Both the position numbers and the translations under genes were made by a program. 64,000 nt of DNA, from positions 62,001 through 126,000 of the forward strand of contig JANQAE010000004.1 in the NCBI GenBank assembly GCA_024707225.1, read 5' to 3'. The notes below the pieces were generated by a model. The model saw nothing but the letters and a program-made list of their open reading frames with translations. It was not told the DNA's origin and made no database searches. Positions 1-64,000 of this stretch are shown piece by piece (position 1 is the first letter of the stretch; each line of letters starts with the position of its first letter). The DNA is from Dokdonella sp. Lineage in GTDB: Bacteria > Pseudomonadota > Gammaproteobacteria > Xanthomonadales > Rhodanobacteraceae.

Positions 1-25
1 TGGCCAGTCCGCTCGAGGCTTGCAT
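1..25 (-). CDS. Possible 5' end of a gene running off the window edge (YqgE-like by context)
   Basis: An ATG at position 25 on the minus strand opens a frame reading MQASSGLA before the sequence ends. A TACAAT -10-like box lies at 38-33 on the same strand, which would put the transcript start at or next to the ATG. In Xanthomonas relatives the gene after gshB-tonB is often yqgE, whose protein begins with a short polar stretch of this sort. Only eight residues are visible, so identity rests on synteny alone. Confidence 0.25.
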
Positions 26-100
26 GGGCCGCATTGTACGGCGCCGCGCCTGCCCTGCGCGCACCCGGCGTTCACCGGACGGACAGCGAGCGCGGTCCGA

Positions 101-955
101 TCACTGCGTGCGCAGCACGTCGCCCGGCAGGAACTGCCAGGTCCGCGTGATGTAGAGCTCGTCGACCTTCTCGTCGGTATCCGGCACGGCCGGGAACGGC
201 GAGGACAGATGGATGCTGCGCTCGGCGGCCTCGTCGAGCGCCTTGTGGCCGCTGGACTTGATCACGTCGACGCTGCGCACGCTGCCGTCGCGGTTGAGGC
301 CGACCGTCATGATGACCTCGCCCTTGAGGTGGTCGCGGCGCGCGTCGTCGGGGTAGTTGAGGTTGCCGACGCGCTCGACGCGGGCGACCCAGGCGCGCAT
401 GTAGGCCGCGAACGCATGCTCGCGCGTATTGGCCGAGATGTACTTGCGCTTGGGTCGCTTGGCGTAGCGCTGCGACTCGCGCTGCACCTCCTCGGCCAGC
501 CGCGCCATCTCGAGCCGGCGCTGCAGCGCCTCGCGCTCGGCGAGTACCGGCACCGGTTCGGTCTCGGGCGCCTCGCGGTCTGTCCGCACCGCGAAGTCCG
601 AGCGCTCGCGCGTCAGCATCTCGGCCTGACGCGCCGTGCTCGGCCGCCGCGCGCCGTCCTCGGTCGGCAGCGGCGCGATACCGTCGGTCGCCTTGGGCAC
701 CGGGCTGGACAACCGCTCGCTCGGCCGCAGCGGCTGGTCGGCGTCGCCGCCGCCGCTGTTGGCGGCCTGGGCCAGGAAGTCGGCCTTGTCGGGCTTCTCG
801 CCGCTGGCCGACTGCACCAGGATCACGTCCAGCGACGGCAGGTGCGGCGCGGCCTTCTCGTACTCGAACGTCAGGCCGAGCGCGATCACGGCGTGCGCGA
901 CCACCGAGAACAGCAGCGTCACGCCGAGCCGGTCGGCGATGCCGGGCGACGCCAT
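101..955 (-). CDS. tonB: TonB-like energy transducer
   Basis: This 284-residue protein has the layout of a TonB-family periplasmic energy transducer. One N-terminal membrane helix (about residues 10-30, after MASPGIADR) is followed by a long charged and proline-containing periplasmic spacer and a C-terminal TonB domain. The domain contains GEVIMTVGLNRDGSVRSVDV near residue 220, then an alpha helix and a final strand. TonB passes proton-motive force from ExbB/ExbD to outer-membrane receptors; no exbBD is visible here. Its ATG shares a base with the gshB stop (TGATG at 957-953), so the two genes are translationally coupled. A tonB-like gene directly after gshB is the usual Xanthomonadales arrangement. 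Confidence 0.82.
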   Translation of the reverse strand: MASPGIADRLGVTLLFSVVAHAVIALGLTFEYEKAAPHLPSLDVILVQSASGEKPDKADFLAQAANSGGGDADQPLRPSERLSSPVPKATDGIAPLPTEDGARRPSTARQAEMLTRERSDFAVRTDREAPETEPVPVLAEREALQRRLEMARLAEEVQRESQRYAKRPKRKYISANTREHAFAAYMRAWVARVERVGNLNYPDDARRDHLKGEVIMTVGLNRDGSVRSVDVIKSSGHKALDEAAERSIHLSSPFPAVPDTDEKVDELYITRTWQFLPGDVLRTQ

Positions 956-1902
956 CAGGGCTGGCCGGCCTCGAGCCGGTCGAACAGCTGGCCGGCGATG
1001 TTGAGCCCGTACTGCGCATCGAGCTCGCGGATGCAGGTCGGCGAGGTGATGTTGATCTCGGTCAGATAGTCGCCGATCACGTCGAGCCCGACGAAGACCA
1101 TGCCGCGCCGGCGCAGCTCGGGCGCGACCTCGGCGGCGATCCAGCGGTCGCGCTCGGACAGCGGCACGCCGACGCCCTTGCCGCCGGCGGCGAGGTTGCC
1201 GCGGAACTCGTCGCCCTGCGGGATCCGCGCCAGCGCGTACGGCACCGGCTCGCCGTCGATCAGCAGGATGCGCTTGTCGCCGGCGTCGATCTGCGGAATG
1301 AACTGCTGCGCGATCGCGAGCTGGCGCCCGTTCTCGGTCAGCGTCTCGAGCAGCACGTTGAGGTTGGGATCGCCGTGGTGCGAGCGGAAGATGCCGCGGC
1401 CGCCCATGCCGTCGAGCGGCTTCAGCACGACCTGGCCGTGCTCGGCCGTGAAACGCTTGAGCTCGGCGGCGTCGCGCGCGACCAGGGTCGGCGCGATGCA
1501 CTGCGGAAACTGCAGCGTGAACAGCTTCTCGTTGGCGTCGCGCAGGCTGCGCGGATCGTTGACGACGCGCGCGCCGCCGCGCTGCGCGAGCTCGAGCACC
1601 ATCGTGTCGTAGACGAACTGCGCGTCGACCGGCGGGTCCTTGCGCGCCAGGATCAGGTCGATCGTGCGCAGGTCGCGCCAGACCGCGTCGCCGAGGCGGA
1701 ACCAGTCGTCCGGATCGTCCTGGACCGACAGCGGCGCCAGGCGCGCGTACGGCTCGGCGCCGTGCAGCGCGAGGTCGCCCTGGGTCATGTAGAGCAGCGT
1801 CCACCCGCGCCGCTGCGCCTCGAGCAGCATCGCGAACGTGGAGTCCTTCTTGACCCGGATCTTCTCGATCGGATCCATCAGGACGGCAAGGGTCGAGGGC
1901 AT
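955..1902 (-). CDS. gshB: Glutathione synthetase
   Basis: A 315-residue ATP-grasp ligase that joins gamma-glutamylcysteine and glycine to make glutathione in the cytoplasm. The N-terminus (LAVLMDPIEKIRVKKDSTF) is the hallmark of bacterial GshB. ATP-grasp elements follow: KPLDGMGGRGIFR in the middle, then NLAAGGKG and DVIGDYLTEINITSPT near the end, which supply nucleotide and metal contacts. I chose the ATG at 1902 because it has GGAG seven bases upstream and fits the family's usual length of about 315; a longer in-frame extension to 1986 looks non-coding. It is transcribed with the downstream tonB-like gene and is divergent from pilG, as in Xanthomonas. Confidence 0.95.
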   Translation of the reverse strand: MPSTLAVLMDPIEKIRVKKDSTFAMLLEAQRRGWTLLYMTQGDLALHGAEPYARLAPLSVQDDPDDWFRLGDAVWRDLRTIDLILARKDPPVDAQFVYDTMVLELAQRGGARVVNDPRSLRDANEKLFTLQFPQCIAPTLVARDAAELKRFTAEHGQVVLKPLDGMGGRGIFRSHHGDPNLNVLLETLTENGRQLAIAQQFIPQIDAGDKRILLIDGEPVPYALARIPQGDEFRGNLAAGGKGVGVPLSERDRWIAAEVAPELRRRGMVFVGLDVIGDYLTEINITSPTCIRELDAQYGLNIAGQLFDRLEAGQP

Positions 1903-1973
1903 GGGCACTCCGCGTCGGGCCGTCGGCCGGAAAATGGGATGGGGACACCGTTTCCGGTCGTCACCCGCGGCAT

Positions 1974-1979
1974 ATACTA
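1974..1979 (-). promoter_or_regulatory. Candidate -10 box for gshB-tonB
   Basis: TAGTAT on the minus strand about 70 bases before the gshB start. No convincing -35 hexamer is seen 17 bases further upstream, so this is a weak call. Confidence 0.3.
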
Positions 1980-2062
1980 CAGCCACGATCGCGAGGGGAC
2001 GCCGGCCGGCCAGGTCTCGAGCCTGGCTTTTTGTCGTTCTTTCTTGCGCTTACAAAAGAAAC

Positions 2063-2092
2063 TTGACAGTCTCGCTAAGCGACGGTTAAGAA
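2063..2092 (+). promoter_or_regulatory. Candidate promoter for the pil-chp cluster
   Basis: A perfect TTGACA at 2063-2068 is followed after 18 bases by TAAGAA (2087-2092), a partial -10. The stretch is AT-rich compared with its surroundings and ends 35 bases before the proposed pilG start. Confidence 0.45.
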
Positions 2093-2126
2093 GCTCGACT
2101 CGGCTTGGTGGTTGGGGAATCCGCAG

Positions 2127-2525
2127 GTGGACGAGGCAAGAACTGACAACCTGGGCGGCCTGAAGGTCATGGTCATCGACGACTCCAAGACCATCCGCCG
2201 TACCGCCGAGACCCTGCTGCGCAAGGAAGGCTGCGACGTCATCACGGCCACCGACGGCTTCGAGGCGCTGGCCAAGATCTCCGACCAGCAGCCGCACATC
2301 ATCTTCGTCGACATCATGATGCCGCGCCTGGACGGCTATCAGACCTGCGCGCTGATCAAGAACAACCAGCTGTTCAAGTCCACGCCGGTCATCATGCTCT
2401 CGTCGAAGGACGGCCTGTTCGACAAGGCGCGCGGACGCATCGTGGGATCCGAGCAATACCTGACCAAACCGTTCACACGTGAGGAACTGCTCGGCGCGAT
2501 CCGCCGGCACGTGGACCTCAAATGA
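2127..2525 (+). CDS. pilG: Twitching motility response regulator PilG
   Basis: Single-domain CheY-like receiver of the Pil-Chp pathway, about 132 residues. It is phosphorylated by ChpA and promotes type IV pilus extension. Visible receiver landmarks are the acidic pair D18/D19 (VMVIDDSKTIRR), phospho-acceptor D62 in FVDIMMPRLDGYQ and K114 in YLTKPF. The sequence is extremely close to what I remember of Pseudomonas PilG, including CALIKNN and KDGLFDK. No ATG precedes the conserved core. I chose GTG 2127 because GGGGAA sits about eight bases upstream; TTG at 2112 is an alternative that adds five residues. First gene of the cluster, 34 bases before pilH. Confidence 0.95.
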   Translation: MDEARTDNLGGLKVMVIDDSKTIRRTAETLLRKEGCDVITATDGFEALAKISDQQPHIIFVDIMMPRLDGYQTCALIKNNQLFKSTPVIMLSSKDGLFDKARGRIVGSEQYLTKPFTREELLGAIRRHVDLK

Positions 2526-2559
2526 GTGGACCGGCCATTCGACGCGATGGGGGCACGCG

Positions 2560-2925
2560 ATGGCACACATATTCATCATCGACGACTCGCCGACGGAAGT
2601 CCGCGTGCTCACCGGCTTTCTCGAGAAGGCCGGGCACCGCGTCAGCAGTGCGCCGAGCGCCGAGGAAGGCATCGACCAGGTGCGCCGGGCGAGGCCCGAC
2701 CTGGTGATCATGGACATCATCATGCCGGGCATGAACGGCTTCCAGGCCACGCGCCAGCTCAGCCGTGACGCCGCCACCTCGGCGATCCCGGTCGTCATGG
2801 TGACCACCAAGTCGATGGAGACCGACCGCATCTGGGCGCTGCGCCAGGGCGCCAAGGCGTTCATGACCAAGCCGGTCGCCGAAAAAGAACTGCTCGGCCA
2901 GATCGACGGCCTCCTGTCGGCCTAG
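2560..2925 (+). CDS. pilH: Twitching motility response regulator PilH
   Basis: A 121-residue stand-alone receiver, the second CheY-like protein of the cluster. In Pseudomonas PilH opposes PilG and favours pilus retraction, partly by draining phosphate from ChpA. Receiver residues are D8/D9 (FIIDDSPTEVR), phospho-acceptor D52 in VIMDIIMPGMNGFQATR, T83/T84 and K104 in FMTKPV. The motif MPGMNGFQATRQLSR is typical of PilH and separates it from PilG. ATG 2560 is chosen because the protein then starts directly at the first beta strand; a GGGGG run lies six bases upstream. It is followed 11 bases later by pilI. Confidence 0.95.
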   Translation: MAHIFIIDDSPTEVRVLTGFLEKAGHRVSSAPSAEEGIDQVRRARPDLVIMDIIMPGMNGFQATRQLSRDAATSAIPVVMVTTKSMETDRIWALRQGAKAFMTKPVAEKELLGQIDGLLSA

Positions 2926-2936
2926 AGGACCCCACG

Positions 2937-3488
2937 ATGTCGACGTCCGCCCCTGCCTTCCTGAGTCCGTTCGAAGCCCTGGCCGAGTACGAGCGCCGCA
3001 GTCTGGCGCACGCCGCCGGCGCGCCCGAACAGGCCGAGGCGCCGGGCCTGTGGCGCGGCATCGGCTTCCGCGTCGGCCAGCGCTATCTGGCCAGCACGAT
3101 CGGCGAGGTCAACGAGATCCTGACGCTGCCGGCGATCGCGATCGTGCCGGGCACGCGGTCGTGGCTGCTCGGCGTCGCCAACGTGCGCGGCAGCCTGGTG
3201 CCGGTGATCGATCTGAAGGATTTCGTCGAGGGCACGCCGACCCAGCTGACCGAGAACAGCCGCGTGCTGATCGTGCGCCAGCAGGCCGGCCGCGTCGGCC
3301 TGCTCGTCGACGAGGTGCTCGGCCAGCGCAGCTTCGCCGACGAGCTGCGCGAGCAGGCGGTGGCCGAGGACGATGCGCGCTACGAGCGCTACGTGCGCGA
3401 GCGCGTGCCGCTCGGCGAGGTGCTCTGGGGCATGTTCAGCATGGCGGCCCTGGTGCGCGCGCCCGAATTCCAGCAAGCGGCGGCGTGA
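2937..3488 (+). CDS. pilI: CheW-like coupling protein PilI
   Basis: A 183-residue protein made almost entirely of one CheW domain, which links the PilJ receptor to the ChpA kinase in the Pil-Chp array. The core includes GFRVGQRYLASTIGEVNEIL, then GTRSWLLGVANVRGSLVPV, the conserved receptor-binding part of the fold, and GLLVDEVLGQR. A GAGGA ribosome site lies upstream of ATG 2937. It sits between pilH and pilJ, the standard order. A 187-base untranslated stretch separates it from pilJ. Confidence 0.92.
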   Translation: MSTSAPAFLSPFEALAEYERRSLAHAAGAPEQAEAPGLWRGIGFRVGQRYLASTIGEVNEILTLPAIAIVPGTRSWLLGVANVRGSLVPVIDLKDFVEGTPTQLTENSRVLIVRQQAGRVGLLVDEVLGQRSFADELREQAVAEDDARYERYVRERVPLGEVLWGMFSMAALVRAPEFQQAAA

Positions 3489-3675
3489 AGCAGCCGCCTC
3501 GCCGCCGCTCGAACAGGCCGCAGCGCGCAGGCGCGCGGCGGAACGCGAAACGGGCTGCGCCGCCGACGGCGGCGCCGGTCACCAGGAGAGTCGTGCCAGG
3601 CATGGCAAGGGGCGTACGGATGTCCTGATGACGCTGATCTGGCCGTATCGAGTTTCACGTTGAGGTAGAGAACCG

Positions 3676-5706
3676 ATGAGCACTACTAGCGGCAATCTGG
3701 CGGCGAAGGAACGGGGCGGCAACTGGTGGCAGATCGTCCTGCTCGGCCTGCTGCTGGCGTTCGTGATCTTCAATTTCGGCTGGATGTACATCAAGAACGG
3801 TCAGGACCGCCAGGCGGTGGCCTACACGACCGAGATCCAGGTGAAATCGCAGGAGCTGGCCAAGTTCGCCTCCGAGGCGGCCAGCGGCAACCTCGATGCG
3901 TTCAACCAGCTCGACGCGCGCCGCAAGGAGATCGACGCGCGCGTGCGCTACCTCAACGAGGGCAACCCCGAGGTCGGCATGCCCGGCTACCAGGGCGAGG
4001 AAGGCGCCAGTGCCGCGCTGGCCAAGCTCACCGACGGCTGGCGCCTGCTGTCGGCCAAGGCGGCCGGGATTCTCAGCCGCAAGGAACTGGTGCTCGACGC
4101 GACCGCGACCGCGTCGGACTTCAACACGCGCATGCCGGTGCTCAACTCGCGCATGAACGAGGTCGTCAACATCCTGACCGACCGCAACGCGCCGGCCTCC
4201 CAGGTCTACATCTCGGCGCGGCAGATGCTGCTGGCCGACCGCATGATGCGCCGCCTGCAGGAAATCCTCGCCGGCGGCCAGAGCGAGGCCGCGGTCGGCG
4301 GCTTCCAGCGCGACGCGCGGCTGTACGGCACGGTGCTGTCGGGTCTGATCAACGGCGCGCCGGAGCTGTCGATCCGGCCGCTCGACAACGCCAACGCGCG
4401 CACGATCCTCGACGACGTCAACGAGCAGTGGGGCATGCTCGGCAATCCGGTGCAGCGCATCATCGACGCCGGCCCCGGCATCGACGAGGTCAAGGCGGCC
4501 TCGATCGACGCGTCCAACGAGAGCGGCAACGTGCTGATGCGCGCCGCCGAGCTCGCCACGGCGATCGAGCGGCTGCCGAACGCGCGCATGCTGCCCAACC
4601 CGATCTTCGGCGCGGTCGCCGGTGCGGCCTCGCTGCTGATGCTGCTGATCCTCGGCTTCAGCCTGATCCGCGACCAGCAGAAGCGCTACCACGTCACCGC
4701 CGAGCTCAACCACCGCAACCAGGAAGCGATTCTGCGCCTGCTCGACGAGATGGGCTCGCTGGCCGAAGGCGACCTGACGGTCAAGGCGACCGTCACCGAG
4801 GACATCACCGGCGCGATCGCCGACTCGGTCAACTTCGCGGTCGAGGCGCTGCGCTCGCTGGTGACGACGATCAACGAGACCGCCGTGCAGGTGGCCGCCG
4901 CCGCGCAGGAGACGCAGGCGACCGCGATGCATCTGGCCGAAGCGGCCGAGCACCAGGCGCAGCAGATCACCTCGGCGTCGGCCGCGGTCAACGAGATCGC
5001 CGTGTCGATCGACGAGGTCTCGCGCAACTCCTCCGAGAGCGCGGACGTCGCGCAGCGGTCGGTGACGATCGCGACCAAGGGCGTGACCGTGGTGCGCCAG
5101 ACGATCGACGGCATGGACTCGATCCGCGACCAGATCCAGGAGACCTCCAAGCGGATCAAGCGCCTGGGTGAGTCCTCGCAGGAAATCGGCTCGATCGTGG
5201 AACTGATCAACGACATCGCCGAACAGACCAATATCCTGGCGCTCAACGCGGCGATCCAGGCCGCGTCGGCCGGTGAGGCCGGTCGCGGCTTCGCGGTGGT
5301 CGCCGACGAGGTGCAGCGGCTGGCCGAACGCTCGGCCGGCGCGACCAAGCGCATCGAGACGCTGGTGCAGACGATTCAGTCCGACACCAACGAGGCGGTC
5401 AGCTCGATGGAGCAGACCACCGCCGAAGTGGTCTCCGGCGCGCGCATGGCCGAGGATGCGGGCCTGGCGCTCGGCGAGATCGAGAAGGTGTCCAACGACC
5501 TGGCGGACCTGATCCAGAACATTTCCACCGCCGCGCGCCAGCAGTCGCTGGCGGCGACCAACATCTCGGCGACGATGAACGTCATTCAGGAAATCACCAC
5601 GCAGACCTCGGTCGGCGCCAGCCAGACCGCCGAATCGATCGGCAACCTCGCCGAGCTCGCGGCGGATCTGCGCCGGTCGGTCGCGGACTTCAAGCTGCCG
5701 GGTTGA
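3676..5706 (+). CDS. pilJ: Type IV pilus methyl-accepting chemoreceptor PilJ
   Basis: A 676-residue inner-membrane receptor. It has a first membrane helix at about 16-36 (IVLLGLLLAFVIFNFGWMY), a large periplasmic domain of PilJ type to about 305, a second helix at about 308-330, a HAMP-like segment and a long cytoplasmic signalling coiled coil. The hairpin tip reads AEQTNILALNAAIQAASAGE near residue 520, the most conserved part of MCPs. PilJ senses surface or pilin state and controls ChpA. The start has GAGGTAGAGAACCG upstream. The C-terminus ends soon after the coiled coil with no CheR-docking pentapeptide. chpA follows 109 bases later. Confidence 0.95.
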   Translation: MSTTSGNLAAKERGGNWWQIVLLGLLLAFVIFNFGWMYIKNGQDRQAVAYTTEIQVKSQELAKFASEAASGNLDAFNQLDARRKEIDARVRYLNEGNPEVGMPGYQGEEGASAALAKLTDGWRLLSAKAAGILSRKELVLDATATASDFNTRMPVLNSRMNEVVNILTDRNAPASQVYISARQMLLADRMMRRLQEILAGGQSEAAVGGFQRDARLYGTVLSGLINGAPELSIRPLDNANARTILDDVNEQWGMLGNPVQRIIDAGPGIDEVKAASIDASNESGNVLMRAAELATAIERLPNARMLPNPIFGAVAGAASLLMLLILGFSLIRDQQKRYHVTAELNHRNQEAILRLLDEMGSLAEGDLTVKATVTEDITGAIADSVNFAVEALRSLVTTINETAVQVAAAAQETQATAMHLAEAAEHQAQQITSASAAVNEIAVSIDEVSRNSSESADVAQRSVTIATKGVTVVRQTIDGMDSIRDQIQETSKRIKRLGESSQEIGSIVELINDIAEQTNILALNAAIQAASAGEAGRGFAVVADEVQRLAERSAGATKRIETLVQTIQSDTNEAVSSMEQTTAEVVSGARMAEDAGLALGEIEKVSNDLADLIQNISTAARQQSLAATNISATMNVIQEITTQTSVGASQTAESIGNLAELAADLRRSVADFKLPG

Positions 5707-5815
5707 TGCCGGCAGCCGACACCGCCGGAAAGTCCCATGGAGGCATGATGATTGCATTCGTGTCCATCATGCGCAGCGAAGGCGACTTCCCTGCCCGTCG
5801 CCCAGAGAACGAACG

Positions 5816-8800
5816 ATGAAGCTGCAAGACGACATCGAATTCACGAGCCTCGGCTGGATCAAGCACGAGCTCGACTCGACGCTGCGCCAGGCGCAGGAAG
5901 CGCTGGAAGCCTACGTCGACACGCCGGCCGACAGCAGCCTGATGCGGATCTGCGGCGGTCACCTGCACCAGGTGCAGGGCACCCTGCGGATGATCGAGCT
6001 GTACGGCGCGGCGCTGGTCGTGGAGGAGATGGAGCAGCTGGTCAAGGCCCTGCTCGACGATGCGATCGGCGAGCGCGACGAGGCCTATTCGGTGCTGATG
6101 CGCGGCATCGTGCAGCTGCCGGACTACCTGGAGCGCCTGCAGGGCGGCCACAAGGACATCCCGATCGTCCTGCTGCCGCTGCTCAACGACCTGCGCGCGT
6201 GCCGCGGCGAGAAGCTGCTGTCCGAGTCGGCGCTGTTCGCGCCGGACATGGCGGTCGAGCTGCCGGCCGGCGCCGCCGGCGCGGCGCAGCCGCTGCCGGT
6301 CGAGCAGCAGCGCCAGGCCGCCTCGCGGCTGCGCCTGGCCTATCAGGCCAGCCTGCTGCGCTGGTTCCGCGGCGAGGACGAGGCGGCCGCGCTGCAGCGG
6401 CTGATCGGCGTGCTCGACCGCCTGCGCGAGCTGTCCAGCCGCGTCGAGCCGCGCCGGCTGTGGTGGGTCGCCGCGGCCGTGGTCGAGGCGCTGCAGGACC
6501 GCGCGCTCGACGTCGGCGTCACGCTGAAGCTGCTGTTCGGCCGCATCGACCTGGAGATCAAGCGCTTCGCCGAAGGCGGCGAGGAGGCCCTGCACGCGCG
6601 GCCGCCGCGCGAGCTGCTGCAGAACCTGCTCTATTACGTCGCCAACTCCGGCGGCCGCGGCGGCCGTGTCAGCGAAGTCCGCGCGACCTACCAGCTCGAC
6701 GGCCTGCTGCCGAGCGCTCGCGAGGTCGAGCACGCGCAGGGGGCGATGACCGGTCACAACCGCAACCTGCTCGACACCGTGTCGGCGGCGATCAAGGACG
6801 ACCTGCTGCGCGTCAAGGAAGTGCTCGACATCTTCCTGCGCACGCGCGACGCCGATCCGGCGACGCTCGGTGCGCAGACCGAGATCCTCGACCGCGTCGG
6901 CGACACGCTCGGCATGCTCGGCCTCGGCGTGCCGCGCCGCGTCGTCGGCGAGCAGCGCCAGGTCATCGACGAGATCGCCAACGGCAAGCGGCCGGTCGAC
7001 GAAAGCAGCCTGCTCGACGTCGCCGGCGCCCTGCTCTACGTGGAAGCCTCGCTGGACGATCACATCGAGCGGCTCGGCGCCGGCGGTCCCGGCGACGAGG
7101 ACGCCGCCGATGGCAAGGAGCTGCCGCGCGCCGAGGTGCGCAAGATTCTCGACGCGCTGATGCGCGAGGCGGCGATCAACATCCAGCAGGCCAAGCACGA
7201 CATCGTCGCGTTCATCGAGTCGCCGTGGGACCACAGCCGCGTCGAGCTGATCCCGCGCCTGCTCGAGGAGATCGCCGGCGCGCTGCGCATGCTCGGCCTG
7301 GAGGCCGCCGCGGACCTGATGCCGGGCGTGGTGCGCTTCGTCGAGATCGAGCTGATCCGGCACCGGCGCATCCCGACCGTCGAACAGATGGACAAGCTGG
7401 CCGACGCGCTGGCCTCGATCGAATACTACCTGGAGGCCACGCGCGAGCAGCGCAGCGGTCGCGAGCGCATTCTCGACGTCACGCGCGAGAGCCTGGCCTC
7501 GCTCGGCTACTGGCCGGTGCCGCCTGCGCTCGAGGAGCCGGCCGTCGCGCCCGAACCGGCGATCGAACCGGCGCCGGCCGGCGCAGCGCCCGAGCCGGCG
7601 GCGGCCTCGTTCGCGGCGGACCCCGCCTGGGCCTTCGACACACCGGCCTTGGCCGACGCATCGATCGATCCCGCAGCGGTCGAGCTGCCGTCGGTCGAAC
7701 TCGATACCGCGGTCGAGATCGCGCCCGGCGACGACCTGCGCGACCTGATCCTCGGCAGCACCCACAGCCCCGAGCCGCACCGCCACGAGATGGCCGGCCT
7801 GCGGCTAACCGATACCGGTTCGGCACCGCCGGCCGACGAGCAGACCTGGATCGAGATCGAGGAAGAGATCGAGGAGGAGCTGCCGGGCGTCGAACCGCTC
7901 GCGCTCGGCTTCCAGAGCGCCGCCTCCGACGACATCGACGACGACATCCGCGAGGTGTTTCTCGACGAGGTCCAGGACGAGGTCGACAGCCTGCAGCGCG
8001 TGCTGCCGGGCTGGAGCGCCCAGCTCGGCGATCTGGACGCGGTCAAGACGATCCGCCGCTCGTTCCACACGCTCAAGGGGTCCGGCCGCCTGGTCGGCGC
8101 TTTGACGCTCGGCGAGTTCAGCTGGAAGATCGAGAACATGCTCAATCGCGTGCTCGATCGGTCGATCGAGCCGTCGCGCGCGGTGTTCGCGCTGACCCAG
8201 ACCGCGATTACGACGCTGCCGGACCTGCTCGCCGCGCTGCGCGGCGAGCGCGCGGCGGCAGCCGACCTCGGCGGCATCATGGAGACCGCCGACCGGCTGG
8301 CCGCCGGCGAGGAAGCCTGGCTGCCGCCGGCCGCTGCGCGCCGCACCGTCAAGCGCGTGGTGCGCCGGCGCGTCCCGGCGGTCTGGCCGCATGCCGAAGC
8401 CGATCGCATCGAGGCCGATACGTCCGGGACGATCGCCGCGGACACCGCGACGAGCGGTCCTGCGATCGATCCGGTGCTGTACGAGATCCTGCGCAACGAG
8501 ACCGATGCGCATCTGGCGACGGTCGAGTCCTGGCTGGAATCGGGCGATGCCCTGCGCCCGGGCGTCGACGATCCGGTGCAACGTGCCGTGCACACGCTGC
8601 ACGGCGCGATCGCGATGGTCGACATCCCGGTGCTGACCGCCGTGCTGTCGCCGCTGGAAGGCTATCTGAAGCGGCTCGGCGCACAGTCCGCGCCGCTGCC
8701 GCCGGCCGGGCGCGAAGCGCTCGGCGACGCCTGCCGCGTGACGCGCGAGGTGATCGCGCGGATCGGCGTCGGCGACCTGTCGGTGCCCGACACGGCCGAT

Positions 8801-11800
8801 CTGGCCGAGCGCCTGATCTCGCTGCGCGATGCGCTGCCGGAGCCCGGCTTCGATCTGCTGCGCGCCGGTCTCGACGAGGAGATCGTCGAGCCGGTGGCGG
8901 TCGCAGCGACCGCGGAAACGGTCCAGAGCGAGGAGGCGCCGGCCGACACGGAGCGGTTCGATCAAGAGCGCTTCGATGCAGAGCCGATCGACGCCGACGA
9001 CACGGTCGCCGACCAGACGGACGCGGCGGCGGCCGATGCCATCGCAGCATCCGAACCGCGCCAGCGCGCTGCGGACCTCGACACGACCGGCGCCGAGCTC
9101 GAGGACTTCACCGACATCCTGATCGCGCGCTACACCGACGCCGACGCCGACGCCGGTACTCGCCAAGCCAGCGCAGCACCGCCGGCGGCCGGCACTGGCT
9201 CCCCGCTCGAGGCCCTGTTCGCGAGTGCGCCGCCGCCATCGCCGCCGGCCGATTCCGCCGATCGCCCCGATGCGCTGGCCGACGAAATCGAATGGCTGCT
9301 CGCCGAATCGGCGGCCGCACCGGCGATCGGCAGCGACGCCGACGAGGATGCGGACGAGCCGACCGAGATCGAGCTGAGCACCGACGACGCCACCTGGCTG
9401 TCCGACCTCGACGCCGAGGCGACGCCGGTCGTATCCGACGGCCAGGCATCGCCGCCGCAGTCCGAGGCGACACCGGCCGACGCGCCGAGGTTCGAGCCGT
9501 ACCGGCTGCCGGCATTCGACGTCGACGAGCCGGCCGCCGAGGCCGGGACCGCGCCGCCGGAACCGGTGGCGTCCGACACGACGCTCGAAGCGGACGATGC
9601 ACCGCAGCCGGCCGCGACATCGGCACCGGCGGCCGAACCGGCGCCGGCCGCCGCGTCGACGCGCTGGTGGGATGCCGAGCGCGAGACACCGCCGATTCCG
9701 GACGATCCGCTGCCCGAAGGGCCGCTCGCGCTCGAGGACGCCGACGAGGACCTGCTCGAGATCTTCGTCCAGGAAGCCAGTGACATCCTCGATCATTCCG
9801 ACTCGCTGGTCGCGCGCCTGCACGAGACGCCCGAGGCCTTCGATCTGCTGTCGGGCCTGCAGCGCGACCTGCACACGCTCAAGGGCGGCGCGCGCATGGC
9901 CGGCCTGACGCCGATCGGCGATCTCAGCCACGCGATGGAATCGCTGCTCGAGTCGATCCATGCCGGCTCGCGCCGCATGGACCGCGCCGCGATCGAGTCG
10001 TTCGAACGCGGCTTCGACCGCCTGCACGGCCTGGTCCAGCGTGTCGGCCAGCGCCAGGCGATCGCGATGCCGCAACATGCGATCGCACGCTTCGAGCAAC
10101 TCGTGGCCGGCCAGACACTGGCCGCCGAAGCCGACGGCGCCGAGATGCCGCAGCCGGTCGCCGCTCCTGCCGTAGCGAGCGCGCCGAGCGCGCCGGCGAC
10201 CGCGGCACCGGCCCTCGCGCCGGCGGCCGACGACGACGAGACGATGCGCGCGTCGCAGGAGATGATCCGCGTCCGCTCCGAGCTGGTCGATTCGCTGGTC
10301 AACTACGCCGGCGAGGTGTCGATCTACCGCTCGCGCCTCGAACAGCAGATCGCCTCGTTCCGCTTCAACCTCGTCGAGTTCGAGCAGACCGTCAACCGTC
10401 TGCGCGAGCAGCTGCGCAAGCTCGAGATCGAAACCGAGGCGCAGATCATCGCGCGCTACCAGCGCGAGAACGAGGAGTCCGGCGCCGCGACGTTCGACCC
10501 GCTCGAGCTCGACCGCTTCTCGCAGCTGCAGCAGTACTCGCGCGCGCTCGGCGAGTCGGTCTCGGACCTGGTCTCGATCCAGGGCGTGTTCGACGAACTG
10601 ACGCGCCAGTCCGAGACCCTGCTGCTGCAGCAGTCGCGCGTCAGCTCGGACCTGCACGAAGGCCTGATGCGCACGCGCATGGTCACGTTCGATTCGCTGG
10701 TGCCGACGCTGCGCCGCACGCTGCGCCAGGCCGCCCAGGAGCTCGGCAAGCGCGCCCAGCTGCGCGTCGAGGGCGCGCAGGGCGAAATGGACCGCAACCT
10801 GCTCGAGCGCATGAAGGCGCCGTTCGAGCACATGCTGCGCAATGCGCTCGCGCACGGCATCGAGCCGACCGAGCAGCGCCTGGCCGCCGGCAAGCCGGCC
10901 GAGGGCACCGTCAACATCGCGCTCAGCCGCGAGGCGACCGAGGTCGTGCTGAAGGTGTCCGACGACGGCCGCGGCCTGGACCTCGCCGCGATCCGCCGCC
11001 GTGCGATCGAGCGCGGCCTGCTCAAGGCCGACGCGCAGCTGTCCGACCGCGATCTGCAGGGCTTCATCCTCGAAAGCGGCTTCTCGACGACCGACCAGAT
11101 CACCCAGCTGGCCGGCCGCGGCGTCGGCATGGACGTGGTCGCCAGCGAGATCAAGCAGCTCGGCGGCACGCTCGGCATCGACTCGCAGGCCGGCCGCGGC
11201 ACCGCGTTCACGGTCCGCCTGCCGTTCACGCTGGCGGTCACCCAGGCGATCCTGGTCAGGCTCGGCGAGGCGACCTACGCGATCCCGATGTCCTCGGTGC
11301 AGGGCGTCGTGCGCATCGACCGCGACGAGCTGCGCCAGCGCCTGCTCGCCGGCAATACACGCTATGCGTTCGGCGGCGAGGATTTCCATTTCCACGACCT
11401 GTCGCAGCTGCTCGGCGTGCCGGGCGGTCGCAACCTCGACGACACCCAGCTGCCGCTGCTGATGACGCGCACCGGCGATCAGCGCGCGGCGATCCGTGTC
11501 GACGCGGTGATCGGCTCGCGCGAGGTCGTCGTCAAGTCGGTCGGTCCGCAGATCAGCTCGATCCCGGGCATCTTCGGTGCGACGATCATGGGCGACGGCT
11601 CGGTCGTGATGATTCTCGACCTCGCCCCGCTGGTCCGTCGCGCGGCCGCGCTGCGCGAGGACCAGGGCGCCGAAGGCGGCACGATCCTGCCGGACCTGAT
11701 GATTCCCGAGGCCCAGGCCGAGATCCGCCAGCAGCCGCTGGTCATGGTCGTCGACGACTCGATCACGATGCGCAAGGTCACCACGCGCGTGCTCGAGCGC

Positions 11801-12103
11801 GCCAGCCTCGAGGTCGTCACCGCGAAGGACGGCCTGGACGCGGTCGAGAAGCTGCAGGACCGCGTGCCGGACCTGATGCTGCTCGACATCGAGATGCCGC
11901 GCATGGACGGCTACGAGCTGGCCACCTACATGCGCAACGACCTGCGCCTGCGCGAGGTGCCGATCATCATGATCACCTCGCGCACCGGCGAGAAGCATCG
12001 CCAGCGCGCGCTGGAACTCGGCGTGCAGCGCTACCTCGGCAAGCCGTACCAGGAGGCCGACCTGATGCAGAACGTCGTCGAGGTGCTGGGGCTCGAACCG
12101 TGA
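5816..12103 (+). CDS. chpA: Hybrid chemosensory histidine kinase ChpA
   Basis: A 2095-residue CheA-type kinase that drives PilG/PilH phosphorylation. The N-terminus carries degenerate HPt-like segments (H51 in HLHQVQGTLRM, as in Pseudomonas ChpA, then further helical bundles to about residue 560). Three recognisable HPt sites follow: H751 (FHTLKGSGRLVG), H926 (VHTLHGAIAMVD, lacking the usual lysine) and H1353 (LHTLKGGARMAG). They are separated by acidic Ala/Pro/Glu linkers. The kinase core has the N box at N1676 (HMLRNALAHGIEP), DDGRGLDL and GRGVGMDVV, then a CheW domain. The C-terminal receiver starts at about 1976, with D1980/D1981 and acceptor D2024. The stop overlaps the chpB start. Confidence 0.95.
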   Translation: MKLQDDIEFTSLGWIKHELDSTLRQAQEALEAYVDTPADSSLMRICGGHLHQVQGTLRMIELYGAALVVEEMEQLVKALLDDAIGERDEAYSVLMRGIVQLPDYLERLQGGHKDIPIVLLPLLNDLRACRGEKLLSESALFAPDMAVELPAGAAGAAQPLPVEQQRQAASRLRLAYQASLLRWFRGEDEAAALQRLIGVLDRLRELSSRVEPRRLWWVAAAVVEALQDRALDVGVTLKLLFGRIDLEIKRFAEGGEEALHARPPRELLQNLLYYVANSGGRGGRVSEVRATYQLDGLLPSAREVEHAQGAMTGHNRNLLDTVSAAIKDDLLRVKEVLDIFLRTRDADPATLGAQTEILDRVGDTLGMLGLGVPRRVVGEQRQVIDEIANGKRPVDESSLLDVAGALLYVEASLDDHIERLGAGGPGDEDAADGKELPRAEVRKILDALMREAAINIQQAKHDIVAFIESPWDHSRVELIPRLLEEIAGALRMLGLEAAADLMPGVVRFVEIELIRHRRIPTVEQMDKLADALASIEYYLEATREQRSGRERILDVTRESLASLGYWPVPPALEEPAVAPEPAIEPAPAGAAPEPAAASFAADPAWAFDTPALADASIDPAAVELPSVELDTAVEIAPGDDLRDLILGSTHSPEPHRHEMAGLRLTDTGSAPPADEQTWIEIEEEIEEELPGVEPLALGFQSAASDDIDDDIREVFLDEVQDEVDSLQRVLPGWSAQLGDLDAVKTIRRSFHTLKGSGRLVGALTLGEFSWKIENMLNRVLDRSIEPSRAVFALTQTAITTLPDLLAALRGERAAAADLGGIMETADRLAAGEEAWLPPAAARRTVKRVVRRRVPAVWPHAEADRIEADTSGTIAADTATSGPAIDPVLYEILRNETDAHLATVESWLESGDALRPGVDDPVQRAVHTLHGAIAMVDIPVLTAVLSPLEGYLKRLGAQSAPLPPAGREALGDACRVTREVIARIGVGDLSVPDTADLAERLISLRDALPEPGFDLLRAGLDEEIVEPVAVAATAETVQSEEAPADTERFDQERFDAEPIDADDTVADQTDAAAADAIAASEPRQRAADLDTTGAELEDFTDILIARYTDADADAGTRQASAAPPAAGTGSPLEALFASAPPPSPPADSADRPDALADEIEWLLAESAAAPAIGSDADEDADEPTEIELSTDDATWLSDLDAEATPVVSDGQASPPQSEATPADAPRFEPYRLPAFDVDEPAAEAGTAPPEPVASDTTLEADDAPQPAATSAPAAEPAPAAASTRWWDAERETPPIPDDPLPEGPLALEDADEDLLEIFVQEASDILDHSDSLVARLHETPEAFDLLSGLQRDLHTLKGGARMAGLTPIGDLSHAMESLLESIHAGSRRMDRAAIESFERGFDRLHGLVQRVGQRQAIAMPQHAIARFEQLVAGQTLAAEADGAEMPQPVAAPAVASAPSAPATAAPALAPAADDDETMRASQEMIRVRSELVDSLVNYAGEVSIYRSRLEQQIASFRFNLVEFEQTVNRLREQLRKLEIETEAQIIARYQRENEESGAATFDPLELDRFSQLQQYSRALGESVSDLVSIQGVFDELTRQSETLLLQQSRVSSDLHEGLMRTRMVTFDSLVPTLRRTLRQAAQELGKRAQLRVEGAQGEMDRNLLERMKAPFEHMLRNALAHGIEPTEQRLAAGKPAEGTVNIALSREATEVVLKVSDDGRGLDLAAIRRRAIERGLLKADAQLSDRDLQGFILESGFSTTDQITQLAGRGVGMDVVASEIKQLGGTLGIDSQAGRGTAFTVRLPFTLAVTQAILVRLGEATYAIPMSSVQGVVRIDRDELRQRLLAGNTRYAFGGEDFHFHDLSQLLGVPGGRNLDDTQLPLLMTRTGDQRAAIRVDAVIGSREVVVKSVGPQISSIPGIFGATIMGDGSVVMILDLAPLVRRAAALREDQGAEGGTILPDLMIPEAQAEIRQQPLVMVVDDSITMRKVTTRVLERASLEVVTAKDGLDAVEKLQDRVPDLMLLDIEMPRMDGYELATYMRNDLRLREVPIIMITSRTGEKHRQRALELGVQRYLGKPYQEADLMQNVVEVLGLEP

Positions 12104-14150
12104 TGGCTACCGAGACGTCCGTTCCCGTCGCCCTGCTGTTCCAGACCGACGAGCTCGGCCGGCATCTGCGCACCGTGCTCAACGACATCGGCACGCCGAT
12201 CGTCTACGAATCGACGACGCATGCGATCGACCGCGTCTCGCTCGAGCAGTCCGGTGCGCGCGTCGTGATCGTCAATCTCGACTCGGAGCTCGACGGCGAT
12301 CTCGACCAGGTCTACGACCTGCTCGGTGACGGACCGTATCGCGTGCTGATCAACGAAGGTCACGTGTCGAGCCGGCTTTCCGGCTGGGACCAGGCGCGCT
12401 GGATGCGCCACCTCGCCGCCAAGATCCTCGACGCGCCGGCCGTGACCGATCCGCCGCGACCGGCCGATGCCGAGCCCGTGCCGGCCCCGCCGGCGCCGTC
12501 GGGCGCCACGCCGGCGGACGAGCCCGTCGTCGCGATCGACGGGTCCGCCGTCTCGCAGTCCGCGACCGCCGAGACCGCGATCGGCCGTCTCGAGGACGCC
12601 GTCCCGGTGCCGCCCGAAGCGCCCGAAGCGCTCGAAGCGCTCGAAGCGGCAGACCTGCGCGTGGCCGACATCGACGAGGACGAGCCGTTCTCGTTCGACG
12701 ATCTCGACGTCGCGCCGCCGCTGGCGCCGCCGCCGGCCGGCGAGGCGACGCAGACGCGCGCGTACGAGACGCTCGAGGCCGTGTCGCTCGACATCGAGCC
12801 GTTCGATGTCGACGCTCTCGCCGACGCGCCGCACGCATCGACCGATGCCGCGCCGCTCGATCCCGGGCCGCTCGATCCCGGGCCGCTCGATCTCGATCGG
12901 TTCGACGCGCCGCTCGTATCCGATGCATCCCCGTTCGATCCGGGCGCCGCATCGCGCCTCACCGCATCGGCCGCGGCCGATGCGGACGCGCAGGTCGATG
13001 CCGTCGCGTTCTCCGACGAGGAGGCGCAGCTGTTCGCGGCGTTCGATACCGCCGGCGACGGCGAGCCGGCGCGGCGCGACGACGCGCCCGTGGCCGATCT
13101 CGACGACTGGCTGTCGCGCGCTATGGCCGATGATCCGGCTGCCGCGATCGAGCGGCCGCACTGGGAAGACGAGCCGGCCCAGACCGAGGCGCCGGTGGCG
13201 CGCCTCGACACGCAGCCGGTCTTCTCCGACAGCTTCCAGCCGGCCGGCGACGATCCGAAGCCGGCCGTTCCCGCGGTACCGGACTGGAGCCTGGTCTCGT
13301 TCGATCTCGACGACGAGGAGGCGCCGCAGACGCCGCCGCCGGCGCCGTTCGGCGTCGAGAAGATTTCCGCCGCCGAGTACATGGCGGCCGCCTCGCCGTA
13401 TGCCGGCGAAGCAGCCGAGGAGACGATCGAGACCGACGGCCTGTCGCTCGAGCTGGTGCCGATCGAGGACGCGATCGCGCCGCAGCCGGCGCATGCGACG
13501 CACGAGGTCTGGCTGGACGCCGATGCGGCCGCCGCGCCGCGGCCGTGTCCGATGCGAAGGCGGCCGCCGCGGTCGACCGCGTCGTCGTGCTCTGCGCGTC
13601 GATCGGCGGCCCCGAGGCGATACGCGAGGTGATCGGCGCGATACCGAAGCGCTATCCGGCGCTGTTCGTGCTGGTCCAGCACATGGGCGAGGAATTCATC
13701 GACCTGCTCGCGCAGCAGCTGGCGCGGGCGACCGCGCTGACGGTACGCGTGCCGAGCCACGGCGAGCGCGTCGCGGCCGGCGACCTGCTGATCGCACCGC
13801 CGAACCGCGAGCTGCGCGTCCAGCGCGACGGCACCGTGCTGATCCAGCCGCAGAACCCGCCGGCACCGCATCAGCCCTCGATCGACCGGATCCTCGAGTC
13901 GCTCGCCGCGACGTTCGGCGCCGACGTGCTGGCGATCGTGTTCTCGGGCATGTCCGACGACGGCGCGGCCGGATGCCGCCACGTCGCCGAGGCCGGCGGC
14001 CAGGTCTGGGTGCAGGACCCGGCGAGCTGCGTCGTCAGCGAGATGGTCGAGAACGCGCTGGCGACCGGCGTCGTGCGGTTCCAGGGATCGCCGACCTCGC
14101 TGGCCGAGCACCTGGCGAGCCTGCGCGACGGCGCCGAGGCGCGCGCCTGA
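12103..14150 (+). CDS. chpB: ChpB/CheB-type methylesterase, frameshifted in this sequence
   Basis: The first frame (12103 to about 13541) encodes a degenerate receiver-like N-terminus (VALLFQTDELGRHLRTVL) and a long acidic low-complexity linker. The CheB catalytic domain then continues in a different frame to 14150, with the serine in CASIGGPEA, histidine in VLVQHMGEE and aspartate in FSGMSDDGAAG all present. Adding one G in the tract CGCGGCCG near 13541-13543 joins the frames and gives a 682-residue protein, so one base is missing or lost. The enzyme would remove methyl groups from PilJ glutamates. ATG 12103 overlaps the chpA stop (TGATG). The linker is much longer than I expect for ChpB. 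Alternatively the esterase is translated separately from ATG 13545. Confidence 0.8.
12853..12882 (+). repeat. Tandem 15-bp repeat in the chpB linker
   Basis: Two perfect copies of CCGCTCGATCCCGGG plus a 9-base partial third copy, encoding PLDPG repeats. Nearby 12613-12648 holds a second tandem array of 9-base units coding PEA/LEA. Both lie in the low-complexity linker of chpB. Confidence 0.8.
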
Positions 14151-14206
14151 TGAAGCGGCCCGCGTTCGCCGCCCCGCCCCCCTTCGACTCGAGGACCTCC
14201 GCTCCC

Positions 14207-14671
14207 ATGGCTGATCTGCCCCGCGAAATCCGTGGCGTTCTGATACCGGTCAGCAACGGCCGCGTGCTGCTGCCGAATGCGACCGTGGCCGAGGTCATCA
14301 CCTACGCGACGCCCGAGCGCATCGCCGATGCGCCGGACTGGCTGCTCGGACGCCTCGCCTGGCGCGGCTGGCGCCTGCCGCTGTTCTCGTACTCGATGCT
14401 GACGCAGGCCAGCCAGACCGAGGGCTACAGCAATGCCAAGGTCGCGGTGCTCAAGGCGCTCGGCGGCCAGGCGCGCATGCCGTTCCTGGCGCTGCTGACG
14501 CAGGGCTTCCCGCGCCTGGTGACGGTCACGCAGGATCTGCTGATTCCCAGCGGCGACGCGCGCGAGCGCCGCACCGGCGTACTGGCCGAAGTGCTGGTGC
14601 GCGACGATCACGCGCAGATCCCCGATCTGGAAGCGATCGAAGGCCTGGTCGCGCGCGCACTCGCGGCCTGA
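14207..14671 (+). CDS. chpC: CheW-like accessory protein ChpC
   Basis: A CheW-superfamily adaptor of about 154 residues, last gene of the pil-chp cluster. The sequence begins ADLPREIRGVLIPVSNGRVL and runs LPNATVAEVITYATPERI, then DWLLGRLAWRGWRLPLFSY, which matches the ChpC pattern of a conserved W-R-G turn before a hydrophobic strand. In Pseudomonas ChpC couples additional receptors to ChpA. ATG 14207 has GAGGA 11 bases upstream. An earlier in-frame ATG at 14150 overlaps the chpB stop (TGATG) and would add 19 residues; both starts are possible. No terminator is visible before the ispB promoter. Confidence 0.88.
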   Translation: MADLPREIRGVLIPVSNGRVLLPNATVAEVITYATPERIADAPDWLLGRLAWRGWRLPLFSYSMLTQASQTEGYSNAKVAVLKALGGQARMPFLALLTQGFPRLVTVTQDLLIPSGDARERRTGVLAEVLVRDDHAQIPDLEAIEGLVARALAA

Positions 14672-14704
14672 AACCGCGGCGGACCGATGCGCGCGCACGC
14701 GCCG

Positions 14705-14710
14705 CTATAA
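14705..14710 (+). promoter_or_regulatory. -10 box upstream of ispB
   Basis: A perfect TATAAT in an otherwise extremely GC-rich stretch, 32 bases before the proposed ispB start. The -35 region is not convincing (GACCGA at the expected distance). It suggests ispB is transcribed independently of the chp genes. Confidence 0.55.
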
Positions 14711-14741
14711 TCGGCCGGCCCCGATCCGGAATCCGCCGCTC

Positions 14742-15749
14742 TTGAGTTCATCCGCCCCTTCCGAAGCGCCCCGTCCGATCGCCGACATCGCCGCCGTGCA
14801 GGTCCATGCCGCACCCGGCATGCGCGCCGTCGACGCGCTGATCCGCCGCCGTCTAGCCTCGGACGTCGTCCTGATCAACCAGATCGCCGAGCACATCGTC
14901 GGCGGCGGCGGCAAGCGGCTGCGTCCGATGCTGCACCTGCTGGCGGCCGAAGCGGCCGGCTACGGTGGCGACCATCACGTGCCGCTGGCGGCGCTGATCG
15001 AGTTCATCCATACCTCGACCCTGCTGCACGACGACGTCGTCGACGAGTCGGACCTGCGCCGCGGCCGCAAGACCGCCAATGCGCTGTGGGGCAACGCGGC
15101 CAGCGTGCTGGTCGGCGACTTCCTGTACTCGCGTTCGTTCCAGATGATGGTCGAGCTCGACGACATGCGGATCATGCGCATCCTCGCCGACACGACCAAC
15201 CGCATCGCCGAGGGCGAGGTGCTGCAACTGCTCAACATCGGCAATGCCGACACCAGCGAGCAGGCCTATCTGGACGTGATCGAGCGCAAGACCGCCGTGC
15301 TGTTCTCGGCCGCCACGCGCCTGGGCGCCGTGCTGGCCGGTCTGCCGGCCGAGCAGGAAGAAGCCCTGGCACGCTACGGCATGGACCTCGGTTTCGCATT
15401 CCAGATCGCCGACGACGTACTCGACTACGTGTCCGACGCGCAGACGCTCGGCAAGAACATCGGCGACGACCTGGCCGAAGGCAAGCCGACCCTGCCGGTG
15501 ATCCGCGCCATCGCCGGCGCCGGACCCGAGCAGGCCGCGCTGCTGCGCGGTGCGATCGAATCGGGCGATACCGGCGCACTCGACGGCATCGTCGCGGCGA
15601 TCCGCGACTCGGGCGCGCTCGACTACGCGCACGACCGCGCCGCCGGCTATGCGCGCTCGGCCCGCGCCGCGCTCGCCGCGCTGGCACCGTCGCCGGCCCG
15701 CGATGCGCTGGCCGTGCTCGCCGACTACGCGGTCGACCGCCGCACCTGA
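14742..15749 (+). CDS. ispB: Octaprenyl diphosphate synthase
   Basis: A trans-prenyltransferase of about 335 residues that makes the polyprenyl side chain of ubiquinone from IPP and farnesyl diphosphate. Both aspartate-rich motifs are present: LLHDDVVDESDLRRG near residue 97 and FQIADDVLDY near residue 223. GGGGKRLRP near residue 55 binds the isoprenoid diphosphate. No ATG precedes the conserved N-terminal helix, so TTG 14742 is taken as start; it follows TATAAT at a sensible distance. ATG 14820 is too far in. The chain length of the product cannot be read from the sequence. Confidence 0.93.
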   Translation: MSSSAPSEAPRPIADIAAVQVHAAPGMRAVDALIRRRLASDVVLINQIAEHIVGGGGKRLRPMLHLLAAEAAGYGGDHHVPLAALIEFIHTSTLLHDDVVDESDLRRGRKTANALWGNAASVLVGDFLYSRSFQMMVELDDMRIMRILADTTNRIAEGEVLQLLNIGNADTSEQAYLDVIERKTAVLFSAATRLGAVLAGLPAEQEEALARYGMDLGFAFQIADDVLDYVSDAQTLGKNIGDDLAEGKPTLPVIRAIAGAGPEQAALLRGAIESGDTGALDGIVAAIRDSGALDYAHDRAAGYARSARAALAALAPSPARDALAVLADYAVDRRT

Positions 15750-15850
15750 AACGCCGCGGCAGCGCGGCGTCATATCGATATGGCGAGCGCGACGGAGCCG
15801 GCACCGCCGCGGCGCGCGATCATCGGTGCATTCCGATCCGGAGGCCGCCG

Positions 15851-16876
15851 ATGACGATCCGTTTTTCGCTCGCACTGTGCGCGTGGAGCGCGCTCGCCGC
15901 GCTGCTGCCCATCGCGCGCGCCGCTCCACCCGTGCCGGACGAGGCCGTGATCACGGTGATCTACGACGCGTTCGGCCAGGACGCGACGCTGCGCAAGGAC
16001 TGGGGCTACGCGGCGCTGATCGAGTACGGCGGCCGGCGCATCCTGTTCGATACCGGCAACGATCCAGCCGTGCTCGAGCACAATGCGCGCACGCTGAAGA
16101 TCGACCTCGGCCGCCTCGATTTCGTCGTGATGTCGCATCGTCACGGCGACCACATGGGCGGCCTGGCGCATCTGCTCGCGATCAATCCGAAGGTGCCGAT
16201 CTACGCGCCGAAGGAAGGTTTCGGCGTCTACGGCGCCGACCTGCCCGGCAGCTTCTACCGCAAGGACGCGACGCTGCCGGCCGAACGGCGCTACTACCAC
16301 GGTGCGCCGCCGGCGACGCTGAAGTTCGGCGCAGCCTGGCCCGGCGCCGACTTCCGCCTGATCGAGGAGACGACGCGGATCGCGCCGGGAATCCATCTGA
16401 TCGCGCTGGTTTCGGACAAGGCCGGCACGCGCGAGCTGCGCGAACTGAGCCTGGCGCTGGAGACCGGCAACGGGCTCGTGCTCGTCGTCGGCTGCTCGCA
16501 TCCGGGACTGGACCGCATCGTCGCCGCAGCGGCCGCGATCGATCCGCGCGTGCACCTGATCGCCGGCGGCTTCCATCACGTCACGGCCGACGATGCCGCG
16601 ATCGCTGCGCTCGGCGGGCTGCTGCACGAGCAGTACCGCGTCGCGTATCTCGCGCCGGGCCACTGCACCGGCGAGCCCACGTTCTCGGCGCTGGCACGGG
16701 TCTACGGCGAGCGCTATCTGTACGCCGGCCTCGGCAGCCGTCTGCGCATCGGCGCCGATCCGGCACCGCTGGCTGCGCTCGGCGCGCGCCGCCTCGATGC
16801 CGGAGACCGGCTCGCGTACCGCAGTGCGCTCGCGACCGGCGACGATCACGGGCATGCGCATCTGGCGCAGCACTAG
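15851..16876 (+). CDS. Exported metallo-beta-lactamase-fold hydrolase
   Basis: A 341-residue protein with a signal peptide (about residues 1-24, ending ARA before APPVPDE), so it is probably periplasmic. The MBL metal motif is SHRHGDHMGG at about 94-103. Further ligands are in GCSHPGL near 213 and GGFHH near 239, and PGHCTGE near 272. The GCSHPG and GHCTGE signatures resemble the dihydropteroate-synthase-like (7,8-dihydropterin) subgroup of MBL proteins, several of which are archaeal or clostridial. The substrate is unknown. ATG 15851 has GGAGG six bases upstream. Confidence 0.85.
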   Translation: MTIRFSLALCAWSALAALLPIARAAPPVPDEAVITVIYDAFGQDATLRKDWGYAALIEYGGRRILFDTGNDPAVLEHNARTLKIDLGRLDFVVMSHRHGDHMGGLAHLLAINPKVPIYAPKEGFGVYGADLPGSFYRKDATLPAERRYYHGAPPATLKFGAAWPGADFRLIEETTRIAPGIHLIALVSDKAGTRELRELSLALETGNGLVLVVGCSHPGLDRIVAAAAAIDPRVHLIAGGFHHVTADDAAIAALGGLLHEQYRVAYLAPGHCTGEPTFSALARVYGERYLYAGLGSRLRIGADPAPLAALGARRLDAGDRLAYRSALATGDDHGHAHLAQH

Positions 16877-16997
16877 CGCAGGCGTCGCGCTAGACGGGCG
16901 TGCGCGTCTCCCGGCCGGCCGGCGCCCGCGGCGCTCGGACGGTCCGACGCGGACATCCCGTCAGGGACGACCGCGGCACTCGGCTATGCTAACGGGC

Positions 16998-17651
16998 ATG
17001 GAGATCACGCCCCTCAAGGCCGACGCGCTCGGCCGCATCGAGCTGTGCCGCGACGGCGACCGTTGCTGGATCCGGCGCGACACCCGCGAGGTGCACGTGC
17101 TGCTGCGTCCGTTCGCGCGCGGCGCGGCCGCGCGCGAGGCACGCGTGCTGACCGCGCTGGCCGGCATCGACGGCGTGCCGCAGCTGATCGCCTGGGACGA
17201 TGGCCGGCTCGATCGCAGCTATCTGGCCGGCGAACCGATGCAGCGCGGCCAGCCGCGCGACCCGGCGTTCTATCGCGCCGCGCATCGCCTGCTCAAGCGG
17301 ATCCGCGCCCGCGGCGTCGCGCACAACGATCTGGCCAAGGAGCCGAACTGGCTCGTGCTCGGCGACGGCCGCCCCGGCGTGCTCGATTTCCAGATCGCAT
17401 GGCTGAGCCGGCGCCGCGGCGCGCTGTTCCGGCTGCTCGCACGCGAGGATCTGCGCCACCTGCTCAAGCACAAGCGCAGCTACTGCCCGGACGCGCTGAC
17501 GCCGACCGAGCGGCGCGTGCTGCGCCGCCGCTCGTGGATCACGCGCATCTGGCACGCGACCGGCAAGCGTGCCTACAAGCTGATCGCGCGCAAGCTGTTC
17601 GGCTACTGGGACAACGAGGGCCAGGGTCGCATCCGCGACAACGGCGGCTGA
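16998..17651 (+). CDS. Small RIO/Kdo-kinase-like phosphotransferase
   Basis: A 217-residue protein with a minimal kinase fold. The catalytic loop is GVAHNDLAKEPNWLVL (H109, N110, D111, N116) and the metal-binding motif is LDFQIAW (D130). The N-lobe is short and has no glycine-rich loop that I can recognise. This pattern fits the RIO/InaA/Kdo-kinase group that phosphorylates lipopolysaccharide sugars or proteins. The C-terminus is very basic (about residues 148-206), which could favour binding to membrane or nucleic acid. ATG 16998 is chosen; ATG 16986 four codons earlier is equally possible. The target is unknown. Confidence 0.75.
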   Translation: MEITPLKADALGRIELCRDGDRCWIRRDTREVHVLLRPFARGAAAREARVLTALAGIDGVPQLIAWDDGRLDRSYLAGEPMQRGQPRDPAFYRAAHRLLKRIRARGVAHNDLAKEPNWLVLGDGRPGVLDFQIAWLSRRRGALFRLLAREDLRHLLKHKRSYCPDALTPTERRVLRRRSWITRIWHATGKRAYKLIARKLFGYWDNEGQGRIRDNGG

Positions 17652-17777
17652 CCGTCGAGGCCGGCTCGGGATACTCCGGCGCGAGGCTCCGCCCCGGCGC
17701 CGCGGCATGTCACCGCAGCGCGGCCGGATGCGGCCGGTGATGCGCGTCGACGCAGCGCGATCGCGGCCGGCGCCGCA

Positions 17778-18185
17778 TCAGTGATGCGCACGCTCGAGCA
17801 GGTCGGCGACGTCGGCCATGCACTCGCGCACCGCGAACAGGATCGAGCCGAGCACGGTCTCGGTCGTGGTCTGCACGCACAGCAGCAGCGGCAGCTGGGC
17901 ATCGGCGATGTCGCGGACCAGCAGCCGGCCGAGCGTGCCGTTGATGATGATGTCGGTGCACGCGCCGCTCGAGGTCTCGGCGGCCATCGAGCTGCCGAGC
18001 GCCTGCAGCGAGCTGGCCATCGCGGCCACGCGGGCCGGCGACAGCGCGCCCTGACGCTGCGCGTAGGCGACCTCGAACCCGTCGTGCGTCGCGACGACGG
18101 CCGCCAGGATGCTCTCGTGTTCGGCCAGCAGATCCTGCAGCCGTCGCGTCAGCAAGGCGGTCTCGACCTTGTTCATCGGCGTCAT
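17778..18185 (-). CDS. Roadblock/LC7 domain protein
   Basis: A 135-residue protein consisting of one Roadblock/LC7 domain. Landmarks are an N-terminal helix (LLTRRLQDLLAEHESILAAV), the strand VATHDGFEVAYA, a central helix with ARVAAMASSLQALGSSMAAE, and strands around DIIINGTLGRLLVRDI. Such proteins are dimeric partners of small GTPases (MglB, CvnB). ATG 18185 has GGAG seven bases upstream; a second ATG lies three codons later. There is no GTPase gene next to it; the only one in the window is at 63202-63756. It lies 3.5 kb downstream of the pilus chemosensory genes. Confidence 0.85.
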   Translation of the reverse strand: MTPMNKVETALLTRRLQDLLAEHESILAAVVATHDGFEVAYAQRQGALSPARVAAMASSLQALGSSMAAETSSGACTDIIINGTLGRLLVRDIADAQLPLLLCVQTTTETVLGSILFAVRECMADVADLLERAHH

Positions 18186-18740
18186 GCGCACGCTCCGGAG
18201 CGCAGCCTGCATCCGGCGTTCCGCACCGGACGCCGAGCGCGATCCGGTCGTGCCGCCCTCTCGAGGTCGCCCCGGTCCGGGCGGGAGGCCTGCAGCCGCG
18301 TCGCATCCGGCGCTGCGGGACGCAGGACGCAGACGCCTGGTTTCGATCTGCCGCTCGATCGGCCACGATGCGCCGGCGTCGCGGTCTCGCAGCGTGACCG
18401 GCGCGACATACCGCATGCGTCGTATCGGAATGCAACAGGCAAGCCGATGGCTTGCGCCGGGGATGTCCACCACTCCATCGAATGCCGCCTTTGCTCGCGC
18501 GTCGTCCGGTTGCGCCGGTGTATCAGATCCGCTGCGGACCGCCGCCGATCGGCGACCCGCATGACCGAACGAGCAAGGTCCGTGCCGGCGACATCGCGAT
18601 GCGCGTCTCAGTCGCCTCCGGATGGAATGCGATCGCGTTCGCAGTACGCCCGCGTCGGTGACAGCTTCTGACAGCCATCGTCAGGTCGCGTCGCATCGAT
18701 GCGGCGCGGTCATGGTGCACCGAGTCGGCTCACGATCGCA
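18186..18740. other. 555-bp intergenic region with no recognised gene
   Basis: The longest gene-free stretch of the window. I see no convincing coding sequence, RNA gene, terminator with a U-run or repeat. The minus strand holds TTGCAT and TATGTC spaced 19 bases apart roughly 230 bases upstream of the Roadblock gene, too weak to call a promoter. Confidence 0.5.
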
Positions 18741-19424
18741 TCAGGCTCGCGCCGGCAGTCGGAACACCACCGGCACGATGCCGACCGCGGCCGTCGGCAC
18801 GCCGCCGACGAGGGGCGGCCGGAAGCGCCATTGCCGCACCGACTCGCGCGCTGCGCGATCGAGCCGCGAAGAGCCGCTGCCGCGCTCGATCTCGACGCGC
18901 TCGATCGACCCGTCCGCCGCCACCGATACGCGCAGCAGCACGGTGCCCTGTTCGCCGCGCCGCAGTGCATCGACCGGATAGACCGGCTCGCGCACGAATG
19001 CATAGGCGAGTGCCGCTTCGGCGAACACCGGCGGCGCCGTCGCGGCCATCGTCGCGATCGCCGTCGCTGCCGGTGCAGCGGCGACCGTCGAGGCGCTGAC
19101 GACAGGTGCCGCCTGCGCAGCAGGTTCGGACGCCATGCGCAGATCCGACACCGGGATGGGTGGCGCCGGTGAAGGCATGGCGGACGCCGGCGCGACCGCA
19201 CGCGGCGGACGCGCCGGCGGGGCCGGTGGCGGCGGCAGCGCAACTGGCGGCGCCGCTGCCGGCTCGACCGCGCCGACCCATTGCAGCGGTGGCGACGGGT
19301 TCACGCTCACACGATCGGGCAGTACCGCCGGCAGACAGACCACTGCGATCGCGGCGGCATGCAGGGCCAAGGTCGCCCCGATCCCACCCACGCGAACCCC
19401 ATCGCATCGTGTCAGTGCATTCAT
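18741..19424 (-). CDS. Second TonB-family protein
   Basis: A 227-residue TonB-type protein. After a short cytoplasmic tail it has one membrane helix at about 13-31 (IGATLALHAAAIAVVCLPAV), then a Pro/Ala-rich periplasmic stretch (VALPPPPAPPARPP), then a C-terminal TonB domain. That domain contains REPVYPVDALRRGEQGTVLL followed by RVSVAADGSIERVEI and ending WRFRPPLVGG. ATG 19424 has GAGG eight bases upstream. It is a paralogue of the tonB-like gene at 101-955, and its C-terminal domain has the more canonical YP.A...G.V pattern. No exbB/exbD or receptor gene is adjacent. Confidence 0.82.
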   Translation of the reverse strand: MNALTRCDGVRVGGIGATLALHAAAIAVVCLPAVLPDRVSVNPSPPLQWVGAVEPAAAPPVALPPPPAPPARPPRAVAPASAMPSPAPPIPVSDLRMASEPAAQAAPVVSASTVAAAPAATAIATMAATAPPVFAEAALAYAFVREPVYPVDALRRGEQGTVLLRVSVAADGSIERVEIERGSGSSRLDRAARESVRQWRFRPPLVGGVPTAAVGIVPVVFRLPARA

Positions 19425-19719
19425 CGCCGTCGCCTCGTCGGTTGCCGTACGAGCGGTGCAACGCAGGGCCGGCGGCGGCGGGGTCGAGTCGGCCGACGAG
19501 AGGCCGGCGGCGCGGCGACGACCGGTCATCAGGCGGGCAGCGACGCGCGGGGACGGCGGGGGCTCGGACGTCGCTGCCGATCGCCGTGGCGGGTATCGCG
19601 AACGCACGCGGACGACCGGCCGCCGGGCCGGTCGCGGCATCGATCGCATCGGCGTGGTACGACCCGCGCACGGCGGGCCGCACGAGGTGCCGGCGCCGCC
19701 GATCGGCGACGCCGGGTGC
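19425..19719. other. 295-bp intergenic region, nothing recognised
   Basis: Very GC-rich stretch between the tonB-like gene and the end of the peptidase gene. No coding pattern, repeat or terminator is visible. Confidence 0.5.
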
Positions 19720-21828
19720 TTACTTCAGATGCTGCCAGAGGAACGTGTAGGCGAGCGCCTGCATGAAGGCTGCCTGGCGGTTGTCGGCCGCGCCGCCGTG
19801 GCCGCCTTCGATGTTCTCGTAATAGGTCACGTCGTGGCCCTGCTCGCGCATCTTCGCCATCATCTTGCGCGCGTGACCCGGATGGACGCGGTCGTCACGC
19901 GTGGAGGTCGTGAACAGCACCGGCGGATACTTCACGTCCTTGCGCACGTTGTGGTACGGCGAGAACGTGCGGATGTAGGCCCATTCGTCGGCCTTGTCCG
20001 GATCGCCGTACTCGGCCATCCACGATGCGCCGGCCAGCAGATGGCTGTAGCGCTTCATGTCGAGCAACGGCACCTGGCAGACCACCGCGCCGAACAGCTG
20101 CGGATAGAGCACGGTCATGTTGCCCATCAGCAGACCGCCGTTGCTGCCGCCCTGGATGCCCAGATGCTTGGGCGAGGTGATCTTGCGCTTGATCAGATCC
20201 TCGGCCACCGCCGCGAAATCCTCGTAGGCGCGCAGCCGGTTCTGCTTGAGCGCGGCCTGATGCCAGCGCGGCCCGTACTCGCCGCCGCCGCGGATGTTGG
20301 CGACCACGTAGACGCCGCCCTTCTCGAGCCAGGCGCGGCCGGCCACCGCGGCATAGCCGGGCTGCAGCGGCACCTCGAAGCCGCCGTAGCCGTACAGCAG
20401 CGCCGGATGGCTGCCGTCGGCGCGCAGATCGCGCGGCGAGACGATGAAGTACGGCACGCGCGTGCCGTCCTTGGACTTGACGAAATGCTGCGCGACCTCG
20501 AGCCGCGAGGCGTCGAAGAATGCCGGCGTGCGCTTGAGCACCTCCGGCTCGGCCTGTCCGATCACGCCGCGGTAGAGCGTGGTCGGCTCCAGGTAGCCGG
20601 TGACCGTCATGAAGTAGTCGTCGCTCTCGTCGGCGTCGATCGCCGAAGCCGAGACCGTGCTGAGCTTCGGCGCGCCCGGCAGGGCGGCGCGCTTCCAGGC
20701 GCCGTCCTGCGGCGTCAGCACGCTCAGCACGCTCTTGACGTCGTCGAGCTGGTTGACGATCAGATGATGGCGCGTCCACGAATAGCCCGACAGCGAGGTC
20801 GTCTCGGTCGGCTCGAACAGCACGACCAGGTCGCGCTTGCCGGCCATGAAGTCGTCGAACCTGGCCGCGAGCAGCGCGCCGCCCGGATAGGTCCTGCCGC
20901 CGACCGTCCACGGCGTGCGCGTCTCGATCGTCAGCCACTCGCGATGCACGCTGCCGTTGGCATCGTCGGGGATCGGCAACTGCACGCGCTTGCCGTCCTT
21001 GCCGAGCACGAAGGTCTGGCTGGTGTAGAAGTCGATCGTGCGCCGCACGAAGTCGCGCTCGAAGCCCGGCGTGTCGTCGTGATAGGCATTGATGCTGAGA
21101 TCGTCGGCCGTGCCCTCGTAGACCACCGGCGCATCGGCGACCGGCGTGCCGCGCGTCCAGCGCCGCGCGACGCGCGGATAGCCCGAACGGGTCATCGCCT
21201 CGCTGCCGGTGTCGGTGCCGACGAACAGCGTATCGGCGTCGATCCATGCGACCGAGGACTTGGCCTCCGGCAGCGTGAAGCCGTCGGCGACGAACTGCCG
21301 CGTCTTCAGATCGAACTCGCGCACGACGCTGGCGTCGGCGCCGCCGCGCGACAGCGACAGCAGACAGCGGCCGTCGTACGGGCGCAGGCACTGCGCGCCC
21401 TTCCAGACCCAGTTCTCGTTCTCCTTCTTGCCGAGCGCGTCCAGGTCCAGGATCGTCTCCCAGGCCGGCTGCTCCTTGCGATACTCGGCCAGCGTGGTCC
21501 GCCGCCACAAGCCGCGCTGATGCGTCTTGTCGCGCCAGAAGTTGTAGTAGTAGTCGCCCATCTTGACCACGCCGGGAATGCGCGCGTCCGAATCGAGGAC
21601 TTCGAGGATGCGCTCGCGCATGCGCTCGAAGTCCTTCGATTCGGCCAGGGCACCGGTCGATTCGGCGTTACGCGCCTTGACCCAGTCCAGCGCCTTGTCG
21701 CCGCCGACATCCTCGAGCCACAGGTAGGGATCGGCGGCGTCGGACGGGGCGGTTGCGGGCGGGGGCGTGTCGGCCATGAGCGGTGCGGTGATCAGAAAAC
21801 CAAGGGCGAGAAGCACACGAGAGCGCAT
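19720..21828 (-). CDS. Prolyl oligopeptidase family serine protease (S9)
   Basis: A 702-residue exported peptidase. A signal peptide (about 1-19, ending APLMA) precedes a seven-bladed beta-propeller domain from about 30 to 440 and an alpha/beta-hydrolase domain. The nucleophile is S562 in GIQGGSNGGLLMG; the acid is in STRDDRVHPGH near 645 and the base is H677 in IEGGHGGA. The family cleaves after proline in short peptides; the lid-like propeller restricts substrates to oligopeptides. Gene length and motifs match secreted S9A enzymes of Lysobacterales. ATG 21828 has GGAC just upstream. It lies 68 bases after hppA with a strong hairpin between them. Confidence 0.92.
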   Translation of the reverse strand: MRSRVLLALGFLITAPLMADTPPPATAPSDAADPYLWLEDVGGDKALDWVKARNAESTGALAESKDFERMRERILEVLDSDARIPGVVKMGDYYYNFWRDKTHQRGLWRRTTLAEYRKEQPAWETILDLDALGKKENENWVWKGAQCLRPYDGRCLLSLSRGGADASVVREFDLKTRQFVADGFTLPEAKSSVAWIDADTLFVGTDTGSEAMTRSGYPRVARRWTRGTPVADAPVVYEGTADDLSINAYHDDTPGFERDFVRRTIDFYTSQTFVLGKDGKRVQLPIPDDANGSVHREWLTIETRTPWTVGGRTYPGGALLAARFDDFMAGKRDLVVLFEPTETTSLSGYSWTRHHLIVNQLDDVKSVLSVLTPQDGAWKRAALPGAPKLSTVSASAIDADESDDYFMTVTGYLEPTTLYRGVIGQAEPEVLKRTPAFFDASRLEVAQHFVKSKDGTRVPYFIVSPRDLRADGSHPALLYGYGGFEVPLQPGYAAVAGRAWLEKGGVYVVANIRGGGEYGPRWHQAALKQNRLRAYEDFAAVAEDLIKRKITSPKHLGIQGGSNGGLLMGNMTVLYPQLFGAVVCQVPLLDMKRYSHLLAGASWMAEYGDPDKADEWAYIRTFSPYHNVRKDVKYPPVLFTTSTRDDRVHPGHARKMMAKMREQGHDVTYYENIEGGHGGAADNRQAAFMQALAYTFLWQHLK

Positions 21829-21848
21829 GAAAGTCCATCCGGTAACGA

Positions 21849-21874
21849 CGAGGCCCCGGACGACCGGGGCCTCG
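21849..21874. terminator. Perfect hairpin between hppA and the S9 peptidase gene
   Basis: An 11-bp perfect inverted repeat, CGAGGCCCCGG with a 4-base loop and its complement, lying between the hppA stop and the peptidase start. No U-run follows on either strand, so it is either an atypical terminator or an mRNA-stabilising or attenuating hairpin. Confidence 0.6.
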
Positions 21875-21896
21875 TATGGTGAAGCGGGCGAAGGGT

Positions 21897-23930
<2,034 letters not shown>

Positions 23931-24001
23931 GTAGCTTTCCTCCCCGATGCGTTGCGTTGACGTGCAGGTGGCTCTTGGCGGCCGCTGGAAAACACCGCCG
24001 G

Positions 24002-24007
24002 AGTATA
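24002..24007 (-). promoter_or_regulatory. Candidate -10 box for hppA
   Basis: TATACT on the minus strand, 72 bases before the hppA ATG. The -35 region is poor (GTGGCC). Low-complexity GC-rich surroundings make the AT-rich hexamer stand out. Confidence 0.4.
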
Positions 24008-24072
24008 GCCGCTGGGATCGGTGCGGCCACGCCGCCCTGCAGCGAGAACGACACGCGCCGGCGGCCGGCCGC

Positions 24073-24078
24073 TACACT
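24073..24078 (+). promoter_or_regulatory. Candidate -10 box for the membrane acyltransferase
   Basis: TACACT 44 bases before the GTG start, in the divergent region shared with hppA. No clear -35. Confidence 0.4.
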
Positions 24079-24121
24079 GCCGTCCCGCTCCCAGCCGCGG
24101 CCACGTCCGCCCCCGCCCCCG

Positions 24122-25279
24122 GTGACCGCGACGACCGACTACTACCCTGCCCTGACCGGCCTGCGCGGCCTGGCTGCGGTCTGGGTGATGCTGCTGCATC
24201 TGTGGCTGCTCGCGGTCGCGCCGGCCGTGGTCGTCGCCGGACTCGACCTTACGGCGGTGTTCTCGTGCGGCATGCTCGGCGTCGACCTGTTCTTCGTGCT
24301 GTCGGGCTTTCTGCTCGGCCAGCCGTTCCTGGCCTGGATCGACCGGCGCCGGCCGTTCCCGGACCTGCTCACGTTCTTCAAGCGCCGCTGCCTGCGCGTC
24401 CTGCCGCCGTTCTACGCGCAGCTGCTGATCCTGACCGTCGGCGGCTTTCTGGTCAGCGGCGTCTGGCCGATCGACTTCAAGCAGTTCCTGGCCTATCTCA
24501 GCATGGAGTTCCTGCTCTATCCGGACATCGGGCCGCTGTTGAACGGCGTGTGGTGGAGCCTGCCGGTCGAGTGGCACTTCTATCTGCTGCTGCCGCTGCT
24601 GGCCTGGCTGCTGTTCCACGCACGCGCCTGGCTGGTCGTGACCCTGATCATGGTCTGGGTGATCGCGTTCCGGCTACTCGCCTACGACCGCCTCTACACC
24701 GGGCAGCCGTCGGACCTGATCTGGTGGACCACGATGATGCACCTGCCGGCACGGCTCGATCAGTTCGTGTTCGGCATGCTCGCGGCCTGGGCGCATCTGC
24801 GGCGCGGTCCGCGCGAGCCGGCTTGGCTGCCGGGCACGGCGCTGATCGCGGGGATCGCCGGGCTCGCGGCCCTGGTCGTCGAACTGGGGCGCCGCGGCAA
24901 CGTGCTCGACGCGGCCGACGTGCCGTGGATGTTCTTCCACTGGACGCTGATCGGCGCGCCGATGGCACTGATCGTCTACGGTGCGGCCGCCGGCGGACGG
25001 CTCGCGACGGCGCTGTTCGCCGGTCCGGTGCTGGCCTTCCTCGGACGCATCAGCTACAGCCTGTATCTATGGCACGGCATCGTGTTCGTGGTCGCCTACC
25101 GGACCGGGTTCAGCCAGTGGCCGCCGGCGGCGAGCCTGCTCAAGCTGAGCCTGTGGCTGACGCCGGTGGTGGTCCTGGTCTCGTGGCTGTCGTACCGGCT
25201 GACCGAACGCCCGTTCCTGCGCCCGACACCGGCGCGGCGGCCGGCGGCGGCCGGTGCCCCGTCACCTGGGGCGGCTGCC

Positions 25280-25294
<15 letters not shown>
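24122..25294 (+). CDS. Membrane acyltransferase (acyltransferase-3/OafA family)
   Basis: A 390-residue polytopic protein with about ten membrane helices. The first segment, YYPALTGLRGLAAVWVMLLH, contains the conserved R-G-L and histidine of acyltransferase-3 enzymes. GMLGVDLFFVLSGFLLG follows, and SYSLYLWHGIVF near residue 320 is also typical. These enzymes transfer acetyl or other acyl groups to surface glycans. No ATG precedes the conserved start, so GTG 24122 is taken; it falls 44 bases after a -10 box. Its end overlaps the convergent ABC-F gene by 15 bases. The acceptor cannot be deduced. Confidence 0.88.
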
Positions 25295-26893
<1,599 letters not shown>

Positions 26894-26957
26894 GATCGGC
26901 GTAGTGTAGCCGATCGGCTCGCGGCGTCGGCGCGTCGGCTCCGATATGCCGGCCGTG

Positions 26958-27497
26958 CTAGCGCCGCGCTGCGGTCGCCAGCGCGATGACCAGCGCGGCC
27001 AGCCCGTTCGCGGCGATCTCGCGCACGCGCGCCTCGCACGTGCCGATCTCCTCGGCGACCGCCGCATCGCTCATCGCGAACTCGATGCGCAGCACGAGGA
27101 CCTCGCGCTCGTGCGGCGGCAAGGTCGAGAGCGCCCGCTCGTAGGCTCCGAGGCGCTCGGGGCCGACCCATTGTTCGATCCTCGCCGAGCCTGCCGGCGC
27201 CGTGGGCTGCGTCCGCGCCAGCGCGGCCAAGGCCCGATCGCGCAGCACGACCAGCGGCGCGAGACCCCTCCGTGTCGGTTCGCGGCCGTGCGGCGGTTCG
27301 GCCAGCAGTCGCCAGACCCGCTCGGTCGCGCGCGCCAGCGCCTCGCGGTCCGGCGGCAGACGGTCACGCAGCCAGCGCCGCAGCAGCGGCAGCTGTCGCG
27401 CGGCGCCGGGCGGCGGCCACTGGTCGTTGGCGGCCGCGCGATGTCCGATCGGGCCTGGGGGCCGATCGGACGCTGCGGCTGCAGCGGTCCTCGACAT
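26958..27497 (-). CDS. Divergent ECF-like RNA polymerase sigma factor
   Basis: A 179-residue protein with a recognisable sigma region 4: LGAYERALSTLPPHEREVLV then LRIEFAMSDAAVAEEIGTCEARVREI, a helix-turn-helix for -35 recognition. The segment before it (LRRWLRDRLPPDREALARAT then ERVWRLLAEP, then LVVLRDRALAALAR) lines up with sigma region 2 by eye, but the usual DLxQE/xAWL features are eroded. The first 30 residues look disordered. No anti-sigma gene is adjacent; the neighbours are the ABC-F and TIGR03032-like genes. Start ATG 27497. Function as a true sigma is inference. Confidence 0.7.
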   Translation of the reverse strand: MSRTAAAAASDRPPGPIGHRAAANDQWPPPGAARQLPLLRRWLRDRLPPDREALARATERVWRLLAEPPHGREPTRRGLAPLVVLRDRALAALARTQPTAPAGSARIEQWVGPERLGAYERALSTLPPHEREVLVLRIEFAMSDAAVAEEIGTCEARVREIAANGLAALVIALATAARR

Positions 27498-27627
27498 GGC
27501 CGTCTCCTCGGCGAATGACGGCCGCCATGCTCGCCGAGCCGCATTGCCGCGTCCAATCGAACGTATTCACGTACCGATAGCGCACGGTTATCGCCATCGG
27601 AGCCGGGAATCGTCCGATAACGCGGCG

Positions 27628-28755
27628 CTATGCCGACGCGGCGCCGGATGGTGCGGACGAGAACTTGACCTGGCGCAGGGCCTCGTCCGGCAGTGCGTAG
27701 GCCGACTCGAGCAGCTCGCCCTCGTGGATGATCTCCGGGAACACCATGCCCGGCAGCGCCTGCACCGCGAAGATCTCCTGGACGCCGCCGGTGAACTTGA
27801 GCAGACCGATCGTCTGGCCGGTGCCGATGTGGACGGCCCAGACGCCGGACAGCCGGTCGGCATTGTCCTCGGTGATCGGGATGTCGGTGAACGCATTGCT
27901 CTCGCGCAGCTGGGACAGACCGATGAACGCGACCGGCCCGAGGAAATCCAGGCCGCGCGCGAAGCCCGGTACGCGCGCGACGTCGGTCCTGGCGCCGGTC
28001 TTCGGATCGACCGTGACCAGCGCGCCGCGGCCCGATTCGAGCACCCAGAGCCGGTTGTCGTACCAGCGCGGCGAGTGCGGCATCGACAGGCCGCGCGTGA
28101 TCACCTTGTTGGACTGCATGTCCAGCAGCACGCCGCCGTCGCGCTTGTTGACGCGCCAGCCCTGCGGCGTATTGGTCTCGCCGAGCGCGGTCAGATAGCG
28201 CGGACGGCCATCGCGCATGCCCAGACCGTTGAGGTGGCAGCGATCCTCCGGCGCGAGGTGACTGACGAACGACGGACGCCAGCGCGGCACGAAACTGGAC
28301 TTGTTGTCGAGCGTGCACAGGCACGAGAACAGCGTATTGACGAACCACAGGTCACCCGAGCGGTCCCAGGCCATCTCGTGGATGTCGATCGCGCCGGTGA
28401 CGTGACCGCGCCGTGCGAGGTACACCGCGTCGTGCCGCGGCGGGTCGCCCAGGCGCGCCGCGACGGCCGGCATGTTGCGGAACTCGGCGATCTCCACGCG
28501 CGTGCCGAGCGCGATGCGTTCGGCGTCGGCGGCCAGGCCCATCGGCCGGTCGAACGTGCGGAAATGCGTGTTGATCGAGGCGCCGTCGGGCCGCAGGATC
28601 ACCAGCTTGCCGGCCTGATAGGTGCTGACGATCAGGCAGCCGCCGAGCTGGCGCAGCAGATCCGGAAGATTGGTCGTGTGGACGCTGGCCAGGGCCGAGG
28701 CGACGGCATCGGCGTCGGCCGGATCGGGCGCGGGAGTCGGAGTCGTACTGCTCAT
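27628..28755 (-). CDS. TIGR03032-like beta-propeller protein of unknown function
   Basis: A 375-residue cytoplasmic protein. Repeated blades such as GGCLIVSTYQAGKLVILRPD, then FDRPMGLAADAERIALGTR, DIHEMAWDRSGDLWFVNTLF and SFVPRWRPSFVSHLAPEDRC are the signature of the TIGR03032 family, which often occurs near polysaccharide or peptide-modification genes. No catalytic site is evident. ATG 28755 is the first plausible start; the region upstream looks non-coding and lacks a strong ribosome site. It is divergent from the LysR gene, 158 bases apart, and may be its target. Confidence 0.78.
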   Translation of the reverse strand: MSSTTPTPAPDPADADAVASALASVHTTNLPDLLRQLGGCLIVSTYQAGKLVILRPDGASINTHFRTFDRPMGLAADAERIALGTRVEIAEFRNMPAVAARLGDPPRHDAVYLARRGHVTGAIDIHEMAWDRSGDLWFVNTLFSCLCTLDNKSSFVPRWRPSFVSHLAPEDRCHLNGLGMRDGRPRYLTALGETNTPQGWRVNKRDGGVLLDMQSNKVITRGLSMPHSPRWYDNRLWVLESGRGALVTVDPKTGARTDVARVPGFARGLDFLGPVAFIGLSQLRESNAFTDIPITEDNADRLSGVWAVHIGTGQTIGLLKFTGGVQEIFAVQALPGMVFPEIIHEGELLESAYALPDEALRQVKFSSAPSGAASA

Positions 28756-28878
28756 CGGTCGGGCGTGCGCTGCGGGCGGAGACGAACGCGCATCGTTGAC
28801 GATCTGCCGGACGCTTGCAATGGCCGCCCCCGCGTCGGCCGGACCGTCCCCGCCCGGCGTGCCGCCGCCGACGCGAGG

Positions 28879-28884
28879 GTCTAT
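28879..28884 (+). promoter_or_regulatory. Candidate -10 box for the LysR gene
   Basis: TATAGT about 30 bases before the start codon in the divergent region. LysR binding sites typically overlap such a promoter, but I do not see a clear T-N11-A repeat. Confidence 0.4.
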
Positions 28885-28913
28885 AGTGCCGGCACGACAG
28901 TGCGGCGCAGACG

Positions 28914-29885
28914 ATGAACACGCGGCTCTCATCGGCACAGCTCGAATCGTTCGTCGTACTGGCGCGCGAGCTCAAGTTCGCGCGGGCGGCCGAGCGGCTC
29001 AACATCAGCCAGCCGGCGCTGACCAAGCGCATCCAGAATCTCGAGGACACCGTCGGCCAGCTGCTGTTCGTACGCTCGCGCGAGGGACTCGCGCTGACCG
29101 AATCGGGGCGCCTGCTGCAGCGTTACGCGGCGAGCATCGCGCTGCAGGAGCAGGAGCTGATCGATCGCCTGATCGGCGGGCGTGGCGAGGACGGCGGCCT
29201 CGCCGGCTTCTTCCGGCTGATCGCGTTCTCCTCGTCGCTGCGCTCGGTTGCGCTGCCGGCCCTGGCGATCCTACTGCGCGCTCATCCGCGGCTGACCTGC
29301 CAGACGATCAAGGGCGAGGCGAACGCCTTGCACGAGATGCTGATCGACGGCCGCGTCGACTTCTGCATCTCGCTGTGCGAATGCGAGCGCATGGGCATCG
29401 AGAACGTCCCGATCGGCGTCGAGCGCAACGTGCTGATCGAATCGGCCCGCTACGACGTGCGGCCGGACTGCTACATCGACCACGAGCCGCGCGACAACTT
29501 CACCGAGCGCTTCTTCCTCAGCCAGACCGGCGCGACCGTGCCGCGCATGCTGCGCGCGTACTTCGACGACATCTACGGCCTGATCGACGCGGTCTCGCAA
29601 GGCATCGGTCGCGCCGTGGTGCCGGTCCATCTGATCCGGCCCGAGCACGCGGTGCGGCCGGTCGCCGGCTACCGTCCGTTCGAGGTCCCGGTGCTGCTGC
29701 AGTTCCACGCGCAGCCGCATCCGACGCGGCTGCAGCGTGCCGTGATCGATACCCTCACGAGGGAATGCCCACCACTGCTCAAGGCCAACCGCCTGCGCGG
29801 CGAGAGCGGCACGGCGATCGCCGACGACGCCTTGCTGCAGATCGAACGACGGCGGCGTCGCAAGGATCGCAAGGCCGGCGCCTGA
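28914..29885 (+). CDS. LysR family transcriptional regulator
   Basis: A 323-residue DNA-binding regulator. The N-terminal winged helix (LESFVVLARELKFARAAERL then NISQPALTKRIQNLEDTVGQ) is classic LysR. The effector domain (about 95-300) has an aspartate-to-cysteine rich strand (GRVDFCISLCECERMGIENV) that may affect ligand specificity. The C-terminal tail is strongly basic (RRRRRKDRK). It is divergent from the TIGR03032-like gene, the usual placement for a LysR target. The ligand is not deducible. Confidence 0.9.
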   Translation: MNTRLSSAQLESFVVLARELKFARAAERLNISQPALTKRIQNLEDTVGQLLFVRSREGLALTESGRLLQRYAASIALQEQELIDRLIGGRGEDGGLAGFFRLIAFSSSLRSVALPALAILLRAHPRLTCQTIKGEANALHEMLIDGRVDFCISLCECERMGIENVPIGVERNVLIESARYDVRPDCYIDHEPRDNFTERFFLSQTGATVPRMLRAYFDDIYGLIDAVSQGIGRAVVPVHLIRPEHAVRPVAGYRPFEVPVLLQFHAQPHPTRLQRAVIDTLTRECPPLLKANRLRGESGTAIADDALLQIERRRRRKDRKAGA

Positions 29886-30041
29886 GCAGGGGTCGGCGCT
29901 GCGGTCCTGCACGAAGGCTGGCCTGCCGCGGATGCAGCGGACAGGTGCCGAGCGCGACATGGCGGCGGGACGGCGGAGCCGGCATGTCGGCGACCCGGCT
30001 CGTCGCGGCACCGGACACGCCCGCCTCTGCGCTCGCCGCGA

Positions 30042-30938
30042 TCAGGACTCGGCCAGGATCGCCTCGATCGTCGCGTCCTTGTCGCGCCACAGCGCGTTGA
30101 TCCAGGCCTGGAAGCGCGCGCGCGCCTCCGGATCACGCTCGTAGCCGCCACCGAGCCGGTCGAGCGGCACGGGCAGGCGCCGCACCACGACGCGCACGCG
30201 CCGGACGCGGCCGCTGAGCAGATCGGTCACGCTGGGGCGTCCCTGCGGATAGACCACGGTGACGTCGAGCACCGCCTGCATCAGATCGCCCATCGTCTCG
30301 AGCACGAACGCGACGCCGCCGGCGCGCGGCGGCAGCAGATGACGGTACGCAGACTCACTGGACGCCTGCTTGGCCGCCGTGAAGCGGGTGCCTTCGACGA
30401 AGTTCATGACCGACACCGGCAGATCGCGGTAGCGCTCGCAGGCCTGGCGCGTCGCCTCGATGTCCTTGCCGCGCAGCTCCGGCCGGCGCTCGAGCTCGGC
30501 GCGCGAATAGCGGCGCATGAACGGAAAATCGAGCGCCCACCAGGCCAGGCCGAGCACCGGCACCCAGATCAGCTCGCGCTTGAGGAAGAAGCGCATGAAC
30601 GGGATGCGCCGGTTGAACACCGACTGCAGCACCGGAATGTCGACCCAGCTCTGGTGATTGCACAGCACCAGATACCACTCGTCGCGACGCAGCCCGTCCA
30701 GCCCGTCGACCTCGATGCGTGTACCGCCCAGCGACGCCATCAGAGCGCTGTTGACCGCGATCCAGTTCTCGGCGATCGCGACCAGCGCACGCGACAGCCC
30801 GCGCCGCCACGGCGCGACCGGCAGCACGAATTTCAGCAGCGCCAGCACGAACAGCGCCGAGGCATGCGCGATCGTGTGCACGGCGATCAGGACCGCCGCG
30901 ACGCACGCGGTCAGAACCTGCTTGACGCGCCTGCCCAT
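30042..30938 (-). CDS. 1-acyl-sn-glycerol-3-phosphate acyltransferase (PlsC/YihG type)
   Basis: A 298-residue membrane-bound acyltransferase. Two N-terminal membrane helices are followed by the catalytic NHQSWVD motif (H95, D100), the glycerophosphate-binding FVEGTR motif (E182-R185) and PRAGGVAFVLETMG. The FVEGTRFTAAK form and overall length match the YihG branch, which sets the acyl composition of phosphatidic acid at the membrane. The start at 30938 lies seven bases after the PPi-phosphofructokinase stop, so the two genes are probably translated together. Its own terminator is not visible. Confidence 0.9.
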   Translation of the reverse strand: MGRRVKQVLTACVAAVLIAVHTIAHASALFVLALLKFVLPVAPWRRGLSRALVAIAENWIAVNSALMASLGGTRIEVDGLDGLRRDEWYLVLCNHQSWVDIPVLQSVFNRRIPFMRFFLKRELIWVPVLGLAWWALDFPFMRRYSRAELERRPELRGKDIEATRQACERYRDLPVSVMNFVEGTRFTAAKQASSESAYRHLLPPRAGGVAFVLETMGDLMQAVLDVTVVYPQGRPSVTDLLSGRVRRVRVVVRRLPVPLDRLGGGYERDPEARARFQAWINALWRDKDATIEAILAES

Positions 30939-30945
30939 CGGCGAG

Positions 30946-32205
30946 TCAGGCTTCCGGCTCGAAGGCCGGCAGCACGCGCTCGACCGCGACGTTCTTCAGC
31001 CGCACGTAGCGCGGCAGGCCGTCCTTGCCGGACGGCGGCGGATCCTCGCCGCGGATCAGCGGTTCGAGGTAGCGGCGCGCCCGTTCGGTGATGCCGTAGC
31101 CGTCACGGCGGATGAACGAGCGCGGCAGCTTCTTCTCGGCATTGGCGACCCGGGTCAGCGGCACCGGCTCGATCTTCCACCTGTAAGGGGCGTCGGAGGT
31201 GCGCACGATCGCCGGCATCACGCCGCTGCGTCCGGCCAGCGCATAGGCGACCGCCGCCCTGCCGACCGCGACCGCGTGCGCAACGTCGGTCCGGGACGCC
31301 AGATGCCGCGCCGAGCGCTGCAGATAGTCCGGCTGCGCCCAGTGGTACTTGAGACCAAGCCGGTCCTTGATCCGCTGCGCGATCCACGGCGCCACGCCGC
31401 CGAGCTGGACGTGGCCGAACGCGTCGCGGCCGCCGGTCTCGGACAGGAAGCGCCCGTCCGGCGTCTTGACGCCCTCCGACACGACGACCGTGCACCAGCC
31501 GACCCGGTCGACGGTCGCCTGCACGCGCGCGAGGAAGGCGTCCTCGACGAACGGCACCTCCGGAAACAGGATGATGTGAGGCGGATCGTCGCCGCCCTTG
31601 CCGGCCAGACCCGCCGCGGCCGCGATCCAGCCGGCGTGCCGGCCCATGACCTCCATCACGAAGACCTTGGTCGAGGACTCGGCCATCGAGGCCACGTCCA
31701 GGCTCGCCTCGAGCACCGAGACCGCGGTGTACTTGGCGACCGAGCCGAAGCCGGGACAGGTATCGGTCACCGCCAGGTCGTTGTCGACCGTCTTGGGCAC
31801 GCCGACGACCGACAGCGGATAATCCAGCGCACGGGCCGCGCGGGCGATCTTCAACGCGGTGTCGGCCGAGTCGTTGCCGCCGTTGTAGAGAAAGTAGCGC
31901 ACGTCGTGCGCGCGCAGCACGTCGATCAGCCGCACGTACTGCGCACGATTCGCCTCGAACGTGCCGAGCTTGAACCGGCACGAGCCGAACGCGCCGCCCG
32001 GCGTGTGGCGTAATGCCGCAATCGCCGCTGCCGACTCGGCGCTGGTGTCGATCAGGTCCTCGCGCAGCACGCCGACGATGCCGTTGCGCCCGGCCAGCAC
32101 CTTGACGCGACGGCGCCGTGCCGCCTCGATCACCGCGCCCGCGGTCGCATTGATCACCGCGGTGACGCCACCCGATTGCGCATACAGCAAATTGCCGCGT
32201 TTCAT
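30946..32205 (-). CDS. pfp: Pyrophosphate-type 6-phosphofructokinase
   Basis: A 419-residue phosphofructokinase. The nucleotide loop reads NGGNDSADTALKI (109-121), and PKTVDNDLA (137-145) carries lysine where ATP-dependent enzymes have glycine, the accepted marker for pyrophosphate use. MGRHAGWIAAAAG near 195 binds the sugar phosphate. PPi-PFK is reversible and works in both glycolysis and gluconeogenesis. ATG 32205 has GGAGGAG upstream and gives the family length. Divergent from adk. Confidence 0.92.
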   Translation of the reverse strand: MKRGNLLYAQSGGVTAVINATAGAVIEAARRRRVKVLAGRNGIVGVLREDLIDTSAESAAAIAALRHTPGGAFGSCRFKLGTFEANRAQYVRLIDVLRAHDVRYFLYNGGNDSADTALKIARAARALDYPLSVVGVPKTVDNDLAVTDTCPGFGSVAKYTAVSVLEASLDVASMAESSTKVFVMEVMGRHAGWIAAAAGLAGKGGDDPPHIILFPEVPFVEDAFLARVQATVDRVGWCTVVVSEGVKTPDGRFLSETGGRDAFGHVQLGGVAPWIAQRIKDRLGLKYHWAQPDYLQRSARHLASRTDVAHAVAVGRAAVAYALAGRSGVMPAIVRTSDAPYRWKIEPVPLTRVANAEKKLPRSFIRRDGYGITERARRYLEPLIRGEDPPPSGKDGLPRYVRLKNVAVERVLPAFEPEA

Positions 32206-32356
32206 CGCTCCTCCGCCACCGTCGCGGCCGTTTGACACTCCCGGGTGCACCCGTTAGCGTAGCCCGCGCTCGTTTTGAGGGTCTGCCTCGTCGTCGGGGC
32301 AGTCTAGCGGATCGCGACAGTCGGGATCGCTCCGCCCACATCCAACGGAACACTCT

Positions 32357-32920
32357 ATGCGACTCGTCCTGCTCGGCGCGCCCGGTTCGGGCAAGGGAAC
32401 CCAGGCGGCCAGACTCAAGACCGCACTCGGCATCCCGCACATCTCCACCGGAGACCTGTTGCGCGCCGCCGTCAAGGCCGGAACGCCGCTCGGCGTCAAG
32501 GCCAAGGCGGTCATGGAGGCGGGTCAGCTGGTCTCCGACGACATCGTGCTCGGCATGCTGGAGGAACGGCTCGCACAGCCCGACGCGAATGCCGGCTTCA
32601 TTCTCGACGGCTACCCGCGCAACGTCGCGCAGTGCCGCGCGCTCGAGGCGCTGCTCGAGCGGATCGGCCAGCCGCTCGACATCGCGGTCAAGCTCGACGT
32701 GCCGAACGAGACGATCATCGGCCGCTGCGAGATCCGCTACGAGGCCGAAGGCCGCGCCGACGACAAGCCCGAGACCGTGCGCGAGCGCCTGCGCGTCTAC
32801 GCCGACCAGACCGCGCCGGTGGCCGACTACTTCTCCGGCGTCGGCAAGCTGACCGTCGTCGACGGCGTCGGCGAGCTCGACGAGGTCTTCGACCGCATCA
32901 TGAAGGCGCTGCCGCGCTGA
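32357..32920 (+). CDS. adk: Adenylate kinase
   Basis: A 187-residue short-lid adenylate kinase that interconverts AMP and ATP with ADP. The P-loop is GAPGSGKGTQ (7-16), the AMP site includes HISTGDLLR, and FILDGYPRNVAQC carries the conserved arginine. The lid is short (RCEIRYEAEGRADDKPETV) with no zinc cysteines, the form common in Xanthomonadales. ATG 32357 follows CGGAACACTCT. Directly upstream of mpl and divergent from pfp. Confidence 0.95.
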   Translation: MRLVLLGAPGSGKGTQAARLKTALGIPHISTGDLLRAAVKAGTPLGVKAKAVMEAGQLVSDDIVLGMLEERLAQPDANAGFILDGYPRNVAQCRALEALLERIGQPLDIAVKLDVPNETIIGRCEIRYEAEGRADDKPETVRERLRVYADQTAPVADYFSGVGKLTVVDGVGELDEVFDRIMKALPR

Positions 32921-32966
32921 CGCCCGCGCCGAATCGACCGCACCGGCCGGGCCGGGAACGGGCCAG

Positions 32967-34325
32967 ATGAAACTGCACATCCTCGGCATCTGCGGCACCT
33001 TCATGGGCGGCATCGCCGCCCTCGCGCGCGAACTCGGCCACCAGGTCGAGGGCTCCGACGCCAACGTCTATCCGCCGATGAGCACCCAGCTCGAAGCGCT
33101 CGGCATCACGCTCGATGCCGGCTACGCGGCCGAACATCTGGTGCCGCCGCCCGACCAGGTGATCATCGGCAACGCGCTGTCGCGCGGCAATCCGGCGGTC
33201 GAGCACGTGCTCGACGCGCGCCTGCCGTACCGGTCCGGCCCGCAGTGGCTCGGCGAGCACGTACTCGGCGACCGCCAGGTGCTGGCCGTGGCCGGCACCC
33301 ACGGCAAGACCACGACGACCTCGCTGCTGGCCTGGCTGCTGGAGGCGCAGGGCTGCGCGCCGGGCTTCCTGATCGGCGGCGTGCCCGGCAACTTCGAACG
33401 CTCCGCGCGCGTCGGCAGCGGTCCGTTCGTGATCGAGGCGGACGAGTACGACACCGCGTTCTTCGACAAGCGGTCCAAGTTCGTGCACTACCGGCCGTCG
33501 ATCGCGATCCTCAACAATCTCGAGTTCGACCACGCCGACATCTTTCCGGACCTGGCCGCGATCGAGCGCCAGTTCCACCATCTGGTCCGCATCGTGCCCG
33601 GCAACGGACGCCTGATCGTCAATGCCGAGGACCGCAACCTGGCACGCGTGCTCGCGATGGACTGCTGGACGCCGGTGGACAGCTTCGGCATCGACGCCGG
33701 CGACTGGCGCGCCCACCTGCTCAAGGCCGACGGCTCGGTGTTCCGCGTCAGCCATCGCGGCACGCCCGTCGGCGAGGCGCGCTGGTCGCTGGTCGGACGC
33801 CACAACGTCATGAACGCGCTCGCCGCGCTCGCCGCCGTGCACGCGGCCGGCGGCTCGGCCGCCGAGGCGCTGGCCGCGCTGGATGGCTTCGCCAGCGTCA
33901 AGCGCAGGCTCGAGCGTCTGGACGCCGGCCCGGACAGCGGCATCACGGTCTACGACGATTTCGCGCACCACCCCACCGCGATCGCGACGACGCTGGAAGG
34001 TCTGCGCGCGCGCGTCGGCGATGCGCGCATCCTGGCCGCCGTCGAGCCGCGCTCGAACTCGATGCGGCTGGGCGTGCACGCCGACGAACTCGCGCCGTCG
34101 CTGCGCGACGCTGATCGGATCGTCTTCCTGCAGCGGCCGGAACTGCCATGGGACGCGCAGCGCGTGATCGCGGCGCTCGACGGCCGCGGCCAGGCCGCCG
34201 CCAGCGTCGACGCGCTGCTGGACGCGCTCGCCGCGATGGCGCAGCCGGGCGACCACGTGGTGTTCATGTCGAACGGCGGATTCGAAGGCGCACCGCGGCG
34301 ATTCGCGGCGCAGCTGCGCGGCTGA
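32967..34325 (+). CDS. mpl: UDP-MurNAc:L-Ala-gamma-D-Glu-meso-DAP ligase (murein tripeptide recycling)
   Basis: A 452-residue Mur ligase relative that reattaches recycled tripeptide to UDP-MurNAc, saving de novo steps of peptidoglycan synthesis. The N-terminus MKLHILGICGTFMGGIAAL is the Mpl version of the UDP-binding glycine loop. The ATP site is GTHGKTTTTSLLAW near 110; EADEYDTAFFDKRSKFVHYR near 150 and DDFAHHPTAIATTL near 330 are also diagnostic. Start ATG 32967 with GGGAACGGGCC upstream. The gene follows adk in one direction. Confidence 0.95.
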   Translation: MKLHILGICGTFMGGIAALARELGHQVEGSDANVYPPMSTQLEALGITLDAGYAAEHLVPPPDQVIIGNALSRGNPAVEHVLDARLPYRSGPQWLGEHVLGDRQVLAVAGTHGKTTTTSLLAWLLEAQGCAPGFLIGGVPGNFERSARVGSGPFVIEADEYDTAFFDKRSKFVHYRPSIAILNNLEFDHADIFPDLAAIERQFHHLVRIVPGNGRLIVNAEDRNLARVLAMDCWTPVDSFGIDAGDWRAHLLKADGSVFRVSHRGTPVGEARWSLVGRHNVMNALAALAAVHAAGGSAAEALAALDGFASVKRRLERLDAGPDSGITVYDDFAHHPTAIATTLEGLRARVGDARILAAVEPRSNSMRLGVHADELAPSLRDADRIVFLQRPELPWDAQRVIAALDGRGQAAASVDALLDALAAMAQPGDHVVFMSNGGFEGAPRRFAAQLRG

Positions 34326-34369
34326 GGTGCCGATCGCTGCGGACATGGGCCCTTGCTAGACTCGCCTTG

Positions 34370-34968
34370 ATGGCCTGTGCCGACCGCAACGACCTGCCGC
34401 TGTTTCCGCTGTCCAATGTGCTGTTTCCGGGCGGGGTGCTGCGGCTGCGCATCTTCGAGCCGCGCTACCTGGACCTGGTCCGCGAGTGCTGCCGCGACGG
34501 CAGCTGCTTCGGCGTGTGCCTGATCATCGAGGGCAGCGAGGTCGGTGCGCCGGCGGTGCCGGCCGCGATCGGCACGATCGCGCGGATCACCGACTTCTAC
34601 ACGCTCGACCGCGCCTGCTCGGCATCACCGCCGAGGGCGGCGAGCGCTTCCGCGTCGAACGCACGCGTGTGCGCGACAACGGCCTGATCCGCAGCGAGGT
34701 CTCGCGCTGGGAGCCCGAGGCGAGCCAGCCGGTACCGGCCGAGTTCGGCCTGCTGCCGGTCATTCTCGATCGCCTGCTCGCGCAGATGAATCTGCCGGCG
34801 CGCAACGAGGACCGGCGTTGTTTCGACGATGCGAGCTGGGTCGGCTTCCGCCTCGCCGAAGTGCTGCCGCTGGCGACCGACGAGCGCCAGCAGATGCTCG
34901 AGACCACCGATCCGCTGCAACGCCTGACGCTGCTGCGCGATGCGCTGCCGCGCTTCCAGCGCGAGTGA
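34370..34968 (+). CDS. Lon N-terminal-domain-like protein, frameshifted in this sequence
   Basis: The first part reads LPLFPLSNVLFPGGVLRLRI, the opening of the Lon substrate-binding (LAN) domain, and continues to TDFYTLDR. From about 34612 the family sequence resumes one frame over, as GLLGITAEGGERFRVERTRV to the end. Inserting one G in GACCGCGCCTG restores GAC CGC GGC CTG and a 199-residue protein. These stand-alone LAN-domain proteins (about 190-200 residues) have no protease; their function is poorly understood. ATG 34370 lies right after a TAGACT box (34357-34362), so the transcript may be leaderless. Confidence 0.8.
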
Positions 34969-35003
34969 CGCTCCCGTCCACCCGAGATTCCCGAGGAACC
35001 GAC

Positions 35004-35825
35004 ATGACTTCGCTGGCCGGCAAGACCCTCTTCATCACCGGCGCCTCGCGCGGCATCGGCCTGGCGATCGCGCTGCGCGCGGCCAGGGACGGTGCGAACG
35101 TCGTGATCGCGGCCAAGAGCGACGTACCCAATCCCAAACTGCCCGGTACGATCCACAGCGCCGCCGCCGCGGTCGAAGCCGCCGGCGGTCGGGCGCTCGC
35201 ACTGAAGGTCGACATCCGCGAAGAGGACCAGGTGCGCGCCGCGATCGAGCGCACCGTGTCGACGTTCGGCGGCCTCGACGTCCTCGTCAACAACGCCAGC
35301 GCGATCTGGTTGCGCGGCACGCTCGACACGCCGATGAAGCGCTTCGATCTGATGCAGCAGGTCAACGCGCGCGGCAGCTTCGTCTGCGCGCAGGCCGCAC
35401 TGCCGCATCTGCTGGCCGCCTCCAATCCGCACATCCTGACACTGGCGCCGCCGCCCTCGCTCGATCCGCGCTGGTGGGCGCCGCATACCGGCTACACGCT
35501 GGCGAAGATGGGCATGAGCCTGGTCACGCTCGGCCTGGCCGCCGAGTTCGCCGGGCGCGGCATCGCGATCAACGCCCTGTGGCCGCGTACGATCGTCGCG
35601 ACCGACGCGCTCAACATGATTCCGGGTGTCGCGCTCGAACGCTGCCGCAAGCCGGACATCGTCGCCGATGCCGCGCACGCGGTCCTGACCACGCCGGCCG
35701 CCACGCTCAACGGACGCTTTCTGATCGACGAGGAGGTGCTGCGCGCGCGCGGCGTCGAGGATTTCTCCGGCTATGCGGTCGACTCCGCGCAGACGCCGCT
35801 GATCGACCTGTTCCTCGAGAGCTGA
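35004..35825 (+). CDS. Short-chain dehydrogenase/reductase (HSDL2-like)
   Basis: A 273-residue NAD(P)-dependent oxidoreductase with a Rossmann fold. The cofactor loop is TGASRGIG (13-20), NNASAIWL follows, and the catalytic YxxxK is Y163-K167 in HTGYTLAKMGM. The catalytic serine normally before the tyrosine appears replaced: the strand reads ILTLAPPPSLDPRWW. This SDR group (hydroxysteroid dehydrogenase-like 2) often acts on fatty acyl chains, but the substrate here is unknown. ATG 35004 has GAGGAACC upstream. Its stop lies six bases before the convergent methyltransferase stop. Confidence 0.88.
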   Translation: MTSLAGKTLFITGASRGIGLAIALRAARDGANVVIAAKSDVPNPKLPGTIHSAAAAVEAAGGRALALKVDIREEDQVRAAIERTVSTFGGLDVLVNNASAIWLRGTLDTPMKRFDLMQQVNARGSFVCAQAALPHLLAASNPHILTLAPPPSLDPRWWAPHTGYTLAKMGMSLVTLGLAAEFAGRGIAINALWPRTIVATDALNMIPGVALERCRKPDIVADAAHAVLTTPAATLNGRFLIDEEVLRARGVEDFSGYAVDSAQTPLIDLFLES

Positions 35826-35831
35826 AGCCGC

Positions 35832-36752
35832 TCAGCGCAACCAGCGGCGCCAGCCGCGCACCGGGCGTTCGCGCCGCTCGGCGCCGGACGCGGCCTCGGC
35901 GGCCTGCGTCCGCAGCCGCGCGACCTCCGCCTCGAGCTCGGCGATGCGCGCGCCGGCCGCCATGTTCTTGCGCACCTCGTGGTTGTAATGCGCGTAGACC
36001 GACTCGTCGCGATCGCCGAACAGCGACAGCGCCGGCAGGTCGGCCGGCAGCTCGCCGCGGCCGCAGACCGCGACGTAGTAGATCGGCGCGTACTCGAGCC
36101 CGGGAGACGGTGCGGCGTCTCCGGCCCGGGGCGAGGTCCACAGCTGACTGCCGCCCGGTGTCCCGTCGAGCGACCACAGCGCCGACTGGAACAGCAGCTT
36201 CTGGCCGTACAGCCGGATGCTGCGGAAATGCGGGCTCAGCAGGTCGATCAGCTCCTCGCGGTAGAGTTCGCGTACGTGAAACTCGTTCTGGAAGCCCATC
36301 GCGTCGGAGTAGCTGCGCTTGTCGGGCGAGGAGATGATCAGCAGGCCATCGGCAGCCAGGACGCGCGCGAAACCCTCGATCATGCGCTCCTGCTCGTGCA
36401 GGTGCTCGAGCGTCTCGAACGAGACGACCACGTCGAAGCGGGCGTCGTCGAACGGAAGCTGCGTCGCGTCGCCGTGCACGAACTCGAGATTCGGACGCGC
36501 GCCGTAGCGCTCGCGCGCGTGCGCGATCGCCGCCTCGGACAGATCGACGCCGACGACGGCGGCCGCCGATCGCGCCATCAGCTCCGATCCGTAGCCTTCT
36601 CCGCAGGCCACATCGAGCACGCGCTTGCCACGTACCACATCGAGCGCGAACGCATAGCGGTGCCAGTGCTCGTACCAGATCTCGCGCACGCACTCGGGCG
36701 TGAAGCGCTCTCCGGTGAACGGCAGCGCGGCGGTGTCGGACTCATCGGCCAT
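35832..36752 (-). CDS. Class I SAM-dependent methyltransferase
   Basis: A 306-residue methyltransferase. Motif I is VLDVACGEGYGSE (45-57), followed by VVGVDLSEAAIAHAR and FDVVVSFETLEHL. The C-terminal third carries a coiled coil (NMAAGARIAELEAEVARLRT). Such enzymes methylate O-antigen sugars or lipids. The start overlaps the wzt stop by 11 bases with GAGGTG upstream, so it is translationally coupled to the exporter, suggesting it modifies the exported glycan. No sugar-synthesis genes are adjacent. Confidence 0.85.
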   Translation of the reverse strand: MADESDTAALPFTGERFTPECVREIWYEHWHRYAFALDVVRGKRVLDVACGEGYGSELMARSAAAVVGVDLSEAAIAHARERYGARPNLEFVHGDATQLPFDDARFDVVVSFETLEHLHEQERMIEGFARVLAADGLLIISSPDKRSYSDAMGFQNEFHVRELYREELIDLLSPHFRSIRLYGQKLLFQSALWSLDGTPGGSQLWTSPRAGDAAPSPGLEYAPIYYVAVCGRGELPADLPALSLFGDRDESVYAHYNHEVRKNMAAGARIAELEAEVARLRTQAAEAASGAERRERPVRGWRRWLR

Positions 36753-37986
36753 CGGGCACCTCGGTATCGGATCGGCGGGCGCGGTCGACCGCGTCGGGCC
36801 AGCGGTGTTCGAGACGCACCAGCCCGAACTCGCGCGACTCGCCGCGTATCGTGATCGCACGCTCGACCGTGTCGAATGCGCGCACGCCTTCGCTGTCCAT
36901 CGAATGCACGCGCAGGCTGTAGCTGCCCGGCAGCAGGGGCAGCCGCGGAAAATCGATTCTCGCGACGAAGGTATCGCCATCGCGGACCGGCGCGACCGAC
37001 TCCATCTCGGTCGTCACGCCGTAGACCGGGGTCCCGTCGGCACGCGCGAGCCCGAACGCGACGACCGGCAGGCGGCCGTCGCGCGAATGGATCCTGGCCT
37101 CGACCTGCAGATCCGCTCCGCACTCGAGCACGGTCGGCCGGTCCGCGGCCACGCCGTTGAGCGCGACGCCGATCACCGCGAACTCCTGCGAGGCATCGAC
37201 CTTCTGCGATCGTGCCGCCTGCTCGCCGCTCTTGCGCTCCTGGTAGGCGAGGTAGGCCTGCGTCACGTCGAACACGTCGCCGTATGCGGCGACGCCGCCG
37301 TCGCGCAGCCACAGCGCGTGCCGGCACAGCTTCTGGACGTGGTACATGCTGTGCGATACCAGCAGCAGCGTGCCACCGCCGCCGAGGTAGTCCTCGATCC
37401 AGCGGATGCACTTCTTCTGGAACGCCTCGTCGCCGACCGCGAGCACTTCGTCGGTGATCAGCAGGTCCGGCCGCAGCGCGGCGACGACCGCGAAGCCGAG
37501 CCGCACGACCATGCCCGAGGAGTAGTGCTTGACCGGTTCGTCGATGTAGCGGCCGATGTCGGCGAACGCGATGATCTCGTCGAGCTTGGCGCGCAGTTCG
37601 GCCGGCTTCAGACCGTACAGCACCGCACTCATCGTGACGTTGTCGCGGCCGCTGTACTCGGGGTGGAAGCCGGCGCCGAGTTCGAGCAGGGCACCGACCC
37701 GGCCGTCGACGCGCACGCTGCCCTCGCTCGGCGTCAGCACGCCGGCGATCAGCTTCAGCAGCGTGGACTTGCCTGCGCCATTCTCGCCGATGAGGCCCAG
37801 CGACTCGCCGCGCCGGACGCGCAGATGGACGTCATGCAGCACCGGGATCGAGTCGACCCCGCGACGGCCGGTCATCAGCGACGCCAATGCCCGCAGGCGG
37901 TCGCGGCGATGGAACACCTTCGGATAGCGCTTGCCCAGACCGGAGGCCTGCACCAGCACCGAGGGCAGCGCGGCATCGTGGGTCAT
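36742..37986 (-). CDS. Polysaccharide ABC transporter ATP-binding protein (Wzt-like)
   Basis: A 414-residue ABC ATPase with a C-terminal extension. Walker A is GENGAGKST (67-75), the signature is HYSSGMVVRLGFAVV near 155, and LLITDEVLAVGD is the extended Walker B. The region from about 260 to 414 has the beta-sandwich pattern of the Wzt carbohydrate-binding domain, which caps O-antigen chains before export. It is coupled to the permease upstream (wzm at 38096) and the methyltransferase downstream. Confidence 0.9.
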   Translation of the reverse strand: MTHDAALPSVLVQASGLGKRYPKVFHRRDRLRALASLMTGRRGVDSIPVLHDVHLRVRRGESLGLIGENGAGKSTLLKLIAGVLTPSEGSVRVDGRVGALLELGAGFHPEYSGRDNVTMSAVLYGLKPAELRAKLDEIIAFADIGRYIDEPVKHYSSGMVVRLGFAVVAALRPDLLITDEVLAVGDEAFQKKCIRWIEDYLGGGGTLLLVSHSMYHVQKLCRHALWLRDGGVAAYGDVFDVTQAYLAYQERKSGEQAARSQKVDASQEFAVIGVALNGVAADRPTVLECGADLQVEARIHSRDGRLPVVAFGLARADGTPVYGVTTEMESVAPVRDGDTFVARIDFPRLPLLPGSYSLRVHSMDSEGVRAFDTVERAITIRGESREFGLVRLEHRWPDAVDRARRSDTEVPDGR

Positions 37987-38095
37987 TGCGAAACCCGCAC
38001 GACGGGGTGGCCGCTCGAGAGCGGAGCGTCTCCGCGGCGTTCGAGCCGCCGCGCCCGCGTCTCCTTCGCCCGATCGGAAGCCGCCATCCGGGCGT

Positions 38096-38872
38096 TCACA
38101 GGAAGTCCTCGAAATGACGGTCCAGACGCCGGAAGAACCAGCTGCCGATCAGCATCGCCGCCACGGCGACGAGGACGGCGATCGCCAGCCGCGGCGCCTC
38201 GATGTGCCCGTATCCGAGCAGCACGCTGCGAAAACTCTCGGCGTAGAACGTGAACGGATTGAGGTCCAGCCAGTGGCGCAGATGCTCGGGCAGCGATTCG
38301 CGCGCGTAGAAGACCGGAGCGGCGAACATCATCAGCATCAGGATCTGTCCGAGCGCCTGGATCAGGTCCCGGACGAACACCTGCAGCGCGGACAGTACCA
38401 GGGCCAGACCGGTCGTCAGCAGCAGCAACGGCACGTACAGCAGCAGCGCCAACGGCAGACCGGCCAGATCGATCCGTTGGCCGAGCAGTTTCAGGATCAG
38501 CACGATGGCGACGAAGCCGAGCGAGTGGACCAGGAAGCTCGAGCCGACCGCCGCGAACACGAACACCTTGCGCGGCAGCGCGATCTTGCCGATCAGGGCG
38601 GCGTTCTCCTGGACCGCCGTCGTCGATCGCAGTATCGCCTCGGAGAACGCGGTCCACGGCCACAGCGCCGTCACCAGGAACGGCACGAAGCCCGGCGCGT
38701 CGCTGCCGGGCAGGCGCGCCTTGAACACATGGACGAAGACGAACGTATAGACCGCCAGCTGCACCAGCGGCTGGATCAGGGCCCACAAGCCGCCGCTGAA
38801 ACTGCCGGAAAAACGGTTGCGCAGTTCCCGCTGCAGGAACTGGCCGATCAGGGTCAGAGAATGCGTCGGCAC
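38096..38872 (-). CDS. Polysaccharide ABC transporter permease (Wzm-like)
   Basis: A 258-residue ABC-2 type permease with six membrane helices. LIGQFLQRELRNRFSGSFSG is the typical amphipathic start, and PLVQLAVYTFVFVHVFKARL and LNPFTFYAESFRSVLLGYG match the Wzm/TagG family. With the ATPase at 36742-37986 it forms a glycan flippase. GTG 38872 is taken as start, since no ATG precedes the conserved helix. No polymerase, ligase or glycosyltransferase genes lie nearby. Confidence 0.88.
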   Translation of the reverse strand: MPTHSLTLIGQFLQRELRNRFSGSFSGGLWALIQPLVQLAVYTFVFVHVFKARLPGSDAPGFVPFLVTALWPWTAFSEAILRSTTAVQENAALIGKIALPRKVFVFAAVGSSFLVHSLGFVAIVLILKLLGQRIDLAGLPLALLLYVPLLLLTTGLALVLSALQVFVRDLIQALGQILMLMMFAAPVFYARESLPEHLRHWLDLNPFTFYAESFRSVLLGYGHIEAPRLAIAVLVAVAAMLIGSWFFRRLDRHFEDFL

Positions 38873-38964
38873 GGCGAAGGCTGACTACCGGGACGATGCG
38901 AGTTCGAGTATGCGAATCGTTGCACGAGGCAGCGGCATCGGCGATGCGGAAGCGATCACCGTTC

Positions 38965-39906
38965 TCAGGTATCGCTGTTCGCAGCAGCGACCGTGTAGCG
39001 GTCCCGCAGCGATGCCAATGCGTCCGGATTGGTCTCCAACGGCGTTTTGTGCAATCCGCCGATGTACTCTTCGACGGCCCGCCGCAGGTATTCCCGCTGC
39101 TTCTGTTCGATGATCGCATCCTTCACTTCGGCGAAGCTCAGCTGGCGGTCGGCCACGCGCGAAGTCACCTTCAGGATGTAGAAGCCGGCGATGGTCTCGA
39201 CCGCGCCGGAGACCGCACCGGGTCCGGCAGCGGCCCGCGCCGCGGCTTGCAGCGCGTCCGGGTGGCGATCCGAACCGACGTCCTCGAGTTCGCCGACCTC
39301 GATGCCGGCCTGCCCCGCTTCGGCCATCTGGCGACTCAGCGCGTCGAAGCGCTCGGCGCTGCCGTCGATCTGCTCCGCCAGTTCGGCGGCCTTCTTGCGC
39401 GCAGCGGCGACGCTCTCGGCTTTGGGCTTGCCGCGCTCCCGCTCCAGCTCGGTCCTGATCAGGATGTAGCGCGCATCGATCCGACCGGGCTCCACGTAGC
39501 GCTTGCGATCGGCCTGGTAGCTTTCTTCGGCCAGTGCGGTCATGTCCGGCAGATTCGAGGCATCACGAATGCGCTCGATCTGCTGCTTGAAGAGCTCCTC
39601 GTCCGACGCCTGCGCCGCCTGCGCCTTGAGGATCGGATCGGATCCGAGCTGATGTTCCCGCACGTCCCGCGCGACCAGCTTCTGGTTGAGCAGGTTCTGC
39701 AGCACCTGCTCGATGCGCTTGGGACTGTCGAAGAAACCGGCCCGATCCTTCTCGGGGATCGTCTCTGCAAAGCGGTCGACGTCCTCGAAGCGCACGTCGA
39801 TTCCATCCTGGCGGAGCAGGACGTCCGGGGGCAGGCCCTCGGCGCAACAAGTCAAGACCGGGGTACTCAGGAGCAGACCGAGAAATACCAGTTTCTTCAA
39901 CATCAT
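38965..39906 (-). CDS. Parvulin-type periplasmic peptidyl-prolyl isomerase
   Basis: A 313-residue exported foldase. A signal peptide ends in a lipobox-like VLTCC, so it may be a lipoprotein. The N-terminal helical part (VLQNLLNQKLVARDV) is like SurA/PpiC chaperone arms, and the C-terminal parvulin domain has RYILI near 145, DVGSD near 215 and GFYILKVTSR near 250. Some of these proteins sit in exopolysaccharide clusters (EpsD family). The gene is upstream of wzm in the same direction. Confidence 0.8.
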   Translation of the reverse strand: MMLKKLVFLGLLLSTPVLTCCAEGLPPDVLLRQDGIDVRFEDVDRFAETIPEKDRAGFFDSPKRIEQVLQNLLNQKLVARDVREHQLGSDPILKAQAAQASDEELFKQQIERIRDASNLPDMTALAEESYQADRKRYVEPGRIDARYILIRTELERERGKPKAESVAAARKKAAELAEQIDGSAERFDALSRQMAEAGQAGIEVGELEDVGSDRHPDALQAAARAAAGPGAVSGAVETIAGFYILKVTSRVADRQLSFAEVKDAIIEQKQREYLRRAVEEYIGGLHKTPLETNPDALASLRDRYTVAAANSDT

Positions 39907-39923
39907 CAGCAGTGTCGAATCCT

Positions 39924-39953
39924 AAAAAAAGCCGCCTCGTCGTGCGAAGCGGC
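39924..39953 (-). terminator. Rho-independent terminator
   Basis: On the minus strand a 9-bp stem (GCCGCTTCG / CGAGGCGGC with one G-U pair) and a 5-base loop is followed by seven T residues. It lies just downstream of the exported protein gene at 40029-41183 and upstream of the isomerase gene. Confidence 0.88.
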
Positions 39954-40028
39954 GTTCGGTGAGTGACGATCTCTCCGCATCGGGAAAGTCGTCCGGGTGC
40001 ATCGTACAGATGCACCCGGACGACAGCG

Positions 40029-41183
40029 TCACTGCGGCGGATCAGGGCAAGGAACACCGGTATTGAAGCATTGCGCCTGATACTGCATGCGGCAAGCTCC
40101 AGATCCCGCCGCGCATTCGGATGGCGTCTGCGCAGTCGTCGGGAGGGCTGCATAGATCATGTTGAGGTAATACTTCTGTCCAATCGTCAGATTGCAGGCA
40201 TTGGCGCCATTGACGCTGTAGAACAGCTTGCCGGTACCTCCCATCCCACTCCTGAAGCACGTCGGGGGAATGGCCGCGCTGGTCGAAGACGTGCCGAAGT
40301 CACCGCAAAGCGTGCTGATCGTCATCGACATGCCCTGGCCGCCACCACCCCAGTCCTGGAAGGCGGTCGGACTGCCCTCCAGAGCGAAGTTACCGGGAAG
40401 CGTCGGGGTGAACTCCAGCGATACGTACTGACGTCCGCCGAACTGCACGCCGGCGACGATGCCCAGACGATGCGGCCACGGCAGCAGGGTGCCGCCCTGA
40501 TTGCCGTTGCGGCCGAAGACGTGTTCCCACTTCGTCGTCGGTGAGACGACCGACGGTCCGGTACCGGACTGGTAACGCACCGTGCCTTCGGTCACGCGCG
40601 TCCATCCAGCCGGCGCGACACAGCCGGTCGGAGCCGCCGATACCGTAGCCGCAATCTCCGACACGTTGGCCGTCTGAGCATTGCCGTTGTACGTGCACGT
40701 CAGCTTGAACTTGTAGGTTCCGGCGACGGCAGGCGTCAGAGTCAGGTTGTGCTGAGCCGCACAGCTCGACGTCGAGTTGCATGCGACACCGCTGGTCGGC
40801 CACGGCCAGGAGCCCTGCTGACCGGCCGGGATTTCGCTGCCGTCATAAACGCACAGATCCGAATTGGCCGCAGCCCACTGCACCTGGGCGCTGGTGCCGA
40901 TCGCCCAGTCACCGGGAAGCACCCAGTTTGCAGGACCTGGATTGATCGCAGGAACAGGCTGCGGCGCCGTCTGGCAGTTCTGGCCGAACGTGCCGGTCGC
41001 CTTCAGATGGCCGGTCGTCGGATCGGCCGTTACACCGCCGGCATTGGTCGTGAAGATGCAGGGATTCGGCGACTGCGAAGTGTCGGTCAACTCGATGACG
41101 GTCTGGCCGTGCGCGAAAGACGAGAAGGCCAGGACGGCCGTCAACGAGACGAAACAGTGGTTCAAGCGGGGCATGAGCGGCAT
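40029..41183 (-). CDS. Exported protein of unknown function
   Basis: A 384-residue protein with a signal peptide of about 25 residues (CFVSLTAVLAFSSFAHG). The mature part is Ser/Thr/Gly/Asn-rich, with eight or more cysteines, suggesting a disulfide-rich extracellular fold. Motifs such as GTYKFKLTCTYNGNAQTANV look like a beta-sandwich (Ig-like), and GRNGNQGGTLLPWPHRLGIV is unusual. No family is recognised. ATG 41183 has AGGGAA upstream. A terminator follows, and the surface-protein gene at 41344-42804 precedes it. Confidence 0.75.
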   Translation of the reverse strand: MPLMPRLNHCFVSLTAVLAFSSFAHGQTVIELTDTSQSPNPCIFTTNAGGVTADPTTGHLKATGTFGQNCQTAPQPVPAINPGPANWVLPGDWAIGTSAQVQWAAANSDLCVYDGSEIPAGQQGSWPWPTSGVACNSTSSCAAQHNLTLTPAVAGTYKFKLTCTYNGNAQTANVSEIAATVSAAPTGCVAPAGWTRVTEGTVRYQSGTGPSVVSPTTKWEHVFGRNGNQGGTLLPWPHRLGIVAGVQFGGRQYVSLEFTPTLPGNFALEGSPTAFQDWGGGGQGMSMTISTLCGDFGTSSTSAAIPPTCFRSGMGGTGKLFYSVNGANACNLTIGQKYYLNMIYAALPTTAQTPSECAAGSGACRMQYQAQCFNTGVPCPDPPQ

Positions 41184-41213
41184 TGCAGGGCTTCCCTGAA
41201 CATAAGCGATCGG

Positions 41214-41219
41214 ATTGTA
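41214..41219 (-). promoter_or_regulatory. Candidate -10 box of the exported protein gene
   Basis: TACAAT on the minus strand, 31 bases before the ATG at 41183. The AT-rich stretch upstream has no well-spaced -35. Confidence 0.4.
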
Positions 41220-41287
41220 GTTTGTTTTCTCAACCAAAGGTGCAAAGTCGCCGTTAAATCAAGAAGCCCACCGTTTTCGTGATACGC

Positions 41288-41316
41288 AAAAAAAAGAGGA
41301 GGCTTGCGCCCCCTCT
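41288..41316 (-). terminator. Rho-independent terminator
   Basis: On the minus strand a 9-bp stem (AGAGGGGGC / GCCTCCTCT with one G-U pair) and GCAA tetraloop, followed by a run of eight T residues. It is 27 bases downstream of the surface-protein gene. Confidence 0.92.
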
Positions 41317-41343
41317 TTCTTGAAACACCAAGTCGAGCTTGGA

Positions 41344-42804
41344 TTACGAGCAGACGCTCTCGCCCGCCGTGCACGACCGGCTCGAGCGATGACGATACAC
41401 GCCCGAGTAGTTCGACATCACGCCAGCGGTGACGTTCTCGTTGACCAGGTTGGTCGCCCAGAAGCCCGTGGTCGGCAGACCATGGAACACGTTGCCGTTC
41501 AGCGACGGACGCAGCGCGTGCGCTTCGCCGCTCGGGGTCAGGTCGAGGCGGACCCAGCCATCCGTACCCACGGTCGGGCGGATGTTGGTGACCAGCTTCG
41601 AACCCAGCACGCCGGACTCGGTCGGAGCAGCGCTGACGTCGAGGAAGCTGATGACGTTGGTCTCACGGCACAGCGACGACGGCGGAGCGCCCGGGGGCGG
41701 CGGCGAGAAGCCCGACGTCGGGCCGGACGTGGTGCGCTCTTCGCGGTCGTAGATGCTGATGCCGATCTCGACGCACGAACGACCCGAAGCGAAAGCCTCG
41801 GTGAACGGCGCAACCGGAGCGGCCGCGTTGAACAGACGGTCGACGTAGAAACGCTTGGTCGGGAACGTCACGACCCAGTCCGAGTTCGCGCCGATCGCCG
41901 GAGCGACGGTGTACTCGTTGTAGATCGAGTCGGCCGTCAGCGTGGCGCTGACCGCGTCGATGGCCGTACGCGGATCCGTGGCGTCATAGACGCTGGTCGC
42001 GACGTACGTGCCCAGCGGGACGAACGCGGTGGCCGTGGCGCCGCCGACGTCGTTCACGCTCGACAGAGCCGGGAACAGGTTCTCGGTGCCGGTGAAGATC
42101 GTCGAAGCCGAGAAGCCGTCCAGCGCGTCGGCGTTGAACGAGTAGTACGTACCCTGACCGACGTTGGCGATCGCGCCACCGCCGAACAGACCGCCGCTCG
42201 GAGCCGACATGTCGGCATTGGCAGCAACCAGGTTACGCACGGTCGCGCAACCGCCCGGCGTGCCGCTCGAGCCGTGCGTGATGGCGTTCTCGGTCGAACC
42301 CGTCAGCGTCGCCATTTCGATGATCTCGAAATGACCTTCGCGGGTACGAGAGATCGTCTGCGGACCGGAGTCGCCGGCGTAGCCGAACGAACGGAACTCG
42401 ACGTACGGCGCACCGCCGACCGTGCCTTCACCCTCGGTGAACGCCGGCGAGGTGCAGCTGCGGTCGCGCGTCAGGATCGCGGCGCCATCGCTTTCGACAC
42501 CGATGTCCTCGAGCGCGAAGATCGTCGCGGTCCAGACGTCGTAGCGCGACAGCCACAGGTTGAAGTCGAGCACTTCGCGGCTGTTGTAGCCTTCCAGGAA
42601 GCGGACCTTGACGGCCTTGCCACGGCTGGTGGTGTTGACGACCGACAGATAGGTCTGCTGACCCTTCTCGACCGTGTAGTACGGATAGAGCAGGACCTGG
42701 CCGAGACCATCGGGATTCAGGTCGACGGCGTTGGCCAGGCTCGCGAAGCCTGCGACGCCGGCGATACCGGCGATCACAGCAGTCGTCAAGCTGTTCTTCT
42801 TCAT
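41344..42804 (-). CDS. Putative secreted or surface protein of unknown function
   Basis: A 486-residue protein with a clear signal peptide (MKKNSLTTAVIAGIAGVAGF then ASLANA). The mature protein begins VDLNPDGLGQVLLYPYYTVE and is rich in Gly, Ser, Thr and Asn with few lysines; VVNTTSRGKAVKVRFLEGYN is a recurrent motif of a family of exported gammaproteobacterial proteins I recognise only by pattern. The C-terminus is cysteine-containing (RSCTAGESVCS). It has its own promoter, a long leader and strong terminator, which suggests high expression. ATG 42804 has TTAGGAG upstream. Confidence 0.8.
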   Translation of the reverse strand: MKKNSLTTAVIAGIAGVAGFASLANAVDLNPDGLGQVLLYPYYTVEKGQQTYLSVVNTTSRGKAVKVRFLEGYNSREVLDFNLWLSRYDVWTATIFALEDIGVESDGAAILTRDRSCTSPAFTEGEGTVGGAPYVEFRSFGYAGDSGPQTISRTREGHFEIIEMATLTGSTENAITHGSSGTPGGCATVRNLVAANADMSAPSGGLFGGGAIANVGQGTYYSFNADALDGFSASTIFTGTENLFPALSSVNDVGGATATAFVPLGTYVATSVYDATDPRTAIDAVSATLTADSIYNEYTVAPAIGANSDWVVTFPTKRFYVDRLFNAAAPVAPFTEAFASGRSCVEIGISIYDREERTTSGPTSGFSPPPPGAPPSSLCRETNVISFLDVSAAPTESGVLGSKLVTNIRPTVGTDGWVRLDLTPSGEAHALRPSLNGNVFHGLPTTGFWATNLVNENVTAGVMSNYSGVYRHRSSRSCTAGESVCS

Positions 42805-42812
42805 CACAAACT

Positions 42813-42822
42813 CCTAATTAGG
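42813..42822. promoter_or_regulatory. Palindrome CCTAATTAGG over the ribosome site
   Basis: A perfect 10-bp palindrome whose last bases form part of the AGGAG ribosome-binding site of the surface-protein gene. It could be an operator, or form a small RNA stem that hides the ribosome site. Confidence 0.45.
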
Positions 42823-42845
42823 ACCACAGGGCTTTTTTGCTTTCA

Positions 42846-42896
42846 CCAGTCCCACGCCGGCGATCAGCGACTCCCCGACTGCCGCTATCGGGACTG
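42846..42896 (-). promoter_or_regulatory. Structured 5' leader of the surface-protein gene
   Basis: The roughly 100-base leader contains CAGTCCC at one end and GGGACTG at the other (inverted repeat 42847-42853 with 42890-42896), with further complementary segments between. It is likely to fold; it does not match a riboswitch consensus that I know. Confidence 0.4.
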
Positions 42897-42911
42897 GGCA
42901 ACAGCGCCGCC

Positions 42912-42940
42912 ATGTTAAGGCAAAGGAAAGAGGCATGCAA
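42912..42940 (-). promoter_or_regulatory. Sigma-70-type promoter of the surface-protein gene
   Basis: TTGCAT (42940-42935) and TAACAT (42917-42912) on the minus strand, spaced exactly 17 bases, about 100 bases before the ATG. One of the best promoter matches in the window. Confidence 0.65.
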
Positions 42941-42992
42941 TCCCCATCCGAAACCTCCCTTTATGACAGCGAAATCAATCACTTGATGAACA

Positions 42993-43436
42993 TCATTCAC
43001 TCGGCAGATAGTACCAGCGGCCGCCCGATCGGATCCAGGTTTCGCGCAACGGCGCAAACGCTTCCTGGGGCTTTGCGACGCCCAGTCCCGGCAGGCGGAT
43101 CGTGTGGTCGACCAGCAGGAACACGCTGCAACGATCGACCTCGCACTCCTTCTTGACGAAGGTCACCTTCTTCCAATTGATCGGCCGCACGTTCATCGCC
43201 GCCGCGTAGGTCTCGCGCGTGCGCGTGGAGCGATAGCCAGGCGACAGCAGGTCGTAAGCCTTGTCGGCCTGCCGCGCGATCAGGTAGTCCCATCGCTGTA
43301 CCGCGAGCGTGTCGATGGCATCGGGCGAACTGCCGCCACGCACGCCGCCGGTAGCGCAGCCGCCGATCAGGGCGGCCAGCGCGACGAATACGAAAAGACG
43401 TCCGAACAGGCTACGCCTGGAATGGTCGAGACTCAT
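42993..43436 (-). CDS. Small predicted lipoprotein
   Basis: A 147-residue protein with a lipoprotein signal (RLFVFVALAALIGGC, cysteine at about residue 27). The mature domain has QRWDYLIARQADKAYDLLSP then GYRSTRTRETYAAAMN and WIRSGGRWYYLPSE, a helix-plus-sheet layout reminiscent of NTF2-like or DUF4440 folds. ATG 43436 has AAAGGA about eight bases upstream. It lies just after gspD, and may be an accessory of the secretion system; this is inference. Confidence 0.8.
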   Translation of the reverse strand: MSLDHSRRSLFGRLFVFVALAALIGGCATGGVRGGSSPDAIDTLAVQRWDYLIARQADKAYDLLSPGYRSTRTRETYAAAMNVRPINWKKVTFVKKECEVDRCSVFLLVDHTIRLPGLGVAKPQEAFAPLRETWIRSGGRWYYLPSE

Positions 43437-43553
43437 CTTGAGATCCTTTGCATGAGTGGAACGCATGTCGTGTCGTGAACCGTCGGAACGACGCACCGAC
43501 ATGCAGGGCGACGCTCGGACATCGCCGAGACGCCGCGGTTCAATCTCGGCGCG

Positions 43554-45863
43554 TCACGGCGTCGGCCGCAGCGGCACCGTCTCGGCCGGACGCAACGGCT
43601 CGATCGTCACGTTCGACTTCGGCAGCGGACGCAGCGATTCGAACTGGCGCTGATATTCGTCGGTGACGCTGCGAGCGTCCTGACTGTTGGCGATCACCTG
43701 CGGCGTGATCACGACGATCAGCTCGGTGCGCTGACGGGCCTTGGTGGTGCTGCCGAACAGCTTGCCGAGCAGCGGAATCTTGCTGAGACCCGGCACGCTG
43801 GATTCGCCGTTCTGCTCGTTCTCCGAGATCAGACCGCCGAGCAGCACCGACTCGCCGCTCTGCACCGCGATCTGCGTCTGCAGCTGGCGCTGGTTGATCG
43901 GCGGATTGCCGTTCGCGGTCGGCGTGCCGGGATTGCTGACCTCCTGCGAGACTTCCATGTAGACCAGGCCGCCCGGATTCACGCGCGGCTTGACCTGCAG
44001 GATGATGCCGGTGTTGAGGTACTGCACCGTGCCGTAGCCGGACGAGGTCGTCGCCGGCGTCGACGAAGATCCGCTACCGACCGTCGACGGCACGGTATAG
44101 CCGGTGTAGTAGGTCTGCTGCACAGGAATCTGCTGACCGACGTTGATCTGCGCTTCCTGGTTGTTGGTCACGACCAGCGACGGCGCCGACAGTACCTTGG
44201 CCACGCCGCTCGACTGCAGCGCGCTCAATGCGACCTGGAACTTGCTGTTGAGATACGACCAGAAAATCGTCGAGGATGCGGCGCTGGGACCTGCGTCGCC
44301 GAGCAGACCGCGCTGGCGGTCGTGCGTGCGCACGTAGGGTTCGCCGTTGGGATAGCCCTCGCCCTGCAGGCCGGCGAACCACCACTGCACGCCGTACTGC
44401 AGGTCGCCGCTCAGGCTGACCTCGAGGATCTTGGTTTCGATGTGGACCTGCAGCGGCGCGATGTCGAGCTTGCGGATCGCGGCCTGCACCGAATCCCACT
44501 CCGACGGCGTCGCCATCACCAGGATCTGGTTGTTCTCCTCGATCGCGGTGATGCGCATCTGCTTCTCTTCGCCCGCACCGCCGGAGCTGGCCGGGCGCGG
44601 CGTCGACTCGGTCTTCGGCGCTTCGGTCTGCGCGTTCTGGGTCTGGCGGTTGCCGTAACCCATCGACGAGCCGCCGGTGCCGCCGAGCGCACCGACCGTC
44701 ACCGGCTTCAGACCGGGCGCGACCGAGCCGGACGTGCTGCGCCGGCCGCCGCCGCCGCTGCTCGCGCCGAAGATGTCGCTGAGGTAATCGGCGAGGTCGA
44801 CCGCCTTGATGTTCTTGACGTCGTAGGTATAGAGCTGGGTCGCGTTCTCGGCCGCTCCGGTATCGAGCCGGCGCAGCCACTGCTCGGCCTGCTCGAGGTA
44901 TTCGGGCTGCGGCGTGATCACGATGACCGAATTGACCGACTCCAGCGGCATGAAGCGGAACATGCCGGCCAGCGGCGACTCGCCCTCGGCGCCGAACAGC
45001 TTCTGCAGCTCCGGCAGGATCTTGCCGACCTCCTGGTGCTGCAGCGCGTACACGCCCATCGACATGCCCTTGAGCCAGTCGACGTCGAAGGTCTCGATCG
45101 TGCGCTTGTAGTTGACCAGTTCCGACGCGGTGCCGGCCATCACGAGCAGGCTGCGCGCGGTGTCGATGTTGATGATCGCTTCGGGCTTGGCGTACGGCTT
45201 GAGCAGATTGGCCATCTGCGACGGCGACACGTAGCGCAGCGGAAACACGCGCAGCTCGTAGCCGCGCGCGGCGTCCGGCGGCGCGATGCGCGGCGTCAGC
45301 TTGCCCGGGATCGCGTCCTTGAGCTGCAGCACCGTATAGCGGCCACCCTCGCGGACCAGCGTGTTGCCGGTCCACTGCAGCAGCGTCTCGAGCGTCGACA
45401 TCGCGTCCTCGGGCCGGATCGGCTTGGACGTGGAGAACGTGACGTTGCCGCCGACGTTCGGCGCGATGATGTAGTTCTCCTGCAGCAGATCGCCGAGGAT
45501 CGCCTTGACGACGGCCTGGATCGGCTGATTCTCGAAATTGAACACGACCTGGCCTTCACCGGCGGCCGCCGTGCCCGCGCCGCGCGCGGCCTGCTCGTTG
45601 ATGAAGCGACCGGTGCCGACCTGGATTTCCGGCTTCGGCGGCTCGCGCCGCGCGTTCTCGTCGGGATTGATCGAGATCGCGCCGCTGCCGCGCTCCTGCT
45701 CGTCGGAGAGCGATCGCACCGGCGGGGTCGGCGCGATCGCATTGTCCGCGGTCATCGGACCGCCGTCCGGAGCGGTGGCGCGCGGAGCCGGCGTGGTGGC
45801 GCAACCGGCCATCAGGGCCAGCGACAGCGCGATCAGCAGGGTCTTCGGTTTCAACGACACGTC
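43554..45863 (-). CDS. gspD: T2SS outer membrane secretin GspD (XpsD)
   Basis: The secretin forms the outer-membrane gate of the type II secretion system. A lipoprotein signal (LLIALSLALMAGC) is followed by N0-N3 domains (LEVYPLRYVS-like blocks, TAIEENNQILVMATPSEW) and the conserved secretin core ending VLLGGLISENEQNGESSVPG then LSKIPLLGKLFG. About 769 residues from GTG 45863, which has GGAGAG upstream; ATG 45872 is an alternative three codons longer. It is the last gene of the operon, as in Xanthomonas. A Gly/Ser-rich linker lies near residue 380. Confidence 0.94.
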   Translation of the reverse strand, partial: DVSLKPKTLLIALSLALMAGCATTPAPRATAPDGGPMTADNAIAPTPPVRSLSDEQERGSGAISINPDENARREPPKPEIQVGTGRFINEQAARGAGTAAAGEGQVVFNFENQPIQAVVKAILGDLLQENYIIAPNVGGNVTFSTSKPIRPEDAMSTLETLLQWTGNTLVREGGRYTVLQLKDAIPGKLTPRIAPPDAARGYELRVFPLRYVSPSQMANLLKPYAKPEAIINIDTARSLLVMAGTASELVNYKRTIETFDVDWLKGMSMGVYALQHQEVGKILPELQKLFGAEGESPLAGMFRFMPLESVNSVIVITPQPEYLEQAEQWLRRLDTGAAENATQLYTYDVKNIKAVDLADYLSDIFGASSGGGGRRSTSGSVAPGLKPVTVGALGGTGGSSMGYGNRQTQNAQTEAPKTESTPRPASSGGAGEEKQMRITAIEENNQILVMATPSEWDSVQAAIRKLDIAPLQVHIETKILEVSLSGDLQYGVQWWFAGLQGEGYPNGEPYVRTHDRQRGLLGDAGPSAASSTIFWSYLNSKFQVALSALQSSGVAKVLSAPSLVVTNNQEAQINVGQQIPVQQTYYTGYTVPSTVGSGSSSTPATTSSGYGTVQYLNTGIILQVKPRVNPGGLVYMEVSQEVSNPGTPTANGNPPINQRQLQTQIAVQSGESVLLGGLISENEQNGESSVPGLSKIPLLGKLFGSTTKARQRTELIVVITPQVIANSQDARSVTDEYQRQFESLRPLPKSNVTIEPLRPAETVPLRPTP

Positions 45864-45994
45864 ACTCTCCATCAACTTGACCGCAGCATGGGGCGGTTCT
45901 GCGATACGGCGATCCAGGCTGGGCCGGGTTTCGCGGGCCGTCCAGGCGGGCTCCCGCGCGGCGCGCGGTCGTGCGGACGAAGGTTTCGATCGCA

Positions 45995-46702
45995 TCATTT
46001 CTGTTCACCCGACTGCTGTTGCTGCCGCAGCTTCTCGGCTTCCTCGCGCATCTGGCGCCTGCGCGCCTCGATGCGCTTGGCGAGGTCTTCGTTGCTGCTG
46101 CCGCTCTGGACCGGCTGTCCGCCCGGCTGCGGCGTGCCCGGTTTGGCGTTGCCGGGCGGCGTGCCGCCCGGCGAGCGCATGTTCGGCGCAGGTGCCACTG
46201 TACCGGCGACCTCGAGCTCGACCTCGCTGCGCTCGTTGTTGATGCTCTCGAACACGACCGAGCGCGGATTGATCTGGACCAGCGTCCAGGCGGCCTGGTC
46301 GCCTTCCAGCGGCATTCCGACCTTCAGCGAGAGCGGCTGGTTCCGCGTCTTGTCGGTGATCAGTGCGATGCGCGTGTCCGGCGTCACGATCACGCCGGTC
46401 AGCTGGATGTTCAGCGGTACCTGCGGCGGCGCGTCGGTGGCCGCCGTGGCCTCGACCGGCGCCGGTCGGCGGTCCTCGTTGAACAGCGGCCGCTGATCGA
46501 TCGCGGCGAACGTCGTCAGCGGCGGCGGCACGAACGAGGCGCGGTCGATGCTGCCCGCGGCGAGCTGGCGTGCGCCTTCGCTGTCGCTGAGCCAGCCGTA
46601 GCCGCGCCCGTAGCCGGCATAGAGCACGAGCAGCACGGCGCCGAACACGGCGCAGACGCCGAGCAGCACGCGGGTGGTCATCTCGGCGGCGCGGATGTTC
46701 AT
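45995..46702 (-). CDS. gspN: T2SS protein GspN/XpsN (GspC-like)
   Basis: A 235-residue bitopic protein with an N-terminal membrane helix (VLLGVCAVFGAVLLVLYAGY) and a periplasmic HR-type domain (PLNIQLTGVIVTPDTRIALI) that in GspC contacts the secretin. In Xanthomonas xpsN holds this position, between L/M and D. The tail is Pro/Gly then charged helical (DLAKRIEARRRQMREEAEKL). Its ATG overlaps the gspM stop. Confidence 0.85.
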   Translation of the reverse strand: MNIRAAEMTTRVLLGVCAVFGAVLLVLYAGYGRGYGWLSDSEGARQLAAGSIDRASFVPPPLTTFAAIDQRPLFNEDRRPAPVEATAATDAPPQVPLNIQLTGVIVTPDTRIALITDKTRNQPLSLKVGMPLEGDQAAWTLVQINPRSVVFESINNERSEVELEVAGTVAPAPNMRSPGGTPPGNAKPGTPQPGGQPVQSGSSNEDLAKRIEARRRQMREEAEKLRQQQQSGEQK

Positions 46703-47311
46703 TTCGGCGCCCTCCCCGACTGCCGGATGTAGCCCGACAGATTGAACCGCACGTCCAGCGGCTGCACCGCGCGCCCGGCCACCGGGCGGCACGTAGCTCT
46801 GCTGCTTGTAGATCATCAGCTGGTCGGCGAACAGATACGGCTTGCCGCTCTCCAGGTCGTACAGCACGGCCGACAGCTGCTCCAAATCGCAGCGCATGCG
46901 CACGCTGATCGTGACGCGCCGGTAGAGCTCTTCCTCAGTGCTGGTGTAGGACTGCGAGCTGACCACCTGACAGCGATTGCTGTCGGGCGCGTGCTCGCCG
47001 ACGACCTGCTTGAGGCGCTGGATCAGACTGGCCGAGGCCGCATTGACGTCGGCCTCGGGCATGAAGGCCTGGTTCTCCTGCTCGTAGGCGCGGATCTCGC
47101 CCATCTTGAGGTCGATCTGCGGCTGCTCGGCGATCGTGCGCGCGAACCGCAGCTGCTGCTCGCGCAGATCGGCCATCTGTTCGGTGTACTGCAGATGCGG
47201 CGCCACGAACCACCAGTGGAAACCGAGCATGTAGACCAGCAGCAGCACGATCGCCAGCAGGATCACCGCCAGCAGCCGGCCGTCCTTCGGAGCCTTGATC
47301 TCAAGCGCCAT
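46699..47311 (-). CDS. gspM: T2SS protein GspM, frameshifted in this sequence
   Basis: The N-terminus (MALEIKAPKDGRLLAVILLA, one membrane helix) and the ferredoxin-like domain are typical of GspM, which binds the GspL-GspE platform. Near 46767-46790 the frame must change: downstream, one frame gives AVQPLDVRFNLSGYIRQSGR ending APK and a stop that overlaps the gspN ATG, as expected. Removing one base in CGGGCGCGC joins the frames and gives about 203 residues. ATG 47311 has GGGAG upstream. Confidence 0.8.
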
Positions 47312-48479
47312 CGCCGGCTCCCTTCGCAGCCTCGCCTTCCGCACCCTCGGCCGCGGTCGTCCGCTTGAGGCCGGCGGTGATCTGGAAGCGCTCCTTGCTC
47401 GTCCTGGCGTCGGGCTGGATCGCGCCCTGGAACGTGGGATTGGCCAGATACGGCGATTCGGCGAGCAGACCGATCAGCTTGGCCGCCTCGCGACTCTGTC
47501 CCTGCAACTGGACCTGGCCGTTCTCGATGTTCATGCGCTCGAGAAACGTGTCGTCGGGGATGCGCTGCGTGAGGTCCGCGAGCACCGCGACCATCAGCGG
47601 CTCGTTGCGCTTCTTGTCGGAGAGAAAATTGGCGCCGGCGATCGAGTCGACCAGGCTGCGTTTGAGATCGGACACCTGCCGCGCCTGCGCATCGGACTGG
47701 CTGACCTTCTCGCGCATCGACTCGACCGCAGCGGCGCGGTTGTCGAGCCATTTGGACATCGCCAGCAACAGCAGCACCAGCGCGAGAACGATCAGGCCGA
47801 GATTGAGCGGCAGGCGCAGATCACGACGGCGCGCCCGCCGTTCCGGCGGCAGCAGGTTGATGTGGCTGCGCTGGCCGCCGTGGCCGGCGCGCCAGATGTC
47901 GACGCCGTCGATCGCCAGCGCGCCTCCGGCCAGGCTGGCCAGTTCGGCATCCAGCTGCGGCCTGGGCAGCAGCACCAGCTCGACATGCAGACTGCGGCCG
48001 GACGCATCGCGGCCTACCACGCGGCTGTCGAAATAGATCTGGTCGGCCTTGAACGGTGTCTGCCGGTCCATCTCGAACGACAGTACCTGACGCAGATTCT
48101 CCTCCGCGGCGGCCGGCAGGGTGATCGTCCGGCGCAGCACGCGGCCCGCGTCGATGCAGTAGATCGCCTGCACCGCCGGATCCTCGATGCGTTCGCGCAG
48201 CCGGCGATACTCGGCGACCTGCGCCTCGGGCGCCAGGCTGCGCGCGATGCGGCCCAGTTCGGTCGGCGCGGCTCTCCCGCGCTCGCGCAGCACCACCACC
48301 TCATCGCCCTGCTGGCCGAGCAGCAGCGTCTCGTTGCGGTCGGCGATCAGATCGCGCCAGCGCTGCGGCAGGCAGGCGAGCAGGCTCTCGCCCCACCAGG
48401 CGAAGAACGCCGGCAGCGGAGTCTTGGCAAGGCGCGTCCGCAGACGCGCCAGCTGTCTGTCCAGCGTTTCGATCAGCAC
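47301..48479 (-). CDS. gspL: T2SS protein GspL
   Basis: A 392-residue bitopic protein that anchors the GspE ATPase to the inner membrane. The cytoplasmic actin-like domain (ALAIDGVDIWRAG near 200) precedes one membrane helix near 245-265 (LNLGLIVLALVLLLLAM) and a periplasmic part that ends QGAIQPDARTSKERF. The PilN-type HINLLPPERRARRRD segment sits just before the helix. GTG 48479 is chosen, three bases after the gspK stop; no ATG fits. Confidence 0.88.
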   Translation of the reverse strand: MLIETLDRQLARLRTRLAKTPLPAFFAWWGESLLACLPQRWRDLIADRNETLLLGQQGDEVVVLRERGRAAPTELGRIARSLAPEAQVAEYRRLRERIEDPAVQAIYCIDAGRVLRRTITLPAAAEENLRQVLSFEMDRQTPFKADQIYFDSRVVGRDASGRSLHVELVLLPRPQLDAELASLAGGALAIDGVDIWRAGHGGQRSHINLLPPERRARRRDLRLPLNLGLIVLALVLLLLAMSKWLDNRAAAVESMREKVSQSDAQARQVSDLKRSLVDSIAGANFLSDKKRNEPLMVAVLADLTQRIPDDTFLERMNIENGQVQLQGQSREAAKLIGLLAESPYLANPTFQGAIQPDARTSKERFQITAGLKRTTAAEGAEGEAAKGAGDGA

Positions 48480-48481
48480 GT

Positions 48482-49390
48482 TCAGGAATTTTCCCCATCC
48501 CGCCAGCGCAGGATTGCATAAGGGCGCCCCGCAGCACCGGCGCCGCCCATGCGGACCGTGGCGTCCAGTTCGGCACTGGCACCATTGGGCAGCGTCGCAC
48601 GGCAACGCACACTATACGTCAGCCCCCCTCCGTCCGCCATGAGCGGGGTCCCGTCGGGCAGGGTGAGGCTCTGCAGCTCCGGCGAGCCCGGCTGCAGCAT
48701 CTGGCGCTGCTGGATCAGCTGCTGCGCGTAGTCGTTGGTCATGCCCGGCAGCGCCCGCAATGCCTCGATCGGGGCGTAGGCCGCGCTCGGCGTATTGCGG
48801 CCGGAGTAGATCGTGATCGCCGGCTCGATCGCGGTGAAGATCTCGTAGCTCATGCCGAGCACCTGCTGCAGCTCCGAGACGGTCTCGAACGGCCCGTTGC
48901 GCGGGCCGTAGGACAGGCCTACGTCCTTGTAATCCTTCGCTTCCGCGCCGAGCGGCCGGGCCAGATCGTCCGGATCGCGCCAGTCCTCGATCGCGTCGGC
49001 CAGCTCCTGGGCCTTGTCGAACTCGACCCCGGCCGAGGTCAGCAGATTGGTCATCACCATGATGTCGGCGGTATTGATGTCGATCTTGCCGGCATCGTCG
49101 GTGATCCGCACGTCGATCTCGGCGTCGCCGAACCCGAACCGGTAGCTGCGCCCGTCGGCCTGCCAGCGCTGCATCGGGTCGTGCATGCGCAGTTCGTAGA
49201 CGGCCAGATTGAGCCCGGCCTCGGCCGCGTAGCGCGCCTGCGTGGTCTCGAACAGATGGCGCGACTGCAGGTTCTCGGTGCGCGCGATCATCGAGAAGCT
49301 GCCGAGCAGCACCGCGACCATCGCGATGACCCACAGCACCAGGACGAAGGCGATGCCGCGTTGCGCACGCGGGAACGAGGCGCCGGTCAC
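48482..49390 (-). CDS. gspK: T2SS minor pseudopilin GspK
   Basis: A 302-residue pseudopilin that caps the pseudopilus tip. The prepilin-like start RAQRGIAFVLVLWVIAMVAV lacks the glutamate at position 5 of the mature protein, a known GspK trait. DVRITDDAGKIDINTADIMV and DAIEDWRDPDDLARPLG are GspK-specific. GTG 49390 overlaps the gspJ stop (GTGA). Confidence 0.92.
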   Translation of the reverse strand: MTGASFPRAQRGIAFVLVLWVIAMVAVLLGSFSMIARTENLQSRHLFETTQARYAAEAGLNLAVYELRMHDPMQRWQADGRSYRFGFGDAEIDVRITDDAGKIDINTADIMVMTNLLTSAGVEFDKAQELADAIEDWRDPDDLARPLGAEAKDYKDVGLSYGPRNGPFETVSELQQVLGMSYEIFTAIEPAITIYSGRNTPSAAYAPIEALRALPGMTNDYAQQLIQQRQMLQPGSPELQSLTLPDGTPLMADGGGLTYSVRCRATLPNGASAELDATVRMGGAGAAGRPYAILRWRDGENS

Positions 49391-50127
49391 CGGATCTGCC
49401 CCTGCATGTTCTTCTGCGGCACGCCGTAGGCCGGCTGCGGCGCCGACTGGCCCGGAATCGCCTGCTCGCCGTCGCGTCCGATGTACGGCCGCCGCATCGA
49501 GCCGACGTCGAGCACGAGCGGAATCTCCATGTCCGGGAATACCGCCTGGCTGTCGTCGGCCATCTCGAGCCGGATCCGCACCATGACCGGGGTCAGGCTC
49601 GGATCCTCCCAGTCGTCCTGCCAGTCGCCGAGATTGCCCTCCTCGTCGAAGCCGCGGTACTCGAAGCGGCCGCCGCGGATGCGGTCCACCAGCATGACCG
49701 GCTCCACATCGGCCTCGCGCAACTGGCGCAGGTCGAACCCGTTCAGCATCGCATGCGTGAACACCAGCTCCTTGCCGCCACGCACGTTGGCCAGCTCCAG
49801 CGTCTGCACGTACGGCCCGCCCTTGGACAGGTAGCCCGGCATCGGCGCGACGAAGCGCATGAAATCGCGCTTGCCCTCGAACACGAAGTTGACGCCGGTG
49901 CTGTCGTCGCGATCGAAGCCCAACGGCATGACGCGGCTGATCTGGCGGCGGATGAATTCCTGCGCGACGCGGATCCGGTTGATCGTGTCGACCGCGCTCT
50001 CGCCGGACTGCATCGCCTTGACCGTGGTCCTGATCGCACCGTAGGTGCCGGCCAGCAGCAGACCGAGCAGCATCGTGGCCAGCATGACCTCGATCAGCGT
50101 GAAGCCGCGGGCGCGTACGGCGCTCAT
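49387..50127 (-). CDS. gspJ: T2SS minor pseudopilin GspJ
   Basis: A 246-residue pseudopilin. The cleavage motif RGFTLIEVMLATMLLGLLLA (prepilin peptidase cut after the first Gly) is followed by a globular domain with ISRVMPLGFDRDDSTGVNFV. GspJ forms the tip complex with GspI and GspK. The start overlaps the gspI stop (ATGA) and the stop overlaps gspK. Confidence 0.93.
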   Translation of the reverse strand: MSAVRARGFTLIEVMLATMLLGLLLAGTYGAIRTTVKAMQSGESAVDTINRIRVAQEFIRRQISRVMPLGFDRDDSTGVNFVFEGKRDFMRFVAPMPGYLSKGGPYVQTLELANVRGGKELVFTHAMLNGFDLRQLREADVEPVMLVDRIRGGRFEYRGFDEEGNLGDWQDDWEDPSLTPVMVRIRLEMADDSQAVFPDMEIPLVLDVGSMRRPYIGRDGEQAIPGQSAPQPAYGVPQKNMQGQIR

Positions 50128-50732
50128 CGCTTGGTCCCGGCGGCGCGGCTGCCGGTCGCGCCGGCGTTCGCAGACGGCGCCTGGTTGCGCATGCTCGGCA
50201 TGTTGACACCGCCGCCGCCCGACAGGCCGCTGCCATCGTCGGGATTGGTCGCGCGCAGCGTCGAGAAGGTCTCGCTGCGCGGATTGTTCCTCGATCCCCA
50301 GATCACGGTCAGGTCGAGCTGGTAGATCTCCACCGGCGACACGCTCAACGCACCGCTGTTGCCGACCTGGGCCGCCGCGCTCACCTGCTGGCCGGCATCG
50401 AGACCGGCGATGCCGCCGCCGAGCGCCTGCGGCGGCACGATGCCCTGCGGGTCCACCTTGTGGATCCGCAGCTCCCAGCTGTAGCGATCGTCGAAACGGC
50501 CGGACGAATCGCCTTCCTCGATGCGCTCGCCGACGCCGACGACGTCGAGCCGCGACTGCGCCCACAGCGCGGCCTGCGTGTATTCGGCCGAGCGGCGCGT
50601 CGTGTGCAGCGAGGTGGCGAGAATCTGCATCTGCACGCCGACCGCGATCGCGAACACGAGGAACGCGGCGACCATCTCGATCAGGCTGAAGCCCCGAGCG
50701 CGGTGCGGAGAGAAGGAGGTGGGACGCGGCAT
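50124..50732 (-). CDS. gspI: T2SS minor pseudopilin GspI
   Basis: A 202-residue pseudopilin with RGFSLIEMVAAFLVFAIAVG after a basic leader. AALWAQSRLDVVGVG matches GspI. The C-terminal third is Gly/Asn/Ser-rich and extra compared with the usual 120-130 residues, so this GspI is long. ATG 50732 has no strong ribosome site. Confidence 0.9.
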   Translation of the reverse strand: MPRPTSFSPHRARGFSLIEMVAAFLVFAIAVGVQMQILATSLHTTRRSAEYTQAALWAQSRLDVVGVGERIEEGDSSGRFDDRYSWELRIHKVDPQGIVPPQALGGGIAGLDAGQQVSAAAQVGNSGALSVSPVEIYQLDLTVIWGSRNNPRSETFSTLRATNPDDGSGLSGGGGVNMPSMRNQAPSANAGATGSRAAGTKR

Positions 50733-50762
50733 GCCAGTCTGACCGTGCTGTACCGGTTTCGT

Positions 50763-51221
50763 TCAGTCAGGCGGCTGGTCGAGCGTGATCTCGCCGGTCA
50801 GCCAGGCCACGTTGATGCGCCAGACCCGCTCGCCCATCAGCACCGCGATGTTGCCGCCGGTCGAGCTGCCGTCCGGGAAGAAGCGGATGCCGCCGGCGTT
50901 CTCGCCGGTCAGCTCCTGCTCGGCGGTCGTCAGCTGCAGCTTCATGTCCTTGGGCAGCTCGACCGAGCCGCGATTGGGCGCCTGATAGCTGTTGTGCTCC
51001 AGGTCCAGCATCAGGACCTTCTGCTCGCCCTTCACGATCGCCTGGCCGCGCGTGTAGCGCAGCGCGGCGACCAGGTCGCGGCTGGCAGCGCGCACCTTGG
51101 CGGTGGTCAGGCTCTTGGAGAACGAGACCGACACGACCGTCAGGATGATCGCGATCAGCACCACGACCGCGATCATCTCGATCAGCGTGAAGCCTCGGGA
51201 ACGCGGACGGGGGGTGTGCAC
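50763..51221 (-). CDS. gspH: T2SS minor pseudopilin GspH
   Basis: A 152-residue pseudopilin. RGFTLIEMIAVVVLIAIILT is the processed N-terminal helix, and SKSLTTAKVRAASRDLVAAL then RYTRGQAIVKGEQK is the GspH block. Start is GTG 51221, since no ATG precedes the leader. Sits 31 bases before gspI. Confidence 0.9.
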   Translation of the reverse strand: MHTPRPRSRGFTLIEMIAVVVLIAIILTVVSVSFSKSLTTAKVRAASRDLVAALRYTRGQAIVKGEQKVLMLDLEHNSYQAPNRGSVELPKDMKLQLTTAEQELTGENAGGIRFFPDGSSTGGNIAVLMGERVWRINVAWLTGEITLDQPPD

Positions 51222-51262
51222 GGCGATCGCTCAGGCAGGTGCGCGCGCGCCGTGCCGGCCGC

Positions 51263-51697
51263 TTACTGCCAGTTGCCGTAGTCGGCGTTGAGATCGGCGC
51301 CGCCGGTCTGTCCGTCGCGGCCGAGGAAGACCAGGTCGAAATCGCCGTGCTCGCCGGGGGCCTTGTACTGGAACGCATTGCCGAACGGATCCTTGAGGTC
51401 CGACTCCTTGGCGTACGGGCCGTTCCAGTTCTTGGCGTTGCCGCCGCGCGTGACCAGGTCCTCCAGGCGCTGCGGCGGCGAACCGTTGTCGAGCGCGTAG
51501 GCCTCGACCTTGCCGGCCAGCGACTGCACCTGGGCCTTGCCGGCGTTGTACTTGCCGGTGTTGACGCGATTGCCGACGTTCTGCACGACGATCGTCGCGA
51601 CGATGCCGATCAGGACGATGACCGCGAGCATTTCGATCAGGCTGAAGCCGCCGCTGCGCGGCAGCGTACGGGCGAGGGAGCGATGGGGCAGATTCAT
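51263..51697 (-). CDS. gspG: T2SS major pseudopilin GspG
   Basis: A 144-residue major pseudopilin that polymerises into the secretion piston. The leader ends in GGFSLIEMLAVIVLIGIVAT. KVEAYALDNGSPPQRLEDLV and DPFGNAFQYKAPGEHGDFDL then VFLGRDGQTGGAD include the calcium-binding C-terminal loop. ATG 51697 has GAGG seven bases upstream. Confidence 0.95.
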   Translation of the reverse strand: MNLPHRSLARTLPRSGGFSLIEMLAVIVLIGIVATIVVQNVGNRVNTGKYNAGKAQVQSLAGKVEAYALDNGSPPQRLEDLVTRGGNAKNWNGPYAKESDLKDPFGNAFQYKAPGEHGDFDLVFLGRDGQTGGADLNADYGNWQ

Positions 51698-51727
51698 GGG
51701 AGACCTCGTATCGGAAGGTGCGGAGTC

Positions 51728-52945
51728 TTACTGTATCGAACCGGCGATATCCATGATCGGCAGCACGATCGCCAGCATGATCATCGCGACGATGGCCGTC
51801 ATGACGACGGTCGTGAGCGGGACCAGCGCGGCCAGCAGCCGGTCCAGGGTGTTCTTGACCTCGACGTCGAAGGTGTCGGCCACCTTCATCAGCATCGCGT
51901 CGAGCTGACCGGATTCCTCGCCGACGCTGATCATCTGCAGCGCCAGTTTCGGAAACTGCTTGGACTGCGTCAGCGAGTAGCCGAGGCCGCCGCCGGTCTT
52001 GACCTCTTCGGTGGCCCGCTCGACCGCGGTCGCCAGGACCGTATTGCCCATGACGTTGCGCGCGATCGCCAGGCCGTTCAGCAACGGCACGCCGTTGTGC
52101 AGCAGCGTGCCGAGCGTGCGCGCGAGCCTGGCGATCTCGAGCTTGCGGATCAGCTCGCCGACCAGCTTCAGGTTGAGCAGGCGCTGGTCCATCTTGAGCC
52201 GGCTGGCCGGATCGGCCATCTGCCGGCGCACCCAGCTGATCGCGAAGATCACCAGGCCGATCAGCAGCCACCAGAAGTTCTGCAGCGTCGACCCGACGCC
52301 GAGCACGATCCGCGTGATCAGCGGCATCTCCACGCCCATGTCGGCGAACATCGGCGCGAACTGCGGCACCACGTAGGTCAGCAGCACCAGCAGCGACAAC
52401 AGCACCATGCCGACCAGGAACGCCGGATAGATCATCGCGTTGATGACGCCGGCCTTGAGCAGGCGCGAGCGCTCCAGATAGTCGCCGAGGCGCTTGAGCG
52501 TGTCGTCGAGCGAGCCGCCGGCCTCGCCGGCGCGCACCATGTTGATGTACAGGCGCGAGAAGTTCCCGGTCTCGTTCTCGAGCGCGTCGGACAGAGGCGC
52601 GCCGCCGCGCACGTGGTCGCGGATGCGCTCGAGCATCTGCCGCGCCTTCTCCGACTCGGGCAGGTCCAGCAGGATCTGCAGCGCGCGGTCGAGCGGCTGG
52701 CCGGCACCGAGCAGGGTCGCCAGCTGCTGGGTGAACAGCACGACCTGCTGCTCGCGCAGCGTGGCCTTCTTGAACATGCCGCCGAACAGGCTGGCGCCCG
52801 AGCCGGCGCTGGCCTCGCGCACGTCCAGCGGAATGTTGCCGGCATCCTGCAGCTTGAGGATCGCCTCGTCGTAGGAGGCGACGTCCAGCTGTCCTTCGAG
52901 CGTGTCGCCGCCGGGCGTGACGGCCTTGTAGCGATAGATCGTCAT
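51728..52945 (-). CDS. gspF: T2SS inner membrane platform protein GspF
   Basis: A 405-residue polytopic protein with two repeated GspF domains and three membrane helices (about 170-190, 220-240 and 375-400). The N-terminus TIYRYKAVTPGGDTLEGQLD and conserved FTQQLATLLGAGQPLDRAL are diagnostic. GspF couples the GspE ATPase to pseudopilus assembly. Ten bases after the gspE stop. Confidence 0.95.
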   Translation of the reverse strand: MTIYRYKAVTPGGDTLEGQLDVASYDEAILKLQDAGNIPLDVREASAGSGASLFGGMFKKATLREQQVVLFTQQLATLLGAGQPLDRALQILLDLPESEKARQMLERIRDHVRGGAPLSDALENETGNFSRLYINMVRAGEAGGSLDDTLKRLGDYLERSRLLKAGVINAMIYPAFLVGMVLLSLLVLLTYVVPQFAPMFADMGVEMPLITRIVLGVGSTLQNFWWLLIGLVIFAISWVRRQMADPASRLKMDQRLLNLKLVGELIRKLEIARLARTLGTLLHNGVPLLNGLAIARNVMGNTVLATAVERATEEVKTGGGLGYSLTQSKQFPKLALQMISVGEESGQLDAMLMKVADTFDVEVKNTLDRLLAALVPLTTVVMTAIVAMIMLAIVLPIMDIAGSIQ

Positions 52946-52955
52946 GGCCGGCGCC

Positions 52956-54721
52956 TCAGCCTTCCTGGGTCACGCGCAGCACTTCCTCGAGCGTCGTCGA
53001 GCCGCCGAGCGACTTGACGATGCCGTCCTCGTACATCGTGCGCATGCCCTCCGCGCGCGCCTGCTCCTCCAGCGCGCCCATCGTCGCCTTCTGCATCACC
53101 TGCCGCCGCAGCGAGTCGGTCATGACCAGGAACTCCATGATCGTCGTGCGCCCGAAGTACCCGCTGGAATTGAGCGGCGAAGGCATCGGCTTGTACAGCT
53201 TGATCGGCCGCTCGTCGGTGTAGCGCTCGAGATTGAACTCGCCGACCACCTCCGGCGGTGCCTCGTACTGCAGGGCCGTGTTGCGGTCGAGCCTGCGCAC
53301 CAGGCGCTGCGCGAGGATGCCGTTGACGGTCGAGGTCAGCAGGTAGTCCTCCACGCCCATGTCGAGCAGACGCGTGATGCCGCCGGCCGCGTTGTTGGTG
53401 TGCAGCGTCGACAGCACCAGGTGTCCGGTCAGCGCCGACTGGATCGCGATGCGCGCCGTTTCCAGGTCGCGCATCTCGCCGATCATGATGATGTCCGGAT
53501 CCTGACGCACGATCGAGCGCAGCGCGTGCGAGAAGTCCAGGCCGATCTGCGGCTTGGCCTGGATCTGGTTGATGCCTTCGATCTGGTACTCGACCGGGTC
53601 CTCGACCGTGATGATCTTGACGTCGGGCGTGTTGAGCTTGGACAGCGCCGTGTACAGCGTCGTCGTCTTGCCCGAGCCGGTCGGACCGGTCACCAGCAGG
53701 ATGCCGTGCGGCTGGTCGAGCACCTTGATGAACTTCGGCAGGAACTCGTCGGTGAAGCCGAGCGTCTCGAAGTCGAAGACCACGGCCTCGCGGTCGAGGA
53801 TACGCATGACCACCGACTCGCCGTGCGCGGTCGGCACGGTCGAGACGCGCAGGTCCAGCTCCTTGCCCTGCACGCGGATCATGATGCGGCCGTCCTGCGG
53901 CAGGCGGCGCTCGGCGATGTTGAGCTTGGCCATGATCTTGATGCGCGAGATCACCGCGGCGGTCGAGGCCGCGGGCGGCGATTCGACCTCGTGCAGCACG
54001 CCGTCGATGCGGTACCGCACCTTAAGGCGGTTCTCGAACGGCTCGATGTGGATGTCCGAGGCGCGCTGCTCGACCGCGCGCTGGATCACCAGATTGACCA
54101 GCCGGATCACCGGCGCCTCGGACGCCAGGTCGCGCAGATGCTCGATGTCGTCCTCGCCGCGCCGCTCTCGTCGCTGAGGTTCTCGACGATCGTGCCCATC
54201 GCCGACCGTCCCTGGCCGTAGTAGCGCTCGATCAGATCGTCGATCTCCGAACGCAGGGCGAGGCGCACCTGCACCTTGCGGCCGGTCGCCAGCTTGACCG
54301 CCTCGAGCGGGTAGGCGTCGGCCGGATTGGCGATCAGCAGCGTGATCTCCTCGTCGGTCTCGGCGATCGGGCAAACGTGGACCTGCTTGAGGAAGCGCAC
54401 CGACAACTGCACGTTCGGCGGCGGCGTCTCCGGAAACTCCTTCGGCGGCAGCAGCGCGATGTCCATCAGCTCGGACATCGCCTCGGCCATGTCGCGCTCG
54501 GACACCAGGCCCAGCCGCGTCAGCAGCGACAGCAGGCTCGATCCGGTGGTGTCCTCCTCGTGCAGGCGCCGGCCGCGCACGAGATCGGTCTCCTTGAGGC
54601 GGCCGCGCGCGACCAGGAACTGGCAGACGCGTTCGTCGAGCACCTCTTCGGCGACCGCGGGCACGACGGCGGCGGGTTCGATCACGCTGGCCAAGACAGG
54701 AGATTCCGATTCATTCGACAT
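52956..54721 (-). CDS. gspE: T2SS assembly ATPase GspE (XpsE), frameshifted in this sequence
   Basis: The cytoplasmic ATPase that powers secretion. The first frame encodes the N1 domain ([32 protein letters not shown]) up to VENLSDESG. After about 54156 the conserved sequence continues one frame over with [20 protein letters not shown]. Adding one G in GGCGCGGCGAGG restores a 588-residue protein. Walker A is [12 protein letters not shown] near 350, with the Asp box and [15 protein letters not shown]. The usual CxxC...CxxC zinc motif near the C-terminus is absent: RRLDRNTAL and [13 protein letters not shown] stand in its place. Confidence 0.9.
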
Positions 54722-55385
54722 GGCTAAGACTCTGCTTTCCGTCGCCAGGTTCCCCGGGCGGGCCGACCAGCGATTCGATGAACGTCCGGTTGAAGCCGAC
54801 CCACAGCGCCACCGGGACCAGCGCGGGAAGGATCAGATAACCGAACTGATAGGCCAGCGCAATCACGTTGGGCTCCAGTCCGGCCTTCTGCGCTGCGGCC
54901 AGGCCGGGCGGGCCGGACTGGAACGCGATGATCTTGAGGCTCTCGGCGACCACGCCGAACGACTGCGCCAGCCAGATCACCGCGAAAGCTGCGACCAGCT
55001 GCAGCAGGCGCCGCCGCACCGGCATCGGTGTGGCCAGCGTCAGGCCCGAGAACAGCGGCAGCGCGTAGCCGTAGACCATCGGATTGACCGTAGTCTCGAG
55101 GACGCCGAGCCCGACCCGGCCGCCCTCGTCGGCACGCACCAGCACGGTCGTGGTCACCTCGAGCAGATAGTCGGCACGTCCGAGCACCTGCCCGGCGTGA
55201 TCGACCGCCTGACCACCCTGAACGAGACCGCTGAACAGATCCGGCCAGACGCCGACCAGGATCGCGCGGGCCGCGACGCCGACCGGCCAGACCAGCAGCG
55301 GCGCCAGCACGAACCAGCACACGAAACTGAGCGGTAGCCACAGCAGCGCCTTCAGAGCGAACTCGCGCAGCGGCGACAGCCTCAT
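54711..55385 (-). CDS. Polytopic membrane protein of unknown function
   Basis: A 224-residue inner-membrane protein with about five helices, starting RLSPLREFALKALLWLPLSF. It has a periplasmic loop with QAVDHAGQVLGRADYLLEVT. The overall pattern resembles exosortase-associated membrane proteins, but I cannot confirm this, and no exosortase is visible. It ends overlapping the gspE start by 11 bases and begins two bases from the purL stop, so it is likely co-transcribed with both. Confidence 0.65.
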   Translation of the reverse strand: MRLSPLREFALKALLWLPLSFVCWFVLAPLLVWPVGVAARAILVGVWPDLFSGLVQGGQAVDHAGQVLGRADYLLEVTTTVLVRADEGGRVGLGVLETTVNPMVYGYALPLFSGLTLATPMPVRRRLLQLVAAFAVIWLAQSFGVVAESLKIIAFQSGPPGLAAAQKAGLEPNVIALAYQFGYLILPALVPVALWVGFNRTFIESLVGPPGEPGDGKQSLSHVE

Positions 55386-55386
55386 G

Positions 55387-58300
55387 TCAGCCGACCCAGG
55401 TTCGGGCGTTGCGAAACAGCCGCATCCACGGCGAATCCTCGGCCCATTCGCGCGGGCGCCAGCTCATCTGCACGCTGCGGAACACGCGCTCGGGATGCGG
55501 CATCAGGATCGTCACGCGTCCCGAGGCGGCCGTGAAGCCGGTCGCGCCGCCGGCCGACCCGTTCGGGTTCAGCGGATAGCGCTCGGTCGGCTTGCCTGCA
55601 TCGTCGACGTAGCGCAGGCATACGTCGGCCTGGCGCGCCGCGTTGGCATCGGCGTAGCGCGTGCGGCCTTCGCCGTGCGCGACGACGACCGGCAGCCGCG
55701 AGCCGGCCATGCCGGCCAGCAGGATCGACTGCGACTCGAGCACCTCCAGCGTGACCAGGCGCGCCTCGTACTGCTCGGACGCGTTGCGCTCGAACGTCGG
55801 CCAGTGCTCGGCGCCCGGAATGATCGGCTTGAGCTGCGCCATCATCTGGCAGCCGTTGCAGACGCCGAGCGCGAACTTGCCGGCGTCGTCGAAGAACGCC
55901 GCGAACTGCTCGCGCAGCGCCGGGTTGTAGAGGATCGAGGTCGCCCAGCCGCGTCCGGCGCCGAGCACGTCGCCGTAGCTGAAGCCGCCGCAGGCGGCCA
56001 GTCCGACGAAATCGGCCAGCCGGTGACGGCCCTGCTGCAGATCGGTCATGTGCACGTCGATCGCGTCGAACCCGGCACGCGTGAACGCGGCCGCCATCTC
56101 GATCTGGCCGTTGACACCCTGCTCGCGCAGGATCGCCACGCGCGGCCGCTCGCCGGTCGCGATGAACGGCGCTGCGACGTCCTCGGCCGGGTCGAACGTC
56201 AGTCGCGGCACGATGCCGCGATCGCCCTCGTCGCAGCGCCACTCGCGCTCGGCATCGGCACTGGCCGGATTGTCGCGCAGGCGCTGCATCGCGGCGCTGG
56301 TCTCGGACCAGGCGGCCATCAGATCGACCCATCCCCACTTGGCCAGCGTGCCGTCGCCCTGCAGCAGCTGGACGCGCAGCTTCTCGACCGGGCGGCCGAC
56401 CACGTGGGCCAGCGCGCGCAGACCGCGCCGGTCCAGCAGCGACTCGAACGCTGCGCGATCGGCCTTGCGGATCTGCAGTACCGCGCCGAGTTCCTCGCAG
56501 AACAGCGCGCCGAGGGTATTGTCGCCCCAGCCGTCGAGGCGGATGTCCAGACCGCAGTGGCCGGCCAGCGCCATCTCGATCAGCGCGACGATCACGCCGC
56601 CGTCGCTGCGGTCGTGATAGGCCAGCGCCAGGCCGGCCTGGTGGACCTCGGCCATCATCCCGAGGAACGCACGCAGCCGCTGCGGATCGTCCACGTCCGG
56701 CGCGAGTCCGCCGGCACGCTGCGAACACTGCATCAGCACCGAGCCGCCGAGCCGGTTGGCGCCGGCGCCGAGGTCGATCAGCCAAAGATCGGTCTCGCCG
56801 CGGTCGAGCGCCAGCTGCGGCGTCAGCGCGCCGCGCACGTCGGCGACGCGCGCGAACGCCGAGACGACCAGCGACACCGGCGAGACCGTGCGCTGCTCCT
56901 GGCCGTCGGCGGACCAGCGCGTCTGCATCGACAGCGAGTCCTTGCCGACCGGGATCGAGATGCCCAGCGCCGGGCACAGCTCCATGCCGACCGCCTGCAC
57001 CGCGTCGTACAGCGCGGCGTCCTCGCAGGCCTGACCGACCGCGGCCATCCAGTTGGCCGACAGGCGCACCTCGTCGAGCCGCACCGGCGTCGCCGCCAGA
57101 TTGGTCAGCGCCTCGCCGACCGCCATGCGCGCCGAGGCCTTCGCATCGAACACCGCCAGCGGCGTACGCTCGCCCATCGTCATCGCCTCGCCGGCGTAGC
57201 CGTCGAAATCGACCAGGGTCACCGCACAGTCGGCGACCGGCACCTGCCAGGGCCCGACCATCGGATCGCGCGCGCACAGGCCGCCGACGCTGCGGTCACC
57301 AATCGTCACCAGGAACGACTTGCTGCCGACCGCCGGAAAGCGCAGCACGCGCTGCAGCGTCTCGTCGAGCTCCAGTCCGGCCGTGTCGGCGATCAGATCG
57401 AGACGCTTGGGCTTGCGTATGGCCTCGCGCTGCATGCGCGGCGGCTTGCCGAACAGGACCTCGAGCGGCAGATCGATGACCTCGCCGCCGAGCAGCGGGT
57501 CGGACACGACCAGCCGGCGCTCGGCGGTGACCGTGCCGACGACCGCGTAGACGCAGCGCTCGCGCGCGCACAGCGACTCGAACAGGGCCAGCGCATCGGG
57601 CCGCACGCCGAGCACGTAGCGCTCCTGCGACTCGTTGCACCAGATCTGCATCGGCGAAAGGCTCGTATCGTCGCAGGGGATCTTGCGCAGGTCGATGCGG
57701 CCGCCGACCGAGGAATCGTTGAGGATCTCGGGAATCGCGTTGGACAGGCCGCCGGCGCCGACGTCGTGGATCGACACGATCGGATTGTCCTCGCCACGCG
57801 CCCAGCACGCGTCGATGACCTCCTGACAGCGCCGCTGCATCTCGGGGTTGTCGCGCTGCACCGATGCGAAGTCGAGCTCGGCGCTGCTGCTGCCGGCCGC
57901 CATCGACGAGGCGGCGCCGCCGCCGAGGCCGATCAGCATCGCCGGACCGCCGAGCACGATCACCGCATCGCCCTCGCGCAGCATCTGCTTGGTCACGTGG
58001 TCGCGGCGCAGGTTGGCGATGCCGCCGGCGATCATGATCGGCTTGTCGTAGCCGAAGCGCTTGCCGGGCTCGCCGTTGTCCTGCTCGAACGTGCGGAAAT
58101 AGCCGCCCAGGCACGGACGGCCGAACTCGTTGTTGAAGGCGGCCGCGCCGAGCGGCGCGTCGCGCATGATCTCGAACGCGGTCGCGAAGCGCGGCGGCAG
58201 CGGCCGCTCCGGCTCCCACGGCCGCGCCAGCCCCGGCACGCGCAGATGCGAGACCGAATAGCCGACCAGGCCGGCCTTGGGCTTGCCGCCGCGACCGGTC

Positions 58301-59240
58301 GCGCCCTCGTCGCGGATTTCGCCGCCAGAGCCGGTCGCTGCGCCGGGGAACGGCGAGATCGCGGTCGGATGGTTGTGCGTCTCGACCTTGATCGCGTACG
58401 GCACCGATTCGTCGTTGGCGCGATAGCGGCCGTCCGACGGCGAGGCGTAGAAGCGCCTGGCGACGCTGCCCTCGATCACGGCGGCGTTGTCGGCGTAGGC
58501 CGACAGCGTGAACGCCGGCGACACCGCGTGGGTATTGCGGATCATCGCGAACAGCGACTTGTCCTGGGCCACGCCGTCGACCGTGAACGCGGCGTTGAAC
58601 ACCTTGTGCCGGCAGTGCTCGGAGTTGGCCTGCGCGAACATCATCAGCTCGGCGTCGCTGGGATCGCGTCCGAGCGCGCGATAGCTGTCGGCCAGGTAGG
58701 CGATCTCGTCGTCGGCCAGCGCCAGGCCGAGCCGCCGGTCGGCCGCGCCAGCGCCGCGTGCGGATCGTCACCGAGCGCGACGGTCTCCAGCGATGCCGGT
58801 GCGCCGGCGTCGAACAGCCGTGCGGCCTCGGCCAGCGAGGTGACGACCGACTGCGTCATCGGATCGTGCAGCGCCTGCAGCATCGCCTGCCAGCCGGCCG
58901 AGCCGGTCGCCGGCGGGCGCTCCAGTTCGATCGCCATGCCGCGCTCGACGCGCTGCACCGGCAGGCCGCAGCCGCGCAGGATGTCGGTGGCCTTGCTCGA
59001 CCACGGCGAGCGCGTGCCGAGCCGCGGCACGATCCACAGCGTCGCCGGCCGCGGCGCGCCCGGAGCGGCCTGCAGCGTCTCGTACAGCCGCGGATCGTCG
59101 GCGGTGCCGGGATCAGCCGCTACGAAGTAAACATGCCGGGTGTCGCGCAGACGGCAGTCGCGGACCTGCGCCGCCAGGGCGGCATTGATCCGGTCGACGC
59201 GGAAAGGCGACAGCGCGGTCTGGCCGTCGATCGCAATCAT
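55387..59240 (-). CDS. purL: Phosphoribosylformylglycinamidine synthase, frameshifted in this sequence
   Basis: Large single-chain enzyme of purine synthesis that converts FGAR, glutamine and ATP to FGAM. The start ([20 protein letters not shown]) and the rest are in two frames. The break is near 58740-58748, where adding one G to GCGCGGCCGAC restores [20 protein letters not shown] then [20 protein letters not shown]. The product is then 1284 residues, the normal length. FGAR-synthetase domains show [19 protein letters not shown]. The glutaminase has C1128 in GVCNGCQMM and PHPERVFR. A true loss would require purine uptake, so sequence error is likely. Confidence 0.9.
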
Positions 59241-59364
59241 GAGGGTCGGGAGCGGGGAGCATCGGGAAGCCGCCTATTCTAGCCGATGCGCGCGCGATCC
59301 TCCCGTCCGGCCGCCCGCCCGACGGCGGCGCCCGGACCGTACGGCCCGGGCGCTGGGGAGCGGT

Positions 59365-60099
59365 TCAGCTGCCGGACTTGGCGCCGTCGAGCTGCTGCAG
59401 GCGCTCGAGCATCTGCGCCGGCGGCAGGTAGCCGCCGATCTTGACGCCGCCCGGCGAGTAGATCGCCGGCGTGCCGTCGACGCCGACGTCCAGACCGAGC
59501 TGGAATTGCGCGGCGATCGGGTTGTCGCAGGTGACCGGCGTCGGCGTCGCACCGCCCTTGGCCGCGGTGAACGCCGCCTTCTTGTCCTCGGCGCACCAGA
59601 CCGAGACGGCCTTCTTGTACGACGGGGAGTCGATGCCGCTGCGCGGGAAGAACAGATAGTCGAACTCGATGCCGAGCTTGTTGTACTCGGCCACTTCCTG
59701 ATGCAGCTTGCGGCAGTAGCCGCAATCGATGTCGGTGAAGACGGTCAGCTTGTACTTGGGCTTGTCCGGACCGAACGCCAGCACCTGGCTCGACGGCACG
59801 TTCTTGAGCTTCTCCACGCGCGCCTTGCCTAGACGCACGTCGGTCAGGTCCGAGCGCGTCGCCGCGTCGTAGAGCTTGCCCTGCAGCAGGTAGCGTCCGT
59901 CGTCGCTGACGTAGACCAGCTGGCCGCCGAGCAGCACCTGGCGAAACCCCGCCATCGGCGCCGGCTCGATCGAATCGATCGTCGCCTGCGGCACCAGCTT
60001 CAGGATCGCCGCGCGGGCGGCGTCGTCGGCCTTGTCGGCGGCCGTCGCGGCCAGCGGCAGCAGGCCGGTGAGTAGGACGGTCAGCGTGGAACGCATCAT
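59365..60099 (-). CDS. DsbC-like periplasmic thiol-disulfide oxidoreductase (CGYC)
   Basis: A 244-residue exported protein with a signal peptide (LLTGLLPLAATA). The dimerisation domain (IDSIEPAPMAGFRQVLLGGQ) leads to a thioredoxin fold with FTDIDCGYCRKLH, active-site cysteines C126 and C129. The cis-proline loop is GVDGTPAIYSPGG. DsbC isomerises wrong disulfides. ATG 60099 has GAGG five bases upstream. It lies 26 bases from a paralogue. Confidence 0.9.
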   Translation of the reverse strand: MMRSTLTVLLTGLLPLAATAADKADDAARAAILKLVPQATIDSIEPAPMAGFRQVLLGGQLVYVSDDGRYLLQGKLYDAATRSDLTDVRLGKARVEKLKNVPSSQVLAFGPDKPKYKLTVFTDIDCGYCRKLHQEVAEYNKLGIEFDYLFFPRSGIDSPSYKKAVSVWCAEDKKAAFTAAKGGATPTPVTCDNPIAAQFQLGLDVGVDGTPAIYSPGGVKIGGYLPPAQMLERLQQLDGAKSGS

Positions 60100-60125
60100 G
60101 ATGGCCTCGGCGGTTCGAAGAAGGT

Positions 60126-60886
60126 CTAAGGAGCGGAAGCGGCGGCCAGCCGATCGAGCTCGGCGGCCAGGCGGTCGGGGGACATCGCGATCTCGGGCGC
60201 CACATGGGTGCCGTCGGCCGCGATCAGGGTCGGCGTGCCGTTGATGCCGAGCGAATCGGCCAGATGGGTCAGTTCGGCCAGCGGGTTCGGGCAGGTGGCC
60301 GGCGCCGGATCCTGGCCGGCCATCGCGGCGTTGAACGTCGCGATGCGATCCTTCGAGCACCAGATCGCCTCGGACTTCTTGTCGGCGCCCGGATGCAGGC
60401 CGACCAGCGGGAACAGGATGTAGTCCACGGCGATGCCGTGCGCGTTGTACTGGGCGATCTGCTCGTGGAAGCGCTTGCAGAACGGGCAGTCGATGTCGGT
60501 GAACACCGTGACCGTGTGCGCGGCTTGGCCGGCGCGTAGATCAGCTTGCGCTCGGCCGGCACCTGGGTCAGCGCGGCGCGGCGGACGCCGTTGCGGGCCG
60601 TGTCGCCGAGATCGCGGCGCTGGTCCACGTCGAACGCACCGCCCTCGAAGACCAGCTTGCCGTCCTTGCTGACGTAGAGGATCTTGACGCCCGACAGCAC
60701 CTCGTAGAAGCCCGGCACGACCGATTCCTGGATCGCGTCGATCGGCAGGCCCGGCGCCAGCTTGGCGACCGCGGCGCGCGCGGCATCGTCCGCGGCCGCT
60801 TGCGCGAGCGGTGCCGCGGCGAGCACGAGGGCGAGCAGGACCAGGCCACGCCGCAGCGTGTGGCGAAGAAACGCGGGATTGAGCAT
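60126..60886 (-). CDS. DsbC-like thiol-disulfide oxidoreductase (CPFC), frameshifted in this sequence
   Basis: Paralogue of the neighbour. The signal peptide is LALVLAAAPLAQA. The first frame runs to KLIYAPAKP, then the family sequence resumes one frame over as AHTVTVFTDIDCPFCKRFHE with a CPFC active site. Adding one G in AAGCCGCGCACAC at about 60520 gives a 253-residue protein. DSLGINGTPTLIAADG is the cis-proline loop. ATG 60886 has AGAGG upstream. Probably DsbC or DsbG. Confidence 0.85.
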
Positions 60887-61046
60887 GGATGACCTCTGTC
60901 TGGGTGCCCGGGTCGGCACGTCGGCCTGACGTACGCAGCGCTGCCGAGCCCGATCGGACATGGACCGAACGCAGGCGAAAAGGTTCCCGCCCGGATCGGC
61001 CATCTTCTCACGACGGCGCCGCGGCGGCCAAACGCCGTCGCGGTGC

Positions 61047-61994
61047 CTATCCGCGTGGGTGATGGCGCGCGTGCAGCCGCTTGAGCCCCTCCCTGGCGAC
61101 GTGGGTGTAGATCTGCGTCGTCGTCAGCGAGCTGTGGCCGAGCATCATCTGCAGCGCGCGCAGGTCCGCGCCGTGGTTCAGCAGATGCGTCGCGAACGAA
61201 TGGCGCAGCACGTGCGGCGAGATCCGCGACGAGGCGATGCCGACCGCGGCCGCGTGCTTCTTGACGATGTTCCAGAACATCTGCCGGCTGAGGCCGGCGC
61301 GGCGCGCCGTCACGAACAGGGCCTCGGCCTGGCCGCCCTTGAGCAGCGCCGGGCGCGACGCGACGACGTAGCGCTCGAGCCAGTGGCCGGCCTCGGCGCC
61401 GATCGGCACCAAGCGCTCCTTGCCGCCCTTGCCGACGACGCGCAGCACGCCCTGGCGCAGATTGACCTGCGCGGCGGTCAGGCCGACCAGCTCGCTGACA
61501 CGCAGGCCGGTCGCGTAGAGCAGCTCGAGCATCGCGCGGTCGCGCAGCCCGAGCGCGGTATCGACCGCGGGCGCCTGCAGCAGCGCCTCGACGTCGGCCT
61601 CGCCGAGCGCCTTGGGCAGCGAACGCGGCAGCTTCGGCGCGTCGACCAGCAGGGTCGGATCCTCGTCGAGGCGTCCTTCGCGCTGCAGCCAGCCGTAGAA
61701 CTGGCGCAGGCACGACAGCAGCCGCGCGGTCGAACGCGCCTTGTAGCCGCGGCCGCTGGTGCCGCCCTGCGTGCTGCGCCGGGCGAGGTAGTCCTGCAGC
61801 TGCGCGCGCGTCGCGGCGGCCAGCGTGCCGCCCTCGCCGGCCAGCCAGCGTGCGAAACCCTGCAGATCGCGCCGGTAGCTGGCGACCGTGTTCTGCGCGA
61901 GTCCCGCCTCGGCCCAGGCGTTCTCGACGAAGCGCTCGACGAGCGCCTGGTCGGCCGTGGTCGCTGCCGCTTTTTCAACCAAGGTGACACCCAC
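61047..61994 (-). CDS. xerD: Tyrosine recombinase XerD
   Basis: A 315-residue recombinase that resolves chromosome dimers at dif with XerC and FtsK. All catalytic residues are present: R165 (GLRVSELVGL), K189 (GKGGKERLVPIG), H261 and R264 (HVLRHSFATH), H287 (LGHSSL) and nucleophile Y296 (TQIYTHV). It sits just upstream of the dsbC-like genes, the gammaproteobacterial order. Start GTG 61994; no ATG precedes the core domain. Confidence 0.95.
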   Translation of the reverse strand: MGVTLVEKAAATTADQALVERFVENAWAEAGLAQNTVASYRRDLQGFARWLAGEGGTLAAATRAQLQDYLARRSTQGGTSGRGYKARSTARLLSCLRQFYGWLQREGRLDEDPTLLVDAPKLPRSLPKALGEADVEALLQAPAVDTALGLRDRAMLELLYATGLRVSELVGLTAAQVNLRQGVLRVVGKGGKERLVPIGAEAGHWLERYVVASRPALLKGGQAEALFVTARRAGLSRQMFWNIVKKHAAAVGIASSRISPHVLRHSFATHLLNHGADLRALQMMLGHSSLTTTQIYTHVAREGLKRLHARHHPRG

Positions 61995-62035
61995 CGACAG
62001 AATGTGACGAAAAGGAAACCTTCACTAAAACAAAC

Positions 62036-62047
62036 CATTGCGCAATG
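62036..62047. promoter_or_regulatory. 12-bp palindrome between xerD and the winged-helix gene
   Basis: CATTGCGCAATG is a perfect palindrome in the 152-base divergent region. It could be an operator for one or both genes. Confidence 0.4.
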
Positions 62048-62146
62048 CAGCCGGGACTTCTCGAAAGCTTGCGCCAGCGCGCGTTTTGGCCCGGATCGCG
62101 CATGGCTCAATACGGCGCGCGGGACAGCCTGGCAGGAGATGGTCCG

Positions 62147-63202
62147 ATGTCAATGCTCAATGGATTGATCGAATCGCCGCCGGCCGCAGCCGCCGCGGCA
62201 CCCGGCCGCCACGCGGACGGCGGCACGCCGCTGCTCGTGGCGGCATACGGGCTCGAAGCGAGCGAGCTGCATACGCTCGGTGCGATCCTGCACGTGCTCA
62301 AGGCGCGCACCGAGGCCGCGTGGGAACTGGGCGACCTCGACCACGCCGATTTCGTGATCGCGCCGCTCGCGCTGGCGCGCGATCCCGATCAGGGCCGGCC
62401 GCTGCGCGGCCGCAACGTCATTCCGCTGGTCGCCGACGACGGGCCGCTGCCGCGCGAGGGCGATCTGGTCCTGACCTCGCCGATCCGCGTGATGGCCGTG
62501 CTCGACGTGCTCAACGTCGCCTCGCGCCGCCACGGACAGGCACCCCATGCGCCGCGCGAGGCGCCGGCCCAGGCCGAGGCGTGTGCGCAGGCCGATTCCA
62601 GTCTGGCGGCGGTCCTGACCGCATCGCTGGCGCGCACCCGCGACGACCACGTGCTGCGGATCCGCATTCTCAGTGCCGGCACGATCTACGTCTGGCCGGC
62701 CGAGCGCGTGTTCCACGTCGATTTCCAGCTCTCGATGCTGCCGCGCATCGTGATGGAACGCCGGTTCGTCATGACCACCGCACCGGTCCAGGCGCCCGAA
62801 GTGGCCGCGATCCGGTCCCAGGCGATGCCGCTGACGCCGCTGCTGTGGAGCATCGGCATCGCGCAGACGCGCTGCGCCGAACCCGCGGCGACCGACGCCT
62901 ACCGCCTGCTGCGCTGGCCGGAGTTCGATCGCCTGCCGCACGAGATGGGCCATCTGCGCCTGTGCGGCGTCATGGCCGGGGCCGCCTGGACCGTCGAGGA
63001 CCTGCAGCGGCACAGCGGCCTGCCGGCGCCGTTCGTCGCCCGTTTCCTGCGCGCCTGCGTGGCCTGCGGTTACGCGGCGGCCGAGCAGCGCGCAGCGCAG
63101 ACACCGCCGGCTGCGGTACGGTCGGTGCGTCCGCCGACGACCGCCGAGGGCGGCCTGCTCGAGCGGCTGTGGCGCCGTCTCGGCTTCGGAGCCGCCGCCT
63201 GA
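62147..63202 (+). CDS. Receiver-like plus winged-helix protein coupled to a GTPase
   Basis: A 351-residue protein of no named family. Residues 27-130 read like a degenerate response-regulator domain (LLVAAYGLEASELHTLGAIL, DFVIAPLALA, VIPLVADDGPL) with no phospho-aspartate. The middle has RIRILSAGTIYVWPAERVFH. Residues 268-315 look like a winged helix (AWTVEDLQRHSGLPAPFVAR then FLRACVACGYAAAEQ). ATG 62147 has AGGAG eight bases upstream. Its stop overlaps the GTPase ATG (TGATG). The domain order recalls CvnC-type partners of conservon GTPases. Confidence 0.72.
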   Translation: MSMLNGLIESPPAAAAAAPGRHADGGTPLLVAAYGLEASELHTLGAILHVLKARTEAAWELGDLDHADFVIAPLALARDPDQGRPLRGRNVIPLVADDGPLPREGDLVLTSPIRVMAVLDVLNVASRRHGQAPHAPREAPAQAEACAQADSSLAAVLTASLARTRDDHVLRIRILSAGTIYVWPAERVFHVDFQLSMLPRIVMERRFVMTTAPVQAPEVAAIRSQAMPLTPLLWSIGIAQTRCAEPAATDAYRLLRWPEFDRLPHEMGHLRLCGVMAGAAWTVEDLQRHSGLPAPFVARFLRACVACGYAAAEQRAAQTPPAAVRSVRPPTTAEGGLLERLWRRLGFGAAA

Positions 63203-63756
63203 TGGCCCGTGAACACGTCATCCTGTTCGCCGGACCGATGGGGGCCGGCAAGACCACGGCGATCGCCAGCCTCAGCGAGATTCCGGTCGTGCGCACCGAG
63301 GCGCACAACACCGACACCGGGCGCAATGCCAAGGCGACCACGACGGTCGCGCTCGACTACGGCGAGATCACGCTGGCCGACGGCGACAAGGTGCGCCTGT
63401 ACGGCCTGCCCGGCCAGGAGCGCTTCGATTTCATGTGGCGCATCCTGGAGCCACGCGCGATCGGCATGGTGCTGCTGATCGACAACGCCGGCGCCGATCC
63501 GCTCGCCGACCTCGATCACTATCTGAACGCGTTCGCGCGCTTCCGCGACCGCGGCGCCGTGGTGATCGGCATCACGCGCACCGACCTCGCCCGGCAGCCG
63601 GCGATCGACGACTACTACGCCCGTCTGCGCAGCCGCGGCCTGTTCCTGCCGGTGCTCGAGGTCGACCCGCGCGACCCGGCGCAGGCCGGTGTCCTGCTCT
63701 CGGCGCTGATCGTCTCGATCGAGGCGCGCAGCGACGCGGCCGGCGCGTCGGCCTGA
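63202..63756 (+). CDS. CvnD/MglA-like small GTPase
   Basis: A 184-residue GTP-binding protein. G1 is GPMGAGKTT (11-19), a TTT stretch at 47-49 is G2, GLPGQERF at 68-75 is G3 without the usual aspartate, and TRTD (125-128) is G4. LYGLPGQERFDFMW and TEAHNTDTG match the GTPases of actinobacterial conservons. Such GTPases act with Roadblock partners; the only Roadblock here is 45 kb away. Translationally coupled to the preceding gene. Confidence 0.85.
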   Translation: MAREHVILFAGPMGAGKTTAIASLSEIPVVRTEAHNTDTGRNAKATTTVALDYGEITLADGDKVRLYGLPGQERFDFMWRILEPRAIGMVLLIDNAGADPLADLDHYLNAFARFRDRGAVVIGITRTDLARQPAIDDYYARLRSRGLFLPVLEVDPRDPAQAGVLLSALIVSIEARSDAAGASA

Positions 63757-63901
63757 GCGGCCGGTTCGGGGGTTTCCGATCGTCCGCGCGGCGGCGTCCG
63801 CGTTGCCTCGCTGCCGGCGGCCGGTACGGTCGTCGCCCGACCGGCCCGAGGATTGCCCGCACATTGCCCGCCGGCGCACCTGAACCGCCCGCGGCGCTTC
63901 C

Positions 63902-63930
63902 TTGCTCCGTCCGTCCGGCTGACCGAAAAT
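63902..63930 (+). promoter_or_regulatory. Candidate promoter of dxs
   Basis: TTGCTC (63902-63907) and GAAAAT (63925-63930) with a 17-base spacer, 27 bases before the dxs ATG. Confidence 0.5.
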
Positions 63931-63956
63931 GGCGGCCCATCGAACGCGTCCCCCTG

Positions 63957-64000
63957 ATGATCGATCCCAGCCGCTATCCGCGCCTCGCGCGCATCGACAG
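63957..64000 (+). CDS. dxs: 1-deoxy-D-xylulose-5-phosphate synthase, 5' end only
   Basis: The frame from ATG 63957 reads MIDPSRYPRLARID before the window ends. This is the characteristic start of DXS in Lysobacterales, the first enzyme of the MEP isoprenoid pathway. It would supply precursors for ispB at 14742. Identification rests on 14 residues. Confidence 0.75.
   Translation, partial: MIDPSRYPRLARID

Follow-up and report, generated by a model that had tools for sequence, protein, structure and literature searches.

Results

A coupled gene pair in Dokdonella sp.

The DNA analysed here, hereafter the window, is a stretch of 64,000 nt from Dokdonella sp. (Rhodanobacteraceae; GCA_024707225.1, contig JANQAE010000004.1, forward-strand positions 62,001-126,000, labelled G000:C2:62001-126000 in our genome set). 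Three of its genes are considered:

62147..63202, plus strand: partner protein (PAR), 351 aa, open throughout
63202..63756, plus strand: small MglA-type (Group 3) GTPase, 184 aa
17778..18185, minus strand: Roadblock/LC7 protein (ROB, MglB-type), probable displaced cognate of the GTPase, with the start codon at 18185 or 18176

Both frames of the pair are open where the initial annotation had placed them, and GPMGAGKTT and LYGLPGQERFDFMW are both found in the GTPase translation. The translational overlap that it described is equally present, as the ATG of the GTPase gene overlaps the TGA of the partner gene (TGATG); AGGAG precedes the partner gene at 62134-62138. A second genome of the genus (G004) has the same gene order, with the pair beside the same xerD-like gene and identities of 85% for the GTPase and 67% for the partner. 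Between these two genomes, dN/dS is 0.20 for the GTPase and 0.31 for the partner. Moreover, a partner homologue lies at most 400 bases upstream of the GTPase at 91 loci, a count in which at least one place was entered twice (L040 is L090). Because of the conserved order, the dN/dS values, and the number of partner-GTPase loci, the gene pair is considered real and more than a chance association. It encodes a bacterial Ras-like molecular switch and a protein that is likely to regulate it. All names of neighbouring genes are by-eye readings; the upstream gene on the opposite strand resembles xerD and the frame from 63958 resembles dxs. A CvnA-D operon is not present at this locus, and no Roadblock gene adjoins the GTPase within the locus stretch.

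The GTPase and its family

Group 3 of the MglA-like GTPases was defined computationally in 2014 in beta- and gammaproteobacteria (Wuichet and Sogaard-Andersen, PMC4316618; this and the other papers are cited from excerpted text). Its reported traits are a GTPGQ-type G3 motif, a G4 motif often devoid of lysine, a DAR-type G5 motif, a neighbouring protein with a receiver-like N-terminus and a winged-helix C-terminus, and typically one or two MglB genes coupled in the neighbourhood. The G3 motif of the window GTPase is GLPGQ, of the G-T-PGQ rather than the DxxGQ kind and with Leu replacing Thr; KATTTV places Thr, not an Arg finger, after G2; G4 is TRTD, without Lys; and G5 is DPR (D-x-R). Its G1, G3, and G5 motifs are as in relatives; G-x-PGQ and D-x-R each occur in 92 of the 93 partner-linked GTPases (GLPGQ in 12), while the G4 pattern found no match in 13 of the 93 and Lys occurs in a few. 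As a single-domain protein of 184 aa, it is inside the Group 3 limit of 240 aa or less. Pfam assigns it to ATP_bind_1 (1e-10), and a sequence search of the PDB returned weak matches to Rab-type chains (best E 0.0018). All Group 3 features examined are present except an adjacent Roadblock gene.

In a tree of 106 of the 121 GTPase rows (the other 15 were chosen near-duplicates or had fewer than 140 residues), the window GTPase stands among the partner-linked GTPases and the three CvnD proteins form a separate clade (100/100); deep forks are weak in many places, and Snodgrassella L104 served as stand-in for the published Group 3 list. The row nearest to the GTPases of the window and G004 is L131, a partner-GTPase-Roadblock set on a MAG contig labelled Actinomycetota, which is probably a misbinned proteobacterial contig. 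A GTPase match was obtained in 66 of 369 sampled genomes of the class.

The initial annotation had named the pair conservon-like and described it as keeping two of the four conservon parts. The assignment to small GTPases of the MglA/CvnD kind is upheld. A conservon (MglA Group 2) that was acquired by transfer and then lost its kinase and CvnC would share the GTPase motifs, which are common to MglA Groups 2-5 (as is a conserved Asp-Gly in the coupled MglB; PMC4316618), and would contribute the same types of parts. We nevertheless hold this origin to be extremely improbable: the GTPase is set apart from the three CvnD proteins, the partner has receiver-like and middle domains and no DUF742 match, and comparable partner-GTPase pairs occur in many beta- and gammaproteobacteria. 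Conservon membership itself was rejected on the GTPase tree and gene content, with genes resembling xerD and dxs, not a kinase, as neighbours. The gene pair is a Group 3 MglA system, and instead of two remaining conservon parts we see a system that is sister to the conservon and has its components at separate places.

The partner protein

The partner was divided into the following predicted parts:

62225..62536, plus strand: receiver-like domain (residues ~27-130), from alignment, motif counts, and the AlphaFold2 model
partner residues ~150-245, plus strand: middle alpha/beta domain, from the AlphaFold2 model
62942..63088, plus strand: winged helix with few basic residues (residues ~266-314), from the AlphaFold2 model and composition
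partner residues 337-344, plus strand: C-terminal helix, from the AlphaFold2 model

With an alignment of 36 sequences, AlphaFold2 modelled the whole partner with a pLDDT of 81 and residues 146-318 alone with a pLDDT of 90 and a pTM of 0.82. This model and the receiver-type motifs of relatives suggest a receiver-like domain followed by a winged helix, in line with the first description of the protein. Support from the structural comparison is weak: receiver and winged-helix domains (and BRCT) were among the best 50 Foldseek rows for the whole partner, led by a TIR domain at E 0.01, but neither the whole protein nor its C-terminal part had a PDB match at E <= 0.001. The C-terminal part matched the RPC39 winged helix best (E 0.1, prob 0.99), and chains of the GATOR1/SEA complexes took 9 of its best 50 rows (prob 0.23-0.95, E 0.42 or worse), probably through winged-helix similarity. 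A PDB sequence search with the partner returned nothing up to E 1.

A comparison with DUF742 had also been suggested. In Pfam, DUF742 matched neither the partner nor any of the 36 aligned members, and the profile score for CvnC was scarcely above those for IclR and MarR. The partner winged helix scored 29.7 against CvnC, 27.8 against IclR, and 27.6 against MarR by hhalign (6 of the 53 control loci, 3 of 23 for IclR and 3 of 30 for MarR, were left out for insufficient length). Specific homology of partner and CvnC was dropped because the two controls score nearly as high, although the CvnC score exceeded all 100 column shuffles; CvnC itself aligns with IclR profiles at an hhalign prob of 91.

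It was proposed in 2014 that the partner is a transcription factor (PMC4316618), in which case the winged helix would bind DNA under the control of the GTPase and Roadblock proteins. The predicted layout of a receiver-like domain and a winged helix does resemble that of response regulators. However, the net charge of the HTH region is near 0, and its basic residues (3.6 K+R per 42 positions, n=87) are about half those of IclR (7.3, n=20) and MarR (8.6, n=27) and as few as in CvnC, by a rough matching of columns through profile alignments. Furthermore, a Pfam search to E 1 gave the partner a single match, HTH_IclR, under its cut-off, and among the 36 aligned partners no HTH family matches more than one or two. 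The composition makes a DNA-binding output less probable, and we regard a transcription factor as rather unlikely.

For the middle domain, PATAN (DUF4388) was the best of the profiles tried, yet the hhalign match is weak (P 0.006, prob 6; score 19.4 against 12.4 for the top of 100 column shuffles) and Pfam gave no PATAN match in the 36 aligned partners. A PATAN-like middle domain is offered as a lead only.

Receiver residues and locus classes

The V/I/L/F-D-x-D motif is present in 25 of the 36 aligned partners and a Lys before the conserved Pro in 28, and the window protein has neither: aligned by eye, Pro stands where the phosphoacceptor Asp is expected, and Ser111 replaces Lys before Pro112. 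Among the 91 loci, the joint receiver pattern is found at 27 of 33 with the order PAR-GTP-X-ROB, compared with 1 of 38 with adjacent ROB, 2 of 14 with ROB upstream, and 1 of 6 without ROB (Fisher 9e-13 for the first two classes, whose loci are related). On reading of the sequences, the single positive among the adjacent-ROB loci (L112) looks false and one negative of the PAR-GTP-X-ROB class (L123) seems to be a positive that the pattern missed. Some of the negative partners match only from beyond profile position 70 and so have little or no receiver part, namely 5 of the 37 adjacent-ROB negatives, 4 of the 6 PAR-GTP-X-ROB negatives, and most of the ROB-upstream ones. The missing phosphoacceptor Asp and Lys are a trait of nearly all adjacent-ROB loci and not peculiar to the window locus, and because the loci are related, the loss may represent one or few events.

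The X gene between GTPase and Roadblock (L083, L085, L087, L104, and others) encodes about 215 aa. At the loci inspected, its protein profile resembles a winged helix at the N-terminus and a Roadblock at the C-terminus; for the X protein of L085, Pfam returned nothing up to E 0.1.

Roadblock genes in relatives

The co-occurrence expected from the first reading of the locus is clear within the family. The GTPase is found in 38 of 147 family genomes (E <= 1e-5) and a Robl_LC7 match in 32 (E <= 0.01, 29 above the cut-off), and the Roadblock accompanies the GTPase in 31 of these 38 genomes against 1 of the other 109 (Fisher 6e-24, with genomes that are not independent); the lone match has an E of 0.003. 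Of the seven exceptions, two (G068, G109) proved to have a Roadblock near the GTPase when a custom-built profile was used. In G030, of the same genus, partner and GTPase are present (L074), but no Roadblock was found in the locus stretch, nor by Robl_LC7 in the genome.

Across 41 GTPase loci of the family, ROB is downstream at 27, upstream at 10, and absent from the stretch at 4. The conserved Asp-Gly is present in 102 of 108 ROB stretches overall. A second Roadblock protein, rob2, occurs at 55 of 123 loci. It is a Roadblock relative by profile comparison (P 1e-7, 98 columns), although in Pfam neither of two rob2 proteins matched Robl_LC7. It follows ROB at 23 of the 27 downstream-type loci (3 have it upstream of the partner and 1 lacks it) and at 9 of the 10 upstream-type loci, so that the usual orders are PAR-GTP-ROB-rob2 and ROB-rob2-PAR-GTP. 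By these counts, most relatives in the family have a [partner-GTPase] unit next to a [ROB-rob2] unit, with either of them first.

Elsewhere, at three actinobacterial MAG loci (L141, L143, L145) a Roadblock gene is followed by genes for a PATAN (DUF4388)-like protein and an MglA-type GTPase, and the next gene at L143 and L145 resembles, by eye, a PilB/GspE-type N-terminus.

The displaced Roadblock

The initial annotation had noted a Roadblock protein elsewhere in the window, and the gene at 17778-18185 is indeed one (Robl_LC7 28.6 bits, cut-off 23; HDGFE carries the conserved Asp-Gly). In the window and in G004, ROB is on the opposite strand 45-47 kb from the GTPase, in the same gene neighbourhood, and since G004 is one contig, a break in the assembly does not explain the split. 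Searches of G004 gave a single match each for the GTPase and for Robl_LC7, with ROB-rob2 at the equivalent displaced place and rob2 beside ROB (L059 9406-9747); a permissive profile search did not find rob2 in the window.

In a ROB tree of 39 rows, the ROB proteins of the window and G004 cluster with 17 downstream-type ROBs (96/89), and ten upstream-type ROBs form another clade (97/81) that includes a second copy from the Dokdonella genome, on contig C1; ten more downstream-type ROBs fall outside the group of the window ROB, and long branches were flagged by the tree program. The family GTPase tree likewise unites the upstream-type GTPases and the C1 copy (99/98) and excludes that of the window. 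This C1 module (L005:9333-11870) consists of a Roadblock, a second Roadblock, a partner that is short (239 aa) and lacks the receiver-like part, and a GTPase 43% identical to that of the window; beside it, on the opposite strand, L005:546-8687 encodes a repetitive protein of 2713 aa with DUF11-type repeats by eye. These relationships make the ROB at 17778-18185 the probable cognate of the window GTPase. By strand logic, a single 45-kb inversion would account for the split; an outgroup with an intact operon at this place was not found in the genome stretches examined.

It is also conceivable that the module is decaying, with rob2 and the receiver site lost after the split, a faster-evolving Roadblock, and a switch that may no longer function. 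The dN/dS of ROB between the window and G004 is 0.44, compared with 0.16-0.19 for three neighbouring genes, which could reflect relaxed constraint, and rob2 (within the window) and the receiver residues are missing as this explanation would have it. Against it, the GTPase has a dN/dS of only 0.20 and retains G1, G3, and G5, the split is common to two species with GTPases 83-85% identical, and the missing receiver residues characterize a whole class of loci. We consider decay quite improbable.

A Pil-Chp chemosensory cluster, read by eye (two receivers, a CheW-like protein, a chemoreceptor, a very long ChpA-like kinase, and a CheB-like protein), occupies window positions 2112-14700, only some kb away from the ROB gene at 17778-18185. 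This proximity is possibly a hint at pilus output, or chance.

Discussion

The reading we favour, with restrained confidence, sees in the two genes the GTPase half of a Group 3 MglA switch, with ROB as its MglB-type partner, PAR as a regulator with a receiver-like input, and the operon split. In this switch, the GTPase would cycle between GDP and GTP forms, with the ROB at 17778-18185 acting as its GAP or co-regulator. By analogy with conservon-type systems, in which CvnB/MfpD is reported as a GAP and CvnC/MfpC as a GEF (PMC13343842, PMC13015309), PAR would contact the GTPase through its middle and winged-helix part and most likely favour nucleotide exchange, the activity reported for MfpC, a CvnC homologue. 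Whether as exchange factor or as adaptor, it would be gated by the receiver-like domain, the input arm of PAR. In most PAR-GTP-X-ROB relatives, that domain keeps the residues needed for phosphorylation, whereas in the window protein it would be a fixed or protein-docking input, because these residues are absent here and at nearly all loci of its class. The parts that share an operon in relatives stand here as separate [partner-GTPase] and [Roadblock] units at a distance of 45 kb, with rob2 missing from the window. An output in type IV pili or polarity is a guess from analogy. All 147 family genomes have PilT, so its co-occurrence neither supports nor opposes a pilus link.

The window resembles Group 3 as described in PMC4316618 in its GTPase motifs, its receiver-like/winged-helix neighbour, its MglB-type Roadblock, and its occurrence in beta- and gammaproteobacteria. 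It differs in that the Roadblock is 45 kb away rather than adjacent, rob2 is missing from the window, the receiver residues are absent, and the partner model shows a middle domain. The Group 3 mgl locus of Snodgrassella likewise combines one mglA with several mglB, one of them distant from the operon, but there the distant gene is a third copy and two mglB remain coupled, whereas no Roadblock is left at the window GTPase locus (PMC11112851). A mutation in that distant mglB was accompanied by motile flares on soft agar, for which the authors of the study suggest a connection with type IV pili; in the literature surveyed, as excerpted, the experimental hints for Group 3 are this mutation and re-read Tn-seq data in Snodgrassella (PMC11112851).

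The conservon/AGPS systems (CvnA-D, Mfp; PMC13343842, PMC13015309) share a small GTPase, a Roadblock, and a winged-helix-like third protein. The window pair differs in lacking an adjoining kinase and a DUF742 match, in the clade of its GTPase, and in the receiver-like domain of its partner. The MglA/MglB/RomR-RomX system of M. xanthus is alike in that a GTPase and a Roadblock GAP are joined by an exchange-factor complex with a receiver-containing protein, but its MglA belongs to Group 1 and has a TVPGQ G3 motif with an arginine finger, unlike the window GTPase (PMC4316618).

It is tempting to speculate that members of the partner family share their ancestry with CvnC/MfpC, have a PATAN-like middle domain, and serve MglA-type GTPases as winged-helix exchange factors under the control of the receiver, a proposal to which we give a low probability. 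If true, MglA Groups 2 and 3 (perhaps 1 and 5) would share a plan of GTPase, Roadblock, and winged-helix/PATAN regulator, and the weak structural matches to GATOR1/SEA, complexes acting on Rag GTPases, would reflect a deep relation and not generic winged-helix similarity.

The system had been put forward as under-described. Group 3 and its partner were already defined in 2014 (PMC4316618), but the family has been little tested. New here are the two-unit plan of relatives, the 45-47 kb split in the window and G004, and the contrast in receiver residues between classes. Group 3 MglA-like GTPases are spread over many beta- and gammaproteobacteria and have scarcely been tested by experiment. The natural separation of the two gene units at this locus helps to assign the partners, and relatives with and without an intact receiver site raise the concrete question of whether the receiver gates the GTPase.
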